A stretch of 47,186 nt of DNA from an uncultured SAR116 cluster alpha proteobacterium (GTDB lineage: Bacteria > Pseudomonadota > Alphaproteobacteria > Puniceispirillales > Marisalimonadaceae): the NCBI GenBank assembly GCA_902539895.1, contig CACBMD010000010.1, positions 1 through 47,186 on the forward strand, in the 5' to 3' direction. Of this stretch, positions 1 to 47,186 are shown in pieces. The translations under genes were made by a program, and so were the position numbers. Numbering within the stretch: the stretch's first letter is position 1; each line of letters begins with the position of its first letter. The notes under the pieces are model-generated. The model ran no database searches. It saw nothing but the letters and a program-made list of their open reading frames with translations, and was not told the DNA's origin.

Positions 1-2157
1 TGAGGAAATAATAAGACCCATACCAAATTTTTGATGAAAAACTCTTTGGCCAACACTAAGGTTTAAATTAGAGTCGGATAGACTCTTTTCAAATTTAGGA
101 TTTTTATAAACATTAAGACTTTTGATACCGTTCTGTTTTGCTCTAATAAATCCTGGCCCATATGAAGAATTGTTTGATGATAAGTCAAAATCAATTTGAT
201 TATAGCTAGATACATTTGCTCCAAGATTACCTTCGATATTTTCATTAATAATCTTTTTTGGTAATTCACTTATAAATCTTGACGGAATTGATCCTTGCCA
301 TAAACCATGAATTTGCCTATTTGCCGCAAAGGTTATAAAAAGTCTTTTTTTTGCACGCGTAATTCCTACATAAGCTAACCTTCTTTCTTCTTCCAAGCCT
401 GATAAGCCTAATTCGTCAATAGATCTCTGACTTGGGAAAATACCCTCTTCCCACCCAGGAAGAAAAACAGCCTCAAATTCAAGTCCCTTTGCTGCATGTA
501 AAGTCATTAAAGAAACTTCACCTGCTTCAGCTTCATTATCTCCATCCATAACTAATGATATATGCTCTAAAAATCCTGATAAATTATCAAAACCACTCAT
601 AGCATTGATCAACTCTTTTAAATTTTCTAATCTACCTTCGCCTTCAATCGTATTTTCATTTTGCCAGTGACTTATATACCCAGATTCTTCTAGTACTTTT
701 AATGCCAAGTCTGTATGACAAATCTCTTTGTTAAGATTATTCCAGTCAATAAATTGATTTATTAAATTATGTAACATTCTTCTTACATTGGGTCTTAACT
801 CATCAGTCAACAACAATTCTTGAGAAGCTGAAAAAAAAGAAATATTATTTTTTTTTGCGTATGAATGTATTAAACTGGTTGTATTTGTACCTAATCCTCT
901 TTTTGGAACGTTTATTATTCTTTCTAGAGCTAAGTCATCGTTAGGTTGCTGAACAACTCTCATATAAGCCAAAGCATCCCTAATTTCTAAACGTTCGTAG
1001 AATTTCGCTCCAATTACTTTATATGGAATACCAATATCTACAAATCTCTCTTCAAAATATCTAGTTTGGTGCCCTGCCCTAACTAAAACAGCTATCTGGT
1101 CATATCTAAAACCAAGAGAATTTAAATTTTCAATTTCTAAGCTTGTTATTTTAGCTTCTTCAACACCATCCCAAACAGAAATTAAATCTATTTTATCTCC
1201 ATCCCCAGAAGAAGTTTTAAGTTTTTTACTTAACCTCTCTTTATTATTAGCAATGATATTGTTAGCAGCTTCTAATATTCGACCAGTTGATCTGTAGTTT
1301 TCTTCTAATTTTATTACTTTTGCTGAAGTATAATCCTTTTCAAATTTTAAAATATTTCCAACTTGTGCACCACGCCAACCATAAATAGATTGATCATCAT
1401 CCCCTACACAACAAATATTTTGAGATTTATTTGCAAATAATTTAAGCCATAAATACTGAATAATATTTGTGTCTTGATATTCATCAACTAGAAAATATAA
1501 TATTTTAGATTGATATTTTTGTAATATGTCTAAATGTTCTGAAAATATAGTTAAATTATATAACAGTAAATCACCAAAATCAGTAGAATTTAAAGTTACT
1601 AATCTTGATTGGTAAGTTTTATATATATTTATTGCTTTACCATTAGCAAAGAAATCATTGTCTGATTTATTTATGTCGTCTGGTTTAAAACCTTTATCTT
1701 TCCAAGAATTAATTAAATTAGACATTGCTCTTGGAGTAAACTTTTTAATGTCAATATCTTGATCAATCATAATTTGTTTTAAAAGCCTGATCTGATCATC
1801 TGGAGTTATAATTGTATAATTTGAATTTAAACCTACAATCTCTGCATTTTCTCGCAATATTCTAGATGCTATTGAATGGAAAGTACCTAACCACACCGAA
1901 TTTGCTGATGGCCCAATTAAACTTTCAAGTCTAGTTCTCATTTCTTTTGCAGCTTTATTAGTGAAAGTTACAGCAAGAATATTCCATGGCTTAGTCTTAT
2001 TACTATATAATAAGTTTGCAAGTCTTGCGGTAAGAACTCTAGTTTTTCCTGTTCCTGCACCAGAAAGTACTAATAAAGGACCATCAAGATTTTTTACAGC
2101 CTCTTTTTGAGAATCATTAAGGTCTAGAAATGCTTGATGATTATAAAATTGAGTCAT
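1..2157 (-). CDS. uvrD: DNA helicase II UvrD/PcrA (3' end beyond window)
   Basis: Superfamily 1A 3'-5' DNA helicase for nucleotide excision and mismatch repair. The frame is open from ATG at 2157 to base 1, giving 719 visible residues. Seen motifs: Walker A GAGTGKT at about residues 33-39, Walker B VDEYQDTN near 223, QSIYGWRGAQ just after it, MTLHAAKGLEF near 548 and the GITRAKKR arginine motif near 596. The last visible residues (VGQRVFHQKFGMGLII) match the C-terminal Tudor-like RNA-polymerase-binding domain typical of UvrD/PcrA, so only a short tail is missing. It is divergent from mlaA with a 135-base AT-rich gap. UvrD versus PcrA naming cannot be decided from sequence alone. Confidence 0.95.
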   Translation of the reverse strand, partial: MTQFYNHQAFLDLNDSQKEAVKNLDGPLLVLSGAGTGKTRVLTARLANLLYSNKTKPWNILAVTFTNKAAKEMRTRLESLIGPSANSVWLGTFHSIASRILRENAEIVGLNSNYTIITPDDQIRLLKQIMIDQDIDIKKFTPRAMSNLINSWKDKGFKPDDINKSDNDFFANGKAINIYKTYQSRLVTLNSTDFGDLLLYNLTIFSEHLDILQKYQSKILYFLVDEYQDTNIIQYLWLKLFANKSQNICCVGDDDQSIYGWRGAQVGNILKFEKDYTSAKVIKLEENYRSTGRILEAANNIIANNKERLSKKLKTSSGDGDKIDLISVWDGVEEAKITSLEIENLNSLGFRYDQIAVLVRAGHQTRYFEERFVDIGIPYKVIGAKFYERLEIRDALAYMRVVQQPNDDLALERIINVPKRGLGTNTTSLIHSYAKKNNISFFSASQELLLTDELRPNVRRMLHNLINQFIDWNNLNKEICHTDLALKVLEESGYISHWQNENTIEGEGRLENLKELINAMSGFDNLSGFLEHISLVMDGDNEAEAGEVSLMTLHAAKGLEFEAVFLPGWEEGIFPSQRSIDELGLSGLEEERRLAYVGITRAKKRLFITFAANRQIHGLWQGSIPSRFISELPKKIINENIEGNLGANVSSYNQIDFDLSSNNSSYGPGFIRAKQNGIKSLNVYKNPKFEKSLSDSNLNLSVGQRVFHQKFGMGLIISS

Positions 2158-2292
2158 TATTTTTATATTTTCTTATAAGAATTAAAGAGTAATATTAACA
2201 TATTTCTAACATATTGATGGTTTAACTTGTACAAAATTAACAAATAAATAATAATAAATTTTTAACATAAATTATTAATATGTGTTCATTTA

Positions 2293-3033
2293 ATGACTAA
2301 AAAATATAAAATTTTATTTATAAAATGCATCACAGCTGCATTTATTTTAAATGGGTGCTCTAGTTCTAATAAGCATGTATCTGAAAACAAAGATCCATTC
2401 GAAAAAATGAATAGAAATGTATTTCAATTTAATAAATATGTAGATAAGAAAATATTATCACCAATAAGTAAAACTTATGTCACACAAGTTCCTGCAAAAA
2501 TTAGATTAGGTGTTAGCAATCATCTTCAATGGATGGACGCGCCTAACACTATAATTAATAGCGCTTTACAAACCGATATGGAGAATACGATTTTAGCATC
2601 AGCTAAGTTTCTATTAAATGGGCTTTCCTTAGGTTTTTATGATCTAGATAAAGGCGAAACTGTTATTAAAAAAAGAGACTTTGGATCAACCCTTGCTAAT
2701 TTAAATGTTTCAGAAGGACCTTTTTTGATGGTGCCTTTTATTGGACCAAAAACAACTAGAGATTTGACTGGAACAATCCTGGACAGACAAAATATGGCTA
2801 AGTTATCTTCTAATTCAATTGATGACATAAACTTAGCTGAAATTCCTATTAATATGATTGACAAGAGAAGTAAAATGTCAAAAACAATTGATAATATTTA
2901 TCTTTCAACTGATCCCTATATAAAAGTTAGATCTTTCTATCTACAAAATAGGCGTAATGAAATTTATAGTAAAAAATATATTGAAAATAAAAATAACAAC
3001 TTGGATGCTGAGTTTGAAAAGTTTTTGGATTAG
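2293..3033 (+). CDS. mlaA: MlaA (VacJ) outer-membrane lipoprotein
   Basis: MlaA takes mislocalised phospholipids from the outer leaflet of the outer membrane and hands them to MlaC. The 246-residue protein starts with a lipoprotein signal peptide (KK, hydrophobic stretch, lipobox LNGC, Cys 22). The family signature follows: DPFEKMNR early, the DAPNTIINSALQ region, and EGPFLMVPFIGPKTTRD, the counterpart of the usual GPYLVLPFLGPST-RD. It lies directly before mlaC with overlapping ends. The inner-membrane Mla ABC genes are not in this window. I see no strong Shine-Dalgarno, but this ATG gives a complete signal peptide. Confidence 0.92.
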   Translation: MTKKYKILFIKCITAAFILNGCSSSNKHVSENKDPFEKMNRNVFQFNKYVDKKILSPISKTYVTQVPAKIRLGVSNHLQWMDAPNTIINSALQTDMENTILASAKFLLNGLSLGFYDLDKGETVIKKRDFGSTLANLNVSEGPFLMVPFIGPKTTRDLTGTILDRQNMAKLSSNSIDDINLAEIPINMIDKRSKMSKTIDNIYLSTDPYIKVRSFYLQNRRNEIYSKKYIENKNNNLDAEFEKFLD

Positions 3034-3649
3034 AAAAAAAATAAGTAAGTTTTTAAATTATACGTTTTTAATTTTTTTAATTTTTAACGTTAATCTTAAT
3101 AAATCTTTTTCAGATAATTTAGAAATGGGTGAAGCTACTATTCAACAAATGATTATAGAGGCTCAAAAACATGCTATTAATACTATAAAACTAGAACCTA
3201 ATGTGAGATCCTTAAAAATTGAGTTATTAATTAAAAAATATATTAATCTTGATTTTATGAGTAAAGCTACGACTGGGACTTTTTGGAAAAAGGCCTCGGA
3301 AATACAAAGAGAAAAGTATAAAGTAGCTTTACTAAAACAAATAGTTCTTTCCATTGAAGAACATCTAAACACTCTAGCAAAATTATCTTATAAACCAATA
3401 AAATCTGAAAGACGTGGTAAAAAACTAATTTATGTGAAAGGTGTAATTGAAGACCCTGCTAAGAAAAAGCCTAGTGTAAATCTTTTATGGAAATTAGCAG
3501 CAAACAAAAATGGATCTTTTCTTATTCTTGATCTAGAAATAGAGGGTATATCATTAGTAAGTTCACAAAAAGCTGAATCCTTATCCATTTTAAGAAAAAA
3601 TAGAGGTAATTTTGACATATTGTTGAATAATATGACCAGAAATAATTAA
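3005..3649 (+). CDS. mlaC: MlaC-type periplasmic phospholipid-binding protein
   Basis: Periplasmic shuttle (Ttg2D/MlaC family) moving phospholipid between MlaA and the inner-membrane Mla complex. I choose ATG 3005 because it begins a signal peptide (basic WIRKKISK, then a hydrophobic stretch FLIFLIFNV) and overlaps mlaA by 29 bases. An in-frame ATG at 2957 would add 16 charged residues before it. The mature part keeps the family layout: a helix-rich first half with FMSKATTGTFWKKAS (usual pattern D...ia...LG..W..as), then a beta-rich second half with VNLLWKLAANKNG and ILDLEIEGISLV (usual pattern W.v....g.w.i.Dv...GiSl). It ends one base before the convergent ettA stop, with no terminator hairpin seen. 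Confidence 0.85.
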   Translation: MLSLKSFWIRKKISKFLNYTFLIFLIFNVNLNKSFSDNLEMGEATIQQMIIEAQKHAINTIKLEPNVRSLKIELLIKKYINLDFMSKATTGTFWKKASEIQREKYKVALLKQIVLSIEEHLNTLAKLSYKPIKSERRGKKLIYVKGVIEDPAKKKPSVNLLWKLAANKNGSFLILDLEIEGISLVSSQKAESLSILRKNRGNFDILLNNMTRNN

Positions 3650-3650
3650 A

Positions 3651-5330
3651 TTACCTCAAGATAGGTTTATATTTTAATCGTTTTGGATTAAGCGCCTCAT
3701 CACCTAATCTCCTTTTTTTGTCTAACTCATAATCTTGATAGTTTCCTTCAAACCACTCTACATGACTACCACCCTCAAAAGCGAGAATGTGTGTAGCTAA
3801 TTTATTTAAAAACCACCTATCATGTGAAATTACAACTACACATCCTGAAAAATCAAGAATTGCCTCTTCTAATGCTCTTAATGTATCTACATCAAGGTCG
3901 TTAGTGGGCTCATCCAAAAGTATAACATTACCTTGTTCTTTTAACATCTTTGCAAGATGCACTCTATTTCTTTCTCCGCCAGACAATTGACTTACAACTT
4001 TTTGTTGATCAGATCCCTTGAAATTAAATTGACCAACGTAAGCTCTACTTTGAATAGTCTTTTTTCCAATTTGTATTTCGTCTAGTCCATCACAAATAGA
4101 CTGCCATACGTTTTGGTCAGGTTTTAAATCATCTCTAGATTGGTCAACATAGTTTAAACTTACAGTTTCTCCAATTAAAATTTCTCCATTGTTTGGCTCC
4201 TCCTCTTTAGTGATTAATCTAAATAGAGTAGTCTTACCTGCACCATTTGCTCCAATAACACCTATAATTCCTCCGGGAGGAAGTTTAAAACTAAGATTAT
4301 CTATTAATAATTTGTCATCAAATGACTTGCTCACGTTTTTGAAAGTTATTACATCATTACCAAGTCTTGAAGCAGGTGGTATTACAAGGTTTCCTGTATT
4401 AATTTCTTTATTATGTTCTCTAGATACCAATTCTTCATAAGAAGTTATTCTAGCCTTTGATTTTGACTGTCTTGCTCTAGGTGCTGACTTTATCCACTCT
4501 AATTCTTCGTTAATTTTTCTTTTTCTAGCTTCTTCTGCTTTGCCTTCAAGTTCAAGTCTTTTTTGTTTTTGCTCTAGCCAGCCAGAATAGTTACCTTTAA
4601 AAGGAATACCTTCTCCACGGTCTAATTCTAAAATCCAGCCAGCAACTTCATCTAAAAAATATCTATCATGAGTAATGGTTACAACAGTACCCGGAAAATC
4701 ATGAAGAAATCTTTGTAACCATGCTACTGAAAGGGCATCTAAATGATTAGTTGGTTCGTCCAACAATAAAAAATCTGGATTTGACAAAAGTAATTGAGCT
4801 AAAGCAACTCTTCTTTTTTCACCACCAGACAAATGATCTATCTTTGCTTCTGCTGGAGGTAGACTCAATGCATCCATGGCTATCTCTGCTTTTCTATCCA
4901 AATCCCATGCATCCATATTATCAATTTGTTCCTGCAACTCACCTTGCTTTGTAATGACTTGATCCATCTCATCTTCAGTTAAATCCTCTGAGAATTTTAG
5001 AGAAATAGCATTGAAATCTTCAACAAGTTGTTTTGCTTCTGCCATTCCTTGCATTACATTTTCATAAACATTTAAGCTACTATTTAGTTCTGGTTCTTGG
5101 GCAAGATAGCCTACTTTTATTCCATCAGCTAATTTTGCCTCTCCATTATAATCTCTATCAACACCTGCCATAATTTTTAACAGAGTTGATTTACCTGCTC
5201 CATTCCCTCCTAGAACCCCTATTTTAGCTCCAGGTAAGAAAGATAGACTCATATCTTTAATTACTTGTTTTCCCCCAGGGAAAACCTTACTTAATTTATA
5301 CATCGAATAGATATATTGTGGGTTATTCAT
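3651..5330 (-). CDS. ettA: Energy-dependent translational throttle EttA (ABC-F ATPase)
   Basis: Soluble ABC-F protein that binds the ribosomal E site and gates entry into elongation according to the ATP/ADP ratio. It has 559 residues, the normal EttA length. Two ABC cassettes are complete: Walker A GGNGAGKST (41-49), signature LSGGEKRR and DEPTNHLD in the first; GANGAGKTT, LSGGERNR and DEPTNDLD in the second. The charged inter-domain linker (KINEELEWIKSAPRARQSKSKAR) is the EttA type. There are no membrane segments, so it is not an exporter. It is monocistronic, convergent with mlaC and divergent from the yggT-like gene. Confidence 0.95.
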   Translation of the reverse strand: MNNPQYIYSMYKLSKVFPGGKQVIKDMSLSFLPGAKIGVLGGNGAGKSTLLKIMAGVDRDYNGEAKLADGIKVGYLAQEPELNSSLNVYENVMQGMAEAKQLVEDFNAISLKFSEDLTEDEMDQVITKQGELQEQIDNMDAWDLDRKAEIAMDALSLPPAEAKIDHLSGGEKRRVALAQLLLSNPDFLLLDEPTNHLDALSVAWLQRFLHDFPGTVVTITHDRYFLDEVAGWILELDRGEGIPFKGNYSGWLEQKQKRLELEGKAEEARKRKINEELEWIKSAPRARQSKSKARITSYEELVSREHNKEINTGNLVIPPASRLGNDVITFKNVSKSFDDKLLIDNLSFKLPPGGIIGVIGANGAGKTTLFRLITKEEEPNNGEILIGETVSLNYVDQSRDDLKPDQNVWQSICDGLDEIQIGKKTIQSRAYVGQFNFKGSDQQKVVSQLSGGERNRVHLAKMLKEQGNVILLDEPTNDLDVDTLRALEEAILDFSGCVVVISHDRWFLNKLATHILAFEGGSHVEWFEGNYQDYELDKKRRLGDEALNPKRLKYKPILR

Positions 5331-5455
5331 ATGATTGCCTCAGACTTATATTTTTATTAATTAAATGACTAGTATTATAAGTTTTTTTAGCTTAAATAAA
5401 CATATAATTTAAATTATGATTTTTCATTTATCCAATATGTTAGTATGGTATTTTA

Positions 5456-5830
5456 ATGATTAATAATTTTCCTATATGGCTAATTGCTGTTGATTACTTT
5501 TTAGCATGCTTAATGGTAATTTTATTAATAAAATTTATATTAAATTTATTTTTAAGTGAAGATACTAATTTTGTTTTGTATCGATTTATAACTAAACTTG
5601 CAAATCCAATTGTAAATATTACAAATAAAATTACACCTAGTTTTATTGTCCAGCCATTAATACCAATTTATATAGCTTGGCTAATTTTAATGATTAGAAT
5701 TTATCTTTTACCATTATTCTTAGGATATTCTTATATAGGGAAATTTGCATTTGCTTTTGAAAAAGACTTAATTTCTGAGGTTAAATCAATATTTCTAAGT
5801 ATAGCTATTAATTTAAATTATGGTATGTAA
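5456..5830 (+). CDS. YggT family membrane protein
   Basis: Small inner-membrane protein of 124 residues. Hydrophobic segments lie at about 8-35 and 65-92, and the loop between them has the YggT-like stretch LYRFITKLANPIVNITNKITP (family pattern: l.r..ePll.p.R..iP). YggT proteins often sit near envelope or cell-division genes, but their biochemistry is unsettled, so no function is assigned. This copy carries one YggT unit rather than the duplicated form. It ends on the base before the convergent threonine aldolase stop. Confidence 0.75.
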   Translation: MINNFPIWLIAVDYFLACLMVILLIKFILNLFLSEDTNFVLYRFITKLANPIVNITNKITPSFIVQPLIPIYIAWLILMIRIYLLPLFLGYSYIGKFAFAFEKDLISEVKSIFLSIAINLNYGM

Positions 5831-6889
5831 TCAAAAACAAGTTTTCAATCGATCAATGATTTCATCTATCTGACATATATTTGTTTCAAAAGATGTTACA
5901 AATCTGACTACTAAATAATCATTGTCAATTTTATTCCACAAGTTTGGGATAATATTTAATTTTAGAATATTATCATATGATAAATCACTCATCTTTACAA
6001 AAACTTCATTTCCCTGTGTTGGGTATAAGATTTTAAAATCATTGAATTGAGATAATTGATTTCTGAGATATATAGCATTTTTGTTAGCTAACTTAGCTAA
6101 TTCCAACCACAAACCATCTTTAAACCATGCATTTAGCTGAGCAGAAACAAATCTAGTTTTAGAAATTACATGTCCAGTCTGCTTTATAAGATTTTGTGCT
6201 TCACTTGCTAATGTTTTATTAAAAAATATTATTAATTCTGCTGCCATAGCACCATTTTTAGTTGCACCTAAAGACAGACAATCAACTCCAACTTTCCATG
6301 TGGCTTGTGCAGGAGATATTAATTCTTGGGAGACTAATGCATTTGAAAATCTTGCTCCATCCATATGAAGATATAGATTATTTTTTTTACAAATTTCACT
6401 AATTGCACCTATTTCATCTAGTGTATACAAAGTTCCATTTTCAGCTAATTGTGTAATTGAAACACCAGATATTAAAGAGCTTGATTTACGTTTGAAGTTT
6501 ATCTTATCGATTTTTTTTTGAAAATCCTGAGCTTTAATACGTCCTAGAGAATTTGAAATGGTAAGTAATTTGCCACCTCCAGAAAAAAACTCTGGGGCTC
6601 CTCCCTCATCTTTGTTGATATGTGCATCACTATGACAGATAACACTTCCATAAGACCTCAGAAAAGATGATAATGCTAGAGAATTTGAAGCTGTGCCAGA
6701 GACCATAGGAATGATTTCTAAATCACTTTTTTCAAAAATATTTTTAACAATATTTTTACACTCTTCAGTGATAATATCATTACCATAAGGCAAGGTTTTT
6801 ATATGTGACGCTTCTGCAATTGCATCTAATATCTGTGGTGCAATACCAGAAGTTGTGTCAGTTCCAATTAAAATTTTTTCTTCATACAT
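5831..6889 (-). CDS. ltaE: Low-specificity L-threonine aldolase
   Basis: PLP-dependent fold-type I lyase that splits L-threonine or L-allo-threonine into glycine and acetaldehyde, a source of glycine and one-carbon units. The protein is 352 residues, family-typical. Seen: the phosphate-binding region MVSGTASNSLAL, the HSDAHINKDEGGAPEFFSG segment, the PLP-ring aspartate in LYLHMDGARFSNAL, and the Schiff-base lysine in SLGATKNGAMAAE. It is a single gene facing the yggT-like gene. The ATG at 6889 is separated by a short gap from the next minus-strand gene. Stereospecificity cannot be read from sequence. Confidence 0.88.
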   Translation of the reverse strand: MYEEKILIGTDTTSGIAPQILDAIAEASHIKTLPYGNDIITEECKNIVKNIFEKSDLEIIPMVSGTASNSLALSSFLRSYGSVICHSDAHINKDEGGAPEFFSGGGKLLTISNSLGRIKAQDFQKKIDKINFKRKSSSLISGVSITQLAENGTLYTLDEIGAISEICKKNNLYLHMDGARFSNALVSQELISPAQATWKVGVDCLSLGATKNGAMAAELIIFFNKTLASEAQNLIKQTGHVISKTRFVSAQLNAWFKDGLWLELAKLANKNAIYLRNQLSQFNDFKILYPTQGNEVFVKMSDLSYDNILKLNIIPNLWNKIDNDYLVVRFVTSFETNICQIDEIIDRLKTCF

Positions 6890-6903
6890 TATAAATTTTT
6901 ATT

Positions 6904-7299
6904 TCATTTATTAATCTTGAAACCGTTTTGACCCTTTTTAATAGTAATAATAGATTTAATTTTTTTTGTTTTAATGTCTAGTACTACTAATGTGTTTTTA
7001 CCCTTGTAAAGATATCGTAATAATATTTCATTATTAGTGCCTAAAGATGAAGAGATTAATTGTGCTTCATCTGGTTCATTGAAATCAAATTTATCTGTAT
7101 ATTCTATTTCATCTTTGAGGGTTTTATTTGTAGCAGTAGTATTATTAAGTTTGTTATATTTTTTTCCTAATCCCCAAAATAGAAAAATTAATCCAATAAT
7201 AATTAATAATCCTAAAATTATAGCAATAATTTTTATAGCCCTTATATTAGAAATTACAAATGAAGTTTTTTCTGTTTTAGGGTCAAACATATTAGACAT
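6904..7299 (-). CDS. DUF6476-like single-pass membrane protein
   Basis: Hypothetical protein of about 131 residues. From ATG 7299 (or ATG 7290) it has a short cytoplasmic N-terminus, one transmembrane helix (AIKIIAIILGLLIIIGLIFLFWGLG) and a soluble C-terminal domain ending in strands such as TLVVLDIKTKKIKSIITI. This layout, and its place beside rluD and rpoH, fits the alphaproteobacterial DUF6476 family, whose function is unknown. A longer reading from 7401 is possible, but it would run deep into rluD on the other strand, so I reject it. Its start codon overlaps the rluD start codon. Confidence 0.6.
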   Translation of the reverse strand: MSNMFDPKTEKTSFVISNIRAIKIIAIILGLLIIIGLIFLFWGLGKKYNKLNNTTATNKTLKDEIEYTDKFDFNEPDEAQLISSSLGTNNEILLRYLYKGKNTLVVLDIKTKKIKSIITIKKGQNGFKINK

Positions 7300-8311
7300 G
7301 ACAGTTCCTATTAAAATTCTACTTATTGTAAAAGACTTCAATTTACCTTTTGAAAGACTTGATACATGGGTTACTGAAGCTATTAAAGTAAGTGACACCA
7401 CAAAACAACAATTAAATAAAAATAACTTTTCAATCTCTAGAAGTAGAGTTAAAAATTTAATAGAAAATAAACAACTAAAAGTAGATGGTAAAACAATAGA
7501 AAATCCTTCATTTAAGATTCAAAATTGTGAAATTGTTGAAATAAAATTTCCAAAGCCTAGTGAAGCTATACCATTACCTGAAAATATTAAATTAGATATT
7601 CTATATGAAGATGAATTTATTATTGTTATTAATAAAAACTCTGGCATGGTAGTGCACCCAGCACCTGGATCACCTAACGGAACCCTAGTTAATGCTCTTC
7701 TTTATCATTGTGGTGAAAATTTAAAAGGAATTGGAGGCGTTAAAAGACCAGGTATAGTACATAGGCTAGATAAAAATACTACCGGTGTAATGGTCATTGC
7801 AAAAACAGAATTGGCGCATTCAAATCTCTGTAAAATTTTTTTTAATCATGATTTAGATAGAAGATATAATGCTGTAGTATGGGGACAACCTATAAATAGA
7901 GGCATTATTGAAAAACCTATTGGAAGATCTCAATTAAATAGAAAAAAAATGGCTGTTGTAAACAAAGGGAAAATGGCTATAACAAAATGGAAAGTATTAA
8001 ATATTTTTACCCCTTTTGCTAGTTTAATTGAGTGCAAACTTGAAACAGGGAGAACTCATCAAATTCGTGTTCATATGTCATATCTTGGCCATAGCATAGT
8101 TGGTGATGATTTATATGGGAAGCCATTAGCACAAAAAAATTTTAAAAACTCTTACCTAAAAGAGAAAAATAAATTAATCAAATCTTTTAGTAGACAAGCA
8201 TTACACGCATCAAAACTTTGTTTTCATCATCCAATTAATAACAAATATTTAGAGTTTTTTAGCCCATTACCAAAAGACATTTCTGTACTTATTGAGGAAC
8301 TAAAGATATAA
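7298..8311 (+). CDS. rluD: RluA-family 23S rRNA pseudouridine synthase (RluD-like)
   Basis: Isomerises uridine to pseudouridine in 23S rRNA; RluD acts on helix 69. The 337-residue protein has an N-terminal S4 RNA-binding domain (ISRSRVKNLIENKQLKVDGK), then the catalytic domain with the aspartate motif HRLDKNTTGVMVIAKTE and the ETGRTHQIRVHMSYLGHSIVGD segment. I set the start at ATG 7298; the frame is open upstream to 7037, but that part is antisense to the neighbouring membrane-protein gene and unlike the family. Next downstream is rpoH, a usual alphaproteobacterial neighbour. RluD rather than RluC is an inference from the S4 domain and context. Confidence 0.9.
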   Translation: MTVPIKILLIVKDFNLPFERLDTWVTEAIKVSDTTKQQLNKNNFSISRSRVKNLIENKQLKVDGKTIENPSFKIQNCEIVEIKFPKPSEAIPLPENIKLDILYEDEFIIVINKNSGMVVHPAPGSPNGTLVNALLYHCGENLKGIGGVKRPGIVHRLDKNTTGVMVIAKTELAHSNLCKIFFNHDLDRRYNAVVWGQPINRGIIEKPIGRSQLNRKKMAVVNKGKMAITKWKVLNIFTPFASLIECKLETGRTHQIRVHMSYLGHSIVGDDLYGKPLAQKNFKNSYLKEKNKLIKSFSRQALHASKLCFHHPINNKYLEFFSPLPKDISVLIEELKI

Positions 8312-8376
8312 TTTTATTATATTATAAACACTTTAAATAAAGGTATATTAATACTATATATAATATAATGCATATC

Positions 8377-8383
8377 CAGGAGA
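8377..8383 (+). promoter_or_regulatory. Shine-Dalgarno fixing the TTG start of rpoH
   Basis: The sequence CAGGAGA lies 5 bases before TTG at 8389, ideal spacing. The next in-frame ATG (8407) would be more than 20 bases away from it, so TTG is the better start. Overlapping TATAAT-like hexamers at 8359-8369 could be a -10 element, but the region is too AT-rich to be sure. Confidence 0.55.
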
Positions 8384-8388
8384 AATAA

Positions 8389-9297
8389 TTGAGTAATGTA
8401 GATAATATGAACTTATCTCTAGTATCACCGGAGAATAATTTAGGTAGATACTTAGATCATATTAAAAAATTTCCAATGCTTGAAGCAGATGAAGAGTATT
8501 TACTTGCAAAAGATTGGCTTGAAAAACAAGATACTAAAGCCGCTCATAAACTTGTTACGAGTCATCTTAGGCTGGTAGCAAAAATAGCAATGGGTTACAG
8601 AGGTTATGGTCTTCCAATTGCCGATCTTATTGCAGAAGGTAATATTGGGATGATGCATGCTGTTAAAAAATTTGATCCAGAAAAGGGTTTTAGGTTAGCT
8701 ACATATGCAATGTGGTGGATTAAGGCAGCGATCCAAGAATTTGTGCTAAAAAGCTGGTCTCAAGTTAAAATTGGGACGACTGCAAGTCAAAAAAAGTTAT
8801 TTTTCAATTTAAGAAAAATAAAAGGTAAAATTAATGCTTTAGAAGATGGTGATCTTACACCTAAACAAGTTAATCACATTGCCAAAACTTTAGACGTTTC
8901 TGAAGATGATGTTGTTAGCATGAATAGAAGAATGTTAGGTGGTGATCATTCTCTTAATTCACAAATAAATCGTCAAGATGGGGAAGAAGCTGAATGGCAA
9001 GATATGCTTACTGACGAAAGAGACAATCAAGAAACCCAATATGTTAATCACCAAGAAAAAAATATTAGAAATAAGATGATGTTAGAAGCACTAGATTATT
9101 TAAAACCTAGAGAAAAAGATATTATAATTAAAAGAAGATTGACTGAAAATCCTAAAACATTAGAAGACCTATCTCAAGAATATAAAGTAAGTAGAGAAAG
9201 AATAAGACAAATTGAAACAAGAGCATTTGAAAAACTTCAAACCGTTGTGAAATCCAAAGCCAAAGAGCTGAAGTTAATTGATTTAAATGAATACTAA
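8389..9297 (+). CDS. rpoH: RNA polymerase sigma-32 factor RpoH
   Basis: Heat-shock sigma factor directing RNA polymerase to chaperone and protease promoters. It has 302 residues from a TTG start. Region 2 is complete (NIGMMHAVKKFDPEKGFRL, then TYAMWWIKAAIQEFVL), the RpoH-specific box SQKKLFFNLRKIK is at about 133-145, and region 4 ends with YKVSRERIRQIETRAFEKL. The RpoH box separates it from RpoD and RpoS. It follows rluD by 77 bases. FtsH, which degrades sigma-32 in other proteobacteria, is also encoded in this window. Its stop overlaps the convergent purA stop by a few bases. Confidence 0.95.
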   Translation: MSNVDNMNLSLVSPENNLGRYLDHIKKFPMLEADEEYLLAKDWLEKQDTKAAHKLVTSHLRLVAKIAMGYRGYGLPIADLIAEGNIGMMHAVKKFDPEKGFRLATYAMWWIKAAIQEFVLKSWSQVKIGTTASQKKLFFNLRKIKGKINALEDGDLTPKQVNHIAKTLDVSEDDVVSMNRRMLGGDHSLNSQINRQDGEEAEWQDMLTDERDNQETQYVNHQEKNIRNKMMLEALDYLKPREKDIIIKRRLTENPKTLEDLSQEYKVSRERIRQIETRAFEKLQTVVKSKAKELKLIDLNEY

Positions 9298-10589
9298 CTT
9301 GGATTAAAAGGATCCTTAATATGAATAGTATCTGATCTTTCTGGACTGGTTGATATTAAAATTATTGGACATTTTATAAGCTCTTCAATTCTTTCTATGT
9401 AATTTTTAGCTGCTTCAGGAAGATCATTCACATTCCTTACACCAACAATACTTTTCTTCCATCCTGTAATGATTTCATATATGGGTTTTATCAACTTTTG
9501 ATCTTTTTGCGCTGAAGGTAAGTAATTAATAATTTTACCATTTAAATAATATCCTGTACAAATCTTAATTTCATCAAATCCATCTAAAACATCTAATTTA
9601 GTTAAAGCAATACCTGTAACACTGGATAAAGATACAGCTTGCTTAACTAGAACTGAGTCAAACCACCCACATCGTCTTTGTCTACCAGTAACAGTTCCAA
9701 ATTCATGTCCTTTTTTACCTAATAATATCCCATCTTTACCATTATCTTCAGTAGGAAAAGGGCCTGAACCAACTCTTGTTGTATAAGCTTTAGTTATACC
9801 TAAAGTGTAGTCTATATCTGTTGGTCCTAAACCTGACCCCATGCCTGCCTGCGAAGCCGTGGTATTGCTACTAGTTACAAAAGGGTAAGTACCATGATCT
9901 ACATCTAAAAAGGTGCCTTGAGCACCTTCAAATAAAATATTAGATGCGGGTTGATTGTATTTGTTAATTAAAAGCCAAGAAGGCTGAACGTAGGATTTTA
10001 AAATTTGTCCTAAATCCCAAAGGTTTTCTAATATATCTTTTGGATCAAGTTTTTTTTTACCCATAGCTTTTAACCATATATTATGAAAACCATATAATAG
10101 TGCAAGTTTTGAGGATAATTCATCTTTATCGAAAAGATCACATATTCTCAAACCTCTTCTACCAACTTTATCTTCATATGACGGACCAATACCTCTTCCT
10201 GTAGTTCCTATCTTTTCAGTATTTTTTTTATTTTCTCTTAATTGGTCTATTATTTGATGTATAGGCAGAATTAAAAAAGCAGAGTCTGAAATAATTAGAT
10301 TTTCAGATGATATTTTAACATTTTGATTTTTTAATTCATCAATTTCTTTTTTTAAATGAAAAGGATCTATTACAACTCCATTACCAATCAAAACAATTGT
10401 ATTTTCTCTAACAATTCCACTTGGTAACAAGGATAATTTAAAAATTTTTTCATTAACAACTAGAGTATGTCCTGCGTTATGTCCACCCTGAAACCGAACA
10501 ACTAAGTTAGCCTTTTCTGATAACCAATCAACAATTTTACCTTTACCTTCATCACCCCATTGCGTTCCAATAACAACTACATTACTCAT
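9294..10589 (-). CDS. purA: Adenylosuccinate synthetase
   Basis: GTP-dependent ligase joining IMP and aspartate to adenylosuccinate, the first committed AMP step. The 431 residues match the usual 425-435. Seen: GTQWGDEGKGKIVDWL at the N-terminus with catalytic Asp and the P-loop, GGHNAGHTL with the catalytic His, GTTGRGIGPSYEDKV, and TGRQRRCGWFDSV. It is the last gene of a serC-serA-hisZ-purA series and starts 30 bases after hisZ. Its stop overlaps that of rpoH tail to tail. Confidence 0.96.
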   Translation of the reverse strand: MSNVVVIGTQWGDEGKGKIVDWLSEKANLVVRFQGGHNAGHTLVVNEKIFKLSLLPSGIVRENTIVLIGNGVVIDPFHLKKEIDELKNQNVKISSENLIISDSAFLILPIHQIIDQLRENKKNTEKIGTTGRGIGPSYEDKVGRRGLRICDLFDKDELSSKLALLYGFHNIWLKAMGKKKLDPKDILENLWDLGQILKSYVQPSWLLINKYNQPASNILFEGAQGTFLDVDHGTYPFVTSSNTTASQAGMGSGLGPTDIDYTLGITKAYTTRVGSGPFPTEDNGKDGILLGKKGHEFGTVTGRQRRCGWFDSVLVKQAVSLSSVTGIALTKLDVLDGFDEIKICTGYYLNGKIINYLPSAQKDQKLIKPIYEIITGWKKSIVGVRNVNDLPEAAKNYIERIEELIKCPIILISTSPERSDTIHIKDPFNPS

Positions 10590-10619
10590 AAAACATTCCT
10601 TAAATTTCTTATCATTTAA

Positions 10620-11759
10620 CTAGGTTTCTAATTTGACGATCTTTTTATTTTCCCAAATAAATTGACATTTTAGATTAAAGGCATCTTTTTTTAGATTGGA
10701 GGTTAAGTTATTTCCAAAAACAACTCTATAACCTTTACTTATAATGTAATCTGCGTCATTTATATTAAGATAAGGCACATACACTATACTTTTATCTATA
10801 CTAGATTTTGAATTAGAATAAATTTTTTCAGTGTAAATTGTACATCCAATTGCTGTTTCACCATTTAAAGTTTTGTACCTTCCACCTTTAGCAATTTCAC
10901 CTTTTAGATTATCAGAAAAAATTGTAAAAGATAAACCAGTATGATAATTAAATCCTCTATTCTCAAGCGGATCTATTGAAATCTTTATAGATGAATCATT
11001 CTTATTGAGTATATCAATTACTTTTAAATAATAATCTCTTACATCATTAATAAAACCTTCTAATTTTAATTTACGTAAAAAGTTATTAGAAAATGAATAA
11101 TCACCAGAAGATTCCATAAGGTCTAGTACAATTTTAGAGTACTTAAATTTAAACTTTTTTAGACTTTTTTTATCTCTTAAATCTATTGCTTTATTAATTT
11201 CTTCTTTTTGAGAAAATGAAAGATCTCTTAAAAAATACTCTCTTAAAAATGGTAAGTTTATATCAATTGTTATATTTTCAATATTAATTGATTTAAGTGC
11301 TTTTAAACAAATGAGAATAATTTCAGCATCACAAAATTCATTCTCTAATCCAATTAATTCTGCTCCAACTTGTGTCTTTTGACGCTCAGTATTAAAACTA
11401 TCCCCTTTTACTCTTAAAACATCTCCAGAATAAGATAATCTAAGTGGACGTGTTAGATGAGATAATCTTGTGGAGGCTATTCTAGATATTTGAGCTGTTA
11501 CATCTGATCTCAATGCCATCATTTTTTGTGATAAAGGATCCATAATTCTAAAAGTAGAATCCTTTAACACAGTACCAGGTCCATCAGATAATAGAGTTTC
11601 TTCATATTCAACTAAGGGTGGTTTAACTCTTAGATAGCCATAATTAGAAAAAATATCTAGCAAATTTTCAATTTTTTTTGCTTGAACTTGAGCTTTAGGA
11701 TAAAGAACGTCACTTAATCCTGCAGGTAATAGTCCTTTTTGAATTTGTGAACCGGTCAT
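10620..11759 (-). CDS. hisZ: HisZ, regulatory subunit of ATP phosphoribosyltransferase
   Basis: HisZ is a class II synthetase-like paralogue of HisRS that forms a complex with short-form HisG and makes it sensitive to histidine at the first step of histidine synthesis. The 379-residue length and lack of an anticodon-binding domain distinguish it from HisS. Seen: LPAGLSDVLYPKAQ at the start, the class II motif 2-like MALRSDVTAQISRIAST, ERQKTQVGAELIG, and GGRYKTLNG near the end. Its presence implies a short-form hisG elsewhere in the genome. It sits between serA and purA, as in other alphaproteobacteria. Confidence 0.9.
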   Translation of the reverse strand: MTGSQIQKGLLPAGLSDVLYPKAQVQAKKIENLLDIFSNYGYLRVKPPLVEYEETLLSDGPGTVLKDSTFRIMDPLSQKMMALRSDVTAQISRIASTRLSHLTRPLRLSYSGDVLRVKGDSFNTERQKTQVGAELIGLENEFCDAEIILICLKALKSINIENITIDINLPFLREYFLRDLSFSQKEEINKAIDLRDKKSLKKFKFKYSKIVLDLMESSGDYSFSNNFLRKLKLEGFINDVRDYYLKVIDILNKNDSSIKISIDPLENRGFNYHTGLSFTIFSDNLKGEIAKGGRYKTLNGETAIGCTIYTEKIYSNSKSSIDKSIVYVPYLNINDADYIISKGYRVVFGNNLTSNLKKDAFNLKCQFIWENKKIVKLET

Positions 11760-11842
11760 TCCTAGTGCCTAAATTGTAAAATATATTTTTTTATATACCA
11801 AAGTTATAAATGTATCTAATAAATCTTTAAAAGAAATACTAT

Positions 11843-13429
11843 TTATTTACCTTCAAAATTAATTGAATTTACTCTTGCAACTTGGGGTAAATTTCTTATT
11901 TCAGATATAATTTTTTCATCAATCTTTCCATCTATCTCTACTAATGCTATTGCTTCTCCTCCTACATTCCGACGCCCTAGATGGAAAGAAGCGATGTTAA
12001 TATTATTATTTCCTAATTTGTTACCTAAATCACCAATGAAACCTGGTTTATCATAATTTCTAAGATATAAAGCATTTTTTGGAAATTCTGATTCAATCGA
12101 GATACCTTGAATGTTTATTATTCTTGGTTTGTTACCAGCAATTAATGTGCCTGTAATCGTTCTTTCACCATTATCATGTTTAATAGTAATTTTAAGCAAA
12201 GTTTCATAATCACATCTTCTTTCATGCTTAATTGTTGATAAGTTTATACCTCTACTAGAAGCAATTGACGTTGAGCTTATATTGTTAACAGCTGCGGAAG
12301 AAGGTTCCAAAATTCCCACTAATAAGCTCGCCATTAATGGTACGTCAAGAAGGTTTGATGCTTTACCTTCTAGTTCTAATTTTACACTTAATATACCCTC
12401 TTGTGTAACTTGTCCTAAAAATGATCCCATTAGATAGGCTAACCTAACATAAGGTTTAAGGATTGGTGCTTCCTCTGCAGATACACTAGGATAGTTGAGG
12501 GCATTTACAACAGCTCCTGTATTAAGATAATCTGACATTTGTTGAGCTATTTGAATAGCAACGTTTTCTTGTGCCTCAATTGTAGCGGCACCTAAATGTG
12601 GGGTTGCTACAAAATTAGGTGCATCAAATAAAATATTTTCTTTAGCAGGCTCTTCTGTGAAAACATCAAAAGCTGCACCTGCCAAATGTCCCGTTTCTAG
12701 TGCTGCTCTACAAGCCACCTCGTCTACAAGACCTCCTCTAGCACAGTTAATGATCCTCGATCCTTTTTTCATTATGCTAATTGCTTCAGATGAAATTATA
12801 TTTTTAGTGTCTTCAGTTAAAGGTGTATGCAAAGATATAATATCAGAGTTCCTAAGTAAGTATTCCAAATCTACTTTTTCAATTCCTAATTCAGATGCTT
12901 TATCCTGTATAAGGAATGGATCAAATGCCAAAACTTTCATCTTTAAACCTAAAGCTCTGCTTGCTACAATAGATCCAATATTGCCACAACCAATTAAACC
13001 TAAATACTTACCGTTTATTTCAGTACCATTAAATTTAGATTTTTCCCATTTACCTAGTTTAGTAGAACTATCAGCCTGCGGGATCATCCTAACAAGTGAC
13101 ATCATAAGAGCTATGGCATGTTCAGCTGTAGTAACAGCATTCCCAAAGGGTGTATTCATTACAATTACACCATTTTTAGTGGCTGATAATTTATCAATAT
13201 TGTCAGTTCCAATACCAGCACGACCTACAATCTTTAAATTTTTAGCATTATCAAAGACCTCTTCAGTAACCTTTGTAGCCGATCTAATTGCAAGTCCATC
13301 GTATTTATTAATTTCTATTAGCAAATCTTCATGACTTAAGCCTGGATTGTATATTGTCTCAATTTTATTTTTTTTAAAAATATCAACTGCAGACTCACTT
13401 AATTTATCACTTATTAAAACTTTTGGCAT
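11843..13429 (-). CDS. serA: D-3-phosphoglycerate dehydrogenase
   Basis: NAD-dependent oxidation of 3-phosphoglycerate, the first step of serine synthesis. It has 528 residues, the long form with an intervening domain and a C-terminal ACT domain. Seen: the Rossmann motif GLIGCGNIGSIVASRAL, NCARGGLVDEVA, the active-site TPHLGAATIEAQENV, and the ACT part NYDKPGFIGDLGNKLGNNNINIASF. The ACT domain suggests possible feedback by serine, an inference. It starts about 20 bases after serC, so the two are probably one transcript under the serC leader. The antisense strand has a long open frame with no family resemblance; it is a shadow. Confidence 0.95.
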   Translation of the reverse strand: MPKVLISDKLSESAVDIFKKNKIETIYNPGLSHEDLLIEINKYDGLAIRSATKVTEEVFDNAKNLKIVGRAGIGTDNIDKLSATKNGVIVMNTPFGNAVTTAEHAIALMMSLVRMIPQADSSTKLGKWEKSKFNGTEINGKYLGLIGCGNIGSIVASRALGLKMKVLAFDPFLIQDKASELGIEKVDLEYLLRNSDIISLHTPLTEDTKNIISSEAISIMKKGSRIINCARGGLVDEVACRAALETGHLAGAAFDVFTEEPAKENILFDAPNFVATPHLGAATIEAQENVAIQIAQQMSDYLNTGAVVNALNYPSVSAEEAPILKPYVRLAYLMGSFLGQVTQEGILSVKLELEGKASNLLDVPLMASLLVGILEPSSAAVNNISSTSIASSRGINLSTIKHERRCDYETLLKITIKHDNGERTITGTLIAGNKPRIINIQGISIESEFPKNALYLRNYDKPGFIGDLGNKLGNNNINIASFHLGRRNVGGEAIALVEIDGKIDEKIISEIRNLPQVARVNSINFEGK

Positions 13430-13450
13430 TTACTGACTCTCAATTTATAT

Positions 13451-14611
13451 TTAAATATCTAGATCTCTTAATGATTTGTGGTAGGCCCAATCCAACCAAG
13501 GTAATAATTTTTTTATGTCGTCATTATCAACTGTAGGCCCTCCCCAAATCCTTAATCCAGGAGGAGCAGATCTATAACTACCAATATCAAATGCTACATT
13601 ATTTTCTTCTAACAAATTTATTATATTTTTTTCTATAATATTTTTTGTTTCTAGAGATTTTTTTTCTAATTTAGGATCTATGAGTTTCAAACATATTGAT
13701 GTGTTTGATATATTGTTATGGTCTTCACACAAGAAATCTACCCAACTAGATAAACTAACCCAATCTTTAATTATATTTAAATTATCTTTTGACCTTCTAA
13801 TTAATTCTTCCAAACCACCTATTTCATTGGTCCAATTAAGAACATCTAAAAAATCTTCAACACAAATCATTGAAGGTGTATTTATAGTTGAGCCAGAGAA
13901 AATATCTAAATTTATCACATTATTTTTTTTTAGTTGAAATAATTTTGGTATTGGCCAATTTGGACTGTACGTGTTTATTCTTTCAACAGCCCTCGGAGAA
14001 AGAATAATCATACCATGACCAGCTTCACCTCCAAGGGATTTTTGCCAAGAAAATGTTCCTACATCTAATTTTGACCAATCAATGTCCATCGCAAAGGCAG
14101 CTGATGTTGCATCACATATTGTTAGACCATCACGTGAGTTTTTTATCCAACGTCCATTAGGAACACATACACCTGCAGTAGTACCATTCCAATTAAAAAC
14201 TAAATCACCCCTGAAATCAAAATCATTTAAACTGGGTAATTTTCCATAATCTACTTTTATAATATTAAGACTTTTTAATTTTAATTGTAATTGAATATCC
14301 TTGGCCCAGTCAGCACCAAAACTATCCCAGACTAACATTGTTGCTGGCTTTGAACCTAAAAGGTTCCACATAGCTATTTCTATCGCACCAGTATCAGAAC
14401 CAGGAACTATACCTACTAAATAACTTTCTGGAATATTTAATATAGACTTAGATAGCTCAATAACTTCTTTTAATTTATTTTTACAATCTTTATGTCTGTG
14501 AGATCTACCAAGTGAGCTTTGTTTTAATACGTCTAAAGACCATCCAGGTCTTTTTGCGCAAGGTCCAGATGAAAATTCCGGACGAAACGGCTTGACTAAC
14601 GGTCTTGTCAT
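13451..14611 (-). CDS. serC: Phosphoserine aminotransferase
   Basis: PLP enzyme converting 3-phosphohydroxypyruvate and glutamate to phosphoserine; it also serves pyridoxine synthesis in some bacteria. The 386 residues and the N-terminus (KPFRPEFSSGPCAKRPGW) are the alphaproteobacterial type. The Schiff-base lysine is in FSWQKSLGGEAGHGM. It is the first gene of serC-serA-hisZ-purA. The start at 14611 is preceded by a good ribosome-binding site (GAGG, 14617-14620) and by a structured leader, described separately. No SerB phosphatase is in the window. Confidence 0.94.
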   Translation of the reverse strand: MTRPLVKPFRPEFSSGPCAKRPGWSLDVLKQSSLGRSHRHKDCKNKLKEVIELSKSILNIPESYLVGIVPGSDTGAIEIAMWNLLGSKPATMLVWDSFGADWAKDIQLQLKLKSLNIIKVDYGKLPSLNDFDFRGDLVFNWNGTTAGVCVPNGRWIKNSRDGLTICDATSAAFAMDIDWSKLDVGTFSWQKSLGGEAGHGMIILSPRAVERINTYSPNWPIPKLFQLKKNNVINLDIFSGSTINTPSMICVEDFLDVLNWTNEIGGLEELIRRSKDNLNIIKDWVSLSSWVDFLCEDHNNISNTSICLKLIDPKLEKKSLETKNIIEKNIINLLEENNVAFDIGSYRSAPPGLRIWGGPTVDNDDIKKLLPWLDWAYHKSLRDLDI

Positions 14612-14680
14612 ATTAACCTCATAATAATGTTATTGCTTGTTGGGAAGCAATTACCCAAAGTCTTAATAAAGGTTATTTTT
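14612..14680 (-). promoter_or_regulatory. Candidate serC leader RNA with two competing hairpins
   Basis: In the transcript 5' to serC, TTGGG (14658-14654) can pair with CCCAA (14644-14640), and ATTGCTT (14651-14645) can pair with AAGCAAT (14638-14632). The two helices interleave and nearly exclude each other. The second ends 12 bases before the GAGG ribosome-binding site of serC. Rfam holds a serC leader motif found in Alphaproteobacteria upstream of serC-serA operons; I cannot recall its consensus well enough to claim identity. What is seen is the complementarity and position; a regulatory role is inference. Confidence 0.5.
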
Positions 14681-14715
14681 TAAAAGTCAATATAAATAAA
14701 GGAACCTAAAAATTA

Positions 14716-15381
14716 ATGCTTAAGCTCTTCGATTTATCTGGTAAAAATGATTTAAGATTTAGTCCTCCATGCTGGAATGTAAAGTTATGTCTTATTCTTA
14801 ACAATATAGAATTTATAACTATTCCTGTAAGATTTACTGATAAAGATAAAATTTCATTTTCTAAACAAAAATTAGTTCCTATCTTAGATTACAAAGAGGG
14901 TTTTGTGAGTGATTCATGGAATATAATAAGCTGGTTAAACGAAAATTATCCTGAGAAAAAAATTTTTATAAATAATTCATCAAAAAATTTTTCATATTTT
15001 TTATATTTATGGACTTCCAGACAATTATTACCAATCTTATTTAAGATAATTGCGCATGATATACCAAATGTTTTAGAAGGTGATGATATTGATTATTATA
15101 TAAAGACTAGGGAGGAGAGAATTAATGGACCAATTAAAAAATTTGTACCATTTATTTCGTCTTCTATTGAAGAGTTTAGAAAATCAATTGATCCAATTAG
15201 AAAAATAATAATTAATAATGGTTACATATCTGGTAAGAAACCTGGGATAGAAGATTGTATTTTTTTTGGTAATTTAAAGTGGGTAGATGTTTGCAGTTCT
15301 TGCAAATTGTTAGATAATGAGGACCCTGTATATAAATGGTATAAATATTTACTTAAAATAACAAATCAACAAATTAATTAA
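14716..15381 (+). CDS. Glutathione S-transferase family protein
   Basis: A 221-residue protein with the GST layout. The N-terminal thioredoxin-like domain contains SPPCWNVKLCLILNNIEF, followed by the cis-proline loop KLVPILDY and SDSWNIISWLNENYP, the counterpart of the glutathione-binding E/D-S motif. The C-terminal half is all-helical, with the N-capping-box-like segment GKKPGIEDCIFFGNLKWV. The substrate cannot be predicted. It is a lone plus-strand gene whose end overlaps the convergent thiD stop by 8 bases. Confidence 0.8.
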   Translation: MLKLFDLSGKNDLRFSPPCWNVKLCLILNNIEFITIPVRFTDKDKISFSKQKLVPILDYKEGFVSDSWNIISWLNENYPEKKIFINNSSKNFSYFLYLWTSRQLLPILFKIIAHDIPNVLEGDDIDYYIKTREERINGPIKKFVPFISSSIEEFRKSIDPIRKIIINNGYISGKKPGIEDCIFFGNLKWVDVCSSCKLLDNEDPVYKWYKYLLKITNQQIN

Positions 15382-16201
15382 TATTAAAAGAATGATTTAT
15401 TGGACCATGTCCTGCACCGAACCTTGGTGAAGTCATTATAGCTTGATTTACATAAAAATGTGCATTTCGAAAAGCTTCTCTAATCTCATATGATTTTGCT
15501 AATCCAGCCGTCAATGCTGAAGCCATTGTACATCCAGTACCATGAGTATTATTAGTTAAAATTTTTTTTGTATCTATTTGGTCTGTAACATCTGTCCCAA
15601 TTAATAAATCTGTCATAATTGGTGCATTCATATGTCCTCCCTTTAAAACAACAAAATTGGCACCAAGATTTATGATTTTTTTTGCAGCAGTTTTCATGTC
15701 GATCAAATTATTAATTTTAATGTCTGTTAATATTTCTGCCTCAGGAATATTTGGTGTTAGAACAGGATTAGTATTTTTTATAAAGGTTTTTAATGAATTT
15801 ACTGCATCTTTTTTAAGTAATCTATGTCCACCTTTAGCTACCATTACTGGATCAAGAACTATATTTATTTTTTTATTTCCTATTATTTTATTATGTTTAA
15901 GAGCCTCATACACCCCATTTATTAAATTTGTATTATGCATCATTCCAATTTTAATAGCATTGGCTCCAATATCAGATAAGCAACAATTAATTTGTTTAAC
16001 TACAAAATCTAGAGGAATCTCAAAAATATCTGTAACGCCTTTAGTATTTTGTTCTGTAAGTGCCGTTATTGCTGTCATTCCATAAACACCTAGAGATGTA
16101 AGTGTTTTTAAATCAGCTTGAATGCCAGCTCCACCACTAGGATCAGAACCAGCAATTACTAGAACAGTCTTTGATAAATTACTAACTCTATTTATTATCA
16201 T
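15374..16201 (-). CDS. thiD: Hydroxymethylpyrimidine/phosphomethylpyrimidine kinase
   Basis: Phosphorylates HMP and then HMP-P to HMP-PP, the pyrimidine half of thiamine. The 275 residues are typical. Seen: AGSDPSGGAGIQADLKT at the N-terminus, VLDPVMVAKGG in the middle, and the ribokinase-family anion hole and catalytic Asp region NNTHGTGCTMASALTA near the C-terminus. Its ATG overlaps the end of glmM by 14 bases, so it is probably translated from the same long transcript. No TPP riboswitch is seen before it. It lacks the ThiE fusion found in some genomes. Confidence 0.93.
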   Translation of the reverse strand: MIINRVSNLSKTVLVIAGSDPSGGAGIQADLKTLTSLGVYGMTAITALTEQNTKGVTDIFEIPLDFVVKQINCCLSDIGANAIKIGMMHNTNLINGVYEALKHNKIIGNKKINIVLDPVMVAKGGHRLLKKDAVNSLKTFIKNTNPVLTPNIPEAEILTDIKINNLIDMKTAAKKIINLGANFVVLKGGHMNAPIMTDLLIGTDVTDQIDTKKILTNNTHGTGCTMASALTAGLAKSYEIREAFRNAHFYVNQAIMTSPRFGAGHGPINHSFNIN

Positions 16202-17561
16202 TTTCTTTGATTATAGCTTTGGAAATAATTTCCATAGTAGATTTTAAAAGGTTTATATCAGTGCACTCAACCATGACTCTAATTAAATCTTCTGTTCCAG
16301 AAGGGCGTAATAAAATCCTTCCTTTTTTTCCTAATTCTTTCTGATGTTTTTCAACTAAGCTAATTATATTTTTATTTAATAAAACACTTTTATCAATATT
16401 TTTTAGATTCTTTAAGGATTGAGGTATTGGTTGAAATGGTCTTAAGAATTCAGATGCTTTTGATCTAGACTTTTTAAGAAGAGACAATATTTTAATTGCG
16501 GTTAGTAAGCCATCACCTGTTTTAGCAAAATCACTAAGTAATATATGTCCTGATGGTTCCCCTCCAAGTTTGGAATTAGATTTAATCATTTTATCTAGAA
16601 TATAGCGATCACCTACATTTGTTCTGTGAAGGTGTATTTTAAGTTTATTTAAATAATTTTCTAATCCTAAATTAGACATCAAAGTACCAACAACCTGATT
16701 ATCAACTAATTCATTGTTGATTTGCATCTCTCTGGCTAATACTGCAATTATTTGATCACCATTGATGATTTCACCATTTTCGTCTGAAAAAATCACTCTA
16801 TCTGCATCTCCATCAAGAGCAATACCTAAATCTGCACCCTCTAGCTTTGTGATTTTCGCCATATTATCTGGATAAATTGCGCCACAATCCAAATTTATAT
16901 TTTTACCATTAGGCTCTGCTCCAATAATTATTGAGTCAACTCCAAGTTCAAATAACACTTCGGGACCAACTTTGTATGATGAACCATTAGAACAATCTAA
17001 TACTACCTTCATGGAGGATAGATCTTCTCGTTTAGGCAATATTTGTTTCACAAATTCAGAATATCTTCCTATTGCATCTTCCATTCTTCGTGCTCTACCC
17101 AAGTTTTCTGACTTTGCAAGGATAGGACCTCTAACCATTCTTGATTGAATTTCATTTTCAACTTCATCATTTAATTTAAATCCATCAGCACCAAATAATT
17201 TCAATCCATTATCTTGATATGGATTGTGTGAAGCAGAAATCATTACTCCTAAGTCACACCTCAGAACACTTGTTAAATAAGCAATTGCTGGTGTGGGAAG
17301 TGGACCAGTAGTAATAGAATCTAAACCTACAGAAGTAAAACCAGCAACAAGTGCAGGTTCTAGCATGTATCCAGATAATCGAGTATCCTTACCAATTAAT
17401 ACTCTTGATCTTTTGGTTCCTGCCCTTCCATAAAAATATTCACCTGCTGCCATAGCTAAATTTACAGCCATTAAAGCAGTAACCTTGTCTTTATTTACAG
17501 TACCTCTAATACCATCAGTGCCAAATAATCTTTTATTACTATTAAATGTTGTTTGGATCAT
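16188..17561 (-). CDS. glmM: Phosphoglucosamine mutase
   Basis: Converts glucosamine-6-phosphate to glucosamine-1-phosphate for UDP-GlcNAc, hence peptidoglycan and lipid A. It has 457 residues. Seen: FGTDGIRG at the N-terminus, the phosphoserine loop MISASHNPYQDNG, the metal loop DGDADR, the sugar-binding GGEPSGH and the C-terminal phosphate-binding RPSGTEDLIRVMVE. The order ftsH-folP-glmM is conserved widely in proteobacteria. It starts 7 bases after the folP stop. Confidence 0.96.
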   Translation of the reverse strand: MIQTTFNSNKRLFGTDGIRGTVNKDKVTALMAVNLAMAAGEYFYGRAGTKRSRVLIGKDTRLSGYMLEPALVAGFTSVGLDSITTGPLPTPAIAYLTSVLRCDLGVMISASHNPYQDNGLKLFGADGFKLNDEVENEIQSRMVRGPILAKSENLGRARRMEDAIGRYSEFVKQILPKREDLSSMKVVLDCSNGSSYKVGPEVLFELGVDSIIIGAEPNGKNINLDCGAIYPDNMAKITKLEGADLGIALDGDADRVIFSDENGEIINGDQIIAVLAREMQINNELVDNQVVGTLMSNLGLENYLNKLKIHLHRTNVGDRYILDKMIKSNSKLGGEPSGHILLSDFAKTGDGLLTAIKILSLLKKSRSKASEFLRPFQPIPQSLKNLKNIDKSVLLNKNIISLVEKHQKELGKKGRILLRPSGTEDLIRVMVECTDINLLKSTMEIISKAIIKENDNK

Positions 17562-17568
17562 GTTTATC

Positions 17569-18704
17569 CTATAAGTGTAAATACTTTTGACATATCAAAG
17601 CTTGATTTGTTTCAAATACATCATGCGTTCTTAATATTTGAACTCCACACATATTTGCATGAATAGCAAATGCTAACGAGCCACTCAACCTTTTACTTGG
17701 ACTTATGTCTATTTTATTTTTCCCACGAAACTTATAATCGTTTATAGTAAGCTCACCAATAAGTGATTTTCTACTTGCTCCAATTAAAATTGGAACACCT
17801 AAGCCATGAAAAAGTGGTAAATATTTAAAAATATTTAAATTGTCAGATAAAGTTTTTCCAAAACCAATTCCTGGATCAATAACAATATTTGATTTTTTTA
17901 CACCTGCTTCAATAAAGTCTGTAATTTTTTTAGAAAAAAAATTATAAATATCAGTAGGAGCAAAGCTATATTTTGGATTAATTTGCATATTCGTTGGTTC
18001 ATTTTGCATATGCATTATGATTATTGGTATATTTGTTTTTGAAATAAATTCAATTTTACTTCTCTCCTTAAATGCTGAAATATCATTCAATATATCTACA
18101 CCAATTTTATAGCATGTTTTCATTGTTGATAAATTTCGTGAATCTAATGAAATCAAAGATTTTACTTTACAATTTTTAAGATATCTTATTGGTTCAATAA
18201 CTCTGTTTATTTCTTCTAATCTCGAAATTTTTTCTGCTCCAGGTCTACTAGACTCTCCTCCAATATCAATGATAGAAGCTCCATTATTAATCATTTCATA
18301 AGAATATTTTTTGAGTTTCTTAAGATTATGAATTTGACTGTTTTTGTAAAAACTATCTGGTGTTATATTTATTACACCCATTATGTTTGGTTTTGACATA
18401 TCAAGTTTTGCAAAAGTAGGTCTCTTATTTACTAAATTGCTTATTTGAAATTCAGTTTCAGTTAGAGAAGTGTTGCTATGCTTTTTGGCAACTTTCAACA
18501 ATTCTTGGGTGGACATTTGAACTTCGATCAGATGATCTTTTTTTTTTGAAGCACTCTTAAATTCTTAAAAAATCTCCAACCACCTGCTAATCTTAAACCA
18601 TCAAGAATCTCAGAGGGTGAACTCAGTATTGGACTTATGAAAGTTTCAGCTGATCTACAATATGGTGGTGCTAATAAATATCTCGTTTTTTCGACAAAAG
18701 CCAT
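17569..18704 (-). CDS. folP: Dihydropteroate synthase, frameshifted at an A10 run
   Basis: Joins p-aminobenzoate to hydroxymethyl-dihydropterin pyrophosphate in folate synthesis. The catalytic TIM barrel is intact in an uninterrupted frame (17569-18516): IMGVINITPDSF, IDIGGESSRPGAE, VIDPGIGFGKTL, GASRKS. Alphaproteobacterial FolP proteins carry an N-terminal extension with an LAGG-W--F pattern. That extension is here too, but in another frame: ATG 18704, preceded by AAGG at good spacing, reads 58 residues including LRLAGGWRFFKNLRVLQKKK and stops at TGA 18528-18530. One extra A in the ten-A run at 18538-18547, or a -1 shift there, joins both parts into about 378 residues. Alternatively translation starts internally at ATG 18516, where I see only a weak ribosome-binding site. 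Confidence 0.8.
18538..18547 (-). other. A10 run with A-AAA-AAG slippery heptamer in folP
   Basis: In the frame of ATG 18704 the codons are CAA AAA AAA AAG ATC ATC TGA. This places the A-AAA-AAG heptamer, known from dnaX -1 programmed frameshifting, in the right phase. A -1 shift continues as GAT CAT CTG ATC and enters the main folP frame. A small GATC-ATCT-GATC hairpin follows directly, but it is weak. Ribosomal shift, transcriptional slippage, a real mutation and a sequencing error all remain possible. Confidence 0.6.
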
Positions 18705-18727
18705 ACATTAACCTTAGAAATAATCTT

Positions 18728-20665
18728 TTATGAATTGTCTATTTCATTTGTAACAATCGTCTGCTTTGCAGAAGCAGTAGAGGGTATACCAGCTGTTTTT
18801 TTGGGTTTTTTTGCCTTAGGTGCTGAATCTTTATCATCAGATTTCTTTATAGAAATGTTTAATCCTTTACATAAATCTCTAATTTGATCTCCATCTAATG
18901 TTTCATATTCAAGCAATGCTTCAGCTACTCTTTTCAACTGCTTTGAATATTTCTTTAACATTTTTTGAGCGTCTAAGTATACAGAATCAGCTATCCTTCT
19001 AATTTCTTCATCTACAATAGATGCGGTATTATCTGATAAATTTTTTTGTTGAGAAACTGATCTACCAAGAAATACTTCTTGTTCATTAGCTTCGTAAGCC
19101 AAAAATCCAAGTTTGTCAGAAAGGCCCCATTCTGTAACCATTCTTCGAGCTATATCTGAAACCATTTTAATATCAGAGCTAGCACCAGTAGTTACTTTTT
19201 CTTTACCGAAAATCATTTCTTCGGCTATCCTGCCACCACAAGCAACTCTAAGATCCGCATAGAGTTTATCTTTAGCCATTGAAACTCTATCACCTTCCGG
19301 CAACCTCATAACCATACCAAGTGCCCTTCCTCGAGGTATAATAGTAGCTTTATGTATTGGGTCGCTTGCTGGTGAGTATGCAGCTACTACAGCATGGCCA
19401 GCTTCATGATAAGCAGTAAGTTTTCTCTCTTCCTCTGTCATTACCATTGATCTTCTTTCAGAACCCATCATAACTTTATCTTTGGCTTCTTCAAATTCAA
19501 CCATGCTAACATTATTTCTGCCTTTTCTTGCTGATAATAATGCAGCCTCATTAACTAAGTTAGCTAAGTCAGCACCAGAAAAACCAGGTGTACCTCGTGC
19601 AATTATTTTGGGCACAACGTCGGAAGAAAGTGGCACTTTTTTCATATGTACCTTTAGAATTTTTTCTCTACCAATCATATCTGGATTTGGTACGACAACT
19701 TGGCGATCAAATCGACCAGGTCTTAATAATGCAGGATCTAAAACATCTGGTCTGTTTGTTGCGGCAACTAAAATTACACCCTCATTCGTTTCAAAACCAT
19801 CCATTTCCACTAAAAGTTGATTTAGTGTTTGCTCCCTTTCATCATTGCCACCACCTAAACCAGCACCTCTATGTCTTCCCATTGCATCTATTTCATCAAT
19901 AAATATGATACAAGGTGAATTTTTTTTCCCTTGTTCAAACATATCTCTAACTCTAGATGCACCAACTCCCACAAACATTTCAACAAAATCTGAACCTGAA
20001 ATTGTAAAAAAAGGAACGCCCGCTTCACCAGCTACAGCTTTTGCTAGTAATGTTTTACCTGTGCCAGGGGGACCAACTAATAAAACACCTTTAGGAATTT
20101 TACCACCAAGTTTTTGAAATCTACTAGGGTCTTTTAAAAACTCTACAACTTCTTCTAACTCTGCTTTAGCTTCATCAATTCCTGCAACATCTTTGAATGT
20201 TACTTTGTCTCTATGTTCAGTAAGAAGTTTTGCTTTAGATTTTCCAAAACCCATTGCACCTTTAGCGCCGCCCTGCATTTGTTTCATAAAAAATATCCAA
20301 ACACCTATAAACAAAAGCATTGGAAACCATGAAATTAAAACTGATAGTATTCCTGGCATACTACTTTCATCAGGTTCTGAAGTTACTTTTATCCCCTTTT
20401 CAGATAACTTATTAGCTAATTCTTCTTCTTTTGGAATAAATGAATAAAAAGGAACACCACTACTCGAAGCACCGAATATTTTATCACCCTGAATACTTAC
20501 TTCTCTAACTTCTCCGGCATTTACTCTGGCTAAAAAATCAGAATATGCAATTACATTACCTTGAGTTTTCGAAGAACCACCCTGAAAAACATTAAAGATT
20601 GCAACTAAAACAAGTGATATTATAACCCAAACTGCTATATTTTTTCCAAAATTATTCATTTTCAT
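18728..20665 (-). CDS. ftsH: ATP-dependent zinc metalloprotease FtsH
   Basis: Membrane-bound AAA+ protease that removes damaged membrane proteins and regulatory substrates such as sigma-32 and LpxC. It has 645 residues. Two transmembrane helices lie at about 10-27 and 108-127. Then come Walker A GPPGTGKT (198-205), Walker [13 protein letters not shown] (252-263), the arginine-finger region RPGRFDRQ, and the zinc-protease motif HEAGH (420-424). The Lys-rich C-terminal tail after about residue 605 is unstructured. It follows tilS by about 20 bases and precedes folP, the standard order. Confidence 0.97.
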
Positions 20666-20685
20666 CCTTTTTAATTAAAGAGTTG

Positions 20686-21978
20686 TTATACCAAAATTCT
20701 GTTGAGTAGGTAAAGTCTAAAACAGTTATTTCCAGTAATATCTAATTTCGAATTTTTACTAATAATACTTAAATAGGGTTTAATGGTCTTGCCTTCAAGG
20801 GTTTCCAAGTAAGGAATTGAGTTATTTATCCAATTACCATATATGTAAAAAGGGCTTTTATTATCTATTTTAACTAAATCAGTATTGTTAAACTTAACAA
20901 GCTTACCTGCAAGTGAACTTATTACTAAAAACCTTCCATCAAATATATAGTGTTTATTTTGTTGTATATTTAAACCAAAGTTTAAATTTCTATTTTCTCT
21001 TATAAAGAAAAGATAACCTTGGTTGAGAGAAATATTTACATTTCCAAGACTTTTCTTTTTAAATTTTTCTGCAAACAAAAAAGATATGAGATCAGATGTT
21101 TTTTTTCTTTTTGGAGCATATTCATTTCCTCCAACAGTTTGTATGATTTTACCGACTAATCTTAGAGCAAATAAAAAAGATTTTTCAAAAATATTTCTAA
21201 AACTAGCATAATTTACTCCTACAGCTCCACCTTCATGTATTATTATGTTTTTATTAGACCAACTTTTAAAAAAATAATCAGTTTTATTTATTAAATTAGA
21301 ATTTAAGTTACTGAAGTGATTCAAATCGTTAATGACGTCATGCCATATATTTTTTTTTATCTGATTTAGATAATATCTAGTTTTTACTCTTTCGAATTTA
21401 TTATTATTATTTGAACTATCTTCAAAATAAATAATTTTATTATTTTTAACATAATTTTTAATCTGTTTTTTTTTATAAGACAAAAGTGGTCTAATGATAA
21501 ATATACCATTCCATGGAGTTACCTCATTCATTCCTGAAAGTCCATCTAAAGCAGATCCTTTCGTTATACGCATAAACAACGTTTCTGCTTGATCATCAAA
21601 ATGATGTCCCAAAATTAAATTTGCTGATAATTCTAAGCATTTTTGAAATAAAATATTCCTTCTATGCTTCCTTGCCCAATTTTGAATATTACCATTAGGC
21701 TTAGATGAATTAATTTTCTTTATTTGGGTATTAAAACCAAGATTTTCAGAAATTTTCTTAACTTTTTTTGACTCATTCTCAGATTCATCTCTAAGGTTAT
21801 GGTCAATAATCATTGGTATACAATTTATTGGAACATTTCTGTTATCATCTATGAAATTTTTAATTAAATATAACAAAGCCATAGAGTCTATGCCACCAGA
21901 TAAACCAAGTATAAACTTATTATTACTATTAAGGCTTTTTATTAATGTATTAAAATGATCATCAAAATTTGGGATCAT
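20686..21978 (-). CDS. tilS: tRNA(Ile)-lysidine synthase
   Basis: Attaches lysine to C34 of the CAU-anticodon tRNA-Ile so that it reads AUA instead of AUG; essential in most bacteria. Seen: PP-loop LGLSGGIDSMALLYLI at the N-terminus, DHNLRDES, GHHFDDQAETLFMRITKGSALDGLSGM, and RPLLSYKKKQIKNYV. About 430 residues. I choose ATG 21978, which overlaps the cpoB stop as ATGA; a GTG at 21990 is in frame but less likely. The C-terminal part is divergent, as is common in small AT-rich genomes. Confidence 0.92.
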   Translation of the reverse strand: MIPNFDDHFNTLIKSLNSNNKFILGLSGGIDSMALLYLIKNFIDDNRNVPINCIPMIIDHNLRDESENESKKVKKISENLGFNTQIKKINSSKPNGNIQNWARKHRRNILFQKCLELSANLILGHHFDDQAETLFMRITKGSALDGLSGMNEVTPWNGIFIIRPLLSYKKKQIKNYVKNNKIIYFEDSSNNNNKFERVKTRYYLNQIKKNIWHDVINDLNHFSNLNSNLINKTDYFFKSWSNKNIIIHEGGAVGVNYASFRNIFEKSFLFALRLVGKIIQTVGGNEYAPKRKKTSDLISFLFAEKFKKKSLGNVNISLNQGYLFFIRENRNLNFGLNIQQNKHYIFDGRFLVISSLAGKLVKFNNTDLVKIDNKSPFYIYGNWINNSIPYLETLEGKTIKPYLSIISKNSKLDITGNNCFRLYLLNRILV

Positions 21979-22922
21979 CCAGTAGTACACTGTTTTTTAT
22001 TTTTGAGTATATTAATTCTTTTTACAAATTTCTTGGAGGGATTAACCATAAATTCAAGTGATTGTTTAAGAATATCACATAGTTGGTCTTTAGGGGCAAA
22101 ATTGACAGCAGATTCTGCAATTAATAATGTTGTTTCTTGAAATCTAGGATCATTTGGAAAAACGCTGTTAAATTCCGCCAAAGCAATAGCAGCTTCTTCA
22201 AATTTCTTTTGTGCGAAATAAACTCTACCTAGCCAATATTGTGCATCAGCAACTTTGTCACTTTCTTTGTGTGTTTTTAAAAATTCTTTGAAAGCATTTT
22301 CAGCATTTTGAAAATCAAGCTGACTTGCTAGGTCTAAAGCATAATTAAAGTTTTCTTGTGCAGTTCCTTTTGGTAAAAAAGTAACGGTGCTCTTTTTATT
22401 ATTTTGATTATTTACATCCGTTTTTGAAGAGTTGTCTTTATTATTATCATTTTCCTTAATAAATCCTAATACACCTTCTGTTTTTGAATTTAAACTTTCC
22501 TGTTTTATTTCAGATTTCTTTCCAGTCTTATTTTCTCTTTTGTTTGTTGAATTTGAAACAATTTTAGAATTATCTTTTTGTTGAATTGAAGATAACTCTA
22601 GATGACGTTCAATTCTTTTAAGTGCAAAATCTAAATCATATGCTAAATTTGTTATGTTTTTAATGTTACTTTCTAATAATCTTAATTTCTGATTAATTTC
22701 ATTTATCTGGTTTTCAATTAATTTTGAATCAACAGAAGAATTATTAAGTTTCGATTGCTCTTCAATAGATCCAGTTAACCTTTTTAGATTATCCTCTATA
22801 CTTGAAATTTTATCTTGTTGAAGTTTTACAATTTCTTTCAGACCATCAGTTGATTGGGAAAATACCAAGTTTGATGACAATAAAAATATAAAGTAAATAA
22901 GTATTTTTAATGATTTAAACAT
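21975..22922 (-). CDS. cpoB: Cell division coordinator CpoB (YbgF-like TPR protein)
   Basis: Periplasmic partner of the Tol system that links peptidoglycan synthesis with outer-membrane constriction. It has 315 residues: a signal peptide (FLLSSNLVFSQ cleavage region, about residue 22), an N-terminal coiled coil (about 25-110), a low-complexity Asn/Lys/Ser linker, and C-terminal TPR repeats beginning at AQENFNYALDLASQLDFQNA with QYWLGRVYFAQKKFEEA. Last gene of the tol-pal series, overlapping tilS by ATGA. Confidence 0.88.
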   Translation of the reverse strand: MFKSLKILIYFIFLLSSNLVFSQSTDGLKEIVKLQQDKISSIEDNLKRLTGSIEEQSKLNNSSVDSKLIENQINEINQKLRLLESNIKNITNLAYDLDFALKRIERHLELSSIQQKDNSKIVSNSTNKRENKTGKKSEIKQESLNSKTEGVLGFIKENDNNKDNSSKTDVNNQNNKKSTVTFLPKGTAQENFNYALDLASQLDFQNAENAFKEFLKTHKESDKVADAQYWLGRVYFAQKKFEEAAIALAEFNSVFPNDPRFQETTLLIAESAVNFAPKDQLCDILKQSLEFMVNPSKKFVKRINILKNKKQCTTG

Positions 22923-22971
22923 TAATATACCAAAAATATATCAAAAACTAATTAATTTTAACCAATATAAC

Positions 22972-23484
22972 TTAATCTATAATAGTAACAGCACGTCTAT
23001 TTTTAGACCAAGCCATGGTATTCGATCCGACTACAGCTGGCTTTTCTTTTCCATATGAAATTACCTTAATTCTCTCAGGATCAATACCTTGTATTACCAG
23101 ATAATCCCTAACAGCAGTAGCTCTTTGCTCACCTAAAGCTAAGTTATACTCTCTAGTACCACGTTCATCACAATGGCCTTCAATTATAAAATTAAGATCT
23201 GTATTGGCTCTTAAAAATCGGGATTGTGCATCAAGTAGTATTTTTGCACTTGAATCTAGTTTAGCAGAGTCATAATCAAATAATACCCTATCACCTACCG
23301 CGATTAATTTTTCAGCTTTAGTTTGCTTAGCTGCAGCAAATAAACTTTTCTTTTTATCAACAGAGCTTGAAGTTGAAGCACTACCTGAAGTTGCAGATGT
23401 ACCGGTAACTACTTTCTGTGATGCAGTCTCACATGCTGAAAGTAATGATACAGCCCCAATTATAGCTATAATTTTTTTATTCAT
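22972..23484 (-). CDS. pal: Peptidoglycan-associated lipoprotein Pal
   Basis: Outer-membrane lipoprotein anchoring the envelope to peptidoglycan and binding TolB. It has 170 residues. The signal peptide ends in lipobox LLSAC (Cys 18), then a Ser/Thr-rich linker. The OmpA-like domain has VLFDYDSAKLDSSAK and the diaminopimelate-binding signature EGHCDERGTREYNLALGEQRA (TD-type residues replaced as usual in Pal). The ribosome-binding site AAGGAG (23491-23496) is 6 bases before the ATG and is the best in the tol run, consistent with the high expression of Pal. Confidence 0.96.
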   Translation of the reverse strand: MNKKIIAIIGAVSLLSACETASQKVVTGTSATSGSASTSSSVDKKKSLFAAAKQTKAEKLIAVGDRVLFDYDSAKLDSSAKILLDAQSRFLRANTDLNFIIEGHCDERGTREYNLALGEQRATAVRDYLVIQGIDPERIKVISYGKEKPAVVGSNTMAWSKNRRAVTIID

Positions 23485-23490
23485 TTCAAA

Positions 23491-23496
23491 CTCCTT
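23491..23496 (-). promoter_or_regulatory. Strong Shine-Dalgarno of pal
   Basis: AAGGAG six bases before the pal ATG. The 105-base gap between tolB and pal is the longest inside the tol run and could hold an internal promoter or processing site. I see no clear -35/-10 pair. Confidence 0.6.
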
Positions 23497-23589
23497 AAAA
23501 CTTGCTGTTGATTATTCTAATATTAGTTACAAATTTTGTAGACCCTACCTTAATTAATTTTAAAATTCAACTTTTTTTAATCTTCATAT

Positions 23590-24942
23590 TTAATTAGGTA
23601 ATAATGGTGACCAGGCAGGGTCTGAGCCATCAGTAGGTGTAACAATCCTAGTTTCTCTAAATCCTGTAATATCAATTTTGAATAGATTTACACTAGCACT
23701 TTTTCCATCGTCAATAGGAGCTTCTTGTTTGAAATACATTAGAACCCTTCCATTAGGTGCCCAAGTTGGCCCTTCAACTAGATATCCTTGTGCCAATAAT
23801 CTTTCTCCAGATCCATCTGGTGACATTACGCCTATGTAAAATTTATTTTTTAGCATTTTAGTGAATGCAATAAGCTCTCCTTTGGGTGCCCAAACTGGGG
23901 TTGCGTATCTTCCTTTACCAAATGAAATTCTTTTAACATTTCTTCCATTGGAGTCCATTATATATAATTGTTGTGTTCCTCCACGATCAGAATTAAATAT
24001 TATTTTTTTTCCATCAGGTGAAAAACTTGGAGATGTATCTATAGATGGGCTTTTAGTAAGTCTTTCAACTTTTTGATTATTTAAATCCATAGTGTAAATG
24101 TCTGTAACACCTTTTTCAGCCAAGCTCATTATAATCTTCTCACCAGATGGTGAAAATCTAGGAGCGAATGTCATACCTGGGAAGGATCCTAACAATTCTT
24201 GCTGTCCTGTTTCTAAATTAAAAATATAAACTCTCGGTTCATTTTTAAAATATGCAAGATATGTGATTTCTTGTGAAGTAGGAGAGAACCTTGGAGTAAG
24301 TACTAGAAAACTTCCATCTGTTAGAAACTGATGATTTTCTCCGTCTTGATCCATAATTGCTAATCTTTTGATACGTTTGTTTTGAGGTCCTGATTCTGCC
24401 ACATAAACAATCCTTGTATCAAAATAACCACTATCTCCTGATAATCTTTCAAAAATTTCATCAGAAATAATATGTGCAACTCTGCGCCATGCTCTAGAAT
24501 TTACTGATAATCTTAAACCAATTAAGTCAGTTTCGGCAATTACGTCCCATAACCTGAATTCTACCTCAATTTGTTGGTTATTAATATTTTTAATAGAACC
24601 AGTAATCAATGCTTTTATACCCAAAGGTGTCCAATCCATAAAATTAGGTCTAACTGAAGGATTTGTTGGAGGTGCAATAAAAGCAGCACTTTCAATAGCC
24701 TTAAACTGCCCAGAACCAACTAAATTATTTGAAACTACTGTTGAAATTTGCATTCCTATTTCACTAGAACCACCGTCTTCTCCAGTGAAATTTGCTATAG
24801 CTATTGGCAGTGGTTCAACTTGACCAGAATTAATTTTAATCCTCAAATCTTCAGAGAACGCCAGTGAAGAAATAAGTGTGATTAAAACGATGATTATCTG
24901 AAAAATCAGCAACTGAAAACTTTTATACAAAATTAACCTCAA
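23590..24942 (-). CDS. tolB: Tol-Pal system protein TolB
   Basis: Periplasmic beta-propeller that shuttles between Pal and TolA during division. It has 450 residues: a hydrophobic signal segment (about 9-28), an N-terminal alpha/beta domain, then repeated WD40-like PD40 units, visible as [53 protein letters not shown] and [10 protein letters not shown]. Located between tolA and pal in the usual order. Confidence 0.96.
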
Positions 24943-25014
24943 ATTATAGATGAATATTTAATTATTTATTTATCTTATGAGGCAGGATTATGGCAAAAGG
25001 AAAATAAATTTCAA

Positions 25015-25899
25015 TCAATATTCATTAATAAAAGATGTATTAAAGTCCATTAATATGTTTTGAAACTTTTTTTCCTTTCCTTTAGGTAAAGGTAAAGGTG
25101 AACTATCTAAGACTGCTCTTCTTGCAGCATCAGCTGTCGCTCTAAAAAATTTATCTTTCTGATAAAGAGTTTTATCATAAATTGATACGTTTTTAACGCT
25201 ACCATCAGTATTCGTACTTATCTTTAATGTAATTATTGCTTTTACTTCACTCGCTCCATAAGACATTTTCCAAAATTTTTGTACATGATTTTGGATTTTG
25301 TTTAATTCTGTTTGACTTAATTTTATTTCCGTTTGTTGGACTTGTCTGTTAGAATTACCAACTAAAGTTTTAATTTTATTTAGAACTTCTTGGTTGCTAT
25401 TTCTCTTTTCTTTTTTAATCTTTTCTTGTTGAATTTTAGGTTTTGTTAATGTTTTAAGAATGCCTTTAGCTAAATACTCTTTTTGTTTGTTTTTTAATTT
25501 TTCCGGTTTTTTAACAATCTTTGGGGGTTTAGGTTTATTTTTCTTTTTTACCTCAATTTTTGGCTTTTTTTTAATTAGTTTAGCAATTTTTTTAATCTCT
25601 TTATCTTTTTTTAAAGCTAATACCTTTTTTTCTACTTCTTTTTTTGTTGGTATTGGTGGTGGTGGTGGTGAGGTTTTCTTGATTTTTTCTTCTTTTTCAA
25701 TCTTTTTATTTATTTTTTTAATTTTTTTTTCTTTTGCCTCTCCTAACTTTAAAGAAGTTTTAGAACTGATAGGAGTGTCTTCTACTATATCAATTGGTAA
25801 TTCTATAGGTTCATTATTTTTTAAAGCTGGTAGTCCAAAATAAGCTAAAGTGAGAAGAAAAGAATGTAATCCAAATGAAATAAAAGTTGACCTAATCAT
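25015..25899 (-). CDS. tolA: TolA, inner-membrane spanning Tol protein
   Basis: Links the TolQR proton motor to TolB/Pal. It has 294 residues: one N-terminal transmembrane helix (TFISFGLHSFLLTLAYFG), a long Lys/Glu/Pro-rich middle domain (about 50-180) with a PPPPP run, and a C-terminal TonB-like domain with KFWKMSYGASEVKAIITLKISTNTDGSV and ADAARRAVLDSSPLPLP. The middle domain is low complexity, so only the ends are conserved. The start lies just after tolR, and the position identifies it. Confidence 0.9.
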   Translation of the reverse strand: MIRSTFISFGLHSFLLTLAYFGLPALKNNEPIELPIDIVEDTPISSKTSLKLGEAKEKKIKKINKKIEKEEKIKKTSPPPPPIPTKKEVEKKVLALKKDKEIKKIAKLIKKKPKIEVKKKNKPKPPKIVKKPEKLKNKQKEYLAKGILKTLTKPKIQQEKIKKEKRNSNQEVLNKIKTLVGNSNRQVQQTEIKLSQTELNKIQNHVQKFWKMSYGASEVKAIITLKISTNTDGSVKNVSIYDKTLYQKDKFFRATADAARRAVLDSSPLPLPKGKEKKFQNILMDFNTSFINEY

Positions 25900-25903
25900 G
25901 ATC

Positions 25904-26326
25904 TTAACCTTCTTGTAACTTAGCTACTAAGGCAACCTTCTTAAAACCAGAACTTTTAATTTTTGCAATTGTTTCTAATACTAAACCATACGGAACATTT
26001 TTGTCCCCCCTTACATATATCCTAAGATTTTCGTTTCCAGAAGAAATAGCTCTAAGCCTGGGTAATAATTGAAGGTTATCAATCTCCCTTTCCTGTATAT
26101 ATAACTCCCCATTTTTTTTTATACTGATTATAATAGGATCACCTTTAGAGCTCAATTGTGATGCTTTAGTTTTAGGTAGATCTACAGAAACTCCTACAGT
26201 TAATAATGGTGCAGTAATCATAAAAACTATTAATAAAACTAACATAACATCAACAAACGGAGTTACATTAATCTGGCTTATTACTCTATTTTTTTTTTGC
26301 ATTCTGTTATTTATACGATTAAGCAT
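25904..26326 (-). CDS. tolR: TolR, proton-channel subunit
   Basis: Partner of TolQ in the proton motor of the Tol system. It has 140 residues: a short basic N-terminus, one transmembrane helix with the proton-carrying aspartate in INVTPFVDVMLVLLIVFMIT, then a periplasmic domain ending GLVLETIAKIKSSGFKKVALV. It starts directly after tolQ. It contains an in-frame ten-A run (26289-26298, residues 9-13), useful as a control for the A10 frameshifts elsewhere in this window. Confidence 0.96.
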   Translation of the reverse strand: MLNRINNRMQKKNRVISQINVTPFVDVMLVLLIVFMITAPLLTVGVSVDLPKTKASQLSSKGDPIIISIKKNGELYIQEREIDNLQLLPRLRAISSGNENLRIYVRGDKNVPYGLVLETIAKIKSSGFKKVALVAKLQEG

Positions 26327-27040
26327 TTAGTTTTCTTCGACTTGACGTAATAAAACATTAGAAAATTCAATAGAAAAGTACTCTAAATTATTAGACAATT
26401 TTTCTAAATCATTTGAAAATTTATTAAATGCAGCAACAGCTGGTATTGCAGCTAGTAAACCTAAGGCTGTAGCAAATAGAGCTTCAGCTATTCCAGGTGC
26501 AACAACTGCAAGACTAGTATTATTGCTGATAGCTATCGATTGAAATGCATTAACGATACCCCAAACAGTACCCAACAAGCCAATAAAAGGGGCTACAGAA
26601 CCAATTGAACCAAGAAAACTCATTCCTTTTTCTAATCTTTCAATTTCTCTACTAATAGAAATGTGCATAGAATTATTTATTCTTTGGAAAAAATCTTTTA
26701 ATTTCACACTAGATAAGGCTTGTCTTTGATTAATTTTATTAAATTCTCTCATGCCACTAATGAAAACCCTTACCTGAGAATTATTTGCATTTTCTGAATA
26801 TTCTTTATATAAATCATCTAAATTTACGCCAGACCAAAAAACATCTTCAAATTCTATTGATAATTTTCTTTCATTTCTCAAAAGCGCATATTTATTAATT
26901 ATAATTGCCCAACACCATATTGATGCAAAAACAAGAAGGAACATAACACCTTTTACAAAAGGATCAGCTTGGAAAAAAAGTCCTAGTATAGTTAAATCCG
27001 GTCCAGTTGATATTACTTGTGTTTTTAAGTCTGGATTCAT
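26327..27040 (-). CDS. tolQ: TolQ, proton-channel subunit
   Basis: Inner-membrane proton-channel protein of the Tol-Pal system (MotA/TolQ/ExbB family). It has 237 residues with three membrane segments: about 30-52, and two in the conserved block that includes GSVAPFIGLLGTVWGIVNAFQ and ALFATALGLLAAIPAVAAFN. It immediately precedes tolR with no gap. A second, longer MotA/TolQ-like protein is encoded at 35393-36445. Confidence 0.96.
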   Translation of the reverse strand: MNPDLKTQVISTGPDLTILGLFFQADPFVKGVMFLLVFASIWCWAIIINKYALLRNERKLSIEFEDVFWSGVNLDDLYKEYSENANNSQVRVFISGMREFNKINQRQALSSVKLKDFFQRINNSMHISISREIERLEKGMSFLGSIGSVAPFIGLLGTVWGIVNAFQSIAISNNTSLAVVAPGIAEALFATALGLLAAIPAVAAFNKFSNDLEKLSNNLEYFSIEFSNVLLRQVEEN

Positions 27041-27063
27041 TTTTAAAACCTCACAAAATTAAT

Positions 27064-27525
27064 TTATTTATTTTGAAAAAATTTACTCTTCAAAATTTTA
27101 TTAATTCTTTTTACTTTGTATTCTTCATTTATTGCTACAATTTGAATTGTACCCGATACAAGTAATTCATTTTTTTCTTCTATCTCACAAAAACGAAATG
27201 CTTCTTGGAATATTGTTATACTGGTGTTTTTGGCATATTTAAGGCAACTTTTTATTAAAATTGTATCATTAAATAGTGCTGGTTTGTGCCACATTAAATC
27301 AGCTTTTCTTACAACTAAATTTATTTTGTGATTTTTTCTTAAATCTGCTTGATCTATATTCAACAGATTCAACAAAGAAGTGCGCGCTCTTTCAAAATAT
27401 TTTAAATAATTAGTATGATATACAATCTGACCAGCATCTGTGTCTTCATAATATATTTTGAGATAGTAGTAATGTTCATTGCATTTTATTATTCCGTCAA
27501 GATTTTGAAGATTGTTATTAAACAT
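27064..27525 (-). CDS. ybgC: Acyl-CoA thioesterase YbgC (hotdog fold)
   Basis: Tol-operon thioesterase of the 4-hydroxybenzoyl-CoA thioesterase family. It has 153 residues. The active-site motif YEDTDAGQIVYHTNYLKYFE has the catalytic Asp. The neighbouring FERARTSLL segment is also family-typical. It is the first gene of the ybgC-tolQRAB-pal-cpoB unit and follows ruvB. Its physiological acyl substrate is unknown. Confidence 0.93.
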   Translation of the reverse strand: MFNNNLQNLDGIIKCNEHYYYLKIYYEDTDAGQIVYHTNYLKYFERARTSLLNLLNIDQADLRKNHKINLVVRKADLMWHKPALFNDTILIKSCLKYAKNTSITIFQEAFRFCEIEEKNELLVSGTIQIVAINEEYKVKRINKILKSKFFQNK

Positions 27526-27538
27526 TAATTACATTAAT

Positions 27539-28597
27539 TTAGTTTTTTGATGTATCTGTCAGATCAATCTGCTCTATTGCATTTTCAGGAGGGTTTAAAC
27601 CTAAATGTCTCCATCCTGAAGCTGACACAAATCTACCTCTAGAAGATCGTTGAATTAATCCTCGCTGTAATAAGTATGGTTCAATTACTTCTTCAATCAT
27701 ATCTTTTTGCTCTGATAAAGTTGCAGACAAAGTATCTAAACCCACGGGTCCACCGTGATATTTTTCTATAATTATTTTTAAATATTTTCTATCTATTGCA
27801 TCTAAACCTGATGAATCAACATCCAGCTGAGATAAAGCATTTTCTGCAAATTTATTATCAATAATTTTTGTTTTAGAAACGGAAAGAATATCTCTTACTC
27901 TTCTCAACAATCTTCCAGCAACTCTAGGAGTGCCTCTAGATCTTTTAGCAATCTCATAAGCACCACTTTCATGCAAATCTACTTCTAACTTTTCAGACTG
28001 TTTTAGCAAAATTTTAACTAAATCATTTGGATTATAAAATTCCATCCTAACTTGGATACCAAACCTATCTCTTAAAGGGGTCGTTAAAAGGCCAGATCGA
28101 GTAGTTGCACCAACTAATGTAAAAGGAGGTAAATCAATTTTAATAGTTCTTGCAGAAGGTCCCTCACCTATAATCAAATCTAGTTGTAAATCTTCCATTG
28201 CTGGATATAGTATTTCTTCAATATTTGGAGAAAGCCTATGTATTTCATCTATGAACAAAACATCCTTAGGCTTTAAATTTGTTAACAAAGCTGCTAAATC
28301 ACCAGCTTTATTTATAATTGGACCAGACGTGGCTCTAAAGCCTACACCAAGTTCAATAGAAATTATCTGTGCAAGTGTGGTTTTACCTAGTCCTGGGGGA
28401 CCAAATAAAAGTACATGATCCATTGCTTCTTTACGAGAACCAGCTGCTTCAATAAAAGTTGATAAATTTTTTTGAACTTGTTGTTGACCAATAAATTCAG
28501 ATATGCGTCTAGGTCTAAGGCTCATATCACTAGTTTCTATATTATCAATGATACCTGAATTTATTAATCTTTCATCTATTTCATCATCGCTAATCAT
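27539..28597 (-). CDS. ruvB: Holliday junction ATP-dependent helicase RuvB
   Basis: AAA+ motor for branch migration in recombination repair. It has 352 residues. Seen: [18 protein letters not shown], Walker [12 protein letters not shown], Walker [16 protein letters not shown], sensor 1 [19 protein letters not shown], and the C-terminal winged helix with [16 protein letters not shown]. Its ATG overlaps the ruvA stop as ATGA, indicating translational coupling. Confidence 0.97.
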
Positions 28598-29265
28598 TTA
28601 ATCTCCTGAGTAAGAGCATTTAACGCTAAAGGTATAATATTGCCAACAGTAAAGTCTTTACTTTTTTGTTTCAAAGAAAATTCTTTTTTTATTTTCATTA
28701 CTATTGAAAATACTTCACTTCTTGTGTAGCCAAGATTAACAAGAGCAGAAATAGCATCTTCAACAACTTGATTATCACTAAGATTTTTTTCATTTACAAA
28801 ATTTAAATTTTCTTGGGAACTTTTAGCTATATTTATATTTTGATCTACATTGATAAGATTAAAGCTAGAAACTTTTTCTAACAATTCTGTTGCTATCCTA
28901 CTAGCAACTTTTGAACCCACTCCTTCCGCTCTTGAAATCATAGCTTTATCACCTGAGGAAATAGCTAAGATTAATTCTTCTACAGTAAGTGCAGAAAGAA
29001 TAGAGAGAGCTGCTTTAGGTCCAACTCCTTGAACAGATTGTAATAACCTAAAAATAGTCTGGTCAATTTGATTAAAAAAACCATACATTATAATTTTATC
29101 ATCTTTAACTTGTAAGTCAGTGAACATAAACAACTTTGAACCAATGTCACCTAAAGAAGATATTACTTTGGAAGAAACATTAAGAAGATAACCAACACTA
29201 TTTACTTCTAAGACAATTTCAGATTTTGATACTGACTTTAATGTACCTGAAAGAGAAGCTATCAT
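28594..29265 (-). CDS. ruvA: Holliday junction branch migration protein RuvA
   Basis: Tetrameric junction-binding protein that loads RuvB. It has 223 residues: an N-terminal OB fold starting MIASLSGTL, tandem helix-hairpin-helix motifs ([20 protein letters not shown] and [20 protein letters not shown]), a flexible acidic linker, and a C-terminal RuvB-binding domain ([19 protein letters not shown]). It lies 30 bases after ruvC. Confidence 0.95.
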
Positions 29266-29295
29266 TTCTTTCCTTAACTAATAAAAATTCAATAA

Positions 29296-29838
29296 TTATT
29301 TATTTTCTTCTTTAAGCAATGCTTTTGCAATTGCTTCGTTTAATCCATTACTTTCAGTTGATAAAGAAAAGTTATTATAACTAGTATGTTGACTAGAAAT
29401 TGCAATTGCCAAGGCATCTGAACTGTCTTCATTTTTGGGGACAATATTTAATAATTTTTCAATCATTGATACAATTTGTTCTTTAGATGCATTTCCATAA
29501 CCAGTTACTGTTTTCTTTACAAACTTTGGGGATAACTCATTTATACTTAATCCAGCCTCGGCTAACGCAATCATAGATGCACCTCTTGCCATTCCAAGCT
29601 TTAAACTACTGATTGATCCAGATCCGACAAAAATTTTTTCAATTACGGACATATTAGGATTATATTGATTAATTATTTTTTGTAATTGATTTTTTATTTC
29701 AAGTAACCTTTGCCCATCATCAAGTTTAGTTGAAGGTGATATAGATCCATCTTCAATATGAAAGACTTTATTATGTTTAAACTCAACCACACCCCACCCT
29801 GTATGCCTTAAACCGGGGTCTACACCTATAACTCTCAA
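29296..29838 (-). CDS. ruvC: Crossover junction endonuclease RuvC
   Basis: Resolves Holliday junctions by symmetrical nicking. It has 180 residues. The four acidic catalytic positions are visible: Asp 7 in GVDPGLRHTGWG, Glu in SVIEKIFVG, and two Asp in NEDSSDALAIAI. Follows yebC by 11 bases; yebC-ruvC-ruvA-ruvB is the common order. Confidence 0.96.
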   Translation of the reverse strand: MRVIGVDPGLRHTGWGVVEFKHNKVFHIEDGSISPSTKLDDGQRLLEIKNQLQKIINQYNPNMSVIEKIFVGSGSISSLKLGMARGASMIALAEAGLSINELSPKFVKKTVTGYGNASKEQIVSMIEKLLNIVPKNEDSSDALAIAISSQHTSYNNFSLSTESNGLNEAIAKALLKEENK

Positions 29839-29849
29839 ATTAAAACCTT

Positions 29850-30596
29850 TTATAAGTTGATCTTATTAATTATTTCATCATCAATATCAAAATTACTATA
29901 AACTCCTTGAACATCATCACAATTATCGAGTGTTTCTAGGAGCTTTAAAATTGATGTGGCTTTCTTTTCGTCATCTATTTTAACAAAGTTTACTGGTTGC
30001 CATATAATTTCAGCTTGCTCAGGCATGCCTAATAATTTTTCGAGCTTTTCACGAACATTATTAAACTCATTAACAGATGTAAAAATTTCATGATTATTTT
30101 CATCAGAATTAACATCATCTGCTCCTACTTCAATTGCGATTTCAAAAATATCTTCATCACTTTTAACGTCTTTATTATAAATAATTTGACCAATATTGTT
30201 AAACATAAAAGAAACTGAACCAGTCTCACCCAAAGTTCCACCATATTTTGTAAAAGATGATCTTACTTCTGCCGCTGTTCTATTTCGATTATCTGTTACT
30301 GCATCAACAATCATAGCAATTCCACTGTTTGCGTAACCTTCATATCTAATTTCTTCAAGATTTGATGATTGACCAATTTCTGCTTTTTTAATTACTCTTT
30401 CGATATTATCTTTTGGCATATTTACCGATCTACAAGCAGCCAAAGCAGATCTTAACCTTGGATTACTTGATGGGTCTGTGCCTCCGCGAACAGCTACTTG
30501 TAATTCTTTTGTAAGCCTTGCAAATCTTTTTGCGCGCTTTGCATCTTGAGCTCCTTTACGATGCATAATATTTTTAAATTTCGAGTGACCTGCCAT
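29850..30596 (-). CDS. yebC: YebC/PmpR family protein
   Basis: Cytoplasmic YebC-type protein. Recent work ties the family to translation of proline-rich stretches; older annotation is transcriptional regulator. It has 248 residues with the family start MAGHSKFKNIMHRKGAQDAK and MPKDNIERVIKKAE in the first domain. Located between ymdB and ruvC. EF-P, which also relieves polyproline stalling, is encoded in the same window, and the TolA PPPPP run is a possible client of either (inference). Confidence 0.95.
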   Translation of the reverse strand: MAGHSKFKNIMHRKGAQDAKRAKRFARLTKELQVAVRGGTDPSSNPRLRSALAACRSVNMPKDNIERVIKKAEIGQSSNLEEIRYEGYANSGIAMIVDAVTDNRNRTAAEVRSSFTKYGGTLGETGSVSFMFNNIGQIIYNKDVKSDEDIFEIAIEVGADDVNSDENNHEIFTSVNEFNNVREKLEKLLGMPEQAEIIWQPVNFVKIDDEKKATSILKLLETLDNCDDVQGVYSNFDIDDEIINKINL

Positions 30597-30622
30597 TTAA
30601 ATAACTCCAATAAAATAAAAGA

Positions 30623-31435
30623 TTAGGTTTTTAAAAATATTTGTTCTAATTTGCCACCTAATCTAAGAGGATTTATTGATTTACTCAAACCATTAATATT
30701 CGTTTCAATTACAACAGCACATAAAGTTGGCTCCCCAGTTGATACTTCGAGTCTAGTTTTTTTATTATTTGGATATAAAAACCTATTAAGAGCATCCTCT
30801 TTATTCATTCCAATTATAGAATTGTAATCTCCACTCATACCAACATCTGTTATATACGCTGTACCTTTTTCTAATATTTGATGATCGGCAGTAGGTACAT
30901 GTGTATGAGTTCCAACCACTGCGGATACTTCTCCATCAAGTGCATTAGCTATTGCCATTTTTTCAGATGAAGCTTCACCATGCACGTCAACTAATGAAAA
31001 ATTAACATTTTGATTTAATTTTAAATATTTGACAATGTCTGGAATTTTTTCGAACACAGGATCAGTTCTGGTCATAAATAAATTAGTCATAATATTTGCA
31101 ACACCAATAGTACCTGCATTTACTTTGATGATAGTCATTCCTAATCCAGGTGTTCCTTTTATCATATTTAAAGGACGAAGCAACCTTTCACTTTTGGATA
31201 TATAAGATATTATTTCTCTTTTATCCCAAATATGATTTCCAGTTGTCAGAACGTCAGCACCAGCTGAAAAAAAATCATCACATATTGATGGAGTAACACC
31301 AAATCCCCCAGCTGCATTTTCAACATTAACAATTATGGCATCAAGTTGTAGTTGCTCCCTCAATTCTACAATTTTCTTTTGAGCAAAATGTCTTGCTTTT
31401 CTTCCTACTATGTCTCCAACAAATAAAACTCTCAT
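30623..31435 (-). CDS. YmdB-type metallophosphoesterase (TIGR00282)
   Basis: Calcineurin-like phosphoesterase of the YmdB family, which hydrolyses 2',3'-cyclic nucleotides or cAMP in studied cases. It has 270 residues. Seen: GDIVGRKARHFAQ, the NVENAAGGFGVTPS metal-ligand segment, TTGNHIWDKREI, VDVHGEASSEKMA and GTHTHVPTADHQIL, all metal-binding positions. It lies between the 5-FCL gene and yebC, a usual alphaproteobacterial position. Confidence 0.9.
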   Translation of the reverse strand: MRVLFVGDIVGRKARHFAQKKIVELREQLQLDAIIVNVENAAGGFGVTPSICDDFFSAGADVLTTGNHIWDKREIISYISKSERLLRPLNMIKGTPGLGMTIIKVNAGTIGVANIMTNLFMTRTDPVFEKIPDIVKYLKLNQNVNFSLVDVHGEASSEKMAIANALDGEVSAVVGTHTHVPTADHQILEKGTAYITDVGMSGDYNSIIGMNKEDALNRFLYPNNKKTRLEVSTGEPTLCAVVIETNINGLSKSINPLRLGGKLEQIFLKT

Positions 31436-31455
31436 AAAACCTTCTTTAAATTTTA

Positions 31456-32042
31456 TTAATTAACATTGGATAACACTTCGTTTTCTGTAATAATATAATC
31501 CAATCTCATGTCATGCTTTTCACTAGGTATTTCTTTTTCTTCTTGAATGCTATAGGCAAGTCCAATTGTAATAAAAAATTTTTTTTCTTTTTGAAAGTGT
31601 TTTTTTAAAAAATAGATTGATTTATCGTAATATCCACCACCATAACCTAGCCTAAACAATCCTCTATCAAATGAAAGCATTGGAACCACTAATATTTGTG
31701 GTAAGATAGATATCTGCTTTTTTGAAGGTTCCATCGTACCAAGTGGACCCTGTGTTAGTTGGTCTGTGGGTAGCCATTTCTTGAAAATCAAAGAATTTTT
31801 TTTTTTGTCTATTAAGGGTAAAGAGAGTGTTACGTTTTTTTTTTGTAAATAATTGATAAAATCAAAAGGGGAAATCTCATTATTTATTGGGAAGTATAAA
31901 CTTGCAGTTTGAATTTTTTTATTAGTGAGAAAAATTTTGTTTAGACAAATATGAATTTTATTTTTTAAATTTTCTTTTGCACTTAATCCTAGGTTAAAAT
32001 TTATTCTTTTTTTTTTGCAACAATTCTAAATTTATTTTTCAT
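31456..32042 (-). CDS. 5-formyltetrahydrofolate cyclo-ligase, frameshifted at an A10 run
   Basis: Converts 5-formyl-THF to 5,10-methenyl-THF with ATP, returning the stored folate to the one-carbon pool (YgfA/MTHFS family). The main frame contains YFPINNEISPF, TLSLPLID, the P-rich GPLGTMEPSKK and LFRLGYGGGYYDKS, all family hallmarks, but has no credible start upstream of them; the first start-like codon, TTG 31791, is past the first third. ATG 32042 opens a 13-codon frame (KNKFRIVAKKKE, stop 32001-32003). Reading one extra A in the ten-A run at 32007-32016 joins it to RINFNLGLSAKENL and gives about 195 residues, the normal length. It is the downstream partner of zapA and 6S RNA. Confidence 0.8.
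32007..32016 (-). other. A10 frameshift site in the 5-FCL gene
   Basis: Frame from ATG 32042: GCA AAA AAA AAA GAA TAA. A -1 shift anywhere in the run (for instance A-AAA-AAA) or one extra A continues as AGA ATA AAT into the cyclo-ligase frame. Two further runs inside the same gene, A10 at 31835-31844 and A11 at 31796-31806, are in frame with conserved sequence on both sides. Confidence 0.6.
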
Positions 32043-32059
32043 TTAAATCTCTAATTTTA

Positions 32060-32217
32060 ATGTGAAGGCCAAATAGTCGTTGGATAAGTTATCCTATGTT
32101 GCCTGATAAACAGGTGGGTGCCATTTAATTTAACCAAAGCTAAAACAGTGACGGCCCCCTAAGAATACTTATGGCCCCAAGGATTAAAGTTCCTAACGTA
32201 AGATCCAGCCTCCAAAA
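32060..32217 (-). ncRNA. ssrS: 6S RNA
   Basis: Non-coding region between zapA and the 5-FCL gene, the canonical 6S position. The minus-strand transcript closes on itself: GGAGGC (32213-32208) pairs with GCCTTC (32069-32064), and CGTT-A-GGA (32198-32191) with TCCAACG (32084-32078). Inside are CCTTGGGGCC and GGGGGCCGTCACTG, G-rich patches like those flanking the open-promoter-mimicking bubble of alphaproteobacterial 6S, and a GGCACCCACCTG segment. 6S RNA binds sigma-70 holoenzyme and damps housekeeping transcription. The ends are approximate. Structure and context are seen; the name rests on context plus motif memory. Confidence 0.8.
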
Positions 32218-32224
32218 TACAAAT

Positions 32225-32536
32225 TTATTTATTTTCAAGTAATTTTGCAACTTTATTCATTCTTTCGGTATTTTTTTCTAGCCAATTAACAAGTTCATTC
32301 ATATTATTATCAACGTATGTTGTATTTTCTTTTTCGATTAATTTGTCAGCTAAAATTAAGGATGTCATAGCTAATAGTCTTGTCTCACCTATGGTTTCCG
32401 AAACATTAGATAAACTTGCAATGACTTTATTTACCTCTTTTGCTGATTCCATAAGTCTATCCTCTTCTCCAGCCATACAAGAAACTGGATAAACAACCCC
32501 ATTGATTTCAATCTTAACAGTTAAAGTTTCTGACAT
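32225..32536 (-). CDS. zapA: Cell division protein ZapA
   Basis: Small Z-ring-associated protein that cross-links FtsZ filaments. It has 103 residues: VKIEINGVVYPVSCMAGEEDRLMESAKEV-type N-terminal globular domain (a beta hairpin then helix), followed by a C-terminal dimerising coiled coil. Location upstream of 6S RNA and the 5-FCL gene is diagnostic. Starts just after the DUF4164-like gene. Confidence 0.9.
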   Translation of the reverse strand: MSETLTVKIEINGVVYPVSCMAGEEDRLMESAKEVNKVIASLSNVSETIGETRLLAMTSLILADKLIEKENTTYVDNNMNELVNWLEKNTERMNKVAKLLENK

Positions 32537-32544
32537 TTCATACC

Positions 32545-32793
32545 TTACAACACTTTTTTGTTCTGATTATCTGTAGAATTTTGTAAATCAACTTTCAAAT
32601 CTTCCAAACATCTTTCAGCTTCAAGAAATTTTTCATTAGCTTTTTTTAAATCTCTTTTAATAGAATCAAGTTTTTCTTTATTAGTAATACTTTCTGCAAT
32701 GTGGCTTTCAAGTATTTTCATGCTTTTATCAAAAGACGCCTGTAAATCTCTAATTTTTTTAATTTTTTTAGCGCTTGTCTCATTAATTTCCAT
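32545..32793 (-). CDS. DUF4164-like coiled-coil protein
   Basis: An 82-residue protein predicted to be almost entirely helical coiled coil (KIKKIRDLQASFDKSM through LEAERCLEDLKVDLQ). Alphaproteobacteria often carry a short DUF4164 protein just before zapA, and this fits by size and place. A role in division is guilt by association only. First gene of the DUF4164-zapA-6S-5-FCL unit, divergent from the aldolase gene. Confidence 0.65.
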   Translation of the reverse strand: MEINETSAKKIKKIRDLQASFDKSMKILESHIAESITNKEKLDSIKRDLKKANEKFLEAERCLEDLKVDLQNSTDNQNKKVL

Positions 32794-32934
32794 AAATAGT
32801 TACTCAACATATAATTGCATTTTTTATAAATAAATATAATAACAGATCTAACCTACAATGAACAAATTATATTGTAATTCATAAAATTTAAATTTATAGA
32901 TACTAAATATTATTTATAAAATTTGATATTTATC

Positions 32935-32943
32935 TGTTATAAT
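32935..32943 (+). promoter_or_regulatory. Candidate extended -10 promoter of the aldolase operon
   Basis: TG-T-TATAAT 18 bases before the aldolase ATG, followed by AGGGA as ribosome-binding site. The 11-mer GTTATAATACA here recurs exactly before ispB (43167-43177). No good -35 hexamer is seen. If correct, the 5' leader is only about a dozen bases. Confidence 0.45.
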
Positions 32944-32960
32944 ACAGGGAAAGATTTAAT

Positions 32961-33887
32961 ATGAAATTTACAAGAAATGTTAAGAGAATATTAAGCTATT
33001 ATGAAAGTGATAATCCTGGCGTAAAAGCAAATTTAGCTAGAATTTTAACATCTGGAAAGTTAGGTGGAACTGGAAAGTTAGTGATACTTCCTGTTGATCA
33101 GGGATTTGAACATGGCCCAGCTAGATCATTTGCCAAAAATTCTCCAGCATACGATCCTCATTATCACTTCAAACTAGCAATTGACGCTGGACTTTCTGCT
33201 TTTGCTGCACCATTAGGTATGCTAGAGGCTGGAGCTGATACTTTTGCAGGTCAAATCCCTTTAATTATGAAAGTTAATAGTTCAAATTCTTTAGCAAACG
33301 AGAAAACTGCCCCATCACAAGCTTTAACTGGTTCAGTGAGTGAAGCTATTAGATTAGGATGTTCAGCAGTCGGCTTCACTATTTATCCTGGATCAGAGAT
33401 GGCCTTAGATATGATATCTAACATACAAGAAATAGCTGTCGAAGCAAAAGATGCAGGCCTAGCTGTCGTAGTATGGAGTTATCCTAGAGGTGGAAATATA
33501 AGTAAAGAAGGTGAAACTGCGATAGACATTGTCTCTTATGCTGCCCACATGGCAGCTCTGGTTGGAGCACATATTATTAAGGTAAAACCTCCAACTTCCT
33601 TTATAGAACAAGATGAAGCTAAAAAAGTTTATTTATCAGAAAATATTCCAATTTCGTCACTAAATGAAAGAATAAAGCACGTTGTTCAGTCATGTTTTAA
33701 TGGAAAGAGACTTGTAGTTTTTTCAGGTGGTTCATCTAAAAATAAAGAAAGCCTTTTAGAAGAGATTAGAGAATTATATCTAGGTGGTGCGAGTGGATCA
33801 ATTATTGGAAGAAATTCTTTTCAAAGACCATTTAGCGAAGCACTAGCTCTTTTGAACCAAATTATAGAAATATATAGAGGAAAGTGA
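32961..33887 (+). CDS. Class I fructose-bisphosphate aldolase (DhnA type)
   Basis: Schiff-base aldolase interconverting fructose-1,6-bisphosphate with DHAP and glyceraldehyde-3-phosphate. It has 308 residues of the archaeal/DhnA type rather than the eukaryotic class I type. Seen: ILPVDQGFEHGPARSFA near the N-terminus, a central GSEMALDMISNI segment, the Schiff-base lysine region AHIIKVKPP, and phosphate-binding VVFSGGSSKNKE plus GGASGSIIGRNSFQRP. It is followed one base later by efp. Confidence 0.9.
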   Translation: MKFTRNVKRILSYYESDNPGVKANLARILTSGKLGGTGKLVILPVDQGFEHGPARSFAKNSPAYDPHYHFKLAIDAGLSAFAAPLGMLEAGADTFAGQIPLIMKVNSSNSLANEKTAPSQALTGSVSEAIRLGCSAVGFTIYPGSEMALDMISNIQEIAVEAKDAGLAVVVWSYPRGGNISKEGETAIDIVSYAAHMAALVGAHIIKVKPPTSFIEQDEAKKVYLSENIPISSLNERIKHVVQSCFNGKRLVVFSGGSSKNKESLLEEIRELYLGGASGSIIGRNSFQRPFSEALALLNQIIEIYRGK

Positions 33888-33888
33888 T

Positions 33889-34455
33889 TTGAAAGTAAAT
33901 GGTAATACAATTAAACCAGGCAATGTTATCAAACATAAAAATGGATTATGGGTAGCAACTAAAACTAGTCACGTTAAACCTGGGAAAGGTGGGGCTTTTG
34001 CACAGATAGAACTGAGAAATTTAAAAGATGGCACTAAACTAAACGAACGTTTTCGATCATCCGAAAGTGTTGAAAAAGTTATTCTTGAAGAAACTCCACA
34101 CATATTTTTATATAAGGAAGACCAAAATCTTATATTCATGAATAATGATACTTTTGAACAGACAAGTGTAAATATTGATATGATTGGAGACCAGTCTGCT
34201 TTTTTACAAGATGGCATGAATGTTATTATTAATATATATAATGATGAACCTGTTTCAGTTATTATGCCAGATAGTTGTATTGAAGAAATTATTGAGGCTG
34301 ATGCTGTTATCAAGGGTCAAACTGTATCTTCATCATTCAAACCTGCAATTTTAAAAAATGGTGTAAAAGTTATGGTTCCTGGACACATTGAAATTGGCAC
34401 AAAAATAGTTGTAAGACCTTCTGATTGTTCATACGTAGAAAAAGCAAAAATTTAA
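33889..34455 (+). CDS. efp: Translation elongation factor P
   Basis: Binds between the P and E sites and promotes peptide bonds in proline runs. It has 188 residues with the three-domain fold. The loop PGKGGAF carries the conserved lysine that is beta-lysylated where EpmA/EpmB exist. Other family blocks: LRNLKDGTKLNERFRSSE and PGHIEIGTKIVVRPSDCSYVEKAK. The start is TTG 33889, supported by AGAGG (33876-33880) 8 bases before it and by alignment with the normal N-terminus. It is apparently co-transcribed with the aldolase gene. Confidence 0.95.
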   Translation: MKVNGNTIKPGNVIKHKNGLWVATKTSHVKPGKGGAFAQIELRNLKDGTKLNERFRSSESVEKVILEETPHIFLYKEDQNLIFMNNDTFEQTSVNIDMIGDQSAFLQDGMNVIINIYNDEPVSVIMPDSCIEEIIEADAVIKGQTVSSSFKPAILKNGVKVMVPGHIEIGTKIVVRPSDCSYVEKAKI

Positions 34456-34496
34456 ATTAATTTGTATTTTTAATTTTTTTCTGATTTGGAGTGATA

Positions 34497-35297
34497 ATGA
34501 GTAACAGATCACCACTTATAAATGTTATTTTTCAATCCTTAAATAAGGTAACAAAAAATATGTTAAGAGATTTTGGAGAAATAGAAAATTTACAGGTTTC
34601 TCCTAGTTCATTGGAACAATTTGTTTCCAAAACTGAGAAAAAAATTTCTATATCTCTCTTAAATGATTTGACAAAATCAAGACCAGAATGGGGTGTTAAG
34701 TTTAATAATGAACCAGGTTATATTAAGGATAAACATAATTGGATAGTAGATACATTAAATGGTCGGTTTAATTTTTTACACGGATTACCTTATTTTGCAA
34801 TCTCTGTAGCTGTGGAGCTTAATAATGAAATTTTATCTACTGTTATCTTTGATCCTATTAGAGATGAATTTTATTTTGCTGAAAAAGGTAAAGGCTCTTT
34901 CCTAAATGATAGAAGAATAAGAGTGTCAAAAAGAAATAAGTTAAATTTGTGTATATTTTCAATATATGATGAAAATACATTAAACCACAAAGGTTCTGCA
35001 ATAAATTTTTTTGAAAAAATAAATCTTTTGTCTTATCAATCTTCTTCAGTTATCCGTTCATTTGGTTCATCAGCACTAAATTTTGCTTGGTTAGCATCTG
35101 GAAAAATTGATTGTTTATTCGTTAATAAACTTAATAAAAATCAAATTTCATGTGGGCAACTTCTTATTAAAGAAGCTGGAGGCTATTTAACAGATTTAAA
35201 ATATATTAATGCTTATGACACACAGAATGATTTATTGATAGGAGCAAACCCAACATTACACAAAGAAATATTAAAAACATTAAATCATAAAAATTAA
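34497..35297 (+). CDS. SuhB/inositol monophosphatase-like protein, probable pseudoenzyme
   Basis: About 266 residues, recognisably SuhB-like across its length: the N-terminus SPLINVIFQSLNKVTKNMLRDFGE, the FLHGLPYFAISVAVE block, IFDPIRDEFYFAEKGKGSFLND and the C-terminal LLIKEAGGYLTD. The metal site is altered: DPLDGT is here DTLNGR (Asp 85 kept, the second Asp replaced by Asn 88), WDVAAG is NQISCG (215-220), and no glutamate sits in the usual GEE position (GVKFNNEPG). Loss of phosphatase activity is inferred. In E. coli SuhB has a separate structural role in rRNA antitermination. ATG 34497 is chosen because GGAG lies 5 bases upstream; a GTG at 34491 overlaps that site. Confidence 0.8.
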   Translation: MSNRSPLINVIFQSLNKVTKNMLRDFGEIENLQVSPSSLEQFVSKTEKKISISLLNDLTKSRPEWGVKFNNEPGYIKDKHNWIVDTLNGRFNFLHGLPYFAISVAVELNNEILSTVIFDPIRDEFYFAEKGKGSFLNDRRIRVSKRNKLNLCIFSIYDENTLNHKGSAINFFEKINLLSYQSSSVIRSFGSSALNFAWLASGKIDCLFVNKLNKNQISCGQLLIKEAGGYLTDLKYINAYDTQNDLLIGANPTLHKEILKTLNHKN

Positions 35298-35320
35298 TTT
35301 ATTGATAGTTTGTTTTGTGT

Positions 35321-35339
35321 CATGAAAAAGTCATGTTTT
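35321..35339 (+). terminator. Weak candidate terminator after the suhB-like gene
   Basis: CATGA-AAAAG-TCATG hairpin of 5 base pairs followed by TTTT. The stem is short and A-T containing, so this is a possibility only. It separates the aldolase-efp-suhB group from the MotA/OmpA pair. Confidence 0.3.
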
Positions 35340-35392
35340 AATGTAGGTTAGTTTAGTTATTCTTATAATTAAATTTTATTGAAAGTGAAGAA

Positions 35393-36445
35393 ATGACAGA
35401 TCCAAATAAATATGCTTTTAGAATGTTATTCTTATTAGCAATTGTTGCAGCACTTATAACTCTTTTATTTGATCCTTTGAAAAATGCTTTTGAAGGAAAC
35501 GTAGCCTTAAATAGTGTTATAATTAGTACATTTGTTTTAGGTGCGGTTTTTTCTTTTCGTCAAACAGCCCGTCTAAGTAAAGAAGCTAAATGGCTTAAAG
35601 TAATTAAAAGAAAAGATAGTTTAATGCCAGCGAATGTAGCTCTAAAGATTAAACCAACTCTGCTTGCACCGGTGGCTGCTGTACTTTCAGATGATAGAAA
35701 TGAAAACCCTTCTTTATCTGCAAATTCTCTTGCTACTATTTTAGAAGGGGTCTCATCAAGATTGGATGAAAGTAGAGAAATACTAAGATACATGATCGGT
35801 TTACTTGTTTTTCTAGGACTATTAGGGACTTTTTGGGGTTTATTACAAACAATTTCTTCAGTATCTGGAGTAATTAATACTATTGACTTTAATATTGGAA
35901 ATATTGCTAACCAGGGAAACAATTTATTTATGGAAATTCAAAAAGGGCTAAGTGCTCCACTAGATGGAATGTCAACTGCTTTTTCTTCTTCTTTATTTGG
36001 TTTAGCTGGATCCTTAATACTTGGCTTCCTTGATCTGCAAGTAGGTCAAGCAAGTAATAGGTTTTTCAATGAACTAGAAGACTGGTTATCTCAAATGGCT
36101 ATTTTTACAACTAATGAGTCAGGAAATTCTGGTCTAAGTGAAGCTGCTGTTGAAAGTCTTGTGCTAGTGGCAAAAAGGGCAAACCAAAATGAAAATGATA
36201 GGGTAAGAATTTCAGAAAATATTAATGAACTTACAATTGTATTAAATAGATTAGTAGAAAAACTTGATGAGGATAGATCAATGAAGGATCATTTAGTAAC
36301 TATTACATCTATTTTAAAAAATTTAGGAGAAGAAAATACTGGGAAAATTTCTGAAATTCAATCTAATTTAACTATTGAGTTAAGGTCTATTTCAAAACAA
36401 TTGTCTAATTTAGAAAAATCAATAATCAAACTCAATGACAAATAA
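35393..36445 (+). CDS. MotA/TolQ/ExbB-like proton channel protein
   Basis: A 350-residue inner-membrane protein. Predicted helices at about 12-30, 41-58, 134-156 and 190-212; the last two include GLLVFLGLLGTFWGLLQTIS and SSSLFGLAGSLILGFLDLQ, the conserved channel block of the family (compare TVWG in TolQ). The C-terminal 120 residues are a charged helical domain. It pairs with the following OmpA/MotB-like gene. The same pair beside suhB/rpmE is found in many alphaproteobacteria, often annotated as a flagellar motor, but no flagellar gene is in this window. Function unproven. Confidence 0.82.
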   Translation: MTDPNKYAFRMLFLLAIVAALITLLFDPLKNAFEGNVALNSVIISTFVLGAVFSFRQTARLSKEAKWLKVIKRKDSLMPANVALKIKPTLLAPVAAVLSDDRNENPSLSANSLATILEGVSSRLDESREILRYMIGLLVFLGLLGTFWGLLQTISSVSGVINTIDFNIGNIANQGNNLFMEIQKGLSAPLDGMSTAFSSSLFGLAGSLILGFLDLQVGQASNRFFNELEDWLSQMAIFTTNESGNSGLSEAAVESLVLVAKRANQNENDRVRISENINELTIVLNRLVEKLDEDRSMKDHLVTITSILKNLGEENTGKISEIQSNLTIELRSISKQLSNLEKSIIKLNDK

Positions 36446-36472
36446 AAGCATAGATTTCTTAAGAGATTTTTT

Positions 36473-37618
36473 ATGATACTGAATAGAATTAGGAAAAAAC
36501 AATTAGATTACACATGGCCAGGATTTGTTGATGCTTTATCCAGTCTTCTAATGGTAATAATATTTGTATTAATGATTTTTGTAATTTCTCAATTTTTTAT
36601 TTCGCAAAAAATGAGTGGGCAAGATGAAGCTCTTATAAAATTAAAAAATAATTTAACTGAGCTTAGCGAGTTATTATCATTAGAAAGAGAAACAACAACG
36701 GAACTGGCTACACAGCTATCTGTTTTAGAAGAAAAGTTTTCAGTTATCAAAGAAGACCTAAATAAAGAAAAAGCCATAACAAAACAATATGAAGAAGAGA
36801 TCCAAGAAACAAAAAATATTATTTCATTGAATGAAAATGAGATTAATAGATTAAAAAATGCTCTAGAAATAAAAATAAAAAATACAAATAAATTAAAAAA
36901 TGAAGTTTTGGATCTAGAAAATCAAGTAAATCAAAAAAATTTAAAAATTCAAAGTAAAGATAAGAATTTAAGCGCAAATAAAGAAGAAATAAATAAACTT
37001 ATTTCCACAACATTAAATTTAAAAAACAAGCTAACTCAATTACAAACCCTACTATCAGCATATAAAGCAAAAGATAAGAAAGAAAATGTTAAAACCTTAA
37101 ATTTAGGAAAAGATGTAAACTCTGCTCTAGCAAGAAGGGTAGAAGAACTAGAAAAGTTTAAATCTGATTTTTTTGGAAGGGTAAGAGAACTTATTAAAGG
37201 TAGAAAAGAAATTAGAGTAGTTGGTGATAGATTTGTATTTCAATCTGAAGTACTTTTTTCATTAGGTTCTGACGAGCTTGGTACAGAAGGACAATTAGAA
37301 ATGCAGAAGCTTGCAACAACTTTAATGGAAATTGAAGAATCATTGCCCACAGACATAGATTGGATTTTACAAATTGAGGGTCACACTGATAGTTTACCAG
37401 TTAAGGCAGGACAAACTTACAGAGACAATTGGGAATTATCTACAAAAAGAGCGTTATCGGTATTAAGATATTTAATTAAACAGGGTATTGAACCTAGTAG
37501 ATTATCTGCTTCAGGGTATGGAAGTTTTCAACCAATTGATGTTAAAAATACAAAATCTGCGAGAATGAAAAATAGAAGAATAGAAATGAAAATTACACAA
37601 AATACAAAAATTAAATAA
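36473..37618 (+). CDS. OmpA/MotB-like peptidoglycan-binding protein with long coiled coil
   Basis: A 381-residue partner of the preceding channel protein. One N-terminal transmembrane helix (about 20-42) with a candidate proton-carrying Asp 20 in WPGFVDALSSLLMVI, then a heptad-rich coiled coil (about 50-200), then an OmpA-like domain (about 245-378): FQSEVLFSLGSDELG, QIEGHTDSLPVKAG, NWELSTKRALSVLRYL and RLSASGYGSFQPI. Layout is that of MotB/PomB stators with an expanded coiled coil in place of the plug and linker. Confidence 0.85.
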   Translation: MILNRIRKKQLDYTWPGFVDALSSLLMVIIFVLMIFVISQFFISQKMSGQDEALIKLKNNLTELSELLSLERETTTELATQLSVLEEKFSVIKEDLNKEKAITKQYEEEIQETKNIISLNENEINRLKNALEIKIKNTNKLKNEVLDLENQVNQKNLKIQSKDKNLSANKEEINKLISTTLNLKNKLTQLQTLLSAYKAKDKKENVKTLNLGKDVNSALARRVEELEKFKSDFFGRVRELIKGRKEIRVVGDRFVFQSEVLFSLGSDELGTEGQLEMQKLATTLMEIEESLPTDIDWILQIEGHTDSLPVKAGQTYRDNWELSTKRALSVLRYLIKQGIEPSRLSASGYGSFQPIDVKNTKSARMKNRRIEMKITQNTKIK

Positions 37619-37628
37619 GAAAAAAAAA

Positions 37629-37925
37629 TTGATCCAAAACTTAATTAAAAAATTTAACGCAAAATCTAAAGTTCATTTATTTGTAATTTTTTTTGTATTT
37701 GGCTTAAGTGGTTCTTTTTCACTTTGGATTTCATCTCCTATAATGATAGCTTTAGATCTAAAAAATATATTAAATAATTATCCTCTTTATGTGTTCTTTA
37801 GAGTTTTAATTATAATTCCAATTTATCAATTAATTTTGATAGTAATTGCTTCAATTTTTGGGGAATTTCAATATTTTTGGAAATTTGAAAAAAAAATTTT
37901 AAAACGTTTTAAAATTATAAAATAA
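37629..37925 (+). CDS. Small DUF6787-like membrane protein
   Basis: A 98-residue protein with two strong hydrophobic segments (LFVIFFVFGLSGSFSLWI and YVFFRVLIIIPIYQLILIVIA, both given in part) and a C-terminal cytoplasmic motif FGEFQYFWKFEKKILKRF. That ending resembles the DUF6787 family known to me mainly from Bacteroidota. The start is a TTG with only a weak upstream purine stretch; no in-frame ATG precedes the first helix. No function is assigned. Confidence 0.6.
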   Translation: MIQNLIKKFNAKSKVHLFVIFFVFGLSGSFSLWISSPIMIALDLKNILNNYPLYVFFRVLIIIPIYQLILIVIASIFGEFQYFWKFEKKILKRFKIIK

Positions 37926-37985
37926 CTTGAAATTAAATAATTTTAATTGTAGTTATACCAATAATTAAATAACAACGAGTTTAAT

Positions 37986-38213
37986 ATGAAAAAAGATATT
38001 CATCCAGATTATCATGAAATAACAGTTATAATGACAGATGGCAGTAAATATAAAACACGATCTACCATGGGAAAATCTGGAGATACTCTTAAATTAGATA
38101 TTGATCCTAAATCTCATCCTGCATGGACAGGTCAACACAGAATACTAGATTCTGGTGGTCAAGTAGCTAGATTTAATAAAAGATTTTCAGGATTAGGTGT
38201 TAAAACTGATTAA
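37986..38213 (+). CDS. rpmE: 50S ribosomal protein L31
   Basis: Large-subunit protein at the inter-subunit bridge. It has 75 residues with the family start [19 protein letters not shown] and [21 protein letters not shown]. The zinc-binding cysteines of the C+ type are absent, so it is a zinc-independent form. It follows the membrane protein by 60 bases and overlaps the glyS stop tail to tail. Confidence 0.95.
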
Positions 38214-40303
38214 TCTTCTATTAACTCAAATATTGAAAATTTTGATATTGAATTGTGTAAGTTTTTTAATAAGTTTAATCTATTAACCCTTATATTAGAA
38301 TCATTATGATTTACAATTACATTATCAAAGAATAATGATATTGTTTCATTCATTTCAATTAAATTGTTTATCAAGATATCCTGAGATTTTTCACAAGTAC
38401 CTTTTTTAATAATTTCTTTTGAAAAACTATCAGATAGGTTGTAAATATTTTGCTCTTGAATGGTGTTAAAAACTTTTGTATTTACCTGCAACACAGAATC
38501 ATTTGAAAATTTTTCACTTTTAAGAATATTATTGATTCTTTTGTAATTTTCTAGAAAAATTTTAAAATCATCATTTTTAGTGAATTTAATAATATTATCA
38601 ATTCTACTTGAAATTATTTTTAATGGTATATCATTTACGAATTTTATATTTAAAACTGAATTAACTATATCCATTCTGTTGCTTTTATTAAAAAATACGT
38701 ATTTTAATTTATCAATCATAAAATCAATTAAGTTTTGTTTTATTGATTGTGAAGAACAACCATATTCTTTTAATGATGCTTCAAGGAGTTCATTTAATGA
38801 CAGATTAAGTTTAAAATTTATCAAGATTTGAACAATTGAAAGACTGTTTCTTCTAAGAGCAAATGGATCTTTAGATCCAGTAGGTTTCTTACCAATAGTA
38901 AAGAAACCTACCAAAGTATCAATCTTATCAACCATTGATAATAAAGATCCAAGTTTTGTTTCAGGTAAATCATCAGAAACACCCTTAGGTTTGTAATGTT
39001 CAAAAATAGCTTTTGTAACTTCTTCATGTTCATTTTTTATTCTAGCATAATGTCCGCCCATTATCCCTTGAAGTTCAGGAAATTCCACAACCATTTCTGA
39101 GACAAGATCTGCCTTAGATAAAATGGCTGCCTGTTTGGCTAATTCTGATTTAACCCCAAACTCTTTAGCAAAAATTCTTGAAATATTGGCCATTCGTATA
39201 ACCTTATCATGCAATGATCCCAAAGATTGATAAAACAGAACATTTTTGAGTTTTTCATTCCAATTTTCAAATGTATTTGAAATATCATTTTCAAAAAAAT
39301 AACTGGCATCAGATAAGCGAGCTTTTAAAACTCTCTCATTTCCTTCAATAACTCTAAAATCCCTGTCCTTTTCCTTAATGCTATTGGCAACAAATAAAAA
39401 TTTTGACTCTAAATAATTTTCTTTATCTGTGATTGAAAAATACTTTTGATGCACACGCATTGCTGTTGATAATACTTCTCTTGGCAGGTTCATAAATTCT
39501 TTGCTGATTGAACCAATAAGAATATTAGGATATTCAACAAGACCTGCAACTTCTTCGAGTAAGGACTTATCATTAACTAATTTTAATTTTTCCTTATCAA
39601 GTAAACATGATGCGTCATTGATAATTTTGTCTAATCTTTTATTTCTGTCTAAAATTACGAAATTTTCTTCTAATAATTGTTCATAATTTTCTATCTTATT
39701 TATAACAATCTTTTTATCACTATATCTGTGTGAAAAAGTAAAATTAGTAAAACTTAAAAAAACATTTTTCCCAATTTCAACCTTATCTTTAACAACATTA
39801 TCATTAAGAAGCAAAACAATATTTCTAAGAGGTCTTGCCCACTTTAAGTCTGTATTTGCCCATCTTTGACTTTTAGGCCAAACAAAGCCATTGACTATTT
39901 CATTAATAATATCTGGCAACATTTCATAAGTTTTTTGACCTTTGATCTTTTGAGAATGAAAATAAAATTTACCATTACTTGTTTCTTTTATAATAGTCTC
40001 ATCTTTTTTTAATTGATTAGATTTTAGAAAACCATTAATTGCTTTTTGATCAGCGTCAAATCTTGGTCCTCTTTTTTCTATTTCTTGATCTTTTTGCTTT
40101 AACTCAATACTTTTAATTATAATTGATAGATGTCTTGGACCACTGAAAGTTTTAAAACTTTCAAAAACTATATCTCTTTGCGTTAGTGACTTTGCGAACA
40201 AATTTTGTAATTGTATTTCAGAGTTTAATTGCATCCTTGCTGGTATTTCCTCAGAAAAAAACTCTAAAAGTAAATTTCCTCGATTTTTTTCCATATTATT
40301 CAT
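38210..40303 (-). CDS. glyS: Glycyl-tRNA synthetase beta subunit
   Basis: Beta chain of the heterotetrameric bacterial glycyl-tRNA synthetase, responsible mainly for tRNA binding. It has 697 residues. Seen: [15 protein letters not shown] at the start, [11 protein letters not shown], the editing-domain-like [31 protein letters not shown], the HD-type segment [11 protein letters not shown], and [27 protein letters not shown] given in part. Its ATG 40303 overlaps the glyQ stop; ATG 40294 is an alternative start. Confidence 0.95.
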
Positions 40304-41183
40304 TTAATTTACCCATCCAAGCAAGACAAGAAGATCTAGCCATATTTCTAACTCTTAAGATGTATGATTGTCTCTCTGAAACAGAAATAACACCTCTTGC
40401 ATCTAATAAATTGAAAATGTGACTAGCTCTAATACATTGATGATATGCAGGTAGCGCTAAAAAATTTTTCTTATCTTCTAATAAATTTTTGCACTCAGTC
40501 TCAGCATCATTAAACTGCTTAAACAAAGAGGATATCTGAGATTTTTCAAAGTTATATTTAGAAAATTCTTTTTCTTGTTGTAAAAAAATATCACCGTATG
40601 TTTTGCCACCCTTTTTTTTGTCGATACCATCCCAATCTAAATCATAAACATTTTCAATTTTTTGAATAAACATAGCTAATCTCTCAAGGCCATAAGTGAT
40701 TTCACTTGCAACAGGTTTTACCTCAATACCACCTACCTGTTGGAAGTAAGTAAATTGACTTATTTCCATTCCATCACACCAAATTTCCCATCCCAAACCA
40801 GAGGCACCAAGAGTTGGACTTTCCCAATCATCTTCTACAAATCTTATGTCATGATCTTTAGGATCGAGACCAATGAATTTTAAACTCTCTAAATATAAAT
40901 TTTGTATATCTTCAGGAGATGGTTGAATTATGACCTGAAATTGGTAATAATGCTGAAGTCTATTAGGATTTTCACCATATCTTCCATCAGTTGGTCTTCG
41001 GCAAGGCTGAACATATGCTGCCTTCCAAATTGGATCTGGACCCAAAACTCGAAGCACTGTTGCAGGATGGAATGTACCTGCTCCTACTTCTAAATCATAT
41101 GGTTGTAATAAAACACAACCTTGATCAATCCAAAATAACTGTAGGCTAGTAATAATTTTTTGAAACGAATTATTTACACTCAT
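40296..41183 (-). CDS. glyQ: Glycyl-tRNA synthetase alpha subunit
   Basis: Catalytic alpha chain of the alpha2-beta2 enzyme. It has 295 residues. Seen: [19 protein letters not shown], the class II motif 2 region [32 protein letters not shown], and [21 protein letters not shown] given in part. It couples to glyS by an 8-base overlap. Confidence 0.96.
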
Positions 41184-41249
41184 TTGATTTTTTTTAAGCT
41201 ATTTATATTATTAAAGACCAAAAGCTTTGAAGATAAAATTTTGTATTTA

Positions 41250-41474
41250 TTAAGAATTAGTACACTCTTTGTTATTACACTTTTTTCCAGTACTCCACAA
41301 TCCACAAACATCACATTTAAATGCATCTAAACCTTTTTTATTTATATCGTCATTTTCTTTTTTTTGATTGTTTTTGTCTATATTTAGTTTTCTTTTTTCA
41401 ATTATTTTGAATAAATACCAGACTGCAATTAATATTATAATAAGCCAAAAAATTTTACCTACTGAAAGCATCAT
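41250..41474 (-). CDS. Small membrane protein with C-terminal zinc-ribbon-like cysteines
   Basis: About 74 residues from ATG 41474 (ATG 41471 also possible), one base after the upstream peptidase stop. One transmembrane helix (KIFWLIIILIAVWYLFKII), a Lys/Asn-rich linker, and a C-terminal FKCDVCGLWSTGKKCNNKEC tail with four cysteines. It resembles the PP0621-like small proteins whose function is unknown. A longer start at 41513 would overlap the peptidase gene by 38 bases. Confidence 0.6.
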   Translation of the reverse strand: MMLSVGKIFWLIIILIAVWYLFKIIEKRKLNIDKNNQKKENDDINKKGLDAFKCDVCGLWSTGKKCNNKECTNS

Positions 41475-41475
41475 T

Positions 41476-42285
41476 TTATAATCCAAATTTTTTAAAACTA
41501 ATTCTTTCTTCAATTTTATGTATAAAGATGTCTATGATCCCTGAAAGTAAATTACTAAAACCAAAAAGTTTCTTCTTGGGTGCAAACTCTTTAATTTTTA
41601 CGTTTTCACCGAACCTTTGTTTTAATACAGATTTCATTTCCCCGTAATCGTCTATTAGTCCTAGTTCAAGGCTTTTTTCTCCTGACCAAAAAGCTCCTGT
41701 AAATAAGTCCTTATTTTTATTTGTAATTTTACTTCCTCTTCTTGACTTTACAAATGAGATAAACTGATTATGCAATTCTTTTTGTATATCTTTTAGCCTT
41801 TTAATATCATCTTTATTTTCAGGTAAAAATGGGTCCAAAATTGCTTTATTTTCACCAGATGTATAAAGACGGCGATCAACTCCGATTTTTTTGATAGCTT
41901 TGTCAAAACCAAAGCCAGATGAGACAACACCAATTGATCCAATTATTGACGCCTTACTTGCAAAAATCTCATCAGCCGCACATGCAAGCCAATAACCACC
42001 AGAAGCAGCTACATCCTCAACAAATGCTAATACAGGTATATTTTTGTCTTCAGATAGATCTCTTATACGCTTAGATATCATCTCAGATTGAACAGGCGAT
42101 CCACCTGGAGAGTTTATTTGTAAAACAACAGCTTTTAAATTTTTAGCTGAAAAAGCTTGCTCAATAACTTTATCAAGTTCATACAAATTTAATCCTTTTC
42201 TTCTGCCAATATTTGGAGCAATTATTCCACTTAATGATATAGATGAAACATTTTGTGACTTTCTAAAAAAAGAAAGAAAACTCAT
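41476..42285 (-). CDS. S49 family signal-peptide-peptidase-like serine protease
   Basis: SppA/SohB-type Ser-Lys protease, 269 residues. Seen: LNSPGG-like block VLQINSPGGSPVQSEMI, the catalytic serine in EDVAASGGYWLACAADEI, GSIGVVSSGFGFD, and the catalytic lysine region SGENKAILDPF. Length fits the short single-domain SppA form. There is no clear N-terminal transmembrane helix; the C-terminus carries a hydrophobic LLSGIIDIFIHKIE stretch. Substrate unknown. Confidence 0.87.
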   Translation of the reverse strand: MSFLSFFRKSQNVSSISLSGIIAPNIGRRKGLNLYELDKVIEQAFSAKNLKAVVLQINSPGGSPVQSEMISKRIRDLSEDKNIPVLAFVEDVAASGGYWLACAADEIFASKASIIGSIGVVSSGFGFDKAIKKIGVDRRLYTSGENKAILDPFLPENKDDIKRLKDIQKELHNQFISFVKSRRGSKITNKNKDLFTGAFWSGEKSLELGLIDDYGEMKSVLKQRFGENVKIKEFAPKKKLFGFSNLLSGIIDIFIHKIEERISFKKFGL

Positions 42286-42364
42286 TTAGACTCCTGTACT
42301 TGTAAATTTTTACTTTTTGATTTTAAATTAATACAACATTTATTTAATTTCTTAAATACATTGT

Positions 42365-43114
42365 TTATAAAAAATTAAATATGCCATTGTTACTATATGT
42401 TCTTGCTTTTTTAGTTACCTTTCCCTGATTATTCAACAATCTCACTCCAGACATTAATTCAGTAGGACTGGCACCACCTTTTTTAGCTAAAAGTATCAAT
42501 CGCTTTGAAGATTTTTTTTTATTTGGCCAAATAGGAAAAATTTTAAAAGACCCAGTTTTTGTGGTAAGAAATTTTAGTGATTTTTCGAGAAGTCGTGTTG
42601 GAATAATTAGGAAAATTATACCTTTATCTTTAAGTAATTTAACTGAGTTTTCTATCCAACCTTCATAATTAATTATTCTTTTAGCATAATTATCAAGTTC
42701 ATTTTTTGATTGTTTTTGTTTTTGATCATAAAATGGTGGATTAGTTACTACAATATCAAATCTATTAATTAAATCATTATCAATATTAAATATATCACTT
42801 CGAATTAAATTAATTTTTTTTTGAAAATTATTTCTTACAATATTTTCACTTGCAATTTCTAAGTAAGTATCATTATTTTCAATGGCCGTAATATTAATTT
42901 TATCATTTTGATAAGCTATTATTAGACTAATTGTACCCACTCCAGATCCAACATCTACCAGTGAAATATTTTTTTTCTTTAATTTTTTTAAATAACCATT
43001 TACAAATGCTGCTAAAAAAACCGTATCAAATCCATATCTAAAGCCTTTTTTCAACTGTATAATTGATATTTTACCTTCCAAAATTTTATCAACAGTAAAG
43101 TTTTTGGCAAACAT
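42365..43114 (-). CDS. tRNA1(Val) A37 N6-methyltransferase-like protein
   Basis: Class I SAM-dependent N6-adenine methyltransferase of the TrmN6/YfiC group, 249 residues. Seen: FRYGFDTVFLAAF at the N-terminus, the SAM-binding loop VDVGSGVGTISLIIAY, and the catalytic motif VTNPPFYDQ. A late LAKKGGASPTELMSGVRLL segment is typical of alphaproteobacterial members. It is divergent from the polyprenyl synthase gene. tRNA target is inferred from the family. Confidence 0.85.
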   Translation of the reverse strand: MFAKNFTVDKILEGKISIIQLKKGFRYGFDTVFLAAFVNGYLKKLKKKNISLVDVGSGVGTISLIIAYQNDKINITAIENNDTYLEIASENIVRNNFQKKINLIRSDIFNIDNDLINRFDIVVTNPPFYDQKQKQSKNELDNYAKRIINYEGWIENSVKLLKDKGIIFLIIPTRLLEKSLKFLTTKTGSFKIFPIWPNKKKSSKRLILLAKKGGASPTELMSGVRLLNNQGKVTKKARTYSNNGIFNFL

Positions 43115-43166
43115 AAATTTTCCCTAATTAAAGTTATATAAATGTTTTATATATATTATAAGCAAG

Positions 43167-43177
43167 TTATAATACAA
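43167..43177 (+). promoter_or_regulatory. Candidate -10 promoter element of ispB
   Basis: GTTATAATACA contains TATAAT (43168-43173), 27 bases before ATG 43200, and is an exact copy of the 11-mer before the aldolase operon. The -35 region (TTTTAT at 43145-43150, 17-base spacer) is poor. Confidence 0.45.
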
Positions 43178-43199
43178 ATAATAACCTTTGGAAAATGCT

Positions 43200-44204
43200 A
43201 TGACTAAACAAAATACTGAAAATTGTGAGAAAAGCATTTTACAATTACGGCACTTATTAATGCAAAGCCTGAAGGCTGTCGATCATGAAATTATAAGTAG
43301 ACTTAATAAGTCAATTCCTCTTATTAATGATATTGGAAAACACCTCATAAATGCTTCTGGTAAAAGATTACGTCCACTTTTAACATTAGCTATGGCAGCA
43401 CAATTCAATGATAACTCAAAAAAACCAATCCTATTAGCTGCAGCGGTGGAATTTATTCACACGGCTACTTTGTTACACGATGATGTAGTAGATGAATCAA
43501 TTTTAAGGAGAGGTAAAAAAACTGCTAATATGATTTGGGGCAACGAATTTAGTGTTTTAGCTGGAGATTTTTTATTTGCACAATCTTTCGAACTTATGGT
43601 GGAAACAAATTCAATTGAAGCTTTATCAAGTTTAGCAAGTGCGTCTTGCAAAATAACTCAGGGAGAATTTCAACAAATGCAAATCGCTAACAAACCAGAA
43701 ACTAGTCTAAAAGATTATTTTGATGTTATTGGTAAAAAAACAGCTGAATTGTTTGGAGCCTCATGTAAAAGTGGAGTTATTGTTGCTGGAGGTAATGTTG
43801 AACAACAAAATGCTGCATACAAGTATGGTTTCAATCTAGGATTAGCATTTCAAATCGTGGACGATCTTATGGATTTTAATAACTCAGCAAATAAAATGGG
43901 AAAAAACTTAGGAGATGATTTTAAATTAGGAAAAACCACACTACCTGTTATTTTGGCTTGGCAAAAAAGTACCCAAAAAGAAAAGCAGTTTTGGATAAAG
44001 ACCTTAAAAGAACTAAATCAAGAACCCAATGATTTTGAAAATGCAATTAATATCTTTAATAAATATGATATATTTAATGAATGCAAAAAGAGAACTGAAG
44101 AGTTTATTTCTAAATCTATCAAGTGCCTTGAAAAATTACCCGATACTATAATTAAAGATAATTTAATCGGCTTGGCTAATGAAAGTATTGAAAGATCAAA
44201 ATAA
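43200..44204 (+). CDS. ispB: Polyprenyl (octaprenyl/decaprenyl) diphosphate synthase
   Basis: Trans-isoprenyl synthase making the ubiquinone side chain. It has about 334 residues from ATG 43200, which has GGA six bases upstream; a TTG at 43188 is in frame but would bury that site. Seen: SGKRLRPLLTL, the first Asp-rich motif LLHDDVVDES, and the second AFQIVDDLMDF, then GKTTLPVI. Chain length is not readable from sequence. Followed 5 bases later by an HTH gene. Confidence 0.93.
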   Translation: MTKQNTENCEKSILQLRHLLMQSLKAVDHEIISRLNKSIPLINDIGKHLINASGKRLRPLLTLAMAAQFNDNSKKPILLAAAVEFIHTATLLHDDVVDESILRRGKKTANMIWGNEFSVLAGDFLFAQSFELMVETNSIEALSSLASASCKITQGEFQQMQIANKPETSLKDYFDVIGKKTAELFGASCKSGVIVAGGNVEQQNAAYKYGFNLGLAFQIVDDLMDFNNSANKMGKNLGDDFKLGKTTLPVILAWQKSTQKEKQFWIKTLKELNQEPNDFENAINIFNKYDIFNECKKRTEEFISKSIKCLEKLPDTIIKDNLIGLANESIERSK

Positions 44205-44208
44205 GACG

Positions 44209-44850
44209 ATGGTTAATACAGAAGAAGTAAATAATAAAACTAATTTTGATAACGACGATGTTAGAGAAAAAATTAAAAATTTAATAAAAAAAAAGAATTA
44301 TAATCTTCGTGATTTATCAAGAAATATAAAAAAGAATGACGCTTATTTGCAACAATATCTCTATAGGGGAACCCCCAAAGTTCTTCCTGAAAAATATAGA
44401 TATTTGTTAGCCGAATTACTTGATGTGAACGTAAATGAATTGATACCAAATTGGTTAAAAAAACTTTCTTCACAAGAAGAATTTTTAATACTCAAAAATA
44501 TAGAAAATAAAGTTAATCAAATAAAACAAATATCATTTTCAAAAGAACTGTTACTTGGATTAGATTTTTTTGATGTAAAAAATTTATATTATTTTCAAAT
44601 TTACATATCAGATTGCCAGATAATTAATATTGTAGATGTAAGTATAAAAAAATTTATAAAGCCTGATGTTTATCTATTAAATGATAAAAAAAATTACTTT
44701 CTTGCTACCATTGAATTCAGCAAACTAAGTCAGAGTAAATTGAGTGTAAAACCATATTTTAATGATTTTTCTCCTTTCCAAATTAATGCAAATCTTTTGA
44801 ACATAAGTGGTAAAATTTTATGGCAATGCTCTAAAATATTTTCAAAATGA
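44209..44850 (+). CDS. XRE/S24-like regulator with degenerate peptidase domain
   Basis: About 213 residues from ATG 44209 (44179 would overlap ispB). The N-terminal HTH has LRDLSRNIKKNDAYLQQYLY and RGTPKVLPEKYRYLLAELL, a close match to alphaproteobacterial S24-family (LexA/CI-like) regulators. The C-terminal half keeps the S24 tail pattern (YLLNDKKNYFLATI, then ISGKILWQCSKIF), but I find neither the catalytic Ser motif nor the Lys, so self-cleavage is unlikely. It contains an in-frame A9 run. Targets unknown. Confidence 0.65.
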   Translation: MVNTEEVNNKTNFDNDDVREKIKNLIKKKNYNLRDLSRNIKKNDAYLQQYLYRGTPKVLPEKYRYLLAELLDVNVNELIPNWLKKLSSQEEFLILKNIENKVNQIKQISFSKELLLGLDFFDVKNLYYFQIYISDCQIINIVDVSIKKFIKPDVYLLNDKKNYFLATIEFSKLSQSKLSVKPYFNDFSPFQINANLLNISGKILWQCSKIFSK

Positions 44851-46181
44851 GTAAGTTTGAAAAATTACAAAAAAATATAGATAAAAAAATTTTAACAATC
44901 AAATATATCGGATCTAGGGGTGAAGGTGTATCTAACTTAAAAACCGAAATCAATTATAGAGTAAATAATTATACTTTTTTTATTCCTTTTACATTACCAA
45001 ATGAAATAATTGTTGTTAAACCAACTCTTTCCACTTCTGAAGGTATAAGAGCCGATTTAGTTGAAATAAAATCAGCATCACCGAAAAGAATTGATCCTAA
45101 ATGTAAACATTTTTTTCAATGCGGTGGATGCTTACTTCAGCACTGGAATTTTGAAGATTATGCCTCTTGGAAATTTGATAAAATTTCAGTACCAATATTA
45201 AAAATGTCGCCAAAAACAAAGATAAAAGAAATTAAAACATCTTCAATAAAAAGTCGTAGACATGCTAAATTCAAAGCAAAAAAATATAAATCTCATACAA
45301 TAATTGGGTTTAATGAATACAGAAGTAGGTTTATTACAAAAATTGAGGAATGTTTGATTATTGAGTCAAAACTCCAGAGATTTATTCATGATTTAGAAAA
45401 ACCATTACACAAACTTCTTGGTGTAGGTGATGAAATTGATGTTCATGCAAATCTTCTAGACAATGGAATAGATCTTCTTATAAGTGGCATAGATGAAATA
45501 GATTACCATAAATTAAACTCCTTTGTTGATGCTCTTTCAAAAAGTTCAGTTATTAGATTTCATAGAAGATTAAAAGATAATACTAACGAATTACTTTTTA
45601 CAACAGACCTATCAAGTTTATCTAACAAAACTTTTTCATCTATTACTTTTCCTCCTCCAGGTGGATTTCTTCAAGCAACCTTAGACGGAGAAAATGCGAT
45701 CATTGAAAGTGTTATGTTAGGATTAAATGAGAATAAAAAAACAAAGCTGATTTGTGAACTTTTTTGTGGCAGTGGTACGATAACTTTACCATTATTAAAA
45801 AAACCTTATCAAATACACGCATTTGAGTTAAACAAGGAGTCTTTAAAATCTCTGGATATTGCTGCTAGAAAGGAAAGTTTTGGAAACAGAGTCAAAACAA
45901 AAGAAAGAGACTTAAAAAATTTCCCTTTGACATCAGATGAACTCAGCAAGTATGATGCAATTATAATTGATCCTCCACGTTCAGGTGCAAAATTACAATT
46001 TTTGAATATAGCAAGATCAAACGTAGCAACAATAGTAAGTATCTCTTGTAATGTTAACACTTTTGTACGAGACGCCAAAGTTTTAACTGGAAGTAATTAT
46101 GAATTAAAATGGGTACAACCAATTGATCAATTTTTATTTTCTGCACATGTTGAATTAGTTGCAATATTTCAATTAAAATAA
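44847..46181 (+). CDS. TrmA/RlmD-family RNA m5U methyltransferase
   Basis: Class I SAM-dependent RNA (uracil-5-)-methyltransferase, 444 residues. An iron-sulfur cysteine set is visible (CKHFFQCGGC plus a later EECLII Cys). The SAM site is LICELFCGSGTITLPLL, then IIDPPRSGAK, and the catalytic cysteine in SISCNVNTFVRDAK. The N-terminal part may form a TRAM-like OB fold. Exact target (tRNA U54 or 23S rRNA) not decidable. Its start overlaps the HTH gene as ATGA. Confidence 0.9.
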   Translation: MSKFEKLQKNIDKKILTIKYIGSRGEGVSNLKTEINYRVNNYTFFIPFTLPNEIIVVKPTLSTSEGIRADLVEIKSASPKRIDPKCKHFFQCGGCLLQHWNFEDYASWKFDKISVPILKMSPKTKIKEIKTSSIKSRRHAKFKAKKYKSHTIIGFNEYRSRFITKIEECLIIESKLQRFIHDLEKPLHKLLGVGDEIDVHANLLDNGIDLLISGIDEIDYHKLNSFVDALSKSSVIRFHRRLKDNTNELLFTTDLSSLSNKTFSSITFPPPGGFLQATLDGENAIIESVMLGLNENKKTKLICELFCGSGTITLPLLKKPYQIHAFELNKESLKSLDIAARKESFGNRVKTKERDLKNFPLTSDELSKYDAIIIDPPRSGAKLQFLNIARSNVATIVSISCNVNTFVRDAKVLTGSNYELKWVQPIDQFLFSAHVELVAIFQLK

Positions 46182-46185
46182 AATA

Positions 46186-46389
46186 ATGTTAATAAAAAAA
46201 TCTATAACTATAAAAAAACATAGGACATCTTTATCTTTAGAAAAAGAATTTTGGGATGCCTTAAAAATTATTTCGAACGAACAAAAGTGTTCCCTAGAAA
46301 CTTTGATTACTAAAATTGACTCTAACAGAAAAACTTCACTTGCCTCATCAATAAGAGTCTATCTTTTAAAATTTTATATGAAAAACTAA
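46186..46389 (+). CDS. Ribbon-helix-helix protein (RHH_4 type)
   Basis: A 67-residue protein matching the alphaproteobacterial RHH_4 (PF13467) pattern: KSITIKKHRTSLSLEKEFW, then ALKIISNEQKCSLETLITKID and LASSIRVYLLKFY. The family normally reads SvtI-GHrTSisLE--FW; here GH is KH. Possibly DNA-binding; no target known. It follows the RNA methyltransferase by 4 bases and ends overlapping the convergent dehydratase. Confidence 0.8.
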   Translation: MLIKKSITIKKHRTSLSLEKEFWDALKIISNEQKCSLETLITKIDSNRKTSLASSIRVYLLKFYMKN

Positions 46390-47186
46390 CCTGTTATTCC
46401 AATTTGCCAAGGCGCAAATTCGTGACGACCAAGGTTTAAAATTTCACTTTTTGTTTTTTTACCAGAAGCAAAAGAAATAAATTCTTCAAAAATAATTTTG
46501 CCCATTTCTTCGATATCTTTATCTCCGTCAATAACTAAACCACAATTTATATCCATATCTTCATGCATTTTTTTATAAAGAGAAGAATTAGTTGCTAATT
46601 TTATTGAAGGAGTTGGTTTTGCACCAAAACATGAGCCTCTACCTGTAGTAAATGCTATTAGATTTGCTCCACCGGCAATTTGACCAGTTGCTGAAACAGG
46701 ATCAAACCCAGGTGTGTCCATGAAGACAAACCCCTTTTCATTGATTCTATCTGCATAATTATATACTTCCATTAAACCTGTTGTCCCACCTTTCATAGCT
46801 GATCCTAAAGATTTTTCTAAAATATTTGCAAGACCTCCTTTTTGATTTCCTGGGCTAACTATTCCATTTATTTGTACGTCTCTACCTACCGCGTAAACAT
46901 TCTTCCACCAATTTACACGGTCCAATAATTTTTCTGCTACCGAAGAATTTACAGCTCTTGCAGTTAAAGTATTCTCGACGCCATATATTTCAGGTGTTTC
47001 TGATAAAATAGCAGTACCACCATGACTAACTAGTATATCAACAGCTTTCCCCAAGGAAGGATTAGCAGAAATAGAAGAAAAAGCATCTGATCCTCCACAT
47101 TGGAGTCCTACCATAAGATTAGATAATGGAACTTCTTCTCTATAGATCTCATTCGCCTTTTCTAGCATACCCTTTACAATTTTTAT
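46386..47186 (-). CDS. UxaA/GarD-type altronate or galactarate dehydratase, C-terminal part (5' end beyond window)
   Basis: Open from the right window edge, 266 residues visible; ATG 47168 is probably internal. Seen: LMVGLQCGGSDAFSSISANPS with the likely metal-binding Cys, ILSETPEIYGVE, KGGTTGLMEVYNYADRI, FMDTPGFDPVSATGQIAGGA and FTTGRGSCFGAKPTPSIKLA, each given in part, all typical of the large UxaA/GarD domain. It splits water from sugar acids. The only obvious carbohydrate-catabolic gene here. Altronate versus galactarate specificity cannot be told. Confidence 0.85.
   Translation of the reverse strand: MKIVKGMLEKANEIYREEVPLSNLMVGLQCGGSDAFSSISANPSLGKAVDILVSHGGTAILSETPEIYGVENTLTARAVNSSVAEKLLDRVNWWKNVYAVGRDVQINGIVSPGNQKGGLANILEKSLGSAMKGGTTGLMEVYNYADRINEKGFVFMDTPGFDPVSATGQIAGGANLIAFTTGRGSCFGAKPTPSIKLATNSSLYKKMHEDMDINCGLVIDGDKDIEEMGKIIFEEFISFASGKKTKSEILNLGRHEFAPWQIGITG

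Follow-up and report, generated by a model that had tools for sequence, protein, structure and literature searches.

Two genes of folate metabolism in a marine alphaproteobacterium, folP (dihydropteroate synthase) and fau (5-formyltetrahydrofolate cyclo-ligase), are each divided between two reading frames at a run of exactly ten A's. We propose that both are working genes whose frame, broken at A10, is probably restored during expression through slippage of the RNA polymerase. The split, its conservation across species, the selection on the coding parts and the lack of a conserved ATG or GTG by which fau could bypass the break can be read from the sequences themselves.

The window, by which we mean the whole stretch of 47,186 nucleotides analysed, is a contig of a member of the SAR116 cluster of marine alphaproteobacteria (genome G000; assembly of 1.44 Mb in 71 contigs, 69% complete). 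Its GC content is 26-34%. The features discussed are collected in Table 1.

Table 1. Features of the folP and fau loci in the window
Feature	Coordinates	Strand	Remarks
ftsH, folP, glmM in a row		minus	names given by eye
folP front part	18528..18704	minus	N-terminal extension, zero frame; 58 aa, MAFVEKT...LAGGWRFFKNLRVLQKKKII, then stop; ends at TGA just past A10
folP A10 run	18538..18547	minus	heptamer A-AAA-AAG in phase
folP core	17569..18516	minus	dihydropteroate synthase, 315 aa, frame reached by -1 phase change; TIGR01496, PF00809
fau, whole gene	31456..32042	minus	5-formyltetrahydrofolate cyclo-ligase
fau start segment	32001..32042	minus	MKNKFRIVAKKKE, then stop; zero frame
fau A10 run	32007..32016	minus	exactly A10 in 15 split genomes
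fau body	31456..32025	minus	open frame including the run, reached by -1; PF01812
6S (SsrS) RNA	32062..32214	minus	Rfam RF00013, 51.5 bits, gathering score 46.4

The initial annotation described folP as split by a -1 phase change at A10, and the open reading frames and the run in the window bear this out. The run is exactly A10 within the codons CAA AAA AAA AAG ATC ATC TGA, the heptamer A-AAA-AAG stands in the phase that had been given and the zero-frame stop starts six bases beyond it. The core, in a frame different from that of the front, matches PF00809 (E 3.2e-65) and the dihydropteroate synthase family TIGR01496 (E 1.2e-79, 267.6 bits, exceeding the curated cut-off of 162.6), and it is the sole match to its family in the genome. 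At E 1 or better, neither Pfam nor NCBIfam gave a match to the 58-aa front piece. Continuous relatives carry this front segment joined in frame to this core, and it is therefore FolP's own extension, as had been claimed, and no separate gene. Its ribosome-binding site had been called good; one is present (TAAGG, 7 bases 5' of the ATG) but by eye it is only moderate.

We found folP in 34 of the 40 genomes of the genus and could read the junction in 33, one gene (G004) being cut at a contig end. The gene is continuous in 25 and split in 8. Seven of the split genomes (G000, G021, G022, G024, G025, G029 and G030) form one clade with the continuous G035 in a tree built from ftsH, glmM and folP core DNA, with six distant or cut loci left out. 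Support for this eight-species clade is 100/99, and a grouping of the seven that leaves out G035 is rejected (p-AU 3.5e-54). The folP split needs two changes on the tree, or three if G002 is counted; on the simplest view it would have arisen before the clade diversified, and G035 would have gone back once to a continuous A11. With seven of the eight clade species sharing it, and as an exception among in-gene A/T runs of at least ten, the split is beyond chance.

All seven splits of the clade are in the same -1 phase. The run is A10 followed by G in six of them; in G021 it is A12 because the G after the run became A, and the phase is thereby kept. Outside the clade the site reads A10 then T, A11, A13 or shorter, in phase everywhere except in G002. 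This eighth split gene (L030) stands alone. It has an odd A6G6 stretch, which may be a poly-G read artefact, at the place where the run in its close relatives is ten or eleven A's long, and it is split without the homopolymer of at least nine A's that the seven clade members have. Across the order, 110 of 136 genomes match the FolP protein of a continuous relative, and only the eight split genomes have two matches at one place in different open frames; five further matches have short open frames, and at least four of these adjoin a contig end by their coordinates. Seven SAR116 cluster relatives (isolates labelled AG-..., which we take to be single-cell genomes, though three of the seven are labelled MAG) have a FolP core 81-91% identical and junctions identical to those of seven of the genus genomes.

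Both halves of folP carry the mark of selection. In the seven split species pN/pS is 0.233 for the front and 0.228 for the core, against 0.282 and 0.234 in eight hand-picked continuous species; by this measure the front part is not relaxed in the split species relative to the continuous ones. In a neutral simulation on the clade tree all seven fronts were stop-free in none of 150 replicates at each of four scales. Judged by substitutions and open frames, purifying selection acts on both halves.

A split of the same type, absent from the initial annotation, lies in fau in the same window. The fau ATG stands 19 bases past the end of the 6S RNA match, and the body matches PF01812 with E 1.2e-24 and 87.7 bits, above the cut-off of 27. 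The gene was matched in 29 of the 40 genus genomes; the start is visible in 28, of which 15 are split and 13 continuous. Each of the 15 split genes has exactly A10, with start and body in different frames. Fourteen of them fall in one clade together with G028 and the remaining one, G039, stands apart beside the continuous G011, so that two changes are required. A search of 26 genomes outside the genus gave 20 fau matches, and by eye all 20 are open upstream through a plausible start.

In fau there is little from which the body could be started anew. In the window genome the first ATG or GTG past the run comes no earlier than codon 91, and not one of the 15 split genes has either codon within the first 58 body codons, where TTG occurs only in G019 and G034. 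It seems that fau is not made full length without a change of frame, and this lends credence to reading folP in the same way; fau is the stronger of the two cases. For body codons 20-57, pN/pS is 0.199 (14 of the 15 split genomes, G039 being left out). It is 0.713 over the eight codons of the start segment and 0.523 for codons 0-19 after the run, so that selection at the protein level is not evident right at the break. As to the run itself, of 64 Lys-only columns taken from three other genes, 23 have AAA in every one of 12 species; three all-AAA Lys codons in a row in the fau run would have a chance of about 0.05, or 0.22 by the folP core figure (9/15), which is suggestive at most. That 14 fau genes of a single clade all have exactly A10 tips the balance towards maintenance rather than tolerance.

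To place the two cases among other long runs, we compiled the A/T runs of at least ten from four genomes: all those in G000 (35), G022 (41) and G035 (55), and 46 that are part of those in G024. Within ORFs of at least 100 aa, 115 runs are in frame (18 in G000, 26 in G022, 33 in G024 and 38 in G035). A further 51 fit neither class (14, 11, 11 and 15, respectively) and could hide breaks with a very short front or an unusual start. In the same four genomes folP is split in three and fau in three, G022 having no fau match. With 115 runs in frame, neither errors nor a general tolerance explains the two conserved cases, and we reject generic decay and generic poly-A tolerance alike. That both conserved splits lie in folate metabolism may be chance.

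The census gave two other convincing splits, both in G022. A SelO-like gene is split at A10 (L112:1001-1010); it is the exception among 32 SelO matches in the genus, 31 of which are open over 475-481 aa. An OmpR-like response regulator (identified by eye) is split at A10 five codons past its start (L113:242-251, minus strand). Open-frame length is no guide to a break this close to the start, but read directly the gene is continuous in all seven of the nearest relatives. Several candidates were set aside. Runs within the fau body (window 31835; L253 1173) lie inside that body, L087 is a T run that by eye lacks a convincing gene, and the sole extra candidate among the 124 runs of seven or more in the window (at 41188) has the look of an ordinary gene start.

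How would the frame be restored? We hypothesize that a fraction of the transcripts receives one extra A when the RNA polymerase slips over the A10 of the template. The resulting A11 mRNAs would be read through into the enzyme, and the remaining mRNAs would end a few codons past the run. FolP and cyclo-ligase would each be made at full length but in reduced amount, and this lower level may itself be selected (programmed) or be no more than tolerated. Slippage by the polymerase is favoured because published rates on A runs are high: transcriptional slippage of 20-25% is given for an A11 run in Citrobacter (PMC4256274), and corrected transcripts of 12-50% for endosymbionts (PMC5009743). It is also favoured because folP shows no downstream structure beyond chance, because we saw no conserved stimulator and because published ribosomal rates in the unstimulated state are low. 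Against it, one would expect many split genes if slippage on A10 did no harm, and we see two conserved ones beside 115 runs in frame.

One alternative is that the homopolymer was miscounted in sequencing or assembly, as the initial annotation had allowed. All genomes compared are drafts, the SelO and response regulator splits are found in G022 alone, as errors would be, and the G002 folP split lies in an odd A6G6 run. Against this, the folP split recurs in seven related species and the fau split in 14 of one clade, the same folP site has in-phase runs of A10 to A13 elsewhere, G021 keeps the phase with A12, and the 115 other long in-gene runs of four genomes are in frame. A11 throughout the relatives had been named as the sign of an artefact; in-phase A11 occurs outside the clade and in one of its members, and the relatives are not consistent in it. 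We consider error very unlikely, and it is scarcely credible that folP and fau are decaying pseudogenes. Their reading frames are indeed broken, but by the measures above purifying selection acts on the front and core of folP and on the body of fau, the genome has a single folP match and the split is common to several species. A more substantial proposal, close to the mutation with internal start once suggested for this gene, is that folP is made as two pieces, a front peptide and a core re-initiated just past the stop. In the window the core ATG (18516) sits 11 bases past the zero-frame stop, and every split folP has an ATG, TTG or CTG overlapping that stop or 11 bases past it, so that re-initiation is possible. 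Many FolP proteins seem to lack the extension: the PDB matches to a continuous relative (44 sequences) all start at its residue 95 or later. The predicted structure of a continuous relative is of low confidence (mean pLDDT 42.8) and carries no weight here; it has putative strands at 48-55 and 58-65 and the Lys run at the turn. Yet the internal ATG, present in all 27 continuous genes read and in G002, is kept in only three of the seven split species, the others having ATT (2), CTT (1) and TTG (1); L069, L074 and L075 are left out of this tally. On this count the ATG is not what selection keeps in the split species. By motif scan no Shine-Dalgarno sequence precedes the candidate internal starts of the seven, and a scan of 17400-18900 gave no promoter-like site between the two ORF starts. 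Core codons -7 to 5, from the run to the first NTG common to all seven, have a pN/pS of 0.164 in the split species; the same codons are loosely constrained in the eight continuous species (0.544), so the lower figure rests on a short, variable stretch. The 21 bases before the ATG show seven substitution events, five of them synonymous in the core frame, a weak indication, and in the ten overlapping bases after the run 5/5 events are silent in the zero frame and 3/5 in the core frame, too few for weight. The same escape would find no ATG or GTG to use in fau. We therefore disfavour an internal start for folP and hold the two-piece gene to be rather improbable.

The frame could also be changed by the ribosome, through -1 frameshifting on the tandem Lys codons, programmed or not, which would yield fused FolP and Fau proteins. 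We take this to be the main rival; we think it unlikely, while granting it a real chance. A slippery heptamer is correctly phased in both genes (A-AAA-AAG in folP, A-AAA-AAA in fau), and the -1 direction does not differ between the folP clade, the fau clade and G039 with its separate fau split. In G034, where 30 of 35 tRNA loci were read, UUU is the only tRNA-Lys anticodon seen; a lone tRNA-Lys UUU is a condition for slippage on AAG in E. coli. The usual stimulators are another matter. Structure 3' of the run does not go beyond chance in any of the seven split folP genes (z -0.9 to 1.1, compared with -1.5 to 1.8 in eleven continuous genes), and the downstream energies of fau, taken without shuffles, are low (-0.4 to -6.3). 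By eye we could see no conserved Shine-Dalgarno-like element near the folP run, about 10 bases 5' of which most split genes have AAGAG-like bases and G025 has TTAAAAG. The likeness to the programmed -1 frameshift of dnaX drawn in the initial annotation is confined to the heptamer, A-AAA-AAG in the same phase: downstream structure does not exceed chance, a conserved Shine-Dalgarno-like element was not seen, and in folP it is the long product that a shift would yield. In E. coli, heptamers without a stimulator shift weakly according to PMC4066793, which gives for 39 shift-prone heptamer motifs without stimulator values of 2.1 to 10 times that without a motif (mean 0.055%). Constant direction among orthologues is described in PMC3711429 as a sign of ribosomal shifting, and under that rule the constant -1 direction of the conserved cases counts against the polymerase. 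But a gene lacking one A would also be of the type that an extra A can rescue best, and direction therefore cannot tell the two mechanisms apart.

Slippage of the polymerase on poly(A) has known precedents. PMC3017870 and PMC5009743 cite work in which transcriptional slippage rescues poly(A) frameshifts in Buchnera and Blochmannia (Tamas 2008, Wernegreen 2010), and the former counts eight such genes in B. vafer. As in the present case, these are AT-rich genomes in which a long A run is out of frame without decay, and some breaks are conserved between species. The comparison with endosymbionts that had been drawn for folP fits as to mechanism and does not fit as to host: here the host belongs to the SAR116 cluster, one strain of which is called planktonic in PMC3368413. 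It differs also in that only two split genes are conserved, both in folate metabolism, and that four genomes hold 115 other long runs which are in frame. The tssM1 gene of Citrobacter rodentium, as described in PMC4256274, likewise has a long A run ahead of a stop; ribosomal stimulators were not seen there either, and the full-length protein requires the changed frame. Our breaks lie in the front part of the gene, where the short product is a stub. Conserved frame changes at A-rich heptamers are likewise found among the GeneTack clusters of PMC3711429, the main text of which does not mention folP or dihydropteroate. Among titles and abstracts of open-licence papers, and in PMC7949028 and the main text of PMC3711429, we noticed no report of rescue of a poly-A frame break in folP, in fau or in SAR116. 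The kind of event is known from Buchnera, Blochmannia and tssM1; what is new is the host, the fact that two folate genes are concerned and the range of species that share the breaks.

To our knowledge, poly-A frame breaks kept by selection are known mainly from obligate endosymbionts. In this marine lineage one break is common to 14 species of a clade and a second to seven. In the clade concerned, an ordinary gene finder would probably call fau truncated and break folP into a shortened core and an orphan peptide, and two folate functions are therefore easily mis-scored. In this lineage one can also ask, as in a natural experiment, why A10 is kept in cells whose relatives have continuous copies with longer runs, and whether a broken frame can serve as regulation. 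Because both genes serve the folate pool and both need a -1 change on Lys AAA/AAG, it is conceivable, and in our judgement quite improbable, that the two breaks form a folate-responsive switch acting through modification of tRNA-Lys. Such modification alters slippage at Lys codons. At low folate, under-modified tRNA-Lys could slip more, and FolP and cyclo-ligase would rise. In E. coli, MnmEG modifies the wobble base of tRNA-Lys UUU with a carbon from methylene-tetrahydrofolate (PMC9626948).

Some features of fau stand apart from the question of its frame. The gene of G028 (L205), on a long branch with split relatives adjacent, has a broken A run and a continuous frame. In the window the fau body holds two more A runs, both in frame (31844-31835, A10; 31806-31796, A11), and this short gene thus contains three runs of ten or more A's. 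The fau gene of G037 (L190) groups with those of G000 and G035 (L188, L189) with support of 100/100, against the tree of the neighbouring genes, which suggests gene exchange.
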